Positions 1 to 64,000 of a stretch of DNA of 64,000 bases are shown here, in pieces. A model generated the notes under the pieces. That model saw only the letters and a program-made list of their open reading frames with translations. It did no database searches and had not been told where the DNA came from. Location: NCBI GenBank assembly GCA_000611775.1, contig KK106983.1, positions 5,461,818 to 5,525,817 on the forward strand, given 5' to 3'. The DNA is from Umbilicaria muhlenbergii (taxonomy: Eukaryota; Ascomycota; Lecanoromycetes; Umbilicariales; Umbilicariaceae). Position 1 is the stretch's first letter. Each line of letters opens with the position of its first letter. The translations under genes and the position numbers were made by a program.

Positions 1-1274
1 CCACAGCACATGACCATACTAAGACTTCCCCAAATACTGTTCCGGCAGCTATGAGGACTTGTCCAGACGAAAGCAAGAGTATATGACCCGAATACAAGAT
101 AGAATGCGGGCCAGCTGCAACATCTCTCGCTACATGCTTATTTGACTTGCCTTCATTCGAAAGGTACGGAATGTTTAAGGACAGCAAAACGTTATGAGCC
201 GTCAATAGTACCACATCCAGACATGTCGCGCCGACATCATGCTGGGTGAAATGACGGTTGGACAAAAAGCAAGTGTCAAAAATCCAGTCAGACGCAAGAG
301 TCTCTGGTACTAGAGACTGAAATCGGATTTGCAAGCGCCCCTGCGGGTCCGCTGTTGGAGGATCAAGACGGATGCAACACACCGAGCGCCCTCCCCATAC
401 GAGTACCTCGGATGGAGCATTCTCCGCGCCATTGCTACCTATAGTTTCACGAACCTGAATGCCGTGGATTGCCTGTGTACGAAAGACCCTCACAGCACCG
501 ATGAACTGGTGAGCAGCATTGTCGAAGGCACGGAGGAGTGGACCTTCGCCAGCCAAAAGCAGTGTTGTTGATTGTATGTGCAGGAAAGCAAGGGCTGTTA
601 CTGGATTTGAGATATGATCAAGCTCATGGTCGATCTACCGGCCGGACTATGATTAGTACTGTAGAAGACCAGTGGAGGAAGCATGGTTGCTAACCTGGAC
701 TGTGTCAGGCATGAGGCGTCTCGGGCGTGTCGAGGCTGCTAAAGCGATTCCCCTCCTAAAATGTTCTCGCTTGCATAACTTCGGTTCTTTGTGCAAATTG
801 ATTCTATGCAAACCTTATTGTTTCTAGGGGTTCCTCAGGCTGTCCTCAGCCTTATATTCTCACGATTCCGTGAGCAAGTCGCTACATGTCCATGTCTCCT
901 TTGGCTCTGTCATCAAGCATGTTTGGAAGACCGGTTTCTACAATGGCCTTTGATGGGTCATTCTATGCGCTTCCTTTCACTTGTTGATACGCGCGAGCTT
1001 GGCCTTTCCACTACTCGTATACTCCTTACCGTCCTAACCTTCTCGATTTCATGCACTGTCCGGTTCACAACCTTCCCGTCGACTTTGGACGCGTAGCTTT
1101 ACCCTCTATCATAGGTGGCCATGTCAGTGAATGAACTTCCGCGTTATAGATGTTCGATCATACCTACGCCGATTTCTCACTCCCAGTCTTTACCGACGCA
1201 TCATGAGTTCTTGTCAGTTACGCGCTTTGTAAGGCCTGGATGAATACTTGGCGAATTTATCTAATCAAACTGTC
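1..1274. other. Intergenic, no gene recognised
   Basis: No open frame on either strand looks like a conserved protein, and no tRNA or repeat was recognised. The last few hundred bases should hold the promoter of the methyltransferase gene that begins at 1275. No clear TATA box or other motif could be assigned. Confidence 0.5.
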
Positions 1275-4200
1275 ATGGCTGGCTTCGGGGCACTGATCGA
1301 TCTGACAGTCGACTCAGAATCGAAGCAGGTGGTGCCAAAGACTCCTCCCAACCCAAAGGAAACTACAAAATCATGTGATACAAATCAGAGTACGAAGAAC
1401 ACACCTCGCCTTGCTTCCGCGCCAGCAAGTATAATTCATTCGCAGAGGCCTCTGGGCTCTCCCAGTCGGCATTCAATAGAGGCGAGGAATAGTGCGGCAT
1501 TCTCTAAGCAAGCCTCGAGGGTCTTTTACAGACCGCAAACCCTGGCTAGTTCCGAATCACGCACGTCAAGTGCGCAAGACACGTCTGGCGAGGATGTTCA
1601 AGTTTTTGATCGTTCGATACCGCCCAGGCTTAGACCGACCCCCAAATCTTTTGTGGATTTGACCAGAGACGATGGAGGGAACAGGGCTCAATCGCAGGGT
1701 CACAAGCATCAACTCGTGCAACAAACGCTACCTGAGGAAATCCGTCGATCCATCCTCAGCGATTCGGAAGAGGACCCACCATTCAGGTTTCCGCCCCTCA
1801 CGCCCTCTTTTGGCGCCGAAAGAAATCCGCAGTTAGGTTACAAGAAGTCCGTCTCATCCCTCACAAGTTCACCGTCTTTCAAAATCCCGGAAAATGGAAT
1901 TCTAAGGATGTCGCCTGCTCGGAATCAAGAGGCGCCCACTACCCCAGGCATGGAGACTACTGCTGACTGGGCTGTCTTGAGATCCTCTGCGCAAAAATCC
2001 GCGACAGAAGCTGCCGCAGCAGACAAAAGGCATTGGGACGCCCTGGCATCGACCACAGGAAGAACTGCAGCGGATAGCATTCCAGACTCTCCACGCCTAA
2101 AACCAGCCGCATTGGATCTGTCCAGCTTAGCTAGCGCCGCAAAACGGGTAGGGCCTGCTTTTAAGAAGCACGGTAAGCCGCAACCCTCGTCAAACGCTTC
2201 GAAGGGATGCGAATGCGACTCCGAATCCGAATCCGAAGATGAGGCAAATCAATCTATTCGCAATAGCAATGATATTAGCGAGGCGTTCACGGCGTTCACG
2301 TTTTCGGGTGCAGAGGATGAAATGAATACGCGAAAAAGCTTAACGAGCGTCCCTTCCCGTAAGTTTTCGGTACGCTGGCCCTCGACGTATAAGATACTAA
2401 TCCAACTGAAAGATACAGAAGCATCCGGAATTGGAGATCCTGAAATGGAGAATAGGCAGATCCCTCTGCTCTTGTCATCCTTTCAAGAAATTATGCAAAA
2501 GCACGTCAGGGACCTTCGCGAAGATCATGAGTACTACGTTAAGGTTGATAGCAACATAGAGCTAGGAAAGCGACCTAAGCTGACAGCCTTCACAGTTACG
2601 TCTACTTCGCGCTCGCCGAAAGTGTGAAAGTCGAATGTCAAAGACTCAGGCTCGGGTCACATCTGATAGTAACCCAGCTAGTGATAGTCCCAGTGTGCCC
2701 ACACCTACACATGTCCAGAACTTGTCTCCGTTTGCAAGATTAAAGTCTCTGGATCTTGCTGCCCCAACACCTACTGATCGTTCGTTTCGTTCACCGGGGA
2801 AGCTACATCAACATTTAATAAGAGGCTCCAAACAGGAAAGTCTAAAGTTGACTGTCCCACGCACTTCCTATGGCTCCCTTACAATCAAGCTCCCTCCATA
2901 CACCAACTACATATCTTCAAGGGGAAACATCCTCACCGAAGACGAGGAACAGACTACCTACTTTCCATACCATGGAGACGATCCGCCCATGGATGCTGAC
3001 TACTTTGCATTCGAGGCTCGAGTGGGAGAATCCATTCGCATGTTTCAAAACCGCAACAACTACGCAGAGAAGGCCAAGCATTATGCTCCATATGTGTGCA
3101 GGTTTCTCGAAGAAGTAGGCTGTAGCTTTCAGGATGTGCTTCGCTATCTCCTTGATGAGACCAATCCCGCCGTACCGATGGAAATGCCTGCTGCGTCGGC
3201 GGATTGCTGGCTCAATCGCGAATCTCATCTTGATGAGGACTACTATCTTTCCACCGACACAGAGGAAGGCGAGTCTGATACCATAACACCAAGAAGAGGA
3301 CGGCCAAAATCAACCCCTCAAGCTAGAGACCTTGTGAAAGGTAAGAAAAGATGGCCATACAAATGGCAGACGGTATTCGACCAGTTACCGTCATCTGAAC
3401 CACGAAAATCCGCCGCGGCGGGATTAGCTTGCGCCGCTTTCTTTAGGGTTACGGGGTTCAGTATATGGCATATAGCAAAGTCAAGTATCGACGGTGAGAA
3501 GGGCTTTCGTGATATTGACATCACAACTGGTCGTGGTCGCGGTGTGGAGAAGGAGGAGTCGAACTTGCTTGGGACCTTTACGGACCTCAGCTGTTTGGTC
3601 TGCTTCGCGTACGCATTCTCTTACTAGACCCATTGTTTTGTGGGTGCTAAAACTGATATCGCTCTTACAGACACGAGTGCCCAGGGCACGGGGAGTTTTC
3701 CAAGGACGATGAAATCGAGAACACCAGGGTTCGCGCCAATACCAAGCCCTTGTCACCGAAAGTGGCCAAAAGTAACGGCCTTGACATGCCACAGTCTATT
3801 GACACTACCCAATTGATCGGCATGAACGATGACGGCAGCGTCAGTGGTCTCCCCATCGACGAAATGACAGATCTGGATACTGGCTTCGCGGACAACGAGC
3901 TTTGTTCAGACTCCTGTTTCTGGAAGAAGACGAATCGGTCCGGACTTAAGGTCAAGCCGTGGCTAGAGAAGGACTGGGAGTTGCTCCGGGCATTGCTACC
4001 AGCCTATGTCCATAACAAGCGAGCCGCATGTATGATCGCGCTGGCTGTTCAGAAACCATGTGTCGAGGTCTGTTTCTTCCGGACTTCATTTTATATCTAC
4101 TAATATGATTTGCAGATTTTCCTTGAGATTCAACAACCATCGAGCAAACCAACGCACGTCAGCGTTAAAGCACGTAATGTAGCTACCATGCCGCATCGAT

Positions 4201-5625
4201 CAGGTCCCAAAAGAAACGGCGAGTATTGGCATGAACATTCCATAACATGGAAACATGACAATCGACCGCCGTTCCGGCCCTGCAATCACAGGGGTCCTTG
4301 CTCTATAGCTAATGAATGTAGCTGTTGCATTGAGGGTGTCACATGTGAGAAGACTTGCATGTGTGCCAACAATTGTTCCAGAAGGTATCAAGGCTGCTCC
4401 TGTGCAACACGTGGGAAAGTATGCTGGGGTAACGACAGATGTGACTGTTTTTATCTAGATCGCGAGTGTGATCCTGACTTGTGTGGCACTTGCGGCGCAA
4501 GGCAAGTTCTGGATCCAGTTAATCGCTACAAGGACGACATCGCCAAAGGCAAATGTGTGAATGTCTATGTTCAGCGGGGTGTCCCAAAACATACCATGCT
4601 GGGCCACTCCAAACTCCTTGCCAGCGGGGGGGTATCTGGCTGGGGTCTGTATATGGGTGAGCCCGTCAGGGCTGGAGATTATCTAGGGGAATATGTTGGA
4701 GAAGTGGTCTCGCGTGAGGAAGCAGAACGGCGTGGCGCTATCTACAATAGACGCAACCTTTCATATTTGTTCGACCTTAATAGTAGTATGTTCATGATCC
4801 GATATCAAGCTATGAGAGGCGCTAACTCTGAACAGAACAAACACTGGATAGTACTCGCATCGGGAACAAGTTTCGATACATTAATCACCAGGCACACCCC
4901 TATGCGAACTGTAAAGCCAAAGTACTCCTCTGCAACACTGTACACAGGATCGGAATGTTCGCCTTAAGGAACCTCGAGATAGGAGAAGAGCTGTTATTTG
5001 ACTATGGGTAAGCAGAACGTGCTGCTGAGGCTTCCTCAAGCTAACGACGTTTCTATATAGTCCTAGCTTTGCTTCTCAGTTTGTGGCCGTTCAGCTCCAC
5101 CCTAATGCGCCTCCAACGCTGGAGCGACCCAAGAAAGGGGTGGCACAAAAGGTATCGGATGTTAGGCCTGCAACCGCGAGGAAGACAGGAGCACGTATTG
5201 GACGGCCACGGAAATATTCGCCTAATGGTACTCCAATCAAGAGACCGAAACTGAAGCACAAATCAAACGGTTTGGGACTGGAGCACCTAAGTGCGGGCTC
5301 CCTTGGATTGGAGGATCTCTCTGGTTTGCCTAAAGATCGTGCAGGAGTGCTAAATGGTGACGCTGAAGTACCAGGGAGTGAAGACGATGAGGTACTTTTG
5401 TCGGAGGAAGCCGAGTTCAAAGTGGGCACAAGCAGCGAAGACGAATCATACCATGAGAGCGATGAAGTCGAGATTGAGGACTCCATCCCGGCGTCTGCAT
5501 CATCATCCAAAAAGAAGGACAAGGAAAAGGAAAAAGACAAAGCTGAGCCCGAGTATGAGAACCCGCAGAAGCGTGGATGGAAGACGCGGTATGCGAACAT
5601 GTTAAAGAGAAAACGCGGCTTGTAA
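1275..5625 (+). CDS. KMT6: E(z)/EZH2-type histone H3K27 methyltransferase (KMT6), CXC + SET domains
   Basis: Catalytic subunit of a Polycomb PRC2-like complex, predicted to methylate H3 lysine 27 in chromatin. Spliced model: introns about 2544-2595, 3609-3670, 4068-4115, 4786-4835 and 5008-5060, giving about 1361 aa. A further 60 bp in-frame intron (2359-2418, GTAAGT...ATACAG) is possible. The pre-SET CXC region is dense in cysteine (residues about 945-1040, from FRPCNHRGPCS). The SET domain follows (about 1045-1165) with GWGLY, GEYVGEVVS, GNKFRYINH and GEELLFDYG. Intron 4786-4835 has GTATGT, GCTAAC and CAG and is needed to restore the SET frame. The start is the ATG of MAGFGALIDLTVDSE, because the frame upstream has no ATG. 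Long disordered N-terminal and acidic C-terminal parts carry SIM-like and AT-hook-like motifs. The family call is secure; the exon joint near 2540-2595 is less certain. Confidence 0.9.
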
Positions 5626-6017
5626 TGAAAGGAATTCTTCTTTCGCTTTCCGCGATTAGAATTCAAGTTGCTGTCGTAAGATACCCAAAGCAGGAGCTCG
5701 TAAGCGAACTACCTATTGCAATATCTTGGATCGATCCGTTCCCCATCCTTTCTCTTCAGGCATACCATCCTTACCTTGAACTTTCCTCTGCATCGTTCAA
5801 ACCACTGCTGCTCCCGGTGTCCCGGTAGACCTCCAAGTTACTACACCGATCTGTCCACCAACTCAACTTTGTTGACTGTGAAAACAGTGACACGATCCTG
5901 TCGCAACGCTTCCTTTCCATGACTACACTCTCCTCTCTTTCTGTCTACGTTCTCGGAGCTTAGTGGTAGGGGATGGAACACACATTTTCCACAGTCCAAC
6001 ACCTCAACTTTAACACA
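5626..6017. other. Intergenic region before the small-gene array
   Basis: It separates the methyltransferase stop from the first array gene. Pyrimidine-rich stretches precede the ATG at 6018, as is common in fungal promoters. No gene or repeat was seen. Confidence 0.4.
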
Positions 6018-6451
6018 ATGTCAAAAACGGTTGAACTTCCCGCACGCCTCAGCCATACCCTCATCGAACTCGTCGAGACCCACAAAGAGTGCGATCGACT
6101 TGTCTCCGAAGAATACTCCAGTATCAAATGTTACACTTGGGCTCACACACGTGTTCACGCTATCGATGCCCAGATCCGCAAGCTAGATAGGAACCGTGAT
6201 ACCTACACGGACGACCGTTACCAATCCATCAAAGCCGACCTACTCGGGGAAAAAGAGGTTGAAGCATCGCGCATGAGGAACGCAAGGGAGGAAGTGAAGC
6301 AGACTAGGTTGAAGATCAAGAAGGCCGTTAAGTTGGTAAGTCGTCTACTAAGTGTAGGCACCGCTAGTTTACTGATCGTATGGTGCGACAGTTCGCCGAG
6401 TTGAAGAAGCAATGGAAAGCGGAGAGTTCAAAGATTACTGCTAGAAGCTGA
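6018..6451 (+). CDS. Array gene 1: small helical protein of unknown family
   Basis: Two-exon gene: 6018-6335 and 6392-6451, intron 6336-6391 (GTAAGT...GACAG, phase 0), product about 125 aa. The function is unknown. The protein is charged and looks mostly alpha-helical; it has no signal peptide or membrane segment. Motifs shared with the downstream genes are an acidic/aromatic helix, WAHTRVHAI (the AHxxVH signature), IRKLDRN, then REEVKQTRLKIKK just before the intron. The last exon begins FAELKKQWKAES, a variant of the IAELEKQLAAEK cassette. The ATG of MSKTVELPARL was chosen over an in-frame upstream ATG at 5973 because the other array members also start shortly before the helical core. It is the first of nine same-strand relatives. 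Confidence 0.7.
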
Positions 6452-6638
6452 GGAACCTCATGCACTTAAGTTATCCCTGCTGTAACTGATCATCACGTTA
6501 CATGCCGCTACTGAGAACACCTCATTCATTTGCAGTGAATTACTGACTAGACTCAACACTCTCTCCATGCCATCAACCCCCTAAATGCTCCTTACCGCCA
6601 GACCTCCATCATTGAACCCCCACTCCAGATCCGTTACC

Positions 6639-7187
6639 ATGAACATCCACCCATGCGCCTTACGCTCCGCCCACAACTTTACTTCAGAAAAGTACTCGAC
6701 TCTAAAGACTACAGCCGAGATTCTAAACCACAGCCTAGCTCACCGCGAATATCTGCTTCTAAGGATCCGAGCCCAGATAGTTGACTACCAGGGACCCCAC
6801 GCCAAAATTCACCAAATCTACGCTGATCTGCGTGAGCTTGAGACGAAGAAACACCGGTATTCGGAACGTCACTATACTAAAGTCAAGGGCGAGCTGCTGG
6901 ATCGTCGAGATAGACAGCGTATGGGGATGGAACTACTGAGGTACAATGTAAGGTATCTAAGGAGGGTGCTGATGGGGGTCAGACGGCGTGTAAGCATCAG
7001 GTATTACTTTACCAGGGAGCAGTGCACTAATGCGATTTTGCAGATCGCAGAGTTGGAGGAGCAATTGACGGCGGAAAAGGCAAAGCATTCTTCTGATGCA
7101 GAGGAGGCTACTGAAAAAGGGGAGGGCGGGTGTACCGCGTGTCTCGGAGCAGGGGTCATAGGATTGAGGCTGTTGAACGGACGATGA
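6639..7187 (+). CDS. Array gene 2: small helical protein of unknown family
   Basis: Exons 6639-6989 and 7044-7187 with intron 6990-7043 (GTAAGC...TTGCAG). The intron is 54 bp and free of stops, so unspliced RNA would also stay in frame. Spliced product is about 164 aa. Shared marks are GPHAKIHQIYADLRELE in the middle, a basic helix before the intron, and IAELEEQLTAEKAK at the start of the last exon. This member has the longest C-terminal tail, ending in a Gly/Cys-containing stretch (GGCTACLGAG). An upstream in-frame ATG at 6585 exists; 6639 (MNIHPCALRS) fits the family length better. Confidence 0.65.
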   Translation: MNIHPCALRSAHNFTSEKYSTLKTTAEILNHSLAHREYLLLRIRAQIVDYQGPHAKIHQIYADLRELETKKHRYSERHYTKVKGELLDRRDRQRMGMELLRYNVRYLRRVLMGVRRRVSIRYYFTREQCTNAILQIAELEEQLTAEKAKHSSDAEEATEKGEGGCTACLGAGVIGLRLLNGR

Positions 7188-7460
7188 CGCTGTTTTGTTA
7201 CCATTGTGCTGACAAGACCCGTTAAATGAGGCGATCCCCCGAACGTGTTAACTGAAACTCTTCGATGATTTCGTGAACAGCCACATCCCGATTCCAGATT
7301 CGCTACTAGCCCCTCAACATTCACTCCTCAAATCCGCATTGACACAAGCTGATGCAAAGCCTCCATCCGGCTACCTAGCTCGTACTTCATCGACAGCGTC
7401 AGTCCTCCACTATTCACTCCACCGTTCTCAACGTTTTTCGACAATACATCACCCGTCGCC

Positions 7461-7904
7461 ATGTCGACCACCGCAATGTCCAAGTCCTCACCTAGTTTAA
7501 CAGCCCAGGAACTCGCCGATGCTCTTACAGTGTACGATCGCCTCATCCTGAGAGAACAGACATACCTTGGGGATTATAACATAGCCCAACATTGCCTGCA
7601 CAAAACATATCACAGGTTACGCAAGCTCGAAGAGCGAAGGACGCGGTCACATGTCCGTCGTTACTTGGACAGGAAATCGGCGCTCATCAATAAACGGGAT
7701 TGCGAGCGTATGATGATGAGAGCTTCAAGGGAGATTGTCATAGAGACTAGGTCGAAGATGAAGGAATTGAAAAACCAGGTAAGAGAACGCTAAGTAGCTA
7801 ATCTTCAAAGGAACCTACTGACGGGATCACAGATAGGGCTGTTGAAAAAGCGGTTGGCGGCGGAAGAGGCCCAGCCTTCTCCTAAAGCAAAAAGGACTCG
7901 TTGA
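7461..7904 (+). CDS. Array gene 3: small helical protein of unknown family
   Basis: Exons 7461-7778 and 7833-7904, intron 7779-7832 (GTAAGA...ATCACAG, phase 0), product about 129 aa. Order of recognisable pieces: LADALTVYDRLILREQ (matches the YDRL helix of genes 5 and 7), HKTYHRLRKLEERR, a basic helix rich in Arg/Met, KMKELKNQ at the exon end, then IGLLKKRLAAEEAQ. The C-terminus PSPKAKRTR is strongly basic. The exon 1 length (318 nt) equals that of genes 1 and 4, which supports the start. A second ATG lies at residue 6. Confidence 0.7.
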
Positions 7905-8309
7905 AAGGGTCAGAGAACGGGCATGCTGTGTTTCTCTGAGCGAGGGCCATACATGGAGACAAGGATATCCAGACGAGGATCAAACTGTGGTGTTGCGTAG
8001 GTGTTGCCGCTATCTATTCACCACGGTGAAGTTACCAGCTGAATTGGTCGGAAACCGGAGAACTAGTGACTGCGGTCGTGAATCGGATTTTCCTCCACCC
8101 CCAGCCGCTAACACGTGCGTCGCGCCTCCCACTCGTGAACATCTACGTGACTTCCACCCTAGCCGCCTCTAGAAGCCCACACGCATCCAACCATCTGCCA
8201 TCGCCACAACCGCCCTTCATCTCCACACGCCTGCCCACCATCGCCACAACCATCAGCATCCACCCACCACGTCCACCACGTCCACCGTCTCCTCCCCGTC
8301 GTCGTCGCG
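7905..8309. other. Intergenic region between array genes 3 and 4
   Basis: No gene seen. The last 100 bases before the ATG at 8310 are very C-rich with repeated CCACC and CACGTCC motifs, which create long spurious proline-rich frames on the plus strand. Confidence 0.4.
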
Positions 8310-8728
8310 ATGTCCCACCCCACCGCGCCCCCCCCATGTCCCAAATCTCTCATCCACCAGCTCTCCGACTTGCTAATGCTGCAAAACACCCTCCTGAAGC
8401 ATGAACAAGGGATCATCGCCGAATACATGCTCAGCCACAACGACGTGCACGGCAGCTACGCGTCCATCCGCAAAGTCCACGAGAACCCCAATCGACTCTC
8501 AGCTGAGTTGTGCGATAAATTGCTACGCCTGCTTGTGGAACGCCTTGAGGATGAGAGGGCCGTCATGGGGGCGTGGCGGGCGGAGGTTAGGGTGGTTAGG
8601 GGGGAGTTGAGGGTTGTGACGGAGAGGGTGAGTTTGTGGCTGGCAGAGTGGTTGAATGGTGAGGAGATGGGCTAACGGGGAGATAGATTGCGGTATTGAC
8701 GAAGGAGTTGCGGAAGGGAGGGGAGTGA
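8310..8728 (+). CDS. Array gene 4: small helical protein of unknown family
   Basis: Exons 8310-8627 and 8687-8728, intron 8628-8686 (GTGAGT, branch-like GCTAAC, AGATAG), phase 0, product about 119 aa. It starts MSHPTAPPPCPKS, then enters a helical core with LLKHEQGIIAEY, HNDVHGSYASIRKVHE and a long Glu/Arg helix ending RGELRVVTER. The last exon, IAVLTKELRKGGE, is the shortest form of the cassette. The second half of the gene is unusually G-rich and purine-biased compared with genes 6-8. Confidence 0.65.
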
Positions 8729-9090
8729 GGGCTCTCCCGGGGGTTCAGGGCTTATCCGCGGGAGCTAGGAAGACTCGCACGGTGTGAAGCTCAGACGGAG
8801 GCCATCCAACTGTTACAGCACGTCATGCCGGATGAAAGGAAAGGATAGTCGGTGGAAGTGTCGAATGTAAGATCACTGCAGATTGCGGACACGTGCGAGT
8901 GAGCTATTGAAGACATTCATCCTCTGCTATTGTTTCTTTTCGGATAACACACAAACGCTTTCATCCAAGACATCACTCCCCACCACTTCACCTCTCACAA
9001 TGTCACTCCCCACTACATGAACCGTTCCTCCATTTCCCCACCAGCACACTCAACCCTCCTCCCACACATCTCGTTCTCACACCCTCCACA
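8729..9090. other. Intergenic region between array genes 4 and 5
   Basis: No gene, repeat or RNA seen. The 3' half is rich in CTC and CAC runs leading into the ATG at 9091. Confidence 0.35.
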
Positions 9091-9858
9091 ATGACCCCCG
9101 GACCAACCACCCACCCAGCACCCAGGACAACCATTCATCCAGCACGCCGAACAAGCAGTCACCCTCCCCGCCAAACAATCAACCCCCAAACAACAACCCA
9201 ACTGTCCCCCCGACCCTCCAAACCACCCTCCAACACCTCCCTCCTCGCACCCCCTCCAACCCATCCAAACTCCCACCGAACCCCACCCGTCCACCCACAG
9301 CTCCCCGCGCCACTAACAATCCCACCACATGGTCCTACACCCCCGTCCGCCCTAATCGTACCCGCCCCAATCGTGCCCGCCCCGGCCCCGTCCAAACGTG
9401 CCAAACCCTCCACGAATCCCAGCTCTCCCGCCTCCGCTTCTCCCGCGGCAAATACGAACGTCTCCTCGCCCAGCACGCCAGAATACTGCAAACGTACGCT
9501 GAAGCGCACCAAGCGATCCACCAAGGCTACAAGGAGTTGTACGCCTACACTGCTGACCGCGGGCGGGGGGAGATATCGCAGAATGCGTTTGATGTCCATA
9601 GTCGAGATATCCTGGGGCTGCGAGAAGTTTTGAGTGGGAGGACGCGGGGGGCGAGGGAGGCGATTGGGGGAGTTAGGGCCAAGTTGCGGGGGTGTAGGGG
9701 GGAGGTGAGTGCGAATAGAGAGGTTTTGGTTGATTAGGGGAAGGAGGCTAATGAGTGTGGGGTGGTGGTAGATTGACGAACTAAAAGCGACGGGGGTGAA
9801 GGAGTCGTGGAGGAGGGAGAAGGAGTGGAGGGAGGGGGCGGGGAAGGGTTGGAGGTAG
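9091..9858 (+). CDS. Array gene 5: family member with a proline/threonine-rich N-terminus, model uncertain
   Basis: The helical core lies in a different frame from the only plausible ATG at 9091. A possible intron 9358-9422 (GTACCC...CCCAG, 65 bp) joins them in frame, giving a 211 aa product with exons 9091-9357, 9423-9704 and 9772-9858. The first 90 residues are Pro/Thr/His low complexity, absent from most relatives. The core reads GKYERLLAQHARILQTY, AEAHQAIHQGYKELY (AHxxIH signature) and a glycine- and arginine-rich stretch. Intron 9705-9771 (GTGAGT...GGTAG) sits at the family position and the last exon begins IDELKATG. A frameshifted, dying copy is an alternative to the first intron, whose donor is weak. 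Confidence 0.5.
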
Positions 9859-10471
9859 GGGATGGATTTGAGGGAGGTGTTGAGGGAGGTGGTGGGTGGA
9901 GATGGATGGATGGAGGGCGGAATGGTGGAGGGAGATGGATGGAAGGTAAAACGCTGAAGAGCAGGGTGAATGGCTGAAATCAGTGGCGTATCTTCCTTCC
10001 GATCAGGAATACCTTCTTGATGCTCTGTCGGAGATTGAGAATTTCGGGGAAGATGAAAGGCGCAGATGTTAGATGGTGGATTGGTGAGCTCTAACACTAT
10101 ACTCTTGTTGAGCTTTAGCAATTACACTCTTGCGTTTACTGAACCATTATGTGCTATTCTTTATTGTTTTTGCTGCCGAGGATCCTCTGGGTTTTTCTGC
10201 CCTAACAGTAACACTTGTGTTGATGGTAAGCCGGAAAGTGTGAATGGCGAACCTGGAGTAGCGGATAGAGAAGCGGTGGATAGGAGTGAATAGGAGTTTG
10301 AAGAGCGTGGTATTGTGTTGTTTTGTGGAGTTGCAAATCATCCGATCAAGCATTCACTGGTAGTTCTGTGTTGTCAAGTCAAACTTCTTCACTCATATTC
10401 TACTCGTACTCTTTCCAATTACCCATCCGTCAAACAATTCATCTCGAACCAACACAATACCCGCTCTCACC
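9859..10471. other. Intergenic region between array genes 5 and 6
   Basis: At 613 bp this is the longest gap inside the array. The start is a continuation of the G-rich purine tract of gene 5; the remainder is ordinary sequence. I looked for another family copy (AHxxVH, IAEL cassette) and found none. Confidence 0.4.
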
Positions 10472-10929
10472 ATGGCAACTTCCATCGAACCAACTTCCAG
10501 CCAACGACTCAATGACGCTATTGCCGAATACAATCATCTGGTCTCACGCATCGAATACCCACACACCGCGGGCTACCACGAAGCCCATAAGGTCCTGCAT
10601 CAGGTGTACATCGATCTCAGAAAACTCGAGAATACGGTCTCCCTACGGCCCCATCATTATTACCTCTGGACATCCGAAATACTCAAGTTGCGTAGGAGAG
10701 CAGAAATATGTCGAGAACGGATGTGCGTTGAGAAAGAGAGCGTGAGGGAGCTGAGGGAGGCTTTGCCGGCAGTGAAGAAGAAGGTGAGTGGTCGGTATGA
10801 TTGCGAGAGAGTCAGTTGCAGATGTATTGATGCTCTCCTGGTTGGTAGATCGATGAATTGAGAAGGCAAGTCGCGGCGGAGAAGCGAGATCTTCTCGCCC
10901 AGGCCAATGGGATGGAGATGGGTGGATAA
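10472..10929 (+). CDS. Array gene 6: small helical protein of unknown family
   Basis: Exons 10472-10783 and 10849-10929, intron 10784-10848 (GTGAGT...TTGGTAG, phase 0), product about 130 aa. The ATG follows a short CACC context. Recognisable pieces are LNDAIAEYNHLVSRIE, EAHKVLHQVYIDLRKLE (one of the clearest copies of the signature), a cysteine-containing basic helix, and LPAVKKK at the exon end. The last exon is IDELRRQVAAEKRDLLAQ followed by a short Gly/Met tail. It has no membrane segment or signal peptide. Confidence 0.7.
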
Positions 10930-11117
10930 TTGAGAAGCGTGTCTTGTGGTCTGTGAATCGAGCTATCCAGTAGATCCATTCACAGGCGTCTCTGCGATGT
11001 CAAGAGGCCCTTCTGCGTCTTTGTCTTACCTGCCGTCTTCCAAACATGAACATCGTGTACCTTCTCACCTCAAGATCCAGCATATTAGACTGAAATTTCT
11101 ATCCAAGTACTGTCACC

Positions 11118-11539
11118 ATGTCAATGTCCACTGTGCCTGACTCGTCCAAACCGACCCCTGAGACGCTCCAACATGCCCTCGCCGAGTACGATCGTCTCTT
11201 CTTAGTCCACGAATCGCGCATGATTGCATACGATAATGCTCATGGCATGGTCCATCGCAGTTCTGCCATCCTGTATCGGCTAGAACATGGGCCACACATC
11301 TCCCCCTCCATCCCATGGCTTCATGAGAACCGCAAACGTTATGTCTCGTATTTGCGGAGTTCTGCAGGAGAAAGGATGAGGGTTGCCAGGGAGGAGGTGA
11401 GGTCCATTCGAGTGGAGATGAAGAAGATTAAAGAACTGGTATGAGCGTTGTCTCTTTGACTGTGCTTGAAAGCGGATGCACTAACGCCATGAGATAACAG
11501 ATTGCTGAGCTGGAAAAGCAATTGGCTGTGGAGAAGTGA
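11118..11539 (+). CDS. Array gene 7: small helical protein of unknown family
   Basis: Exons 11118-11438 and 11501-11539, intron 11439-11500 (GTATGA, CTAACG, ATAACAG, phase 0), product about 119 aa. It has a compact architecture: LQHALAEYDRLFLVHESR, NAHGMVHRSSAILYRLE, a Pro/His loop, then a helix ending EEVRSIRVEMKKIKEL. The last exon is exactly IAELEKQLAVEK, which with gene 9 best defines the cassette consensus. Two close ATGs occur at 11118 and 11124; the first is used. Confidence 0.72.
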
Positions 11540-11782
11540 GGTCTTCTGACCCAGCCCAAGGGAGCGGATTTGACCGCTGGTTGGATATGACGGCGGCGTG
11601 ATTCCAACTTGATAGATCAGGCTTTTCGGGTAGACATTCACAAGTCATTCGGCGCTGTCGAAATTAACTTCTTTCACGCGTCTCTTGCTTGCAGTTTAGT
11701 AAACCATCAAAATCAGCTATCTTCCCATCTCAAAAAACATCCGACACCCAAGACCAAAATCTCTCTCCCTCTCTCTCTCATC

Positions 11783-12212
11783 ATGACCAAGTCGACAGAA
11801 CCTGCGCTACGCAAACCGACCGTCAAGGAACTTCGAGCCGCCCTCGCTGACGCTCATGCCGAATTCGATGACCTCCTCGAACTTCACGACGAACACATCG
11901 AAAAGTACAACAGCGCCCACAAAGAAGTCCATACCCTCACCACCGATCTAGATTTGCTTGACCGACAGGCATACCTCATACAAGATTATGAGTATGAATG
12001 GATGAAAGACGAAGGTGAGGAGCGAAAGGGAGAACGTGGACGAGATATGATCAATGCACGAGAAGCCGTGAAGGAAGTTAGACTGCAATTAAGAGAGGTC
12101 AAGGAGAAGGTAAGCGGTCACCCTGGTGATGCGAATATGGACCGCAGTTGTGCTGATTGTCTCTCCGTTATAGATCACCGTGCTGGAAAGGCAGTTGGCC
12201 GCGAAGAAGTGA
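11783..12212 (+). CDS. Array gene 8: small helical protein of unknown family
   Basis: Exons 11783-12109 and 12174-12212, intron 12110-12173 (GTAAGC...TTATAG, phase 0), product about 121 aa. This is the most acidic member: DAHAEFDDLLELHDEH, NSAHKEVHTLTTDLDLLD, EYEWMKDEGEER, then AREAVKEVRLQLREVKEK before the intron. The last exon is ITVLERQLAAKK. The start ATG follows a long CT-rich run (11758-11781), a typical fungal pyrimidine stretch near transcription starts. An upstream in-frame ATG at 11609 is possible but would add a stretch without family similarity. Confidence 0.7.
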
Positions 12213-12789
12213 GAAGGCATCGAAAGGGAGATTGGGTGGCGAAGTTCAGAGTGTACGAGGCGTATTGTCTCATAAAGATTGATCGGCTCAGAAATGAGGA
12301 GGGCGAGATGGTAATGTGATGCTTCTTCTGTGGCCCTTTCGGCCCATCGAGTGGTTTAGGCCAAGGATAAAGAATTTCATACCAACATCTGAACTGCGTT
12401 CAAACCTCTTAGATAAAAATCTGACCAGTAAACTGTTGATATCGTCCAGCAGGGGTATGAGGAAAATGAGTGACAGTCTCCAGCTCGCGCCTTCTCGATA
12501 TTCCAGGGGCGAGATCGATATGTCTAAGTCCTTGAAGTGAATGCTGTCCGGATCCAAGGCTTCTCTCATCTCTGCATTCAAAATCTGACTTTATTGCTGA
12601 GTGGTCGAGGAGAACCCAAGCTGAGGATTGGCACTTATTTGGTGGAGATACGTGCCAGCAAAGACAGTATAACACTCAAGCAAGTGAATTTGACGGCGTT
12701 CACAAAGCTAGAGTGTTGACAACGCCAACGACATGATATCGGAGTTGATCGCAGACGTTTGCATACCATGAACACGCACATCCTCATCC
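12213..12789. other. Intergenic region between array genes 8 and 9, holding a MITE
   Basis: The gap contains the transposable element listed at 12463-12640. Outside that element nothing was recognised. Confidence 0.5.
12463..12640. mobile_element. MITE copy A (terminal inverted repeats, about 178 bp)
   Basis: The left end AAAATGAGTGACAGTCTCC and the right end GGATTGGCACTTATTT are imperfect inverted repeats. The interior aligns by eye with the elements at 45932-46114 and 53879-54057, sharing a TCCTTGAAGTGAATG-like block and a GGATCCA..GCTTCT block. It has no coding capacity, so it is classed as a non-autonomous DNA transposon. Target-site duplication was not resolved. Confidence 0.65.
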
Positions 12790-13338
12790 ATGTCTCTTTT
12801 AAATCTTTCCAATCCCCCAGATCGTTCCCCTCCTCCTCCACCAATCCCCGATCAACAAAACCCAACCACTCTATCCCTCTCTATCTCCCTTAAAACTGTG
12901 GACCTTCATCGACCCCACCTCTTCCGCTCCATTTCCAGCCATACGCCTCCAGATCGCGCGCGTCTCGCTCAACCGGTTCATCGCCACACACGACCAATGC
13001 ATCGCCCACTACCACGAAGCCCACAGGAAGATCCACAGCATGTACAACCGTATGCGTAACTTCGAAGCTGCCAGACACCGACTACCCCCAGGCGTCTATG
13101 ATGATTACTCGAGAAGTCAACATGGGCGGCGGGATATTGCGAGCGGGGAGATGAGAGTGGCGAGGGAGAATGTAAGGGCGGTTAGGGAGGAGATAAAGCG
13201 AGGGCAGGAGATAGTAAGTACGTCCGAGGCGTTGAGAGACCAAATTAATTGAGAGTGTAGCAGATTGCTGAGCTCGAAAAGCAAGTAGCAGCTGAGAAGT
13301 CGAGCGTTGTTGTCAACCCAGGGAGAGCCACAACGTGA
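12790..13338 (+). CDS. Array gene 9: family member with a divergent N-terminus, model uncertain
   Basis: Proposed exons 12790-12897, 12953-13213 and 13264-13338, about 147 aa. The family core (RFIATHDQCIAHYHEAH, RKIHSMYNRMRNFE, MRVARENVRAVREEIKRGQ) is open from about 12800 but has no ATG in its own frame. The ATG at 12790 reaches it only through a 55 bp intron (12898-12952) with an unusual GTGGAC donor. The second intron 13214-13263 (GTAAGT...TAGCAG) is at the family position and leads into IAELEKQVAAEKSS. As with gene 5, a frameshifted copy is the main alternative. The stop lies 113 bp before the end of the convergent RAD2 gene. Confidence 0.5.
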
Positions 13339-13451
13339 CATAAGAGAGCCACGTCATGACAACGATATAACCAACTGAGTGCATTTGCCTTCCATTTCTG
13401 ATGCGTGATAACTTTGTAACATCCTTCACATGCTCTGATACCGAGAACGCC

Positions 13452-16400
13452 TTAAGACCTGCTCTTGACATTTCTTCGCCCGTTCGAGACGCCTTTTGTC
13501 CGTTTCCTCGACTTCTTCGGAGTTTCATAGTCGTCGTCAGTTGCAGAATCCGATACTGAGGCACTTCCAGAGACAGTGGCAGATGCCTTCTTCGCAGCTG
13601 GTCTTTTCCTCGACCTCGGTTTCTCAATGTTAGTAGCAAGTTCGGCCGTGTCAGCCACATCACTATGAGCAATCCTAACATTCTCTCCATCCCCCTCGCC
13701 CTCCCCCAAAGTCGTTCTCCTCGCCCTCTCATGCAACTTCCCCAAGGCAGTCTCCATCCGTCTACTCTTGCCCTCCTTCCTTCTCCTGGGCGCAAAAGCG
13801 CTCCCACCTGCATCTCCCACTTTCGCCCCAGCACCTACGCCTCCCCCAAAGAATTGTGTAATGTTGGCCTGCGTTCCCTCATTCTCTCTGCGGTTCATAT
13901 CTTTGATGACAGGCACCAGGACCTCGTCCGTCCTCTCCTGTGTCCACCCGATCGTCGCCATCAGGAATTGCCTCAGCGCTTCCAGATCCGGCACGCCCCA
14001 CGCGAAGGCCGAGGGATCGCTGTCGACTTCTGGGTGCAGGTAGGCATGGTCGACGCGCTTATCTGGGAAGGTAGGTGGGAGGAAAAGTTTGGTGGCGTTA
14101 CGCTTGAATTTGCGCCGGAAGTGGGATCCGGCATCTTCCTCGGCGGTAAGGTTTCGGCCTGTTTGTACCTTCGTCCACCATTCCTTGAAGTCTTCGAGGG
14201 TTTCGAACTCGGAAAGAATTTCGAGAGCGGTGACGGGTCCAACTGAAGGAAGACCTTCTGTGTAATCACTGCCAAGAAGATGGGCAATGCGGATGAGCTT
14301 TTGCCTGTCGAGGGAGTATTCTTTTTCAAGGTCGGAGGAGAGGTAGCATTCTACGAACTTGGCTTGGTTGAACATGTTTTTATAGACACGCGTGCCGCCG
14401 AAGAGGAAGATATCCGAGTCATCAGTTACGATGCCGTCAACGAGACCGAGAGAGACGAGCTCGGCGCATTGGGCTTCAGCTTCCATGGGAGCGGTAACGT
14501 AAGGGAGGCCAAACAGTTTGAGTAGCTGCTGGCATTCGGTTATCATGATATGGGAGACTTCGTCGGCGTCGCGGCGGTCTTTTTTCTGTTGGTTGCGCAA
14601 TTGGCGGAGCTCGCGTTCATAATCTTCGGCGTTTTGAAGCTGGGATTTCGAATTTAGGGTTGAGGCGAAGCGGGCGTGTTCCTCGGCTTCGACGGCCAGT
14701 TGACGCATTAGGTCCTCGTCTTCTGGATCTGAATAGCCGTCTTCCGGATCGATGGGTAATTCTTCGTCAACTGGTTGATCGAAGGAATCGCCAATGGGAA
14801 TTGGCGTAGGGCCATCTTCATCAGGTGTAGGAATAATAGCAGAAAGCTGAGATTGTATAGAAGACTCTGAGATACCGACATTCTCAAATCCTAGAGATAG
14901 CGATTTCAACATTTCGGGCTGCAAAACACCTCCAGTAGGTTCGACAGCGTCCTGAGTTTGGTGGAGCTCTCCAGCATCTTCCTGGTCGCTCTCTTCCCAC
15001 TCGAGTAATTCTTCGTCACCAGAGCCTTCTTGTTCGACGGTATCTTCTCTAGCCTCGACAGCTTCTGGCTCATTCACTACAGGCCTCCTATTTTCTCTAG
15101 GCATATCGGACTTTGGAGGCTCGGCGCGAATCAAGTCCGCAACATCGTCCAACCTGAGCTCTGAATCTATAGGTAATGCCTCCAGCATCTCTACATCGTC
15201 TCCCTCGTCACTAGAAGATACAACTTCTATAACTTCGTCTGCCTTTGGCTTTGGAGCATCTAAGTCGATGACTTCACCAGTCTCTTGCCGCCTGAGAATT
15301 CGTTGCTCCTCCAGTAATCTTTCTCGATTGTCCAAATTACCCCCATCAAATTGCCCGTCTTCAAGGGCATGTTGTGCGGCGGTCTTTTCACGTATATCTG
15401 TGAAGAACCACGGCGGCAATGGCTGCTCCTGTTTCTCAGGTTCAGGCACTTTCTCGAAACCTCCTGCCTGCTCTTCTATAGGCTTCTTCTTCTTCTTACT
15501 GAGCATCGATTTGCCTAGATTGAGTGACTCGAAAGGCAAGGGTCCATCGAAACCATTTGTCTTTAAAGGGGTGTCCGTTCCAGTGGTAGATGTCGCGTCC
15601 AATGGATTTGCAGGAGAAATCTGTGTTTGAACTGTTCCTGGTCTTTCTAAGCTTCTTGGACCAGGACTTTGAGATCTTCCCTGTGGTTGATATTTGGTTT
15701 TCCTTGACTCGGCCAATGCAGCTTCAATATCCATGTTATCTCCGGCCTGGTAGTCGTGCAGGAAAGGGCTCTTTGCAGCCCCATTTGCTTTAGCATTGGT
15801 CATTTGCGCAATCGTTCGGCCGAATTTTGCGTTTTTTTGGTTGAACTCGAGGGGTTGATCAATCCTTGGCCCTGCGTATGCTGGTGCAGCGCCGTCGCTT
15901 TTGTTCGCCACTGCTGGTTCCTCTTGATCTGGGGCTTGAAGTGACAGCGCGATAGCTTTCTCTAGGTCTTCCTCTTCCTCCGTCCTTGGGGCAGGAGCTG
16001 GCACATCCTCAAACAGAGCGTCCATGTCTTCCTCCGGCAGAGTTTCCCATTCATTTTCGGGCTCTGGTGCCAGGAACAAGGAGTCTGGATCATCGTCCGT
16101 ATACGTCGGAGGGGCCTTCTTCTTGAGCCCCGCTGCTTTCTGCCGTGCCTCGTAGATCGCGCGGCGCTTCTCCACCGCCTCGCTGGACATATAGTCATCA
16201 TTGAGACGTGGAGACGATGACCGAGCTGCACGCTTTGGTAATCGATTCAGGCCCTCAATCGGAACATCCTCAAAGCCATCGTCTTCCCAGACATCGTCCT
16301 CATCATCTTCCCCCATGACATCGCGCTCAACGCGGTCAACATCAATGGGCTTGTTCCTCTCCCCTTCTCCCTTGTTACTCACGACACCCAAAGCCCATCC

Positions 16401-17363
16401 ACCCTCAACCCCATCATTCTTAACAAGGACGTACTCCCTGCCCTTTTCGCCCGCAACCCTACCCTGGCCATTTACTCCAAACATGGCGTTTTCTCCGTTC
16501 ATGCCGTTAATGTTCATCAACCTCTGCGTCAGTTCATTTCTTTCTTTTACCCTCTCCACCTGAAATTTTGAGAAAGCCATTCGGTCCGGAAACATAGTAT
16601 CCAGTTGTTCCTTGCTATAGCCCATCCTCAACCTACTCCTCAGCCTAGCCGCGTTCAAGATATTGTAACGGTCACTCGCTGGTAAACTTAAGAAAAACGG
16701 GCTGTTGAAATCGATCTTGCTGAAGTCGTAGATATTGACATCCTCCCCCGTATGAAACTGCCTTGCATATTCCTCCAGCTCTTCGTGGCTCATAATTCTC
16801 GGATCATTCGGCGCGCCCATTTCCGCCAGGCTAACATCTAAATCAGGTAGATGGTACGCATCCTTCTTCCTGAACTGCCGATTCTGCTGCCTTTCCTTTT
16901 GCGTCATCTGCAACTCGTCCACATACACCAAGTTTTCCGGCAGTTCTTCTTCTTCTTGCTCCACAGCCGGTCTGTCTCTCTCCTCCCGTCTCTTCCTATC
17001 TTCTTCTTCTGCCCTCCTCTGCATCTGCACCGCCAGCAGCTTCCCCGCCGTCCGGACAGCATCTTCCCTTCTCCCTTCTCGTCTGGCCTTTCTCCCACTA
17101 ACAGTCTGCCTCTTCAGCGCCGGCGCACCGCCATCAAACACGAAGACCGGCTTGATGCCAAAGAAGAGTAGCTTGCAGATGCGCCGGAAGAAGCCTACAA
17201 CGTGGGAGTTGCGTAAAGCATTGCCTTCTTTATCGCGGACGGCTTTCAGGAATTGGTAAATCCATATCGATGCGTCGACAGCGAGGCGCTTCTTGTTGAG
17301 GGTTTCTAGCTTGATAGGGCGAGCGCAGGGTTGGACGACGGTCCATAGGCCGGTGACACCCAT
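13452..17363 (-). CDS. RAD2: XPG/RAD2-family DNA repair endonuclease
   Basis: Structure-specific nuclease that makes the 3' incision in nucleotide excision repair. It is a single uninterrupted frame of 1303 aa. The N-terminal nuclease region starts MGVTGLWTVVQPC and contains LAVDASIWIYQF and FVFDGGAPALKR. The internal nuclease region lies at about 925-1110, with APMEAEAQCAEL, TDDSDIFLFGG and GSDYTEGLPSVGP (helix-hairpin-helix). The long spacer between them is acidic, as expected for RAD2/XPG rather than FEN1 or EXO1. It contains a UIM-like segment (EDLEKAIALSLQ, about 468). Near the C-terminus is a PIP-like box QANITQFF (about 1165), then Lys/Arg-rich probable nuclear signals. ATG assignment is firm because the family begins MGVxGLW. 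Confidence 0.95.
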   Translation of the reverse strand: MGVTGLWTVVQPCARPIKLETLNKKRLAVDASIWIYQFLKAVRDKEGNALRNSHVVGFFRRICKLLFFGIKPVFVFDGGAPALKRQTVSGRKARREGRREDAVRTAGKLLAVQMQRRAEEEDRKRREERDRPAVEQEEEELPENLVYVDELQMTQKERQQNRQFRKKDAYHLPDLDVSLAEMGAPNDPRIMSHEELEEYARQFHTGEDVNIYDFSKIDFNSPFFLSLPASDRYNILNAARLRSRLRMGYSKEQLDTMFPDRMAFSKFQVERVKERNELTQRLMNINGMNGENAMFGVNGQGRVAGEKGREYVLVKNDGVEGGWALGVVSNKGEGERNKPIDVDRVERDVMGEDDEDDVWEDDGFEDVPIEGLNRLPKRAARSSSPRLNDDYMSSEAVEKRRAIYEARQKAAGLKKKAPPTYTDDDPDSLFLAPEPENEWETLPEEDMDALFEDVPAPAPRTEEEEDLEKAIALSLQAPDQEEPAVANKSDGAAPAYAGPRIDQPLEFNQKNAKFGRTIAQMTNAKANGAAKSPFLHDYQAGDNMDIEAALAESRKTKYQPQGRSQSPGPRSLERPGTVQTQISPANPLDATSTTGTDTPLKTNGFDGPLPFESLNLGKSMLSKKKKKPIEEQAGGFEKVPEPEKQEQPLPPWFFTDIREKTAAQHALEDGQFDGGNLDNRERLLEEQRILRRQETGEVIDLDAPKPKADEVIEVVSSSDEGDDVEMLEALPIDSELRLDDVADLIRAEPPKSDMPRENRRPVVNEPEAVEAREDTVEQEGSGDEELLEWEESDQEDAGELHQTQDAVEPTGGVLQPEMLKSLSLGFENVGISESSIQSQLSAIIPTPDEDGPTPIPIGDSFDQPVDEELPIDPEDGYSDPEDEDLMRQLAVEAEEHARFASTLNSKSQLQNAEDYERELRQLRNQQKKDRRDADEVSHIMITECQQLLKLFGLPYVTAPMEAEAQCAELVSLGLVDGIVTDDSDIFLFGGTRVYKNMFNQAKFVECYLSSDLEKEYSLDRQKLIRIAHLLGSDYTEGLPSVGPVTALEILSEFETLEDFKEWWTKVQTGRNLTAEEDAGSHFRRKFKRNATKLFLPPTFPDKRVDHAYLHPEVDSDPSAFAWGVPDLEALRQFLMATIGWTQERTDEVLVPVIKDMNRRENEGTQANITQFFGGGVGAGAKVGDAGGSAFAPRRRKEGKSRRMETALGKLHERARRTTLGEGEGDGENVRIAHSDVADTAELATNIEKPRSRKRPAAKKASATVSGSASVSDSATDDDYETPKKSRKRTKGVSNGRRNVKSRS

Positions 17364-17781
17364 GCCTGAGTGAGTCTATGGATGGAGGGCGCACTCAGGG
17401 GAAGCTGTGGTTATAGGAGTCGCCGAACTGAAAGCGTAGACACAAGGCATATTCGTGTGACCCATATAATGAGCCTATGCAGACCAGGTAGGGTTCATAG
17501 GCGTGTTGTTGCAGCCATCTAACATTCCGATTTTTGGAGCGTCTCGTCTAAACGCGCGATGACGTTGACCAATCACCAAGTCACGTGCGACAACCATCTA
17601 ATCGATATCAGACATAGACTAGTCTACTACATTTGCTACAAGTCCACTTGGAACGGTACAAAGGGGCGAGTTCTGCTTCACTACTAGAGGACTCAAAGCG
17701 GAAGTATAGCGGGAAAGATAACAATGTCTAGGGCTTATAAGACAGGCTTGCATAATACCCCAATTCCACCGTGTATTCCAG
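17364..17781. other. Intergenic region between RAD2 and the secreted-protein gene
   Basis: It holds the RAD2 upstream region and the 3' end of the minus-strand gene that stops at 17782. No gene or repeat seen. Confidence 0.4.
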
Positions 17782-18416
17782 TCAATTATGTCCATTTATA
17801 ACTCCGTTGCCGACCTGGTGAGCCCCGTCATAAATACCAAAACTCGCCGCCGTAAACTGGTGCTCGCTCATCCACTGATGCAAAGCCGACAGAGCCGCAC
17901 CGAGGACGCTATACGTCGTCTGGTGGTTATTGGCATTCCACACTTGCAGCGAGATAGCATTTGCCCCAACCTGGTTGAACATCCCATGTGCAATCACTCC
18001 GTCACCAGCTTGTAAGATATGGTTGAGCACATTGGCAACAGAGTTGAGAAGAAGGTTGGAAACCGCATTTCCAGCGATATGTATCCCTACTGTGATGGCT
18101 ATGTGTGTTTGAGAGTTCGGAACCCACACAGTTACCACTTCAGAGTTGCTCCTGGCTTCGAGGCTTTTGAATAGGATGTTGCGGCGCTCGAGGAAGCTAC
18201 AGAATCATGGTTGTCAGCTGACATTTTTGTGGAAGCGAGGAGTGACTGCTTTACACACGTTCCGGCTTTGACAGTTGAGGCATCGGCACCGAATTGGCTT
18301 CGGGCAACAATTGGAGAACCCTGGGCGGGTAATGCCAGGCTGAAGGCAGTGAGCTGGACTATAGCCCCGATGACTGATAGGCTAAACGGTCGCATGCTGG
18401 CTCTGAAGCTCCTCAA
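17782..18416 (-). CDS. Small secreted protein of unknown function
   Basis: Two exons (18259-18416 and 17782-18196) joined across intron 18197-18258 (GTGTGT, CAGCTGAC branch, CTGTAG), about 190 aa. The N-terminus MRSFRASMRPFSLSV continues into a hydrophobic stretch (VIGAIVQLTAFSLALPA), a typical signal peptide with cleavage near residues 30-34. The mature part contains FLERRNILFKSLEARS, then a small-residue-rich region with repeated Asn/His/Gly motifs, ending NGVINGHN. It has only one or two cysteines, so it is not a classic disulphide-rich effector. A second Met at residue 8 could be the true start. A TATA-like TTAAATAG lies about 75 bp upstream. No family was recognised. Confidence 0.65.
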
Positions 18417-19326
18417 GAGAGCTGAGGCCGTGAATTTCTACCGTGGAAGCTGAAGATAAGAACAACTGGCACGTTGAGCCAGAACCCTCTATTTAAGCAT
18501 GAATTTCTCCATATTTCCCGCAAACATAAACGCCATCCAGAGTCTACGAGCCAGTGTCTGGGAGTTGCGAGGTTATAAGCACGTATGGGACAGTGTCGGT
18601 AACATCGCAAGTTCATCGCAACTGTTTCAGCTTCCGTGCTTCCGCCTGCGCGTTTCAACACAGACATGTGATAATTTTCCGGGTACAGACATGCTTTCTG
18701 GCGCAGCAATCAAGTTGCAATGCGAATCAATTGCGTTTACACAGAATGGGCTGAACGATGCAGCGAGACTCGCCGTGGTAAAGGGCACGGGAGTACAAGC
18801 TCGTTCATGACACACGGAATTGCTGAATCATTATGATGATCACTGTATGTAAATGCAGTTCGGGAAGAGAAATGAGCTGAAGCGCCGAAGCAGAAGTTAT
18901 GGTACCTGATGCATCGGATATATCATAGAAGTACAACATCGTGGTATTCTCACCGCCAAACACTCCTAAACACCACAGACCGCCTCTGAAAACAAAGAAC
19001 TTCTGCATTAACATCTCCCTGAAAGGACCTGACGCATTATCGTCAAAAAAGGTTGAAGCTCTTGTGATCGGTAGTCGCCCGCACCTTGTAATTATCCTCT
19101 GAGGTGTTGTCGTAATCCTGTGGGCCAAAGCACTGCGTGGGACCTTCGTACAGTAAATCTACAGTTTTTGGCACACTCTCCATTTACCGAAGCACATGAA
19201 TTTCCAATGGAAGCTGGCGGCTGTACCCGACACCACGCCGCCCAAAGTAAGTGCTCGCGAATACCTTCAAGAACTAGCGTCCTAGACTCAGCATGCTTAT
19301 TATTAACACCTTTCACATGTCGGTGG
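18417..19326. other. Intergenic region, no gene recognised
   Basis: This 910 bp stretch holds the promoter of the secreted-protein gene and the 3' region of the phosphatase gene. Short open frames occur on both strands but none resembles a known protein. Confidence 0.4.
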
Positions 19327-21069
19327 CTAATAGCTTTGCGCAGAGACAACAGCGGGCTTATATCGATGTTAGAAGCTTACAGACTTGCTGATAGGTTGAG
19401 GACTTACCGGACTATTCAACATGCTGTTTCTCTTGTTGCGACCTTTCTTGATGTGGCTCTTCAACGCGCTTGAATCGAGGGGCTTCAGAAGCTCAAAGCT
19501 GCAAAGTAGTTCATCAGATACCGACATAACCGCGCCCCAGTTGTCGAACTCTCCGCAGTACTAACAGTCACAGTCAGTAGATGCGAAACAGGTGGAACTG
19601 AGACGACATACATTGGGTGCTGAGAATACTGTTACCAAGATGCGGTCGTTGAAGAATTCATAGCCATCTTCAACGACCATGTGTGCCCTGCAGACAAGAT
19701 CAAAGTCATGCCGTTGTAAGAACTCCATGATGACCTTCTTTCCAAAGCAATAGCTGACACCTCTTTCGTTTGCTTCCCAGTCGGACTCCATATCCGCGGG
19801 ATCACTCCACAGGAGATCGTTGAGCAAGCCGTAGTCAGGTACGTCCGTTGGTCTTGCGATCTGCCGTATGTCGTCCATATGTGATAAGCTCGGGGAGAGA
19901 CCCCCATGAACGCAGAAGATCTTCCCTGCCACGATCGCGGCAATCGGTAAGCAGTTGAAAGTGTCGACAAACGTTTTCCAGATCTTAATGTTGCAGCGTC
20001 TCTTGCATTCGTCGTAAAAGCCGTAGACCCTAGTAACATTGGCGCACTCATGGTTCCCTCTTAGCAGGAAGAAGTTCTCTGGGAACTTCAACTTGTAACA
20101 TAAGAGTAGGAGAATGGTCTCCAAGCTCTGCTTTCCTCGATCGACATAATCACCGAGGAAAAGATAATTAGCATTTGGTGGGAAGCCACACATTTCGAAC
20201 ATGCGGATCAAGTCCGTGTATTGGCCATGGACATCTCCTACAATCTTGACCGGCGCGGCGAGCTCGATTAGAGCTGGCTGGGAAAGTAGGACTTCACGCG
20301 CAGCAGTGCAGATTGCTGTTATTTCAGCGTTCTTCAGACAGACGGCCTTGGTAACTTTGGCAGAGTATCCTGCGTCAAGTAATCTAGTAATCATTTCATC
20401 TAGATCGATCGACTTCAACGCTCCTAAACCCATGGCTGGCGAACTGCCTAAAACTCCGTCTTCATATGCGGCGGCAGTTGACGTATCCGGTGCTCTTGGG
20501 TTTATCGCATTTTCCCTCTTTGTCAAGATTGACTCCTTTGGCTGTTGATTGCCAGAGGGGTGCAATGCGCCCGTAGGTGGCGCATCGGATACGTGGTCCA
20601 CTTCTCCTTTCTGCTGCGCCTTGCCTACAGAATGGTGGCCTTTTCCGAGTGACGCCGATTGCGTTGGTGATGGAGGCGGGCTAGGTGATCCTGACCCTGG
20701 CGGACTAGGTGACTCGATCGAGTCTCCGGAGGCCAAAGTCGAGGCCTGCAATGACGCCGCTCGGCTCGCCCTGGATCCGCTCGATTTCGCACTTGTGGCA
20801 GACCTAGTGGATGCAACGTCGGATCTATCCACGCCTCCATTGCTTGTATCTAGATTGGAGAGTGATCCCCTAGGACTGTCCAACTTTCCAGTACCAGGTA
20901 TTTTAGATCGGATTGATCCTCGGAAAGAGCGCGAGGATTCTTTAGTATCAGATCTGCTGAAAGACGGATATGATTGGAGACCCTCCGCAACAGATCGATC
21001 GAGAGTAGTTGACGATGCGTTGGTTGGTGTCTTGGAGCCATCGCGGCTCTTGGATGGTTGCTGGCCCAT
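19327..21069 (-). CDS. PPZ1: PPZ-type serine/threonine protein phosphatase
   Basis: PP1-like phosphatase of the fungal PPZ class, linked in yeast to salt tolerance, K+ homeostasis and cell-wall integrity. Exons 19612-21069, 19408-19560 and 19327-19356; introns 19561-19611 and 19357-19407; about 546 aa. The start is the ATG of [11 protein letters not shown], which fits the N-myristoylation pattern (Gly2, Ser6). About 215 Ser/Pro-rich residues precede the catalytic domain, as in PPZ. Metal and catalytic motifs are [19 protein letters not shown] and RGNHECANV, with HGGLSP and SAPN further on. The last tiny exon encodes PAVVSAQSY, matching the PPZ C-terminal end, and confirms the final splice. 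Residues before the catalytic domain are probably a regulatory, phosphorylated region. Confidence 0.92.
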
Positions 21070-22769
21070 TTCCTCCAAGTTGTGTATGTCTCAATCTTGG
21101 CTACCGTTCCTCACAGAAACCATGCAGCGTAGCTGAAGTTGCTCAAAGATCTACTAACGACGTCTTACCGCCGAAAAGGTGTCTTCGCAGTATTCCGTGC
21201 CTCTGTGGCCTTTGCGTTGCAGTCGCCCAAGCTGTTATCCAGGATGTCGTTCCCAAATGTCAAGAACAGCTCTTCTAGTCCCCAAAGCAAAACCCTGTCT
21301 AGTAGTGAAAGACGAAGCCGGACCGATTCTGTTATGGAGGTTCGAAAAGGGTCGATAGGAAACACAAGAATCGAGCTTCAACGAAAGACCATGTGGTAGC
21401 AGAGCGCGACTTCCTCAAAGTGTGCATAGACTCATAGATATGGCCTAAAAATGGGAGGTACGTAGGGGGGGACTGGCGTCAGCTGGTCGACCTGGAGCCA
21501 AAGAGAATATAGACTATTTGCAGTGAAGACGATCCGAGTCGATGCAGTTGCTTCGCCGTGTTTCTTGGAGAGATATTGATGAAAGTTGATGGTCGTTATC
21601 GCACGATGGCGGCGATGGTTCGTCAGCTTGTTCTTCTACCAAATAGTGTCAGCATGGGCAGCACGGAGATAGTATTGCCCGCGAAGTGTTTATAAATCCT
21701 GCTTCTTCGGTTGTAACGGCTCAGAAGGTTGGGCGCACTGGGTACTATCTGGTGCCACGGGGATACTTCCGACGGAGGTAGACGGAGGTAAACGGAGCAG
21801 CGAAACGCGACGAGTTCTAGACTCACTGTAGGAATGGAGAACACTGATTCTCTCTATTCGCGATCGCAATGGAGGTATATGATGCCAGTGAAGAAGACGA
21901 AATGCTTCACGGTGCGCACGATGACAATGAGCAAGCTGGAATGGGAGCTTGCATGCAACAAGGCTGAGGGCTGAGGACGGCGCTCTACTACGGCGGGAAT
22001 AAAGTTTCACGCAAATCTGGAACTTTTGTGACATGTCCACACCAAGTACGGAGGAGTATTCCCTATGTCAGATAACATTCCCATACTTGACAGCATTAGG
22101 GCAGTATTTGCTTCAATGCTGCGATAGCTTATCTCAAGACTAGAAATGCTCCTAAGATTATGCCCCGGGCTCTGTCATATGCTCTTTGTACTGCCCCTTG
22201 AATACTGATCAAGGAACATCAATAACTAACAACACCCAGCAATCCTTGGCGTCCGACATTTGGAGACTACCCCACATTACGCCTTGGCAGAAAAAGGAAT
22301 ATACCAGGCACTCCTCGGACCGTGTTGCTAACTGAAGTGACATTCTTCCAATATCTCGTATCTTCAGACGTTTTCCCTGCACACCCCCTTCTCTTTCAAC
22401 TTTCCCTCAACGTGACTGATTCGTGATTGCCAAGCAAAACAGGGCGTGCTGCATCCAACCAGCATGTGCCCCACGTCTGCAAGTAGGACAGTAATGCCGA
22501 GCCCAATCCCGATATGTGTCCCGTGACTCGCTAGGTTATCGTAGTGAATGCTCCGGCATGGGACCTTTTCCCGTGAAGCGAGCAGCCAATGTTAATCGAT
22601 TTCTTCACTGGCTCTTCAACGAGAAGAGAACCCTCCGCCTGTGAAGAGCTCCTCGCTAGATAGATATATCCCACCATCGTGTTTAACGGTAGTTGGAGTC
22701 CATATGGTGCCGAGTTCGAACAACTCGCGAGCTGGGAGAGCTTCTTTACAGCGCATTGGTGCCAGGCAT
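21070..22769. other. Intergenic region of 1.7 kb, no gene recognised
   Basis: It lies upstream of the phosphatase and downstream of NAA38. Small open frames exist on both strands without recognisable domains. The first few hundred bases probably include the phosphatase leader. No inverted repeat or tandem repeat stood out. Confidence 0.45.
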
Positions 22770-23126
22770 CTAGATCGTCTCTTCCACTTCGATACTCGTG
22801 ATCTCGTGCCCGGGCACTACCACTAACCCCAGAAATCGGCTCGTCATGTCCAGCTTGATCGATGTTCCGGGTGCGGCCACACTCTCGTCGGCAGCAGCGT
22901 CCTTCAATGCTGAAGCTGATGGCTGACGGTATTCATAGGCTCGAGAGAGAATGACGTTGCGTTCCTGACACAGAATCAGTGTTCGAGCATTGAAAGACCA
23001 GGCAATATAGCATACGTTATCGGTACACTTGAACTCGCCAACGAACATACGAGTATCAGTAGTACGGACGTGCAACTGTTTCCCCAGCAAGGACCGAAGG
23101 TACTCGATGGCTTGGTCGTTCTCCAT
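22770..23126 (-). CDS. NAA38: NatC auxiliary subunit NAA38/MAK31, LSM-fold protein
   Basis: Small Sm-like subunit of the NatC N-terminal acetyltransferase. Exons 23016-23126 and 22770-22964; intron 22965-23015 (GTATGC...TGTCAG). The intron is 51 bp without a stop, so the unspliced frame is also open, but removing it restores the conserved run KCTDNERNVILSRAYEYR. The spliced product is about 101 aa. Sm1-like motif: LHVRTTDTRMFVGEFKCTD. The Sm2 part ends RFLGLVVVPGHEI with the Val-Pro-Gly turn typical of NAA38. Start MENDQAIEYLRSLLGK fits the family. Confidence 0.85.
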   Translation of the reverse strand: MENDQAIEYLRSLLGKQLHVRTTDTRMFVGEFKCTDNVCYIAWSFNARTLILCQERNVILSRAYEYRQPSASALKDAAADESVAAPGTSIKLDMTSRFLGLVVVPGHEITSIEVEETI

Positions 23127-23780
23127 GACCGCGATCGCACAGCTTTAGGAGCACCGCCGCCCCCAGAGTATCAATCCACACGCGCAACCGTCGCTTCAAA
23201 TCGATGTCGGCGGAGAACTGCAGATCGTCATGAGGTCGGCGAGAGGAGAGTGAAGTTTGGCGGGATGATCTAGCGAACCCCTGCCAGTGCCAAGTTCTCG
23301 GCCTCGCTGCTGCAGCCTTCATCATCATTCTAAACCTCAATCTTCAACGCCGAGAAAATTCCTCGTAAGAAAAGATGGTGAAGTATTGAAGAGCTTAATA
23401 CGACGTTGCTGATTGACTCGGTCGATTCTAGGCATGATTTGACTAGGTGTGGAGTCAAGCATGTAGAAAGACTGGCAGTTCGTGGTGCCAGGTTGACTTG
23501 CCAGCCATCCCAGAATGGCTAACCTCAGCTTGATAATTACTCACCTGCTGTAGACCCTCTTCCCTGCCCTATATCTCTCTTTTCTGTATTTGAATGGGAT
23601 TTGATAGTTTTTGATGAATTCACGTCGTTTACATGGCGGCAACTACGAGCTCATTCTGTTTTGCAGCCTTAGGGCTTCATCTTACCAGCGTCTCCAACAT
23701 GGACCCAATACACACACAAAAGCATGTACCGCAATTGCCAACTTCCATAACGCAGCGATATAGCCATCAAGACTTGCAAG
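23127..23780. other. Divergent promoter region between NAA38 and the DUF7587-like gene
   Basis: Genes on both sides are transcribed outward, so the 654 bp should contain both promoters. No element could be named. Confidence 0.4.
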
Positions 23781-25409
23781 ATGCCTTTATTCTTTTCGCA
23801 CATTCAGATACCGATAGCTGCGCTTGAGCGACGAGAAAAAGGGGGCCGTCATTGCAATCAATTAGTGAGACCTACACCAGCCGAAGCTCACACAGTAGCA
23901 ATCACATGTTCTCCAAGCGATAGCGTGCTGCCGGGAGGGACCAAAGAATCTCCGCGCGATATCTTGAGGCGGCCCAAGCACACCTGGAATGTCGAGGAGC
24001 GTGTTACGCTCTGCGTACTGCGGAGATGGTATCCAGCAAGTAAAGAAGACCATTGCGCGATATTCAATGAGCATCATGCTGCGACCATCCAAGCCCAAAA
24101 TCCCGGATGTCTGCTCCGAAAAGAAGTCTTGGCCGCGCAGTTCCACGAAATGCAAAGGGATGGCGAGTATTACGAAGCATGGAGGACCGTAATGCGTGAA
24201 ACGAAACCTGGAGACCCTCAGAATCATTGGCAGAATACGCGCATAGATCTCGAGGCGACTGCGGCCAAAATTGGTGTGGATTTATTGCGAGGTTGGGACG
24301 ACAAGTTGGAATCATCCATAGAGTCAGGACAACAGCGCCTATCAAGGAAGAGAACGAGAAGAGAGAGCAGTCCAGGAGGTGTTTTAGGGAACGTATTGGA
24401 TTATAGCGAAGATGAGGAGGACCAGGAGAGGACATGCTCACCTAGAAAGAGGGCTCACGGTCCACAAACTCCCAAGAGTGAGCGTGCCAATCTCCAGGGC
24501 CCTAGCACGCCTACCAAAACCAACAACAAGCGCCGAGGCATGCCATATCTTACGCCACCAAACACAGACCAAGGAAGACGATTTTACAAGCTTGTGAGGC
24601 TGCCGCGGTTTGGCTTCAGAGTATTCAACAACGCGAGTTTCGGAGCCAATAGTGCGGCTGGCTTCCGCGCTGGGGCTTTCATTCAAGCAGCCATTGTTCC
24701 TCCCCCATTGGAAAAAAACCATCCGACGTACCAGCGAGAGGCCATAAGTCATCTCAACCGGGACAAGGAGGGCCCTACGTCTCTCATTTCCGTTTCGCAA
24801 TGCCTCATTGGCACTTTGAACCGTGGTTGGAAACTTCCTAACGCGTCTGTTGCTGTCATCGACCTACACAGAGCTGGTCATGTCGACGACATTGAAATTG
24901 CGCCCACTGCTTCGTGGATATATCCAACCAAGTCGCTTACCCCGTTTTTACAACTTGATACGGTCTACCACGGTAATGGAGAGTGGCTTGTCTGGGGAGA
25001 GATAAAACAAGAAGCTGTTGTTAGTGTCTTCCCAATCGATCGGCTCCTGACTTTGTTCCCCTCATCTACCGACGCAGACGTGTTCCGTTTTGAAACCATC
25101 AGATCTTCTGCATGGTCCATAACCGCCCGGCAGGATCTTCAGCAGAGCCCGCCTCGACTTAGCTACAGCTCAGGACAGGGGGTTGGAAAGCTTTTAGGGT
25201 TTTTCAAGATACCCATGGATCTCCTCGAAGATGCGGTCTTTAGCATCGTGAAGGACTGGCGCTTTTCAAACTACCGGCACTGGCGTGGGAATGGAGAGTT
25301 TTTGGAAGGTGTGTACCAGGGATATTGTGGTCGTTGGGAGGCCAGCATCGGCCAGATGTGGGTGGAAATGGTGCTTGGTTCTCCAGGTGCAGTGCCTCTC
25401 TACGTGTGA
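23781..25409 (+). CDS. DUF7587-like fungal protein with an N-terminal helix-turn-helix-like segment
   Basis: Single exon, 542 aa, function unknown. Residues about 65-100 (TWNVEERVTLCVLRRWYPAS, then HCAIFNEHH) resemble the short Myb/SANT-like segment that often precedes DUF7587 in fungal proteins. A basic, disordered linker (SRKRTRRESSPGG, SPRKRAHGPQTPKS) could hold nuclear signals. The DUF7587-like domain begins at about 270 with KLVRLPRFGFRVFNN and AGFRAGAF. Further conserved-looking parts are TASWIYPTKS and NGEWLVWGEI. No catalytic motif was recognised. Such genes are often expanded and variable in ascomycetes; domain naming is from memory and should be tested. The start could be a later Met. 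Confidence 0.7.
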   Translation: MPLFFSHIQIPIAALERREKGGRHCNQLVRPTPAEAHTVAITCSPSDSVLPGGTKESPRDILRRPKHTWNVEERVTLCVLRRWYPASKEDHCAIFNEHHAATIQAQNPGCLLRKEVLAAQFHEMQRDGEYYEAWRTVMRETKPGDPQNHWQNTRIDLEATAAKIGVDLLRGWDDKLESSIESGQQRLSRKRTRRESSPGGVLGNVLDYSEDEEDQERTCSPRKRAHGPQTPKSERANLQGPSTPTKTNNKRRGMPYLTPPNTDQGRRFYKLVRLPRFGFRVFNNASFGANSAAGFRAGAFIQAAIVPPPLEKNHPTYQREAISHLNRDKEGPTSLISVSQCLIGTLNRGWKLPNASVAVIDLHRAGHVDDIEIAPTASWIYPTKSLTPFLQLDTVYHGNGEWLVWGEIKQEAVVSVFPIDRLLTLFPSSTDADVFRFETIRSSAWSITARQDLQQSPPRLSYSSGQGVGKLLGFFKIPMDLLEDAVFSIVKDWRFSNYRHWRGNGEFLEGVYQGYCGRWEASIGQMWVEMVLGSPGAVPLYV

Positions 25410-26280
25410 ACCCGTCGTTGGAAAGAGTGCTCAAGCTGGGCTTGCTTTTGCATGTGTCACTCTTCCGTTTGTCCTATGGTACCGTTTTCTCCACCATACT
25501 AGACAGCTCTTGGACCAGCCTGGAGCTCTCCAAAGGCTCAGGACGAGCGATCAGACTCTGTTCGATCTATTCTCGGGTCAGTGGATGTCTCCAGGGGGAC
25601 TTATCTACACTTCAGTCTCAGCACGATTTACGTATCGTCATTCTACTCTCTCGGGTAGCGGAGGTATCCAGGGGACTTATCTACACTTCGGTCTCCCCAA
25701 AATCTATGTTTCTTCATTATACTTTCTCGGGGCAACGGAGGTCTCCAGGGGCCTTGTCTGCTCCTCAGTCTCGCCACCATCTAGTATCGTCAATCTACCT
25801 TCTCGGGGTAGTGGAACTCTTCAAGGGAGTGCATCAGTCTCAGCACCATCTATGTATCGCTCATTCTACTATTTCCAACGTGATTTCCTCACCATTTCTC
25901 TATCATCTTTCATCTTTTCTCTGCCCATGCTGTGTAAGGGGCCCCACAAAATGTTCTACTCTAACTGTGGGTCTTTCCATAAGGAAATTCATAAGCTGAA
26001 GTGGCAAAAATGTTGAAGGGATTCTGCAGTCAAGGGATGGCTTTTCGAAAGAAAGTTGTCGTGGCCGTTTCCCTGGACCATCGGTCACATAGCATCTCAC
26101 ATATGCATGTGCCATCAGAGCTCCTTCGAGGATGGATTTATTTAGATTTCTTTACGGATACTGCAAAACGAACAATGGTCTTGCAATAGCCAGCTGTGAG
26201 CCACATCTGCACCTTGCCCTTGCTTCACATATGCTTGAAACCCGAATCATCCTTCCCATGTACGCGAACCCACAAACCAT
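25410..26280. other. Intergenic region with a tandem repeat
   Basis: It holds the repeat array listed at 25571-25872. An open frame of 243 codons at 25285-26016 overlaps the end of the previous gene and the repeat, and is judged not to be a gene. The end of the region is the 3' side of the uS17 gene. Confidence 0.45.
25571..25872. repeat. Degenerate tandem repeat, four copies of 72-78 bp
   Basis: Units start at 25571, 25649, 25725 and 25801, each opening with TCTCGGG(G)-AGTGGA and then CTCCAGGGG, CTTATCTACACTTC, AGTCTC, ATCTATGTATCGTCATTCTAC or close variants. Copies differ from each other by many substitutions and small indels, so the array is old or was mutated. Confidence 0.75.
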
Positions 26281-26972
26281 CTAGAACTTTTGGAACTGCT
26301 TGACAGCTTTGCCGGTACGGGGGAGGACACGAAGAACGTTGAAGCGAACCTGTAGACCAAAAGCTATCAGTAAACTGATCTAGTAGATTCTTACCACCAC
26401 GGTGCCCAAAAGTCCGCCAATGTTTTTATGTAGACGTACCGTCTTGCTCAATGGCCGACATTGCCCAACAGTAACCTGGTCACCTTCCTCGACACGGAAT
26501 GCTGGTGAGACGTGTGCCGCTAGGTTCTTGTGGCGCTTCTCGTATCTTGAGTATTTGGGGATGAAATGAAGATATTCGCGGCGAATGACGAGGGTTCGGT
26601 GCATCTTGGTCGAGACAACGGTGCCAGTGAGGATACGGCCACGAATGGAGACGAGACCGGTGAAAGGGCATTTCTTGTCTATGACCGCGCTGTTAGCCGT
26701 GCAACACTTCGGCCGCCCTGTATCCTTCCTCTTGTGACACCAGAAACTCCATCTTCTGACGCCATATCAAATGCCTAGGTGCTTTCCATACCGATGTAGG
26801 TTCCCTCAATCGCGGTCTTGGGCGTCCGGAACCCTAGTCCAACGTCCTTGTACCATCTCCGTCCTCCCTTTCCGACTCTCTTGCTCTTGGCGCTCTTAAG
26901 CTTCGAGTTGAGGAAGATGTGCGGTTGCTTCTGGAAAGCGCGCTCCGACTGCACTGTCAACTCGGTGGCCAT
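26281..26972 (-). CDS. RPS11: 40S ribosomal protein uS17 (RPS11)
   Basis: Cytosolic small-subunit ribosomal protein that binds 18S rRNA. Exons 26792-26972, 26440-26678 and 26281-26349; introns 26679-26791 (113 bp) and 26350-26439 (90 bp), longer than neighbouring genes' introns, as is common for ribosomal protein genes. The product is about 162 aa, the normal size. It starts [20 protein letters not shown]; the middle reads [18 protein letters not shown] and [19 protein letters not shown]; the C-terminus is [15 protein letters not shown] and ends KAVKQFQKF. The splice restoring [10 protein letters not shown] is decisive. It is divergent from SPC105. Confidence 0.95.
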
Positions 26973-27273
26973 GATTGCGGTGGGTTGTCGGATTTTGTCG
27001 ATTCGTCCAGAAAAGCGAGGTCGTTGATTGTGATGCTCGATTTCTGTGTGGGAGCTAGCCGTGGGCTAAGCGAGTTTCGTCGGGGCTAGATTTTATCGGT
27101 ATTAGCGTAAACCAGGGCGCACGGACCATGTTGTTTACTTCACGCGCTAGTTTAATATCACTTCGCGGCATGCTCTAAGCAGTGATTCTACAGTCGTAAC
27201 AACCAGACATGAGTTAAGATCTATCTAAGCTGAAGAATCTCGAATACGACGACGACGCGGGTGTGGCAAGTTT
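26973..27273. promoter_or_regulatory. Divergent promoter between uS17 and SPC105
   Basis: Only 301 bp separate the two outward-facing start codons, so both promoters must share or abut here. No specific factor site is claimed. Confidence 0.45.
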
Positions 27274-30200
27274 ATGATGGCTTCTACGCAATCGCCGAAG
27301 GCGGCGCAAACACGTCCGGGCGCGCGCAAATCTATCGCTCACCTCCCCTCCCCAGATATCAACATTGAGAAAGAAAACATGACCTTGGGCAACATTGCGA
27401 CGATGTCGTTAATGACAGACACAAAAGCTGAGCCAAAGAAGAAGCGGAGCAAAAGCATTGGACCTGGTGGACTAGATGCGCTGAAGGAGGATGCGGGGAA
27501 CCGACGAAAGGTACATTTCTATTGATCAGACGAGCATTTCAGAAACTGATCATTGCTTCTGAATAGTCTGCTTTGCCACCCATCGTGAAGTCAATCCTCA
27601 AGCCAACAATACCTCTATCGCCTCCCAAACAAATCCCACCTCATCCCAGCGCTCGAAGTGGCAGCCCTGCCAAGACCAGGAGATCTCTATCACCAAGAAA
27701 AAACACTGGCTTGGACTGGCAGGCAGATGCCATGATAGATGACAAGGGTCCTTCCGTGACTGGGTCTGAGGTCCTTCCGAACCCGTTTGGTACACCTTTG
27801 GAGGCTCCTCCAACCACACAATCGCCGCCGTCGGGATTGGTTCAGGAGATGCGCATTGCGGTGCGTACGGAAGAGGAACAGCAAGCAGCTGCGAAAGAGC
27901 GCCAAAAACAGGAAGTGCTTGCTCGAAGAGATGCACGAAGGAAATCACTGGGTAAACAGATTCTCTCACAGCCTCGAATCATGCATAGTGCGTGAGCATG
28001 TCTAAGACTTAGTTTGCTAATCAATTGGCAGCTAATCGAAGGGTCTCGTTCGCCCCAGAGGCGACTTTACATACATGGGACGTTGTTGAACTCCCAGAAG
28101 ATTCAACAACGTCCTCTGCCAACAGTACTCGACGAGCATCTGCCATGTCGGCCGTCCCACAAGGACCACATCCCCAGCAGTCATCAGGACCTAGTTCAGA
28201 TGCCTCTGAACCACCGTCAACACCACCCGAACAAACCGAAGAGACTACATTGAAGGCCTCGTCAGCTCATCAGCGGGATCTACACCAGAAGAAGCGTCGT
28301 CGCAGTTCCGGAATACCGCCCATGAACTTCAATAACCCAGATGATTTCTCATCAAGTCCGTTCAGTGGTAGCTCAGCTGCTGATGATGATACCGGACACC
28401 AGAGTTTTGCAGCCGCAGATGACGACAGTATGTCTAACTCCGAAGATGATGACCTTGTCGAGGGCGAAAGCACCGTGACAGGTATAGATGTAGACGGCGA
28501 TGATCTGACTGGGCAGTCTGTTGGGTCGATGCATTCGACCGCATCAAGCACCGGATCTAGCGGCCGACTTGAAGCAGCTCTTCGTCAAGCGGCCAACCAA
28601 GCAGGAACTCAGGGTATTGAATACGATGAGCATGGCGACATTACCATGGAAATGGCCGACGATGAAATTACTGCTGCTTTCAAGCCCTGGGTAAAGAAGG
28701 GAATGTATATGCCCAAGGTTATGGGCGACCTTAGTGCTCTTCAGAATCAAGAGAACCTGAATCCGTTTTCGCCGGCTTTCAAAGCCAATCTCACGAGTCA
28801 GAATGCTCCAGATGACGAGGAACAGGAGGAGACAATGGATTTTACTCAAGCTGCCGGCGCGATATTGCCCAGTTTCGAGAAATCGCAGGGATCTCCTGTA
28901 CGTGGTCGCCGCAAGTCTGGTGCAACCGGTCAACGACGAAGCAGTGCAGGACGTCGTAGGTCATCTGCAGACGCTTCAGTTCTAGAAGATCAAACCATGG
29001 AGTTGACGACAGCCATAGGTGGTATACAACCAGGGCCACAAGCACAAGCAACCACGGACGACGGTCAGGAGTCTGCTGATGAGGACGAAGAGCTGACGAT
29101 GGAGTTCACATCCGTAGTTGGTGGGCTCATAGATCGGAAGCCTGAGAAGCGTGAATCACTGGTCAACAATCAGCTTGCAAGCGAGCAATTACTGCTGGAC
29201 GAAAACCGGCGAGAGGGTGATTCTTCGATTATGCAGGAGGAAGACATGGACATGACGATGGCAATTGGGGGCATTCTACCATCCATTACTGAGCAAGCCG
29301 AGCCTATTGAAGATGATACTATGGCCATGGATATCACTACTGCGATTGGGGCAATATTGCCGAAGCAGCTAAACACGGGGACCAAGGCTCAAGCCAAAGA
29401 TCTTATGGAGCGGGAAATCGATGCGGGTCAATTCTCGAACGCTCAGCTACTGGAAGAGGCTTCAAGCTTCTCTAAGGTGGCCACAACAACCGAGCATTTG
29501 ACCGCCAGGGCTTCAGAAACAGGTAGTCCAAGCTTATCAACTCACAACACCCGAAATAGCACCCGTCGAAGCGGAGAACCAAGGCAGTCCACTACGCCAA
29601 AAGCTCCGTCGCAACAGGACACACCGCTAAAAAAGCCATCAACTCCCTCGAAACAACTTACACCAAAACCAGCACGTCCCACCACGCCAGGAAAGACACC
29701 ACCTTCTAAGAATGTCAGCATGAGAACTGGTTCGCCAAAGAAGCTCTTCAGGCGCGAGATCAAGCATGCATCCTCCACCCCTGAACCCTCATCACGACCC
29801 TCCTTATTCCGTCAAGACACGATCTCGGGGCTTGCAACACCCAGTGTGGTACTCACGCCCAACGGGCGTCGGATTTCGGGCATAGGAATCGACCAAGCCG
29901 GGCTGGGATCCCCCCGCGTGGCTGCCTTGCTTGACCGACGGGGCTCTATTGGCGAAAATGCCAAAGCATTCGCTTCCCAAGGTCAGGTCGCACCAAGCGT
30001 CAGATTCGAGGATCCCCGTGCCATGGAGCAAGAAGTCGAGAGAGAACTCGAGGAGGAAGAGCGCCGGGAAAGTGGACGCGGGATATTGCAAAGGGAAGCT
30101 GACGTGCAAGATATCGCCGAGGAAGAAAAGGATGCGACAGTGAATCTGAAAGGGATGATTGAGAGCCTGACACCCAAAAAGAAAAAGCTGAATGGCCGCA

Positions 30201-32205
30201 AAAGCCTTCATGTTGGTGCGGCGAAAGGTCTTCTTGGTAAGAGACCTATTGAACTTGATGAGGATGAAGAAGATATGGAAACGCCTCCTAAGCGCCTCAA
30301 GGGTCGGGAAGGAAGCCCGGTAAAGAATGTTAAGCTACCAGCACCACCATCGAAGACAGAGACCACTGGTCGCACTACCCGTGCAACGAGGTTGAGTCTT
30401 GCTGAAACAGCTGGCAATGTTCAACCGGCTACACCTACTACAGCTTCATCACCCTCGAAGAATGATCGCATCACTACGCCAAAGGATCAAACTCGGTTCA
30501 AGGATGCTGAGCTGCACTCGAGCTCTCAGAAGCCACTCACGTCGTTCAATGGGAAACTTGCTGGCGAGGCAGAGATCTCTATCCAACCTGATGAAGAGGA
30601 CGACCGCATCCACCTCCAGGACTTTCTGAACATGACAAGTATTCGATTTATGGAACTGACCACTACCAAGCGTAGACATACTGTGGCACCGAACGCTATG
30701 CTAGAAGATGGTGCTAGGAAACCCAGCCAAGTAGGTGAGGACACAGCTTCAGGTCGGGAGCTTGAGAAGTGTGTCGTAGCTGGTGCCTGCACTGTCCCGA
30801 TGCTTGAGCTCTACCAACATGTAAGTCCAATCTGTTGATGCTTTCTGTAGCTGTGCTTATCGTGTTATCTAGTCCTGCCGTGAACTCAAAAAATACATCG
30901 CTGAAGGCCGCAGCATTGTCCGAGAAATCGAAGCGGATACTTTCGAGGAGAACCCAGCATTATTCCGCGAGTATATGTCTGCAGCTCCGGACGTAAGATC
31001 AATCATGGACAATCAGTTCAAGAATGTAAAGACTCATGCCAGACTCCTGAGCAAGTCTATGTGGTATGAGTGGCGGATGAAGTTGCTGGATGGTCTGAAA
31101 GAAGGGCTACTCAGGGTCGGCGAGGGTATGACAGCGGATGCCGAGATCCTAGCAGAGCAGGAAGCTCTGATAAATCCTGTGCTCCCAGCCTTGATTGCAG
31201 AACACGAGCGACTTGAGACGGAATGCCAGCTCCTCCAAGCTCAGGCCGACGAACTTGCAAGCTGCGATCAAGAAGAGCTCAAAGAAGCTCGAGAAAAGCT
31301 TATCGCCACGGAGGAAGGGATTAAAACGAAGAGAAAGATGGTCGAGGAAGTGCAAAAGCAACTGCAAGAAAAGGAAGAAGGCATTGCCAACGCTACCGAG
31401 AGAAAGCAGGAATGTCTACTGGAGATCAAGGAAGCTGAGAAAGTACGCGAAGAATGTCGCGGATGGACCGCCGCCGAGATCGCCACCCTGAAATGTACGT
31501 CCCCTCTCCCGTCCCTACCAAACACCTCTTTACTAAACCCTCACAGCTCAAGTCGCCACCCTCGAGCGCACCACGGGCTGGTCCATCACCACCGCCTCCG
31601 GCCCCACTCTCACCCTCACCTACCAGCACACCCTCCAAATCTTCTTTACGCCCTCCTCTTTCCTCGCCCACAACTCCACCACTCCATCACCTTCCAAGAC
31701 CGAAAACTCCCCCATCAGCCTCACCTACATCGCCGACACCCACGAACCCCTCACGACCGAAAAACGCTTCTTCCTGCAAATCATGCGCGCACACCTCCAA
31801 TGTCTCCACCAATCCACTACTCCCGTCCCTGCTCTCCTTGCCTTCGTGAAAGAGAGCTGGGAGAGCGCGGATAACATCGCGGAAGAAATCCGTCGGTTGA
31901 AACTAGGATTCATCACTGAAGCGTCCATTCGCTCTGATGAGGTGTTGGCTGTTACATCCACTATTCTACTCCGCGCTCTTAAGACGAAAGTGGATGTTGT
32001 GTTTGAGGTCGAAGTTAAGTCCGGCGGGGATGGTGGGTTGGAGGGACTGAAAGTGGGAGTGGAGGTTGGAGCGAGGGTGGTTTATGGGGAGGGGTTGAAG
32101 GAGGGGCGGATGGAAGAGTTTTTGAAGGTGAGGGTTGGGGGTGGGCGGTGGGCGGGGGCGGTGAGGGAGTTGGAGGGGAGGGTTGGGGCGAGGGGAAAGA
32201 GGTAG
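27274..32205 (+). CDS. SPC105: Kinetochore scaffold SPC105/Spc7/KNL1
   Basis: Outer-kinetochore scaffold that recruits PP1 and, through phosphorylated MELT motifs, Bub3-Bub1 of the spindle checkpoint. Exons end and restart at introns 27511-27566, 27952-28031, 30821-30872 and 31495-31546; about 1563 aa. The second splice creates KSLANRRVSFAPEATLHTWD, carrying the PP1-docking RVSF (residues about 211-214). Five MELT-like motifs follow at about 475-640: MDFT, MELT, MEFT, MDMT and MDIT, most followed by A-I-G-G-I-like residues. The Spc7 region begins at about 1068 (LQDFLNMTSIRFMELTT), then a long coiled coil, then a C-terminal RWD-like domain (from about TTGWSITTASGPTLTL). Two ATGs are adjacent at 27274 and 27277. 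Confidence 0.93.
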
Positions 32206-33922
32206 GGGGGTGGGGTTGTTGGCGGAGGGGTGCTTTTGGAGCTGCTGCAAGGGGCTTTGTTATGCGTTTGGAGTCTTAAGCAAACTGGGATCCCCCGGGT
32301 TTGATATGTGTTGGTGCAGCTGAACATTAATTTGCAGATTTTGCATTGTCATTGATGATCGAATGTGATTAAACCATAATGGACTACGACACTGCATTGA
32401 GGGTGGACAAACAAGTACAGTCATAACGAAACAAACTACATGCTCGTGAAATCGGAAGCAACTCACTGAGGCTTGAGACTGCAACCTTCACGGGATGCAA
32501 TTAAAGATGAGATAGTAGCCCTAACGACGACCATTGGGGGTTATCAGTGATAAATCAGTTTCTCAGCGCTCTTCCACTGCACTTCTCGGTCATCTACTCC
32601 GCGCCCTCATCTTTAACACTCTGCCGCCGGGGGGTTCGGTGATAATCACCGGGAGGTCCTCAGGGTTCAAGAAGGGAAAAAATGGACTCAAAGTGCACCT
32701 TACTTATTATAAGGCTCTTAGACATTTTAGACATTTTAGACATCTTAGAACTCTTAGAACTCTTTAAATATTAAGAACACTCTTTCATAGCTGTGTTAGC
32801 GTCATTGAGAATCTCATTATATTGTCAGTACTCTCCCATAGCTCTTTCAATGTACTTAGAATGTTTGAATGTTATCGGCGGTCTCGGAAATATACGAAGT
32901 CTCAGAATACATTGGTAAAGATATTTTCGTGTACATGGAGGCTGTCACATTGCAGCACCGATTGCCCTGTCATACCGGCATGCCTTAGGTTTTCACCAGC
33001 CTTCAATGGTGGCACGCAAGATGCAGATCTCTAGGTACAGACGGGTGGCCGAGTGAGTCACCGGGCTTAGCCTGAGGTGCGGATCTGCAAACTCGTGCGT
33101 TTCACCTTCCGCTTTGAGCGATGCTGAATAAACTCCATTGTCCGCAACGCTCGACCCCTGCGCACTAGGGAAATACAATGAGGGGTCTGAGGCACTGAGG
33201 CGTAACTGGCAGGCGTAGGGTCAAAAGAAAGACCCCCACCTAACAAAGCACCGACGTGGCATCGACTTCGGGCCTCAAAAATACGAAATCCATGTTCTAG
33301 AAGCCGTTGAGCTCTGCAATCCGCAGTAATAACTACTCATCGCGGTCCGTTGTTGACTTGTTGCCAGGGGGCCGCCTGGATCCCTTTACTTGGAGCTGCC
33401 ACTAGTTGTGACCCGACGCCTGCTGGACGGCCCAGTCATCAGCGAAAACAGATCTCGGCCACAGGTGACTAACAGTGCTTGCTGTGCCTGCATGAGTGAA
33501 AGCTGCCTTCGCTTCTTTATATGGTGGGGTGCTCCAAGACATCGTAAACATATCATCTGCTGCTCTTTCACCTTACAGTGGGTCCCAACACCTGTCAACC
33601 AGCACGGTAATGCATTCTTCACTAGCCGCCACAGCAAAGAAGTGAGATCGGCGAGCTCATCCGACCTCAACCGTTTGGTACGGCTAAAAACCAGAGTACA
33701 TCTCGTTAAATTAGTACTCGTACGATCAGAGAATCCCCCAGCACCAAGTCGAACTGGGGTACTTATACATTGCCCGCAGTAGCAATAATTAGAGTCGAGT
33801 TGGCCGAGCTTGCCAGAGCAAAAGCTGCCAGCAGGGAGAGATCCACAACATGAACAACTACTACTCGTCCTAATTCACCTACCTCCTGATTGTCACAGTC
33901 AGAGTTATCCTCAATTCTCACT
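32206..33922. other. Intergenic region of 1.7 kb
   Basis: No gene recognised. It holds a small repeat at 32708-32766 and a tRNA-like box A at about 33038 that lacks a matching T-arm and acceptor stem (rejected as a tRNA). The right end is the ABC transporter promoter. Confidence 0.45.
32708..32766. repeat. Short imperfect tandem repeat, 9-11 bp unit
   Basis: AT-rich units of the form CTTAGACATTTTAGACATTTTAG and then CTTAGAACTCTTAGAACTCTT repeat about six times. Nothing links it to a gene. Confidence 0.6.
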
Positions 33923-36900
33923 ATGGTGTCTTCCGAGACAAATTCCCTGATCGTGGGCGCTGTCGGCCTTGGCCTTGTTGGCATTTCGTCGGTACCGGCG
34001 CTCCTACGCTTCTACACAAGGAGTTCCCGGCGTAAGGGCACTGGCTATGATGAGGTTCACAAACTCTACGAAGACAGGGACGGCGTTGCTACCGAAGAGT
34101 CGCAGAAAGCATATTCAGTGGTCATTCCAAGATACCTGATATTGACCAGTGCTGTCACTGGGTTGCTACTGTCAATTGCAGCATCAGTACTAAGTACCGT
34201 CCATCCTGGTGGTGTCCTTTTCGTTGAGAGTTGGCTTACGTTCGGAAGCTGGGTAGGACACAACATTGTCATCCGATCAATTTGAACTAACATAAGGTGC
34301 AGGGCTTCCTCGTGGTCCAGGCTTTGAATCTGTTTCTTGAGCATTCATGCGTGAAAAGATATGATTTTGGCATCCAGGGCTCGGCTGCTTGCGTTGTCCT
34401 TGTTCTTGCACTTTGTTTTGAGAATGGCCTTCTCAGTTCACGAGGCTCCTATGCCAGAGCAAACAAGAGCCATGTCGCCCTAAGTATAATTCAGCTAGCC
34501 GTTGCGTCAATCCTGTTTGTAGCTTTCCTGTCTCTTCCGAGACGTCCTACTCTCTTTGTGAATGGCCTGCCAGTGGATCGACTTTACTCGGTCTCGGCCA
34601 TCAACCGATATACATTCTCATGGGGAGGGGAAGTACTTGCGCTTGCAAAAGCAAACAAAGGCTTGGATCTCCAAGATCTACCGATCTTGCACCAGCTCTC
34701 ACGTGCCGACTACCTCCAGCAACGCTTCAATAGGATGAAGAAAAGGAGTAGATTGTGGAAAGCTGTCGTCATGTCCTACGCCTCCGTCTTCATGATGTTG
34801 TTCGGGCTTGTGGTGGTCTCGAGCGCTGCACAATTTGCGCCGCAGCTGGCTATGTACAATCTCTTAAGATTGCTTGAACAACGGGCCCAGGGGGCCTCCA
34901 TTGCTCTGGTGGCGTGGGCTTGGGTTGTTGGCCTGGGCTTATCTTTGATCGTATCGTCCTGGATCGAGTCGTGGCTTTTCTGGACCGTTTGGTCGAGAAT
35001 CGGCATCCCTATGCGCGTGGAACTATCAGCCTTGATCTTCATGAAGGCAATGCGGAGAAAAGATGTGAAAGGGATTGGGAAAAATAAGACACCGGCCAAG
35101 GATAAGGACGATGGCAACAAACCCCCTATCGTCAACAAAGCGTCTGGTCAGAAGGGCGAAGACACTGCACCAGGCGCTGACAAGAAGGCCCAAGAAGATG
35201 AGGACGATGACGACGCAGTTCAAAAGTCACGACAGAGCACAATCAACCTCGTTGGCGTAGATACCAAGCGAGTTAGCGATTTTGCCTCATATTCCTATAT
35301 TTTCCCCGGTGCTGTCTGCAAACTTATAATGTCCATGACGTTCCTTTATACCTTGATTGGGTGGCAAAGCCTCCTTTCGGGTGTTGCTGTATCAGTGTTG
35401 GTTACACCACTCAACATTTACTGCTCAAAAAAATATAGAAATGCTCAAGGGGACCTCATGAAGGCTCGAGATCAGAAAATGAGAGTCGTGACAGAGGCTC
35501 TACAAGGTATCCGGCAGATCAAGTTCTCTGCCTTGGAACGTCAATGGCAGGCGAAAATTGGCGAAAAACGATCACAGGAGCTAGACACTCAACGAAAGGT
35601 GTTCATCTATGATACAGGTTTGATTTCCATATGGATACTCGGGCCAGTGATGCTTTCCGCAGTATCTTTAGCTGTTTATGCAGCCCTCCATGGTGATCTT
35701 TCGCCGTCAGTGGCCTTTACAACGATCGCCGTGTTTGGAGCAATCGAAATGACGTTGGCAGTCGTTCCGGAGCTCACAACGGCCGCTCTGGAAGCATGGG
35801 TGAGTATCAACAGAATCGAGAAGTACTTGAACGGACCAGACAAGGAAGAGAATAGTGTGCCTTCGGATCGCGTGGAATTCGAAAATGCCTCTATCTCATG
35901 GCCGGCAGATTCACAAGACGAGGACCCCGATAGATACATCTTGAGGAATATCAATCTCCGGTTCCCAAACCAGGAACTTAGCTTAATATCAGGAAAGACA
36001 GGCTCCGGGAAGAGTCTCCTCCTGGCCTCTATTCTCGGCGAAGCGGACAAGATTTCTGGAACGATCAGAGTCCCACAAGCGGCTTCGACAGATGAACGAT
36101 TCGATCATAAGGCAACCCGTGGTAATTGGATCATCGTAACCTCGATAGCGTTTGTTAGTCAATCACCTTGGATTGAGAATGCAACAATTAGAGACAATAT
36201 CTTATTTGGCTTGCCATTCGATTCTGGAAGATATCAGAAAACACTCTCGGCTTGTTCGCTGGAGAAAGACCTCGAAATGTTGCCTGATGGTGAGTTAACA
36301 GACATCGGAGCAAACGGCATCAACCTCAGTGGTGGGCAGAGATGGCGGGTCTCGTTCGCTAGGGCGCTGTACTCCCGTGCAGGTATCCTTGTACTGGATG
36401 ATATCTTCAGCGCTGTAGACGCTCACGTCGGCCGTCATCTATTCGAGGAGGCCCTCACTGGCGAAATGGGCGAAGGTCGGACCCGTATACTGGTCACGCA
36501 TCACGTGGGCTTATGCCTGCCGAAATCCAAATACACAGTCGTGCTTGGCAATGGAACGGTGGAGCATGCGGGCTCTGTCGAAGATCTTCGGCGAAGAGGA
36601 AGCCTAGCGGAGATACTGAAGCAGGAGGAAGACGAGCAAAACAAGGAGGAACAGGAAGCTCGAAAGGCTGCTGGAACCAATGGCGACGCCCTTCGAAAGG
36701 AGATTAGTCGACGAAGTGAGCAATCTGCGAAGATTGACGATGGTGAGTTGGATGGGAAGGGCAAATCGCAGCCCAAAAAGTTCATTGAAGAGGAGAAGCG
36801 GGAATCTGGTAAGATCAAGATCGGTATCTACAAGGAGTATCTTAAGACTAGTGGTGGGATGTGGTTTTGGGTGCCACTGTTGAGTCTATACGCTTCTTAC

Positions 36901-38983
36901 ATGGGCTTCATCTTATTACGGGTACGTTCACCTTCTCGTTGATGGTTGCGACCACAAGTGTCTTCTTTCGTCGTAAAAGGCTACATTCCATGCACCAGAC
37001 GAACCATAAAAACAAGTGGCAGCTCACAAACGGGAAGGCCCCCTGATATCTTGACCGCAAAGCAAGGTTTGAGCTGTGCAGTTGCTATCAGAAGTCACTA
37101 AGCTTTTCCAGCTACACTCATGATTTAATTTATCAGGTGTCTTCTCATTTATCGACTTACTACTAAGGATCCCCCAGATTTCTCATTTCGCGACCGCCAC
37201 TTGTTTTGATGGTACGCCTGGCACTGGACACAATCTCCTTCTGAACCCCTATCGTTACACAAGGAGTGCCTCGTTCTATCTGAAGTCGTAAGAGGCTACA
37301 CTCCATGCACAGAAGCACAATCTTCTTCTGAACGCCTGTCTGCACACAAGGAGTGCCTCGTTCTGTTTGAAGTCGTAAGAGGCTACACTCCATGCACAGA
37401 ACCACAATCTCCTTCTGAACGCCTATCTTCACAAAAGGAGTGCCTCGTTCTACTTAAAGTCGACTTTTGGCTGGACACCGCTCATCAAGTGGTGACCCAG
37501 GCATAGCTTCCTGAAGGCCCTCAGCTGACTTTTCACAGTCGTATTGGATAAGCATTTGGACGAGATCCTACAGTACGGAATCCGCCCTGGTACGAGCACA
37601 CCATATGATCTTCCAGCAAACATCGTTCCATCATCATACGACGAGCGATAACGACAAGGAGCCCAAAACTGACCTGTGGTTTTACTTGAGCATATATATC
37701 GGGCTGTCGGTCGTTATTTGCGTGGTTGGAACATTGAGATACTTCTTCACCTTCCTTGGATCTCTCAAGGCATCTCGGATCATGTTCGAAAAGCTTACAT
37801 ATACTGTTCTTCGAGCTCCTCTGCGGTGGCTGGACACAGTTCCAGTTGGCCGTGTCCTTAACCGCTTTACCGCGGACTTCAATATCATTGATTCACGGAT
37901 TGGTAACGATATTGGCTTCATGCTTTATGAGATCCTTCAGGTCATCGGTATTACAGTCGCAGGGCTGTTCGTTTCCCTTTACATGCTTCTATTCGCAATT
38001 TTGCTATTTAGCGTATGCGTGTTCGTTGCCCTGCGGTATCTAGTAGGAGCTAGGGAAGTGAAACGGCTTGAGTCCAACGCAAAAAGTCCCATCTTTGAAC
38101 AATTCGGCTCGGCGTTAGCAGGAGTCGGTACTATTCGAGCCTTTGACAAAGCGGACATATATGTGCAAAGGTGAGTCCGCTTACACGCCACTTTGCCAAC
38201 GGTGATATTAACACGGGTTCTTGACAGGATGTTTGATAGAATAGACGACCATGCTCACACCTTCTGGCACCTGTTGTTGTTCAATCGCTGGCTGGGCTTC
38301 CGACTCAATCTAGTAGGAGCCATGTTCGCCATCTTGGTGGCAGTCGTGATTGTGTCGACAAAGGGTATCGATGCCTCCTTGGCCGGTTTCGCACTCGGCT
38401 TCGCTCTCCAGTACACGGATGCCATAGTCTTCGCCATCCGTACGTACTCGAGCACAGAACTCGACATGAACGCCACCGAACGCATCGTCGAATACTCCCG
38501 CATCGCCACCGAAGACCAAACCGGCGACACCCCTCCCGCATCCTGGCCCACCGAAGGCCGCCTCGAAGTCGACAACCTCGTCGTGGGCTACGCCCCGGAC
38601 CTGCCCCCCGTGCTCAAAGGCCTCTCCTTCAGCGTAGCCAAGAACCAAAGAATCGGCGTCGTCGGCCGCACCGGCGCCGGCAAATCCTCCCTCACCCTCG
38701 CGCTCTTCCGCTTCCTCGAAGCCCGCTCCGGCTCCATCCACATCGACGGCCTGGACATTTCCAAAATCAAACTCCACGACCTCCGCAGCCGGCTCGCCAT
38801 CATTCCGCAAGACCCCGTCCTCTTCTCCGGCACCGTGCGCTCCAACCTCGACCCCTTCGACCAGCACACCGACGCCGAGCTGCGCGACGCCCTGGAGCGC
38901 GTCCACCTCGTCCGCAGCACGGGCCTCACCTCGCGGGACGAAGCCACCACCGGCGGCAGCGGAAGCGGAAGCGGAACCGACAC

Positions 38984-39022
<39 letters not shown>

Positions 39023-39593
39023 AGCAGAAGCAGCGGACACAAACACCAACCCCTTCACCTCCCTCACCTCCCGCATCAGCGAAGGCGGCCTCAACCTCTC
39101 CCAAGGGCAACGCCAACTGCTCTGCCTCGCGCGAGCCATCGTCGCGCGCCCGAAAATCCTCGTCCTCGACGAAGCGACCTCGGCCGTCGACGGGGCGACC
39201 GACGCCCTCATCCAGCGCAGCATCCGCGACGAATTCTCCGACGCCACCCTCATCGTTATCGCGCACCGCTTGAGCACCATTGCGGATTTCGACCGCATCT
39301 TGGTCGTGAGTGAGGGGGTGGCGGTCGAGTTTGGAGCGCCGGGGGAGTTGTTGAGTCGGAGGGGGGTTTTTTGGGGGATGCTGCGGGTTAGTGGGGAGGG
39401 GGGAGGGGNNNNNNNNNNNNNNNNNNNNNNNNNNNNNNNNNNNNNNNNNNNNNNNNNNNNNNNNNNNNNNNNNNGGGGGTGGGGGGCCGCAGGGGGAAGG
39501 GGTGGGCTAGGCTGGGGCAGCTGCGTGGCGTTTGGACGGGGGGGTGATAAATTGAATAGACTGGAAGGGCTTCTGGTGAGGGGTGCTGGGTAG
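33923..39593 (+). CDS. ABCC-type (MRP/YBT1-like) full ABC transporter
   Basis: ATP-driven exporter or vacuolar transporter, probably of conjugates or amphipathic compounds. Exons 33923-34252, 34303-36921, 37539-38170 and 38228-39593; about 1648 codons including 66 unknown bases. Order: N-terminal membrane region (TMD0), TMD1 with a long Lys/Asp-rich loop (about residues 370-430, typical of Ybt1/Vmr1-like proteins), NBD1, TMD2, NBD2. NBD1 has Walker A GKTGSGKS (about 675), [15 protein letters not shown] and [12 protein letters not shown], with Asp where the catalytic Glu is expected, a known ABCC asymmetry. NBD2 has GRTGAGKSS (about 1340), LSQGQRQ and [13 protein letters not shown] 12-Ala run lies in NBD2. 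The second intron is 617 bp. The true stop is uncertain because of the N run. Confidence 0.9.
37004..37212. mobile_element. MITE copy B, diverged relative (about 209 bp)
   Basis: The ends are near-perfect inverted repeats: CCATAAAAACAAGTGGC on the left, and the complement of the right end reads CCATCAAAACAAGTGGC. The TIR core AACAAGTGGC is shared with copy C at 45932. The interior only loosely resembles copies A, C and D, so it is a diverged or related family member. It sits inside an intron and appears to interrupt a unit of the neighbouring 87 bp repeat. Confidence 0.6.
37231..37462. repeat. 87 bp tandem repeat, about 2.7 copies
   Basis: Copies begin at 37231, 37318 and 37405 (last one partial) with CAATCTCCTTCTGAAC, followed by CAAGGAGTGCCTCGTTCT, AAGTCGTAAGAGGCTACACT and CCATGCACAGAA. 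A further fragment (GTCGTAAAAGGCTACATTCC) lies at about 36971-36995, before the TIR element. Confidence 0.8.
39409..39474. other. Assembly gap (66 N)
   Basis: Unknown bases inside the last exon of the ABC transporter, in an extremely G-rich stretch. The C-terminal residues and stop codon of that protein cannot be read with certainty. Confidence 0.99.
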
Positions 39594-40194
39594 AGTGTTC
39601 GTTTTATTAACATTATGGGTTGGGTCGGGTAGAAAAGTCACGTTAGAAGGATCTACTTTTCTGAGAAGTTGTCCGCTGTGTGCACAGGAAGAGAGTGACA
39701 TGATGCTAGGAAAGATGGTGTTCCGGCATTGTAAGAATTTTCCTGAGAGTTGTTGTGGTTCTGGGACCTCGAATCTTTCCGGGATATGGCGGTATTACAG
39801 GGCAAGTGGTTCTGCTGTGTGGCGACCTCCAACGGTGCAAACGCCAGATTGTCACTCTTTCGATATTGCCTCATACAACATAGCCGTGAGCACAACATAC
39901 GAACACAGTACGAACGAGGAAGCCTCCAGGTTGTGCCATAAAATGTGCGACTGCAATCATTGTTACTATGCTTACACTCAGCCCCCCCGGCACCATCATT
40001 ACGGTTATTCTACCTCTCCTTCATTGAATCGCTCAAACCCGGACAGCAGTAACCAAATGAAATGAGAAACAAGTGCTCGAGATCCGCAAGTATCAAGCTG
40101 GGGTATTCAGGGCCGGCGCACACACTCCTCCACCCGCACCAATAATCCACCACCTCATATTACTCTTCTAACTCGGTACCTCCAACGCTTGTAT
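39594..40194. other. Intergenic region between convergent ABC transporter and PIL1
   Basis: A 3'-to-3' spacer. A 160-codon frame at 39583-40065 has no recognisable domain and low-quality composition, so it is not called. Confidence 0.4.
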
Positions 40195-41822
40195 CTATGC
40201 TTCTAGAGCCCTCTCCTCTTCGCGTCCACGTGTCTCTCCGTTTGCACCCGCGCCCTCCTCTTCCTCTTCTTCCTCCTCTTCTTCGCCATCATCGGCTTCG
40301 GTGTATTCTCGGTGCGCGCCAGCCGGGACCCAGAGGCCGCTCTCACGGTCCTTCATGGGCTGGTCTTGGCTCGCAAGGTCGACACCCTCACCCTGGGCAC
40401 GGGCACCGCGGTTCTGTTGGCGACGCTGGCTGAGGTTGCGGGCACGGGTGCTGAGTTTGGAGGAGACGGCCGCGTTGGCGGTGACCCAGTTTGTGAGGGC
40501 GTCTTCGCAGTCTTGGATGATGCTGTTGTTGGGAAAGTAAATTAGCATGCCTATTCAATATACACAGTGCTTTCAGCTCGTAGAACAGTCAAATGTGGAA
40601 CATACGCCTTGCTAGCCTCGTATCCGTCGTAAGAAACTCTCGTCTCGCCAGGTGTCACTGGGGTGTCATCGATCAACTCCAAAAGGTGCTTTCCGTATCC
40701 GGCAATGATGGCAAGTTTCTCGCTGTGCTCACGGAGAGCATCGAATTGGTAGGTGAAGGCAGCCTTGAGCTTCTCGCGGGTGATGTTGGAAAGCTGGGCC
40801 TCAGCAACCAGAGATTCGGCTTCGGCACGGACAAGCTCCTGCTCGAGAACGACAATGCGCGGGCTGTTGGGTTCCTTGTACTTGAGCTGAGCGATTTGGT
40901 CGGTGATCTTTTGCTTGCCTGGAATTGAGTAAGGTTAGCATTGGTTTGAGTTTTTCATAAAAGTATCTACTGGGAACGTACGATCACGGCTGGGCTGTAC
41001 TGAAGCTTCGATGTTGCGAATGCTCTTGATGGTGACACGGTACTGGTCATAGCGGTCGACGAATTGATCTTCGAGCTCGCCAATCTCGTAAATCAGGACA
41101 CCAAGCTTATCGGTGACATCTGAGACATCGTCGTCACATCCTTCACCCCAGATTGACAGTTGTTGCTGTCGACGTTTGTCAGCCTTGGTCCACGATCTGT
41201 TACTTTCGATTAAAGCTTACAGCAACTTCCATACGCTCTCTGCCGACGAGTTCCATGCTGCGCATGACGTTCTTCTCCATCTTTACGAGCGTGCTGAGCT
41301 TCTTGGCCAGCTCTGGGCCGAAGGCGCCAGCGGTGGATTTACGGAAAGCATGACCTGCACCACCTCAAAGAAGGGAAGAATGTTAGCCTGCGACATCGCT
41401 TTTCATGGCACCTTGCAACGATGGATTGCGGTTCAGCTCATGCTGTTCGACAGTAAACGCGTAAGATCACAAAACAAGGATTAGAAAAGACGGTACGATA
41501 ATGAGGAGATCGGCGCGTGATCATGACATAGGAAGCTGTTGGATCCGAGCTCTTGCAGATCTCTCCGGACCAGACGCGACCTCATTGCGAACGACAAAGA
41601 TTGCGACAGACAAGAATTGACGGCGCGCGCTGACATATGAGAGAGGACCACATCGAGCTCAGATCCATCATCGCTATCCTGTGCCATAAGAAGTAGTAAC
41701 TCACCTAAGCTGCTCTTGCCGAAGAAACGACTCGTCTTGGTGGATGAAGTTGGTGGAGGTGGGTTCTGGATCTGCGACGCTGTCGGAGCGCGCGATTGGC
41801 GCATGGAGTAGGTACGATGCAT
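40195..41822 (-). CDS. PIL1: Eisosome core BAR-domain protein PIL1/LSP1
   Basis: Membrane-curving BAR protein that builds eisosomes under the plasma membrane. Exons 41705-41822, 41221-41354, 40982-41165, 40606-40918 and 40195-40522; about 358 aa. It starts MHRTYSMRQSRAPT; the spliced N-terminus reads FFGKSSLGHAFRKSTAGAFG, the conserved Pil1 start. The BAR core includes GPELAKKLSTLVKMEKNVMR, IYEIGELEDQFVDRYDQYR and TPGETRVSYDGYEASK. The C-terminal tail is acidic with a ten-Glu run and looks disordered. The first intron (41355-41703, 349 bp) is much longer than the others (55-83 bp). A GTAAGT at about 42176 on this strand suggests an additional 5'-UTR intron. Confidence 0.93.
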
Positions 41823-43071
41823 GATGAGTGTTGTTTGTCCCTAAGGTCTATGTAGGGTGGTTGTCTGAAGCTCTGAGATCAGACGACGGTAGTGGCAGTG
41901 AAAGTTGCGATGGTATGTCAAAAGCAGTGGAGATTCGAATCTTCCGATTGATGTTGTCTTTTCGTTTGAGCAAGCGCCCTTTGACAGCCGGGTTCGCTGG
42001 GTGACGTCGTTAGTGTGTACTCCGTAGTGCGAGGCGCGCTGCCTAGAAGCTTCCAAGCGAGAGTGTCTGGAAATGAAAGAGACACGAATCGCAGATCGCT
42101 GCGGCCAATGTTTGATACTCCGATACACTCCACGTTGATGCCGGCGGATAGGGTGCAGTGTGCGGTCTCACTTACCAATTGATATGGGCGACACGACTTG
42201 ATCGAAATGTGGGATGGTCAACGAATCTTGGGCGGTGCTTTGGTGCGTGCAGGAGGAAAGAGGGGTGGGAAGGTAAGGTGGTGAGCGTGAGGCGATGAAG
42301 ATTGCTGCCTGTGAAGCAAAGTAAGCACGAGCACGCTCCCGTGCCTCTCGCCCTCTTTCAATCAATTTTCGATTTTCAATTCTCGGTAGCCGATCAAACC
42401 GAAGGTTGGCCGGGGGATTGCCTCGACGTCATCGGACAGATGGCACCGCTCTCGCCAAGAGTTGGACATTGCTCGTTGCGCCACGTCGTGCTTGTGATTG
42501 GCCTGCTCCAGCGCCACGACTACTCTTTCGCGCCGTAGGGCGACCGAGCGACGACTGATGTGCTTGTTCGAGTAAGGAGCCGCGTCCAGGATGGCGCTGG
42601 GCTCGCGGAGAAGCATGTGATGTGAAGCTGAAACGTTGGTACGAGTAAGGTAAGGCTGCCAGCTGTGCAAGTCAGGCACACCCCCTGAGGCACCACCATG
42701 CCAAGCGTGTTGCCTCCCGTCGGATGCGGACGGATCATCACTCCGGCCAAATCCGCCAGGTAGCACCCGTGAACATTCGACGCGGCCGAGACACAACACC
42801 GTCGCCCTGATTGGTCGTGTCGCATCATCGTTACATGATCTATCGTAGCCTAACGCAATGTGTGTACAGGTACGAGTACATCTGCCCTGCATCCCGTGGT
42901 ATACAAGGCCCAGCCAAAGCAACGCTGCCGGTGGGAACCGTCCCGCCACCCACGGAGATATTCAAAACCACCCGAGGGAAAGATCGTCATGCCATATGTA
43001 CCATATATCCGACCCCCCAAGCGCCATGCTAATTCGGTTCGACCCCGTAACCCCCATGGTCATGCCATCAT
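41823..43071. other. Intergenic region upstream of PIL1
   Basis: 1.25 kb, GC-rich. A 195-codon minus-strand frame at 42362-42949 has no recognisable domain and is not called. A probable 5'-UTR donor for PIL1 lies near 42176. Confidence 0.4.
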
Positions 43072-45463
43072 TCAGACACCCGGTGCGGGGCCTTCCGTGC
43101 TGACCAACGTGGGTGCGATTCTCCGCCTCTTCTGCGTCGTGCTGCTGTCTTCCTTCTCCGACTCGCTGGCAGCGCCGGCGTCCCTCTTGCCCAGGATACT
43201 CCCGCTCACAGAGCTGGTTGCGCTGTGGGTATAGCCAGACATGGGCGTCTGCGGGGGAGTGGTCATCGGCAAGCCAACCGAGCCCGAGTTGGTCGCCGCT
43301 ACACTGGGGACGTTCCCCAACGTTGGCGTTGGATTGGTCATGATGATTCCACCGGCCGTCTGCAATTGGGACGACTGCGTGGCGATCGATGAAGCTGAGT
43401 TGGACCGGGTGGGACTGGGTGGACGGCCAACAGGCAAGAAGGAGGGCGAAGGCGCCAATCCCGACGACGATGCATGCTTAACCAAAGACGGCGCCGTGAC
43501 TGTCGTCGGAGTTGGCACTGGAGTCGTAGCCGCCGAAGATATCGAAGACGTGGCTAGCGAAGGGTGGTGTGCTGTCGGGACTTGACCGGTGTAGACCTGG
43601 CCCAGCTCGCCCGGGCTAAAAGAAAGGCTGGAACAGAACCCATCTGAAGATGCCATCAGAAGCGTGAGCCCGTCGTTTGACCTGGATTAGTTCTGGTCAG
43701 CGTTGTGACACGTAAGAAAGGCGCCGTTTAACGTACCATGTCAGATCTGTGAAAGTTGCAAAGTGCAGATTGCTGACAACACACAGTGGCGTTTGCTGTT
43801 GAGTGTCGTAGACAAGAACAGCATCCTGTGTTGCTACTGCATACACTATCCGGTATGGAAGCGCAAACGCCGGCGTTGGGGCTGCACTCGACGAGCCAGA
43901 CTCGGCTTCCACGATTCTCGGGGATGAGGTGGGCCTTGGTATCTCGCTAGGCGACGGCATCGACATGCTGGACGGGGGCGGCTCCATGGCAGAGTGTGTG
44001 GTTGGGGCCCTCGACGGCACAGCTGGCTCAGGTAAGGCTGGTATAGCCTCGTCTGCCGATGAAGTATCCATGGTGATTTGCGTAGTTGTTTTGGTGCTTG
44101 GTCGGTGTGTGTAATAAATAGGGGAGCATTTTACTGCTATCGAGGGCTTTTTATGCCCAGGTAGATGCGCTACCGGAGGTTTGTTGAATCCAGCACGAGT
44201 ATAAATGTACACGGTGTTGATAACATCGTCAACCGCTTTTGTCCCGTCAGTCGCCGATGGGTGTGATATCTTGTATTGACCAGCCGGCGTAAACAACAAG
44301 CTACCGTCGGGAGCGAACGTCAGACGTCGGAAGAAAGATGTGTAGGTCTCATTGGCATAGATATTGGCATTCTTGACCCCAAATGCTCCGTACGGGTTAG
44401 GAGAGTTCTCCATTGGTCTCACAGCTGGCAATGGTAGTGATGGAGCTGGTGATGCAGATCGTCGCATGGACGGAGACGAGCCAAAGGAGGATCGCCGACT
44501 GTGCGAGTATGCTGGTGGATTCATGGGGAGGGCCAGTGAGGTTGGTGTACCTGGCATTGAAGGTGCAGGAGACGCAGGTGCGAGGGACGCTGAGTCGGGC
44601 ATGAATTGAGCTCGTGACGCAAACTCCTGTGGGGCTGGGCTGCTGGAAGATATCCGCCGTGGAGGCAAATCCATCTTTGTGATCTTGTTGTGCTGATTGA
44701 GAGTGAATTGGCCATCTTTGGTCTTGAGGTTGTAAATGTGAACGGAGCGATCGGACGATTGGGTCGCCACGAACTCATTCAAGGGATCCCACGCTACACC
44801 TTGGACGTAGTGGTTGTGCTCCGCAATCTGTCTGACCATTTGGCCTAACACGAGTGAGTAGGATTGGGATAGTCTAGGAGGATAGAGCGAAGCGTACCGG
44901 TCTGCGCGTTGTAGATGCGTGCAACGTTGTCCATGCTGCCAGTAATGAAGAACACCCCATCTGGGGACCAAGCCAGATCGTATATCTCGGAACCAAATGA
45001 GCGGCACATATGTTTGACTCGCCATGTCTCTTTGTCTTCAAGGCTATCCTCACCAAACGCCTGACTATAATTGTGTGTCTCGGAGGGCACCCATAGAAGG
45101 ATATTTCCATCATCCCCAGCAGACGCCAGCATCTCCCCTGATATAAGTTAGCGGGCGAATATGGTGAAGCATTCGATGCAATAATACCCTTAGGAGCGAA
45201 TCGAACGACATTGACCGCTTGAGTATGCTGTGAGCGATGTTAGCACGGGATCACGTAGTATAGTAGGTACAATGGCTTGCTTTGATGAGAGTTGTGAGGT
45301 AAGTGACTTTTCTTTCATCCCCTTCAAGCTCGACCTTCCACAATCTGATGTTATTATCTCCGCCAGCTGTAGCTAACCGACCTTTCCCATGCGGCTCGAA
45401 ATGTGCTGAGTAGATGGGAGCATTCTCGTTATGCCAGGAGATCAGTAGCGGGGAAGCCTTCAT
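43072..45463 (-). CDS. CAC2: Chromatin assembly factor 1 subunit CAC2 (p60/CHAF1B), WD40
   Basis: WD40 subunit of CAF-1, which deposits H3-H4 behind replication and repair forks. Exons 45281-45463, 45188-45227, 44898-45137, 43737-44844 and 43072-43681; about 726 aa. It starts MKASPLLISWHNENAPIYSA, then GRLATAGGDNNIRLWKVE (WD1), HTQAVNVVRFAPKGEMLAS, AGDDGNILLW, SPDGVFFITGSMDN and VQGVAWDPLNEFVATQSSD, the usual CAF-1 order. A Ser/Pro-rich insertion (about residues 215-265) interrupts the propeller, as in relatives. The C-terminal part is disordered and ends in a basic cluster TQKRRRIAP. The first intron (45228-45280) appears to use a GC donor (AAA then GCAAGC); the nearby GT gives the wrong frame. 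Confidence 0.92.
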
Positions 45464-46645
45464 TGTGCCGGTGTTCGTGCACCAGCCGTGGTGCTTTCAG
45501 TGCCAAGCACAATTGCGGATGTGGAAGTAGTGTATCTTCATACAGTGAAGGATTTATCACTTGGCCCCGAGGTCTCAAAGGCAGTAAAGGAGCAGTCGAT
45601 TGGGGTTGAGCGGAGGGTTGTCGCGTATCCGATTAGTTGCGGGACGGCTTGAGAATTGTTGTAATGGAAGAAGAAGTGTAGAAGGAAGAAGAGCTGAGTT
45701 GAAGATGACAGGTTTCGGGCTGAGTTGAGTCTGTGTTGGATGTGTGACCAAAGACAAGCGGCTGGTGATTGATTCTTGCTCATGCAGTACCAAGCTCCCC
45801 GTCCCTGCTAAGGTATTCTCCACACCGCGCGCGTTTGGGAAGTCAATGTAGCCGCTTCATCGGGTATAGCGCCAACTTCTACTTTCTGCGTGCCGAACGT
45901 CGATCGAGCCTCAAGCTTATGGACGACGGACAAAACAAGTGGCAGTCTCCAGTTGGGGGCCTTCTCAGTATTACCTCGTACAACATCGAAAGCGATATAT
46001 CTCAGTCCTTGGAGTAAATGTCGTAGGGATCCATGCCTTCTACCAGGTTCTCACACCCGGTCTTGATTGTTTGAGTGGTTGAGGGGCCCTCCGGCTGAGG
46101 ACGGCCACTTGTTTGGCACGCAGGCCAGCCTTTGCTTTTCCACCTCACTGCAACTATTGGACGAGTACTACCCGGTACCTTAGAGAGAAAGCTACTGTTC
46201 CGCATCCCATCGGAAGACTCTGAATCGTGGCTGATTCTTACCACTGATGCGGTCAAACCCGCCGATCCGTTTCACCTCCCGGATGGATGATGGCTGATCA
46301 TGTAGTATGTAGCGGACTGGCCGGGTATCGATACCGATCACCGTGACGATAAGGCAAGATAACCTCACACGGATCTGAGGCACGGCCAGCCAGGGCACCA
46401 GCCAGCTGTGGAACACACAACCGTGGAACTTTCCATCTTGTGCATCTTCACCCTCAACTCACTGCATCATTCAAACTCTAGCTGTCTCCTACTTCTCCGT
46501 GTCCGTGCCAAACTCTGAGCTTTCTGCCGTTGTTCGCCTAAGTAATACACCAAGTAGAGCACGATGCTGATACTCGTAGTACAACCGTGTACGATGTTTG
46601 CCATGTGTACTGCTCTATTTGCTATCTTGACAACAAATATTCACC
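45464..46645. other. Intergenic region with MITE copy C
   Basis: It holds the CAC2 promoter, the element at 45932-46114, and the upstream region of the small plus-strand gene. Nothing else was recognised. Confidence 0.45.
45932..46114. mobile_element. MITE copy C (about 183 bp)
   Basis: The left end AAAACAAGTGGCAGTCTCC and the right end GGACGGCCACTTGTTT are inverted repeats. The interior matches copies A and D, including CAGTCCTTGGAGTAAATG and GGATCCATGCCTTCTACCAG. No open frame of interest. Target-site duplication not clear. Confidence 0.7.
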
Positions 46646-47170
46646 ATGTTGCTTCGCCTGCCGCCCGAAATACGCATCATGGTATACCACCAAATAAGTA
46701 GAGCCAAGTCAACCGATCGGTGACGGCACTGGGATGCTCAAACTCTTTCGCTCAACGAATGCTAGTGTCTATCCATTCGGATTACCAAGGGGATCCTTGA
46801 AGTTTGCAAGCAGACACAAAGCGAATCATGGCTTATCTACTGGCAATACACTCATTCCATTTCGCGACTTTCAATGGCCTCCACCGTTGCCCTCAGTAAT
46901 ATCTCGCAACGGCAGTGTCGACAAATCCGCAGACTCACGATTGAGTCTGGCCCTAGAAAGCAAGATGACGATGAGTGGTCTCACAAGGCCTTCACTCCAC
47001 TCACCGAATGTACACGATCGACGTACTTGCGATTAATCTTGCGTATAGTGAGCGGCCTCTTTGGCAATCTTGAAGCTCTCAAAGGTCTCCGCCAGCTGAA
47101 AGATCTAAGAGGGCTTCAGAAAGTCTCCACAGACGCTATATTCCTCCTGAAACAAGAGCTTGTATTGTGA
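46646..47170 (+). CDS. Short F-box-like/2EXR-type protein or remnant
   Basis: A tentative two-exon model (46646-46681, 46766-47170; intron GTATAC...GCTAG, 84 bp) gives about 147 aa. The N-terminus MLLRLPPEIRIM matches the LPxEIR motif that opens many fungal F-box-like proteins. Later, ILEVCKQTQSESWLIYW resembles the LLxVCRQxRxEA motif that follows in the same families. The protein is much shorter than typical members (200-400 aa) and lacks the hydrophobic middle part between the two motifs. The alternative reading without the intron runs into a stop after VYHQISRAKSTDR. It is either a reduced gene or a decaying copy. Confidence 0.4.
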
Positions 47171-47532
47171 GAGAATGAGGAACCTGTGCAGAGGTCGAGG
47201 GCAAGCTGCCGATGAGCTTAAAAGCATGGTTGAAGCCTCGGCCTCCACGTGTGTATGAGGGGGTCCTGCCACATCTCCACGTTGGCCAATGTCCCTAGGG
47301 TTAGTCCCAGCGGAGGCTATACTATGGTACCGTTTAGGACCTCAAGCTTGTGGCACTCCTTGAGTCAATCAGAAGACTGATGCATGCGTTTACTTGAACA
47401 TGCGACGTGATGTTTCATCCTGACTTCGTTCCCCCCCTCGAGAACCCGTCTAGGCTCGCAAGCCACCACAACTAAAGGTGCCAATGGACTAGCCAAACGA
47501 TGGGAAAGTGTTTCTACAAGTCTAGCCATCAC
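47171..47532. other. Intergenic region between convergent genes
   Basis: The 3' spacer between the small F-box-like gene and the TyrRS gene. No feature recognised. Confidence 0.35.
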
Positions 47533-49890
47533 CTAACTATGTTCGTCCGACAAGTGATACCGTATCCTCATCGGGTCCAAATACTTCCTCAACTTCATTT
47601 TCGGGACCTTGAACCTCTTCCCGATCCCATACCCCGCATCTTTCCAGTCCTCCTCCCCCTCCTCTCTCTTTGCCTTCTCCAGCTGCGCCATCTTCTCTCT
47701 CTTCGCCTTTCTCGCATATCTCTCCGAGATCTTTCTCTTCCAATTCGGGAGATCATCCCACTCCTTCTTCTTCTTCTTCTTCTTGCCTTGCTCCTCCGCC
47801 TCTTCCACCTTCTTGTTTTCCACCTCCTGCTTCTTCTTCTTCTTCTTGCCTTGCTCCTCCGCCTCTTCCACCTTCTTGTTTTCCACCTCCTGCTTCTTCT
47901 CATCCGAATTCTCCAATGTCATCTCCCCCTTCCTCTCCTCCCACCCCGGCGCCGTCCCCCCCATCTTCTCAAATTCCTCGTCACTAATAATCTTCACTAC
48001 CTTGATCTTCCACTTGCCCACCCTCAAGATCAGCAACTCTCCATCGATGATGAATTTCTTTATTTCTTCTGGGAACCAATGCTTGATCGACACGAAGTCT
48101 ACCTGGTCTGGCATGCTGCCGGTCTCCCCGGGCCGGCTTCCGATGTACGCCCCTTGGTTGAGTGCAATGCGGTGCCCTTCGCTGCGGGAGGAGACCAGAC
48201 CCGCGGAGTACAGGATGCGTGCTATGGGCCGGTTGTAGATCAAAGACTGGGGAAGGGTGATGTGCGCTTGAGGCGCGTTGGTAGCATTTGTCTGGGGCGC
48301 GGAGGGGTTGAGGGAAGGGTTAATGTCGAGGTTGTCGAGCCTTTGTTCTGATGCGGCCGCGGGATTCTGTGGATCCGCTGGCTTTGGGATCGAGGACGTG
48401 GAAGGCCGAAATAGCATCTCCGCTTGCGACTCGACTGCTTTAGCTTCCGCTGGGCCATGGAGGAGCTCAATTACTTCGCTTGCTAGACGTCGTTGCGCTG
48501 GACGTTTGGAGGGCGCGGCGGCCTGTTCGGCCATGATCTTGTCGATTTCGGGAAGTGGTATGAAGGTGAAGAGACGCAGGTAGCGGCCGACATCTGCGTC
48601 TGCAGTACGGAAGAAGAACTTAAGAACTCGTTAGCTGGAATTCGGTAGGAGCAAGCTGTGGCGAAGGAATAAACCGACTTGATGAAGCTCAAAAGGGCTT
48701 GTCATCGCCTTGTCCAGCCAAATGGCGTTGCCCGCACTCTTCCCAAACTTTTCGCCCGATGCGGTTGTAAGAAGAGGTACGGTGAACCCCACTGGCTTCA
48801 TCAACGGGTTGTCTTTCTCCTGCCGAATATCTGGGTCATAGTGGGTTTTGCGGACATAATTGACAGCATCTATGCCGGCAATAATGTTTCCGAATTGATC
48901 TGAACCCCCGATCTGTAGCTGAATGCCTTTCGTTTCATACATGTACCACCAGTCCCAGGCTTGCATTAGAGGATAAGTGAATTCGGCGAAGGATAAACCG
49001 TCACCATTTTCCATCTTGTTCCGTACTCTACGGATACCTAGGTCAGCCTTGAAATTTTTCACCCATCGCCTAGGGTTCGAAAGCAAGAAGGACTCACTCA
49101 CGTATCCCTTCCTAGCATGGTCCCTATCCTCACCCCAGACCCGAGTACTTTGAGTACCTCGAGCATCGATAGCTTGTTGAACCAGGCATTGTTGTTCACC
49201 AAATCCCTGCGCCAAGCCCATTCCCATTTGTAACCATACTTCCGAGTGTGCGTTTCTAGATTCGCCCACAGCTTCTTTAGCTGGAAGTGCATGCTGACCA
49301 TGTTTGCTTTACGGACAGAAGAGTGTTGGTCTTCGCGAGACACTGTCCGCCCCGTTGGATCGCCTATCTTGGCCGTTGCACCACCAAGCTGTGCTCCGTC
49401 AGTGGTTGGGTGGTAAGACACAAGTTATAGCACTTACAAGAGAGACCGTGCGGAAGCCGTTGATATGCATCCAGAAGAGCGCCATGAAAGGGAGTAGGTG
49501 TCCGAGATGCAGTGATGGACCTGTAGGGTCAATTCCAACGTACGCCCCGATGCGCTTTTCGGTCATCAGATTGTCCAGGGCCTTCCGCTCCCTAGCTGTA
49601 CATCAGAGACGTTCCCTCCTTCAGAGCCAGAGCCTGGGCTACGCGTACCCTGCGATAGAGTGGACATATCCTCTCTTCTCAAGGATAGTCAGCATGCTCT
49701 CCTTCCTCCCCATCCTGATGTCCAACGCTTGAGCCTTCCATTGCTGCTCCGCCTCGGCCGTCTTCCTCAGATATTCGCGGGTTATTGATCTCCTCTGAGA
49801 GGCATTTCCAATAAGCTGACGATGTAGACAAGATCGACACGTGTGAGGTAACGACTGCGACAGCGCGTTGACCGGTGGACGCGGTGTCAT
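47533..49890 (-). CDS. MSY1: Mitochondrial tyrosyl-tRNA synthetase (CYT-18/MSY1-like)
   Basis: Charges mitochondrial tRNA-Tyr; in some ascomycetes (Neurospora CYT-18) the enzyme also helps group I introns splice. Exons 49649-49890, 49438-49591, 49102-49388, 48679-49027 and 47533-48618; about 705 aa. It starts MTPRPPVNALSQSLPHTC, an Arg/Ser-rich probable mitochondrial presequence. Class I motifs: SLHLGHLLPF (HIGH, about 104) and KFGKSAGN (KMSKS, about 321). Between them lie GDPTGR, QAWDWWYMY and IGGSDQFGN. An S4-like RNA-binding domain follows at about 480 (RILYSAGLVSSRSEGHRI). The C-terminal tail is Lys/Glu-rich and contains a 21-residue unit duplicated in tandem. The start at 49890 replaces an upstream in-frame TTG. 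Confidence 0.92.
47785..47904 (-). repeat. 63 bp in-frame duplication in the TyrRS tail
   Basis: Two near-identical copies (47785-47847 and 47848-47904) with flanking poly-GAA/TTC tracts encode KKQEVENKKVEEAEEQGKKK twice. Unit length is a multiple of three, so the frame is kept. Confidence 0.8.
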
Positions 49891-50302
49891 CGCGCGTATG
49901 TACTTCTCGGGGTGCAAGGAAGAAATTCGAAGTCAAACTGGGGCAGGCCCAAGCGACGGCGGCAATGTCTTGGCTGAGGCTAAACAAGCGGCATGACGAT
50001 GAGCACACGGTGTACCCCGAGACGCCCCACTGGCACGCCGAAGACTACCCCGAAGCTCGAATGATACCCCGAGTAGTGATAGAGCACTTCACTGCAAAGG
50101 CGCTGTTACCTTTCCGCTTTACTAAATCACCCCCATACCCCGATTCCCAGCTGTCCCAGCTATCCCAGTTATCCCAGTTATCTCAGTGCCCCAGTTCTAC
50201 CATGATATGGAAAGGGAGGAAAGGGAACAGAAAGAGCGGACGAATACAGATTGTCAACCCGTGCAGATTACTATGCTAAGGTGACCTCTGACTACTTCCA
50301 TC
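49891..50302. promoter_or_regulatory. Divergent promoter between TyrRS and the GH36 gene, with a minisatellite
   Basis: Outward-facing genes flank these 412 bp. At 50145-50194 about five 9 bp units of the form TCCCAGCTA/TCCCAGTTA occur in tandem, about 110 bp before the GH36 start. Confidence 0.5.
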
Positions 50303-53300
50303 ATGGTCACCAACGGCTTGAATGGCAAACCCTTTCAGTTGGGATTCGTGAGACCAGCGCAGATGATGATGTTTGCCAAAATCGTCTGCGATCCGCCCCT
50401 AGGCCAGGTCACCGTGATCCCCCATCACCAAAAAGCGGTACATTATTTGACTGCCCGTTCAGCTTCTTCTGTTGTAAGTACTGAATCTACCAGGTCAACT
50501 TTACCGTCCTCCTCGAGTCAAGCAGCGTTTTTCCAGAGCAACCTTGGGAGGTGGTGCTCTGGCACAATGGTTTGGAGGACAGAGAATGGGACGAACTGCC
50601 GCTGGAAGACGTGCCCAATAGAGATGATCCGGTCAGTAGCCATCTACCGCTTTTCCGTAAGATCGAATTCATGTTTGGTTCGCAGATTGTCATCAACACG
50701 AAAGGCCGTGGTAGTATATACCGGCGATACTTTTCGGGAAGCTTGCCCAGACCTTCGAGGATCGTCGAGCCCATCGATTTCACTCTGAAGTTTCGCACCT
50801 CGTCGGGCGAACCGTGGAAGTGGGTAAAAGATCAATTCTTCTTGCCTGATGGAGAGATCCATTTCCAACCGAAGGAGATCTCGGACGAACTTGACGATTA
50901 CATAGAGGACCCTAGTTATTTCTTTACCGTCCATTCTGTTTCCAGTGAGGTCCCAGAGACGAATCTCTGGTCTCTTACTGCAGATGTCTCTCCAGCTCAC
51001 GACGAGATCTCCGGCTTCGATGAATACAGGGTTGGCCTCCCGATAACTTTTACCAGATGGTTCGCGGCAGTACGCATATGGAGCCCCTGGCTTGCTCCAA
51101 GGCATGGGCGGGGTAAATACACACCGATGGAAGATGCAATTCTGTGTTCCTTCTTGCGCCGCGACGGCCTCCATCTAGTTTTGCTTGCTGTCAGCGCTGT
51201 CAAAGATGTAACGGCCGTCTTTAAAACAGACTCTGTGGGAAACGTCATTGTTTCTGCGAAGAATGATAGCTCAGCACCGGGGACAGTGCATGTGCTTGCC
51301 TCTGTGGGAAAGACGTTTGAATCGGCAAATGCCGCCGTTATGTACCACGCCCGCAAGCTTATCCGTGGTGATGAATACATGAGTGGCGAAAGTCAAGTGG
51401 AAATGAAGGCGGCGGTTGAGAACGGAGTCAAAGCTGAGTGGATGGAGGATTGGTATGATGGCCTGACGTACTGCACGTGGAACGGTCTTGGCCAGGACTT
51501 GACAGAGAAAAAGATATTCGATGCCCTGGATACATTGGAAAGGAATAAGATCCAGAGTATGCGGCTCCGAACTATCTTAGGAGGCGATCACTGACGGTGG
51601 GTGCAGTTACAAATCTTATCATTGATGACAACTGGCAGTCTCTGGTAAGTGAAGACGTTGAACTGCTGGCCGCATGAGAATTGACCTCGTTCAGGATAAT
51701 CCTGGTGGATCGCAGTTTGAACGTGGGTGGACCGACTTCGATGCAAACAAGGAGGGGTTCCCCAAAGGCTTGAAACATACCATATCGCAGATCCGCGACA
51801 AGCACAAGAACATTCAGCACATAGCAGTGTGGCATGCCATGGTATGTAGGCCAGAAGTCCCATCGCTGTATATACAAGCTGAGTGAGTACCCAAGCTCGG
51901 ATACTGGGGAGGGATTTCGCCCGAAGGTAATATAGCACGAAAGTACAAAACCCGAAAGGTATCCACACTTGTCGACATTCCGCCCAGACCTGGTACCTTA
52001 ACGGTGGTAGACGCAGACGATGCCCAGCAGATGTACGAAGACTTTTACAAGTGAGTATTCGGAAGCTACTTCTTTCAGCATCTGCATATTTTGCTCCTCC
52101 TGCTAAGCAAGCTATACAGATTCCTACAGGGTGCAGGCATCGACTCCGTCAAAACCGACGCTCAATTCTTCCTCGATCTTTTGCAGGACGCACGTGATCG
52201 GCAGAGGTTCACCAAAGCATACCAGGATGCTTGGACGATTAACAGTTTGCGGTACTTTTCCACGAAAGCTATTTCATGTAAGTCAGATTGGTGTAGCATG
52301 AGTCATGAATATACAGACAGATTTGCAGATCGTACTTCCTCTATCCTTCTTCTATCCTTCATTTTACTTTACATAATCTTATCCTTATCCATAATCTATG
52401 CTACATATCTTAAAATAATCTGGCATCTACAACGGCGTATTAATCTAGAGCTACAGGCATGTCACAAATACCGCAGATTTTGTTCCACTCCCAGATGCCA
52501 ACCAACAAACCTCGTCTCATGGTCAGAAACTCAGACGGTACACTATTCCAATCCCATCCTTTGACATCTTCGACTAATTTAACGCACTACCAGACTTCTT
52601 CCCGGAAATCCCTGCTTCACATCCATGGCATGTCTTCTGCAACGCTCATAATTCCCTATTCACCCAACACCTTAACATCCTGCCCGACTGGGACATGTTT
52701 CAGACATCGCATCCATACTCTTCTTTTCACGCCGCCGCCCGTTGCGTTTCTGGTGGGCCCGTCTATATCACCGATGAGCCGGGAAAGCATGACGTCGAGC
52801 TGATCAACCAAATGACCGCGCGAACTCCAAGAGGTAACTTAGTTACCCTTAGACCCGACGTTGTGGGAAAGACCTTAAATGCTTATGTTGGATACGATGA
52901 AGAGAGGATGCTCAAAGTTGGCACATATGTTGGGGGTCAAGGAACCGGGACAGGCATTTTGGGCGTCTTCAATGTTAGCCAAAGACCGCTTTCGGAGTTC
53001 GTATCGCTCAGCGACTTTCCTGGGGTGATGGCAGGAGAGGAATACGTTGTCCGTGCGCATACAACAGGCGAGGTGTCTGGAGTTATGAAACCGTACGATG
53101 CAATGTCTTTGGCGTCACTGGAACTGGAGGTCAAGAGTTGGGAGATTTTGTCTTCGTACCCGGTGCAGGCATTTACTCTAAGGGGAAGTCGTGGTATCAA
53201 GCGTGGAGCAACAAAGGTTGCAGTCTTAGGTCTTTTGGGGAAAATGACTGGGGCAGCGGCGGTGGTGAACTCCGATATGGACATCGCAGAAAACGGGAGG

Positions 53301-53596
53301 CTGAAGGTGTTCATGTCTTTGAAAGTGCTGGGGGTCCTCGGTAAGTTCTCCAGTCCTAATACAAAAAAGAAGTTGTTGCTAACCAGCTTTCAGGCATCTA
53401 TATATCCGACCTCGAAAAGCGCTCCATTCAGGACGATTTTCTAATCACCATACTTGGGAAAGTCATCCCTTTCCACGTTGTCACGTCTCCAGCTTCCGGT
53501 TGTGTCTTGGAGGTCGATGTTGAGCGAGCATGGAAGGAAATGGATCTTAATAGTGGCTGGAGCAACGAGATAGGTGTGGAGGTTTTCATCAGATGA
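50303..53596 (+). CDS. GH36-family enzyme, raffinose synthase/alpha-galactosidase (SIP1) type
   Basis: Glycoside hydrolase family 36 protein; fungal members of this type are annotated raffinose synthase Sip1 and probably act on alpha-galactosides. Nine exons with introns 50438-50493, 51557-51606, 51645-51694, 51842-51895, 52051-52119, 52278-52456, 52538-52593 and 53341-53393; about 908 aa. The N-terminal beta region includes EVVLWHNGLEDREW. The catalytic barrel has WNGLGQDLT, NLIIDDNWQS, VWHAMLGYWGGISP, then GIDSVKTDAQ (nucleophile Asp near 525) and ILPDWDMFQT (candidate acid/base Asp near 625). No signal peptide, so an intracellular enzyme is likely. Exon 3 is only 38 nt but encodes part of the conserved DDNW motif. 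Substrate cannot be read from sequence. Confidence 0.88.
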
Positions 53597-54130
53597 GTGA
53601 GGATGTTCTGGGCGTCGGATTCATCTCGAAGCATATCATAGCATCCGTGGTCACACAGATTTCATAGCTGGGGACCACTCATACATCAAGGCAGCCAGCA
53701 TTGCTTTTTTACAAGGTATTTGGAATACCATCAATAATATTACAGCGCTTTTACGCAACCGAGTTACGTTTTTGGCCGTCCCAGTAGTTCATTACGCTTC
53801 TTGAAAGGCGTGTATGATTACCTAAGCTAGGGCATCAAAAGTCGCCACAGTGACTAGCTCGATGACAGGCTTGTTCTGGAAATAAGTGGCAGTCTCCAGC
53901 TGAGCGTCCTCAATAATACAAGAGCGAGAATGATATACGTATTTCCTTGAAGTGAGTATTATAAGGATCCATAGCTTCCACCATCCCTGCACTAATCGGT
54001 GCTCAAAATCTGTCTTGAGTGTTCAAGGGACCCCCGCCGAGGACTGCCATTTATTTTGTGCACACGCCTGACCCTCTAGAACATTTGAGCCTCATACTAC
54101 ACAACGCGCCTTCATCCGCCAATAGAAGTA
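53597..54130. other. Intergenic region with MITE copy D
   Basis: A 534 bp spacer holding the element at 53879-54057; the rest shows nothing recognisable. The element ends 73 bp before the next start codon. Confidence 0.45.
53879..54057. mobile_element. MITE copy D (about 179 bp)
   Basis: The left end GAAATAAGTGGCAGTCTCC and the right end GGACTGCCATTTATTTT form inverted repeats. The interior shares TTTCCTTGAAGTGAGTA, GGATCCATAGCTTCCACC and GACCCCCGCCGAGG blocks with copies A and C. It is the copy nearest to a start codon. Confidence 0.7.
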
Positions 54131-55615
54131 ATGAAAAGAACTGCTTGTCCCGCCTCCAACTTAGCGCACGAGCACCCGATCTTGCGGCAAACACCAGTGT
54201 CCCTAGCAGTTCCAATATCCCCACCACTTAGGCCATTGACAAAGTTGCCCCGAACCTCGTCATATCCCGGAGGACCCCGTACTCAGAATGCTGCAGAAGC
54301 TGCAAACTCACAAAGGGTTCCAAGCCTTGCAGCGATAGAAGCTGGAGAAGCCAAGATCAAAGACCACCTTAAATTCTTTTCGGAGCATTTTGCTAGGGTT
54401 ACTAGGTCGTCTGCGCCAGGCCCACGTCTTTCCAATGCCGATTTCGTGGATGTTTACCATCGCAACCAGCATAACCATGGCCACCACTTCGTTATTCATC
54501 AACACGATCACCCAGTGGCCGGTGTACACTATGACCTGCGGTTGCAGATATCGAAGTCTAGCTCCATCAGCTTTGCTATTATGTACGGTCTACCAGGAAA
54601 CCCTAATTCGATGAGGTTGAGTAGGAATGCAACGGAGACGAGGGTGCATAATCTTTGGGTATGGAATTTATCGTTCTATGCTGCCTATTGATGGTAGATT
54701 GCCTGCGGTATTCTGCAATATCAAACATGATTCCGATCTGTCTGAGACCTCCATGCTGTCCTTACGCATTCTCTACTCGTTCGTGGCCGTTGTATGTGGG
54801 GTGTTTTCTGACCCTTAGAGCAGAACCATCTTATTGAAAGTGCATCCCTCCAGACAGGTAGTCTCTTGATATGGGATACCGGAGAATATTCTGTCCTCCC
54901 ACACCGGCCGCCCAGAAAGGAAACCGACGACGAGCTATCCAGCGAGTCGGAGGACAACGATAAGAACGACCGGACAAGCCTCTCAGAAAGTGCGAAACTT
55001 CATCAAGCCTTTCAAGACGTGCGTGCATGGCCCCCTCTGGATTGATATGGCTGGAGCTAATCCGTTCTACAGCGTAGGATCCGCCTCCGACTCCACGGAA
55101 CACGTCTCCCACCCAACTACACCGTCACCCTCCGCCTCCAGGACATTAAGAACCGCCACGAGCAGCCAAAGAAGCCCACGAGAAAGCGCCGGCGAAAAGA
55201 TGACAGCACGTCACGGGGTAGAAAAGGAACTCCGCCATCCTCTGATCTCGAAGAGGAGCCCCTATTCATGGTAAATGACACGGCGACCCCAGGCGCCGGC
55301 ACCCCACCCATCTCCGAAGCGTCTGAACGCGAGGTTCAGGAACTCGAGGACGAAGAAGTACGACTTACCAACGCCTACCCCGGCGCCAGCAACACGATCA
55401 ACTCGATCCATCAGCGACAGTGGTACATCATACTCGATCGCTCCTCCTCTGGCTTCATGCTGAGGCGAGATAAGGAATCAGGGAGAAAGATCTGGGTCAG
55501 GAAGAAAAGGGAAGGTGAGGAGTTGTTGGGATTTGAGCCTTTTTCTGTTAGAGGTAGGGATGTGGAGAGGAGTGTTGTAACGGGAAGGACGGCGGACGAG
55601 GTTATGGCGGATTAG
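54131..55615 (+). CDS. Stand-alone DNA ligase D-type 3'-phosphoesterase domain protein
   Basis: Homologous to the phosphoesterase module of bacterial LigD, which trims 3' ends before end joining. Exons 54131-54658, 54824-55018 and 55073-55615; introns 54659-54823 (165 bp) and 55019-55072; about 421 aa. Core: FVIHQHDHPVAGVHYDLRLQ carries the His/Asp/His pattern of metal-binding residues, then ISFAIMYGLPGNPNS, ETRVHNLWNHLIE and TGSLLIWDTGEYSVLP. An internal insertion of charged residues (ETDDELSSESEDNDKNDR) and basic KPTRKRRRKDD splits the fold. Then RIRLRLHGTRLPPNYTVTLR completes the beta barrel. The C-terminus RQWYIILDRSSSGF looks conserved. There is no polymerase or ligase domain in the protein or next to it. 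Confidence 0.85.
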
Positions 55616-56343
55616 GGCGTGAGGGGCTTTGTGGGAAGGAAAGGGTGGAGGGCTGTGCTGGAGTGAGGGACGGGGTTTGGTTTTCAAACCGAGTGTAACT
55701 GTGGGAGGGTCTTCTAAGGTTTGGACATGTAACCATTGGATGAGCATTCATCTGAGCTTAACCAATTCGAGGTTTTCTTGGAGTGTCATCGGACGTCGTG
55801 GGAAGATTTGGAATGTTTTTGACAACACATGCATGTCCGGAACCAGTATCTTGGGATTTCGTCCGCTTTGGGGTTTTTGCGGATTGTCGTTGGACGTCGT
55901 TGAATAATTTGGAATGTGCCCCCTGCTGATTTGGAATGCCTGATGACCGAGTTGGATGATTTGTGGGTTTTACGCGTCCCAACCAGCTTTGAAGGACGAC
56001 ATTCGTACGAGTACAGGTATCTCTTGCTCTTGCGCAGGAATCGATAGTTAATGCCACGCCGTGACAGGGCGAGTGGGTTGGAATGCTGAAGTTGTGCTCG
56101 TCCTAAGCATTCAAGTCAATTCAATGGAGCGCAGGAGGGTAATAGGGCCGAGGAGATATTAGTCATCCACAGGGCTGACACTTCCGAAACGCGCTCACGT
56201 AAAACGAGCGCGTCCGAGCACGTCTCCCAAAGCGTCCCCGAGTCTTCGACCCTCTTGCGTGATAGAGATCCACCAGCATTGGAGTTTTGTTCTTTGACCT
56301 TGAACCATTGAACTATATGCGGTAATCAGTGACAATCTAAGAC
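55616..56343. other. Intergenic region between the phosphoesterase gene and MSH6
   Basis: It contains a direct repeat: TCGGACGTCGTGGGAAGATT (about 55789) and TTGGACGTCGTTGAATAATT (about 55889), each followed by TGGAATGT, with a weaker third version near 55940. No gene seen. Confidence 0.45.
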
Positions 56344-59300
56344 ATGGCAAGTTCCTCCAAAATCTCCGACTCCTCTCCAGCGGCGCCTCCCCCAGCCCTA
56401 ACGAAGTCAACGTCGGGCTCTCAGTCCAGCAAGAACCAGAAATCAATCCTAGGATTCTTTCAGAAGAAAGCCGCAGATCCTTCCCAGACTCTGAGCCATG
56501 GCGCTTCAAAGCCCAATGGATTATCAGCGCAGTCCAAAGACGTTACGAAGAGGACATTGGCGAAGAGACCGATCAGGGGTTCTAGCCAGAGCTTGACACC
56601 TGCACCGAGCAGTGACGCTCTAGAAGAGCTTGATATGCAGGATGAAGAGCCACACAAGAAAGGGAATCAGGATGAGGAGAATGGCTTACCATCCCCGATC
56701 ACACCTGTGCCAGGTTTGGGTGGCGACGGTTCTCAGGACATTGAGCCATCTAGCTCATTAACCTTTAGTAGCCCATCACGCAAGGTCAGTGTCTTTGCAT
56801 GTAAGCATCTCAATTAGCGCGGAGCTGGCTCTCACACTGTCAATAGGCAAAGAAGATCATAAATTACGCCGAGTCGGATGATGACGACCTAGAGAATGGA
56901 GGGTTCTACAAGCCTACAAAAACGACCAAGACGCGAGGCAGGGTTTTAAAGAGAAGAAAGACAAGCGACATCGCGGATGAAGAGGACTTCGTTCACGACG
57001 ACGTTGAAGAAGCTGAAGAGGTGGATGAAGGTATGTTCATATTTCTCATACCAATCGGATCTTCTCCATGCTCTTCTACGCCCATGTTCCCTTGCTAATC
57101 ATCTTTCGAATCTGTAGAAGACTTTATCGTACCTGACGATTCAGCCGACGAGATACCATCCTCGAGGAAAAGAAAGCGACCTTCTGCAACTCAATCACGC
57201 CAAAGCTTGTCTATCGCGCCACCTCCACCTCCACCTCCAGCAGAGGTTGATGATGACATCGTGATACCAACAGCTTCCACTGCTCAGCAGTGGACATACA
57301 ATCCGGAAAACACGCAGCCACTACAGCCTCGCCCTGCTAATGCGGCTCCTAGGAAACCAGATCCTGCAGCGAAGAAGTGGAAGGAGAAAGCGCATACCAC
57401 TGAGCCCGAGCAGCGGTACCCCTGGCTAGCATCAATTACCGACGCAGATCGAAATCCGCCAGGGCACCCGGAGTACGACCCGAGAACTGTTTACATACCG
57501 CCACTTGCTTGGTCGAAGTTCTCACCTTTTGAGAAGCAATATTGGGAGATCAAGCAGAAGTTCTGGGACACCATCGTTTTCTTCAAGAAGGGCAAGTTCT
57601 ACGAGCTGTATGAGAACGATGCCACCATCGGTCACCAGCTCTTTGACCTTAAGCTTACTGATCGCGTCAATATGCGTATGGTCGGGGTGCCTGAAATGAG
57701 CTTGAGTCATTGGGCAAACCAATTCGTTGCCAAGGGCTATAAGATTGCTCGTGTTGATCAGATGGAATCTGCGTTGAGCAAGGAGATGCGTGAGCGTGAT
57801 GGCAAAACCCCGGGCAAACCTGTGAAGGAGGAAAAAGTTATACGTCGAGAGCTTGCTTGTGTGCTCACTGCTGGCACACTGGTCGACGGCGGCATGCTTC
57901 AAGATGACATGTCAACGTTCTGTGTCTCTATCAAAGAGTCTACAATCGATGACTTGCCTGCGTTTGGCATCGCTTTTGTAGATACAGCTACCGGCCAATT
58001 CTTCTTGACGGAGTTCGTTGATGACGTCGACTTGACAAAGTTTGAGACCTTCGTTGCGCAGACAAGACCGCAGGAACTACTCCTTGAGAAATCGTGTATG
58101 TCTGTCAAGGCGATGAGGATCCTGAAGAATAACACTGGACCTACCACAATCTGGAACCACCTTAAGCCTGGAAAGGAGTTCTGGGCAGCCGACATTACCT
58201 GCCGCGAAATCGATGCCAGTGGTTACTTTGTATCTGAAGACCGGGACAACATCGAGGTTTGGCCTCAAGTACTGCGTGAAGCCAGAGACAAGGAGCTTCT
58301 CATGTCTGCCTTTGGCGCATTGGTTCAATATCTCCGGACTCTCAAGATTGAACGTGATCTTCTCACCCTGGGTAACTTTACTTGGTACGATCCTATCAGA
58401 AAGGCAAGCAGTCTCGTGTTGGATGGTCAGACCTTGATTAATCTCGAGGTCTTCGCCAACTCCTATGACGGTGGTGTAGATGGCACACTTTTCAGTCTAC
58501 TCAATCGTTGCATCACTCCCTTCGGCAAACGCATGTTCAAGCAGTGGGTCTGCCATCCACTAATAGATGCGAACAAGATCAACGCCCGGTTAGATGCTGT
58601 TGATTCGCTCAATGCTGACAGCGCTGTTCGAGATCGCTTCACCTCTCAGCTCACGAAGCTTCCGGATCTGGAAAGGTTGATCTCTCGAATCCACGCCGGC
58701 AGTTGTAAAGCACAGGACTTTGTTCGAGTGTTGGAAGGCTTTGAGCAGATCGACTACACCATGAGCCTCGTGAAAGCAGTTGGCTCGGGTGATGGGGTTA
58801 TAGGACAATTGATTTCAGCCATGCCTGATCTAGAGGGCTGTCTCAAGCATTGGAAGACGGCATTTGACCGCTCCAAGGCCAAGGAAGACGGTCTGCTTGT
58901 GCCAGAAAGGGGCGTGGAAGAGGACTTTGATGCGAGCCAAGACCACATTGAGCAGGTTATGGCTGACCTTGAGAGCTTGTTGAAGAAGACACGGCGGGAT
59001 CTTGGATCAAATGCCATCGTCTACAGGGACAATGGTAAGGAGATCTACCAGCTGGAAGTACCTATCAAAGTAAAGGGAGTACCAAAGAGTTGGGACCAGA
59101 TGTCCGCAACGGTCAAGGTCAAGCGCTATTATAGCCCTGAGCTTCGGAGCCTTGTAAGGCAGCTACAGGAAGCGCAAGAAACTCATGGCCAGATCGTCAA
59201 GCAGGTTGCGGGGCGTTTCTTCGCACGTTTCGACGAGGAGTATACCATTTGGCTAGCAGCTGTTAGGATCATTGCTCAGCTTGACTGCCTCATCAGCTTG

Positions 59301-60256
59301 GCCAAAGCGTCCTCAGCTTTAGGCGAACCCAGCTGCAGACCCGAATTTGCCGAAGACGAGAGAAGCGTTGTCGAGTTCGACGACCTTCGCCACCCATGCA
59401 TGCTCCCCAACGTCACGGACTTCATCCCCAACGACGTCAAACTCGGCGGCGACACTGCCAACATCAACCTCCTCACCGGCGCCAACGCCGCCGGCAAATC
59501 CACAATCCTAAGAATGGTAAGATCTTGCTCTCCCCCATCTCCCCACCCGTCCCAATAAAACTAACAGCGATCCAGACCTGCATCGCGGTCATCATGGCCC
59601 AAATCGGCTGCCACATCCCCGCCCGCTCCGCCCGCCTCACCCCCGTCGACCGCATCATGTCCCGCCTCGGCGCCAACGACAACATCTTCGCCGCCCAATC
59701 CACCTTCTTCGTCGAGCTCTCCGAAACCAAGAAAATCCTTGCCGAAGCCACTCCCCGCTCCCTCGTCATCCTTGACGAACTCGGCCGCGGCACTAGTTCC
59801 TACGATGGCGTCGCCGTCGCTCAGGCGGTGCTCCATCATATCGCCACGCATATCGGCTGTGTCGGGTTTTTCGCGACGCACTACCACAGCCTGGCGACGG
59901 AGTTTGAAGCGCACCCGGAGATCCGGGCGAAGCGGATGCGGATCCATGTCGACGAGGCGGAGCGGGTGGTGACGTTTCTGTATAAATTGGAAGACGGGGT
60001 CGCGGAGGGGAGTTTCGGGATGCATTGCGCGGCGATGTGCGGGATCCCCAGGAAGGTGGTTGAGAGGGCAGAGGTGGCGGCGAGGGAATGGGAGCATACG
60101 AGTCGGTTGAAGGAGAGTTTGGAGGCGGCGAGGGGGACGTGCTATTTGCCGCTCGGGGTGCTGAGTGATGTTGCGTGGATCTTGAGGGAGGGGCCGGAGG
60201 AGGGGGTGGGGGAGAGGGGGTTGGAGGTTCTGAGGAGGGCGGTGGAGGGGCTTTGA
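56344..60256 (+). CDS. MSH6: DNA mismatch repair protein MSH6
   Basis: Partner of MSH2 in MutS-alpha, recognising base mismatches and small loops. Exons 56344-56784, 56847-57030, 57118-59516 and 59576-60256; introns 56785-56846, 57031-57117 and 59517-59575; about 1234 aa. The N-terminal PIP box is QKSILGFF (residues 32-39). A disordered acidic linker carries a seven-Pro run. The mismatch-binding motif KFYELYENDA (Phe-Tyr-Glu, about 368) identifies MSH6 rather than MSH2/3. The ATPase has Walker A TGANAAGKST (about 996) and Walker B LVILDELGRGTSSYDG (about 1069). FFATHYHSLATE follows. The final intron lies just after Walker A. Codons become much more GC-rich in the last 700 bp, with no sign of transfer. 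Confidence 0.95.
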
Positions 60257-60866
60257 GCGTGGGCAATGAGGGTGCTGTGGTGCTTTGGTTTGCGGGTTTC
60301 TTTGGCGCACACCTCACCGCTGGCAGCTGTTTCGGGCTTCTGCTATCGAGTATAACCTTTTCGCATGGTGATCTGATACACTTTCACTGCGGTTCTCTCT
60401 CCTTTCCTTCAAAGTAAAAGCTTGAGTGTTCTGCATTCCTGGCCACAGATACAAAGGAGCTAGCATAGCAATCGCATCTTAATAACCACCCTGATTTCCA
60501 ACTGATTTGTTGAAAAGGCATATCCAGAGTCGACCCTATCCATCCGATACCATAGAGAGCGAGTAAGCGAAAATCTTGAAACCGACTATGTGAGCTCTCC
60601 CACGTATCCCATGATACCGTAGAGAGTGAGCAAGAGCGAGAGACACGCCAGAGGACGAGCATGACCAGAAGCGCAACGCTGAAGTGAAGAAAATGGTCAT
60701 AGACAACGCGATGAGATGATCCTCCAGCTGAGACTCAGCATAGGCCAAGAGACTTTCACGATACTCTTAGCAACACTGAGCTGTGTTCGCCAGTCAGCTC
60801 GGAAGATTTCGTATACCCAAGTATGAGGTGTTGGCGCTTACCTCTCTGTCCCAAGTTCGCGCTTGC
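60257..60866. other. Intergenic region between convergent MSH6 and the next gene
   Basis: A 3'-to-3' spacer of 610 bp. No feature recognised; a minus-strand frame of 92 codons is not supported. Confidence 0.4.
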
Positions 60867-61993
60867 CTAGGCCTCCTCAGCGTTGACTGGGTCGGCTTCC
60901 TCATTGTCGGCTTCCTTGGCCTTCTCGGCGTCGACCAGGTCGGCCTTCTCATACATGGAGGTATCGAACAACATCTCATCCTTCTCGCTCTGGGTCATCC
61001 CATGATGCTCCTCCCTATTTGCACTCCCCTCGCCCTTGACATCAGCATCGTTGCCATTTTCCTGAAGTATCTCGTCATCGCTGACAGCTTCTTCGTACGC
61101 GGCGTGGCCGATGCTATTCGCTTGTGCATTCAAGAGGCGCGTGACAAGGTTGTCAGTCTCTTTCTCCTTCTGCTCAGCCTCGGCTTCGGCGGCAGCGGCT
61201 GCTGCTTCGGCGGCTTCGTCGGCGGCCTTTTGGGCGGCTTTCTGGGCGGCGCTCATACGCTTCTTGGGGGTGATGATGTTGCCGTTCTCGTCGTACTTTG
61301 GCTTGGAGGGACCACGACCACGCTTCTTAGTTGGAGTCACTGTGGCGCTGGGGGTCGGTACGGCAGAATCTTCATTGTCGGCGTCGCCAGCGGCGTTGGT
61401 ATCAGTGGTCTCTTCAGCTTTGTCCATAGTTTCCTCAGCTTTGACGGCGGACTTGGGGGTTTTTGCCTTGGTTTTCTTGGGCGTGGGAGTTGCGGGATCG
61501 GTGGCATTGCCGTTGGTCATTCCCTTCTTGGGAGTTGCGTTTGGAGTGGCAGTCTCATTGGTGGAACCAGAAGAACCAACCAAGTTTGTCAGCTTCTTCT
61601 TAAGGGAAGAGTATTGAGCGGCGGCGGTTGCCGCATTTTTGAAATTGGCGACTTCGGCGAACTTCTCGTAGTCGACCTGGAGTGAGCGTTAGCATCCGTT
61701 CGATTTGTGGTGAGTTGAGGTGCGACGGGTGCCATGGAGTTTGAGGCCTTGGTCCAGTTCAATGAACGAAATGATGGGCTGTGAGAAATCGCAGCGTGCA
61801 ACTGCAACTTCTGCCATTCATGGTGACGAGACAGGAGAACGTGAGTGAGTGAGCAAGCAGTAGAGAGGCAGATCTCCAAGAGTACAATGCATAGAGGATG
61901 TTGAGCTTATTGTGTGCAACTCACCTTAGGGGTCTCCTTGAAGCACTGGAAGGCCATGACAATAAGCTCAGTGTCGCGAACAGTGAGAGACAT
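60867..61993 (-). CDS. Small nuclear-type protein with an N-terminal helical domain and a low-complexity tail
   Basis: Exons 61925-61993 and 60867-61676; intron 61677-61924 (248 bp, GTGAGT...CTCCAG); about 292 aa. The N-terminal 50 residues (MSLTVRDTELIVMAFQCFKE, then VDYEKFAEVANFKNAATAAA, SSLKKKL) look like the short helical domain found at the start of many small fungal nuclear proteins, sometimes named Myb-like. The remainder is low complexity: Thr-Pro-Lys repeats (TPTPKKTKAKTPKS), a KKRGRGPSKPKYDENGN block that resembles an AT-hook, an Ala/Glu coiled stretch, and an acidic end. A nuclear, chromatin-associated role is inferred from composition only. The first splice is needed because exon 1 holds the only suitable ATG. 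Confidence 0.75.
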
Positions 61994-62758
61994 TGTAGCG
62001 GTAATGTGCCGTTGTAGCTGACTTGCTTGAGATCTAGAGAGATGTTTGGAAGTATTGCTTGGCGTATGGGTACGAGTGGTAATGTAGAGGAGCGAAGTGA
62101 GAAGTGAAGAGTGAGAAGTGAGAAGTGAGACGTGAGAAGTGGACGGTGAGGTTTCGATGTTCTGGACAAAACTCGAAGAACCATGGAGCGTGGAGCACCA
62201 CACTAGTTCACGCCTTAGGGTTCGACACTGACAACCGTGTATTGTCAAGCGCAAGACCAAAGTATCGTAAATTCCAAACGAAGCTCAGAGATGTTTCTTG
62301 CCAACGGAGTCAACCTTTCAACGGCGCTTTCTGGACGGGTCGAATGAAGTCACGCTATTTGAGATGTAACTCTCCATAGTAGCCTAGCTGAGCTTGCAGT
62401 ACAGCTCTCTCGATACGATCGCCCAACATAACACCACTCCGAGAGCGATATACTTCCTCACATTCTGTAGCCTTCTCTTGGTCTCGCCAAGGATTATTCT
62501 TGTGAACAGTTCCCATCGCCGAACTTCTCGAGTCAAGCAGCCAAGGTGGTTGTCAATGATCTCTCGCTCTCCCGGAAATACCGTCTGCATACCTATCATC
62601 TTCACTAAGTTTCCGGCCTACCAGGCCATTCATTCTTTAGGCTTTCTGAAAACATAGCGATCTCAAAGCCTCTCGTGTGCATGTCAAATCTCAGAGGTCG
62701 AGGTTTTCCTCTTTCCTCTTTCCGCAGATTGCGAAATCCTTAACTGAAAGAAGGAATA
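61994..62758. other. Intergenic region with a purine-rich minisatellite
   Basis: At 62094-62142 the sequence GAGAAGTGAGAAGTGAGACG and variants repeat 7-8 bp units about six times, within the likely promoter or leader of the gene starting at 61993. The rest shows nothing recognisable. Confidence 0.5.
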
Positions 62759-63588
62759 TCAGGGACCCTTGACAATCTCAAGGACCCTTTGTAACAAAGA
62801 CGGCTCTCTACTCTTACCGTCGTCATTGCCAATATAAAACAGTTCCTGCGGCTTGCCCCTCCACCAAGGTCTCTTAGTTTCAGTCCCTAAACTTTGGGGT
62901 CTTCTAGCCAGGTTGGCAACACCCAACCTCGCACTCGTGGTCCGGAGATCCGATAATTTCATCCTGGATACTCGTGGTCGCCCAAAGGATCGTATGGTGG
63001 TGAGATCGATCTCAGTACTAGAAGGAATATTCCGCGCCCATCTGAACAACTGCTCACGAGATTGACGGGCAAAGACTGGTAGCCGAAGGTGGACGTAGCT
63101 CACAAATGGAGTTGTTGTATACGCTACAAACACCATGGGAACAGCCCCTCCAACAATGGCTACACCACATTGTTACAACGCTTCCACTCGCGATTACTGA
63201 GAGAACAGGACTGACCTAGTGCGGCCGCCCATATGGGTTTGTCTGGGGTATAGTAAAACGAAGGAGCAAGAACTAAGCATGAGAAGGAGAAGAGGAAGAT
63301 GGTCGTGAGCTTCAGGCAGCCAATGAACACGGTTTTCCCAGTACCTGCGTGGTAGATCAGAAGACGCTCAGGATATCCTGATATCTGTGATAAGCCGCCT
63401 TGTCCTAACAGTTTCTAACAGGGGAACATACCTGATCTAGTGGGCCTCTGTAGCTCTGACGCGGCACGGCGAGAGACTTTGGACAGCAAAGAGCTTCTTA
63501 AACCTCTATGAACGAGGTCAACGCGTTGGAGAGATGTACAGACTGCAGAAGACTGTCTAGGTAGTGATTTGCCGATAAATCGCAGCAT
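62759..63588 (-). CDS. TMEM70-like mitochondrial membrane protein
   Basis: Exons 63432-63588, 63216-63344 and 62759-63159; introns 63345-63431 and 63160-63215; about 228 aa. It starts MLRFIGKSLPRQSSAVC, Arg/Ser-rich without acids for the first 20 residues, as in mitochondrial presequences. Two hydrophobic stretches follow: LTTIFLFSFSCLVLAPSFYY and AAALAIVGGAVPMVFVAYTT, separated by a Pro-Asp-Lys-Pro turn, the two-helix hairpin of TMEM70-like proteins. Then FVSYVHLRLPVFARQSREQL and a C-terminal part ending DDGKSREPSLLQRVLEI. Similar fungal proteins share PMVFVxYTTxPFVxYVHLxLP. A role in assembly of an inner-membrane complex is inferred from the family only. Confidence 0.78.
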
Positions 63589-64000
63589 GATGATTGCTTC
63601 AAATAGTATGAAGCAGATCTTGATCTAGTGAATACATTGACTTTCGAAGAACAAGCTTATTGTTATTCCTTCCAATCACCCTGATTTGATGACATCCTAT
63701 AGTGAACCAAGCAAAGAGTTGAGTATTCCTGGTATCAAATTTGAGGGATGTTGAAGTCCAAGCATGAGGCTAGGAAAATCAAAGGCACAGGCGAAGCGAA
63801 TGATCGATAGCAAGGATTGATCAGGACATCTCTGTCACTTCCTTCCAATGCGCCTGCTGCAATTGTCCGCGACTCTACTGCAGCCGCGCTCCAACTCGGC
63901 CCTTGGGCCTTCTGCTACCCTTTGAGTGGAGCTGGACACTCTTTCTGGGGCTGCATCTGATCAGTTTACACCGGGATATGAGGCCATTCCGGTGATATCA
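63589..64000. other. Window end, no gene recognised
   Basis: Upstream region of the TMEM70-like gene. No coding frame, RNA or repeat recognised before the window edge. Confidence 0.4.

Follow-up and report, generated by a model that had tools for sequence, protein, structure and literature searches.

Nine relatives of one family lie on the plus strand at positions 6018-13338 of the window, by which we mean the whole stretch of 64,000 nucleotides that was analysed (C3:5461818-5525817, in a genome of 34.8 Mb and 7 contigs). This confirms the nine-gene array reported by the initial annotation, and the family profile, the intron phase, the branch-like sites and the codon scores of the family frame agree on these copies. 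The gene content of the window is fungal. By Pfam naming, upstream of the array lies an Ezh2-like gene whose CXC domain is of the fungal PRC2 type, and downstream an XPG-domain gene, which we take to be RAD13-like. No RNA families or tRNAs were found in the window.

Gene 1 (6018..6451) has exons at 6018-6335 and 6392-6451 on either side of a phase-0 intron at 6336-6391 and encodes 125 amino acids. It is followed by gene 2 (6639..7187; exons 6639-6989 and 7044-7187, intron 6990-7043, 164 amino acids), gene 3 (7461..7904; exons 7461-7778 and 7833-7904, intron 7779-7832, 129 amino acids) and gene 4 (8310..8728; exons 8310-8627 and 8687-8728, intron 8628-8686, 119 amino acids). Gene 6 (10472..10929; exons 10472-10783 and 10849-10929, intron 10784-10848) encodes 130 amino acids, gene 7 (11118..11539; exons 11118-11438 and 11501-11539, intron 11439-11500) 119 and gene 8 (11783..12212; exons 11783-12109 and 12174-12212, intron 12110-12173) 121. 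Genes 5 and 9 are given as cores only: 9402..9858 for gene 5 (core of the first exon up to 9704, then an intron at 9705-9771 and an exon at 9772-9858) and 12920..13338 for gene 9 (core of the first exon up to 13213, then an intron at 13214-13263 and an exon at 13264-13338). In the copies that have a start, seven in all, the first exon covers 104-117 codons and the spliced protein 119-164 amino acids. The upper value of the previously proposed range of 119-211 amino acids corresponds to gene 5 read with a 5' intron at 9358-9422, 211 being the arithmetic sum of 89+94+28 residues.

The intron had been described as fixed in phase 0, and this was found in every window copy: all nine introns run from GT to AG, are in phase 0 and measure 50-67 nucleotides. 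A YTRAY branch-like site is present in 9/9 introns, whereas after shuffling the average is 1.8. Among the three forward frames, the family frame has the highest codon score in all nine copies. The scores range from 0.009 to 0.183, mostly under the 0.164-0.237 of the reference genes, where the score was trained on the same window genes that serve as its yardstick. An antisense frame outscores the family frame in one copy, gene 5. A profile built from the nine first exons recovers all nine of these, its own training sequences, with E-values from 2.5e-37 to 3.3e-31, and the best window open reading frame (ORF) outside the array reaches E 0.3. The elements YDRL, AHxxVH, LxKLE, AREEV and IAELEKQLAAEK, put forward as the common pattern, hold as a consensus but do not occur in every copy. 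The only invariant residues in the nine-copy alignment are Y39, H47, R97 and L110 (gene 1 numbering).

The starts first assigned fit seven copies, but the ATGs at 9091 (gene 5) and 12790 (gene 9) are out of frame with the family core. No in-frame ATG occurs in the open frames at 9021-9737 (gene 5) and 12803-13252 (gene 9). The candidate 5' introns of both genes have a poor donor and lack a branch-like site, and a stricter scan gave none. The two genes are sisters in the tree (support 96/86, with a long branch for gene 5), so they either have a common unseen upstream exon or have lost the start. In another array, the copy L031:1153-1452 has a plausible intron immediately past an ATG, so that an upstream exon is conceivable for genes 5 and 9.

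The array is present as first described but is not the complete family: the genome has 29 recognisable copies, spread over six loci at the least. The first-exon profile was iterated for four rounds over ORFs from the window and from further stretches of the genome, giving 30 ORF matches at E <= 1e-3, which correspond to 29 copies as one copy comprises two ORFs. Reversed or shuffled control ORFs gave no match under 1e-3 over the four rounds (best 0.016). Nine copies lie in the window, nine at C3:3.875-3.885 Mb, five at C2:1.269-1.273 Mb, three at C1:6.100-6.104 Mb, two at C1:7.887-7.888 Mb and one at C1:10.031 Mb, and the counted copies of each locus all share one strand. The last genome searches, with queries from three loci, gave no additional locus; the counts are lower bounds. 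Furthermore, the arrays may be longer, since only 6-30 kb was read around each locus beyond the window. The copy count excludes L028:7707-7856, which may be a remnant (E 0.074), and a genome match of E 0.55 was seen within a frame of 1322 amino acids at C2:1044389.

In a loose search, 23 of the 29 copies showed a candidate phase-0 intron and, after it, a family-like last exon. One of the six copies lacking it lies at the edge of a fetched stretch, and several of the candidate donors beyond the window are non-consensus. In the C3:3.88 Mb array, the copy L027 9141-9818/9299-9646 is clearly split between frames, and L028 3364-3738 is probably frame-split, its continuation in 3219-3566 matching at only E 0.31. 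The tree places the C3:3.88 Mb copies in one group (96/91) and the C1:6.10 Mb copies in another (99/94); on weak branches, the first of these groups sits among the copies of the window. Copies from C2 and C1:7.89 Mb are intermixed in a single group (96/94).

The copies are barely alike in sequence, with 12-30% identity to gene 7 for the 26 other copies. Conservation was read from alignment A2, which contains 27 copies and the database relatives P0002-P0004 (30 rows; the split L027 copy and L028 3364-3738 were omitted). The only positions at 90% or above in the 30 rows are a tyrosine and the histidines four and eight residues after it, all on one helix, helix 1. In an ungapped count around the aligned tyrosine, each of the three occurs in 26/27 copies, and hydrophobic residues occupy position -11 in 25/26, +7 in 26/27 and +14 in 23/27. 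The same three positions again reach at least 90% in the 11 copies of the C1/C2-locus clade alone. Such a stripe might mark metal- or cofactor-binding or pH-sensing hairpins, with Tyr-His-His as a putative site tuned by the paralogues. We consider this unlikely, as no acidic or cysteine ligand is conserved as strongly, no convincing solved relative is available, and a structural polar cluster explains the pattern equally well. In gene 3 a Gln replaces the first histidine of YxxxHxxxH, which P0009 and P0010, the relatives of that gene, retain, and the C2 copy L030:5594-5839 lacks both the Tyr and the second His, which also argues against a binding site.

A second regularity is centred on the intron. 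Of the 23 copies that have a candidate last exon, all but the L027 copy and L031:1153-1452 were included, and in these 21 copies, with positions numbered from the intron, hydrophobic residues occupy positions -21 (20 copies), -14 (21), -11 (16), -7 (13), -4 (18), +1 (21), +4 (21) and +8 (17), where +1 and +4 partly guided the choice of last exon and the remaining positions played no part in it. A single best heptad register runs across helix 2 and the last exon in 21/21 copies, and the pooled hydrophobic fraction at a/d is 0.67, against 0.40 or less in 2000 shuffles. The sequences therefore carry the hydrophobic a/d pattern of a coiled coil. Basic residues lie beside this zipper-like heptad in helix 2, as would be expected if the proteins were DNA-binding regulators of the basic-zipper kind. 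A bZIP protein has a basic-region signature ahead of the zipper. This pattern matched 0/30 rows, Pfam bZIP_1 matched one of 30 (E 0.053), several members are acidic, and the heptad hydrophobics run on through the basic stretch; we disfavour this reading as very improbable. The members have no common charge-based role, because the isoelectric point runs from 4.4 to 10.3 across the members (some sequences being truncated).

The structure of the first exon of gene 7 alone was predicted with AlphaFold2, giving an antiparallel two-helix hairpin (H14-57/H66-106; mean pLDDT 93.2, pTM 0.77), which is helical as the initial annotation had proposed. In a structure comparison the hairpin matches many unrelated proteins at similar Z, so that the fold gives no function. 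What these matches have in common with the family is an antiparallel hairpin of two long helices, and the likeness to ESCRT-III (CHMP4B) and prefoldin is generic; no Snf7 or prefoldin model is among the 23 Pfam families that match the 30 members of A2 at E <= 0.1. None of these 23 families matches more than one member, the best being the APG6_N coiled coil (E 0.00059). The nine members of alignment A1 gave 28 families at E <= 1, with HrpB7 as the best (E 0.00036), and among the 25 matches listed each concerns one member. In the PDB sequence search, apolipoprotein A-I matches at E 0.0008-0.07 span only 33-36 profile residues and are not read as kinship. Matches to the SAS-6 homologue 6ys4 (E 0.053 and 0.016) and to PspA/Vipp1 (E 0.24-0.33) were not accepted either, which leaves no convincing solved relative among matches that are short or weak. 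The earlier statement that the family is not a recognised one is upheld. A Rad50-type zinc hook has a CxxC at the hairpin turn; such a CxxC occurs in 0/30 first-exon rows, and the sole CxxC seen is in gene 2, within the last exon. Additionally, the seven window copies that have a start show no membrane-like segment in a hydropathy scan, as had been proposed. In the same scan the top 10-residue mean among stretches starting at residues 1-25, where a secreted small effector would carry a hydrophobic signal peptide, was 0.38-1.19.

Searching 5.8 billion protein sequences yielded nine relatives, P0002-P0010, which have neither a name nor a Pfam domain on record. P0002-P0004 pair with gene 2 at 60-72% identity, P0005-P0008 with gene 7 at 64-76%, and P0009 and P0010 with gene 3. 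In the tree, the relatives cluster with the window copy that they pair with (support 100/99 for gene 2 and 98/99 for gene 3, both starred; 92/98 for gene 7, not starred), and these duplications therefore took place before the genomes diverged. An old tandem duplication with low identity, as first suggested, agrees with this. The proposed fast divergence has to be qualified: genes 2, 3 and 7 have been individually retained, since copy-specific orthologues exist in other assemblies (60-76% identity for genes 2 and 7). A longest contig of 7888 bases is reported for both P0002 and P0009, and this common figure hints that genes 2 and 3 may be neighbours there too. For genes 1, 4, 5, 6, 8 and 9 no orthologue was returned by this few-word search, a result that does not imply absence.

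Some copies are likely to be in decay. In the window two copies have no start, and at C3:3.88 Mb two others appear to be divided between frames, one of them on a weak match; for this reason part of the family may be decaying. A stronger version, in which the copies are relics of an old duplicated gene and mostly pseudogenes outside selection, could draw on the missing in-frame ATG of genes 5 and 9, on the frame-split L027 copy (and L028 3219-3738, on a weak match), on the codon scores, which are mostly below those of the reference genes, and on the closest paralogue pair, where dN is 0.44 and dS 0.80 (dN/dS about 0.56, weak constraint). We find this version quite improbable. Of the nine window copies, seven keep a start, an open frame and an intron that contains a branch-like site, the Tyr and both His are each kept in 26/27 copies, and genes 2, 3 and 7 have conserved orthologues.

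The family could also consist of conflict genes, i.e. multi-copy, divergent coiled coils with specific partners that act in self/non-self recognition, as the initial annotation hinted, as selfish (drive) elements or in some other conflict. On the self/non-self and stress roles that it had named, the findings give no clear sign in either direction. Several arrays of low identity with variable loop and tails would suit this, and the C3:3.88 Mb array lies about 6 kb from a NACHT-ankyrin-like gene, recognised by eye only. However, copy-specific orthologues are retained across assemblies, the members have no common Pfam domain, and the window array sits between the Ezh2-like and XPG-like genes, so we judge a conflict role rather unlikely. 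No common neighbour gene was seen, with window genes named by Pfam and those of the other loci viewed by eye.

The reading we prefer, at a probability of about 0.45, is that the family comprises small, hydrophilic, apparently soluble coiled-coil hairpins that are putative intracellular oligomerising adaptors with a protruding zipper end. The structural part is well supported, and so is the gene design, with exon 1 encoding two long helices, a phase-0 intron, and a last exon that extends the heptad of helix 2; from this we infer the adaptor function. Each protein would fold back into an antiparallel coiled-coil hairpin, in which the Tyr and the first His would face the core as a conserved polar site. 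The end of helix 2 encoded by the last exon would overhang the hairpin and pair either with a further copy or with a partner. Variation in the N-terminus, loop and tail may give each paralogue a partner of its own, and the paralogues would then act as a set of intracellular oligomerising adaptors. A design with hairpin, polar site, zipper and variable parts, and no membrane segment, fits adaptors with paralogue-specific partners. As a more speculative extension, to which we assign a low probability, the buried Tyr-His-His would be a ligand- or metal-controlled switch, and the paralogues a private set whose members are selective in pairing, be it among themselves or with divergent targets.

In sum, this is a real family of old origin and larger than the initial annotation stated, and it is undescribed in the libraries and literature searched; the parts of the full-text literature that were retrieved contained no description of such a family. 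Annotation could easily miss it, because the genes are short, intron-split and barely alike. A single genome carries about 29 copies, and other genomes have conserved orthologues, yet the searches brought up only unnamed relatives. The function, once found, would probably be new; for now the family is an orphan and its fold an ordinary one. The signature YxxxHxx[VIL]H followed by a phase-0 zipper exon is testable. Going by the excerpts retrieved, fungal lineage-specific gene clusters (e.g. in Neurospora, PMC10684091) share with this family the clustering, the restricted distribution and the unknown domains, whereas here a single intron-bearing hairpin design is found at six loci and no link to telomeres or HET-domain genes emerged.

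In tblastn searches with gene 7 against viral_contigs and genome_contigs, which would detect close relatives only, no viral or prokaryotic relative was found. RIP was rejected as a driver, the TpA/ApT ratio being 0.60-0.66 in the arrays, close to the 0.67 in the rest of the window. Finally, CCCATC and CCCATCT are in excess in the upstream regions (11/19 and 8/19; corrected values 0.00026 and 0.001), which we tentatively interpret as the C/T-rich leader and not as a shared promoter motif.

Besides the array in the window, five more loci of the hairpin family were found in the genome by a profile search of open reading frames (ORFs) together with genome searches. These are located on contig C3 at 3.875-3.885 Mb (fetched stretches L027 and L028), on C2 at 1.269-1.273 Mb (L030), and on C1 at 6.100-6.104 Mb (L031), 7.887 Mb (L073) and 10.031 Mb (L074). 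At each of these five, all counted family copies share one strand. A NACHT-ankyrin-like gene, named by eye only, lies approximately 6 kb past the C3:3.88 Mb array (L029:4591-7436).

The closest paralogue pair seen in the family, L028 898-1191 and 1755-2051, has a protein identity of 49% and a DNA identity of 63%, with a dN of 0.44 and a dS of 0.80. The last exon of this pair encodes acidic, repeat-like tails.

The window array is adjoined on its upstream side by an Ezh2-like PRC2 gene (window 4188-4967 and onward), in which fungal CXC domains were found. Elsewhere in the window, a Spc7-like kinetochore gene with MELT motifs covers 28145-30838, and an open frame at 38229-39593, carrying 23 consecutive unreadable codons (X), adjoins an ABC transporter ORF.
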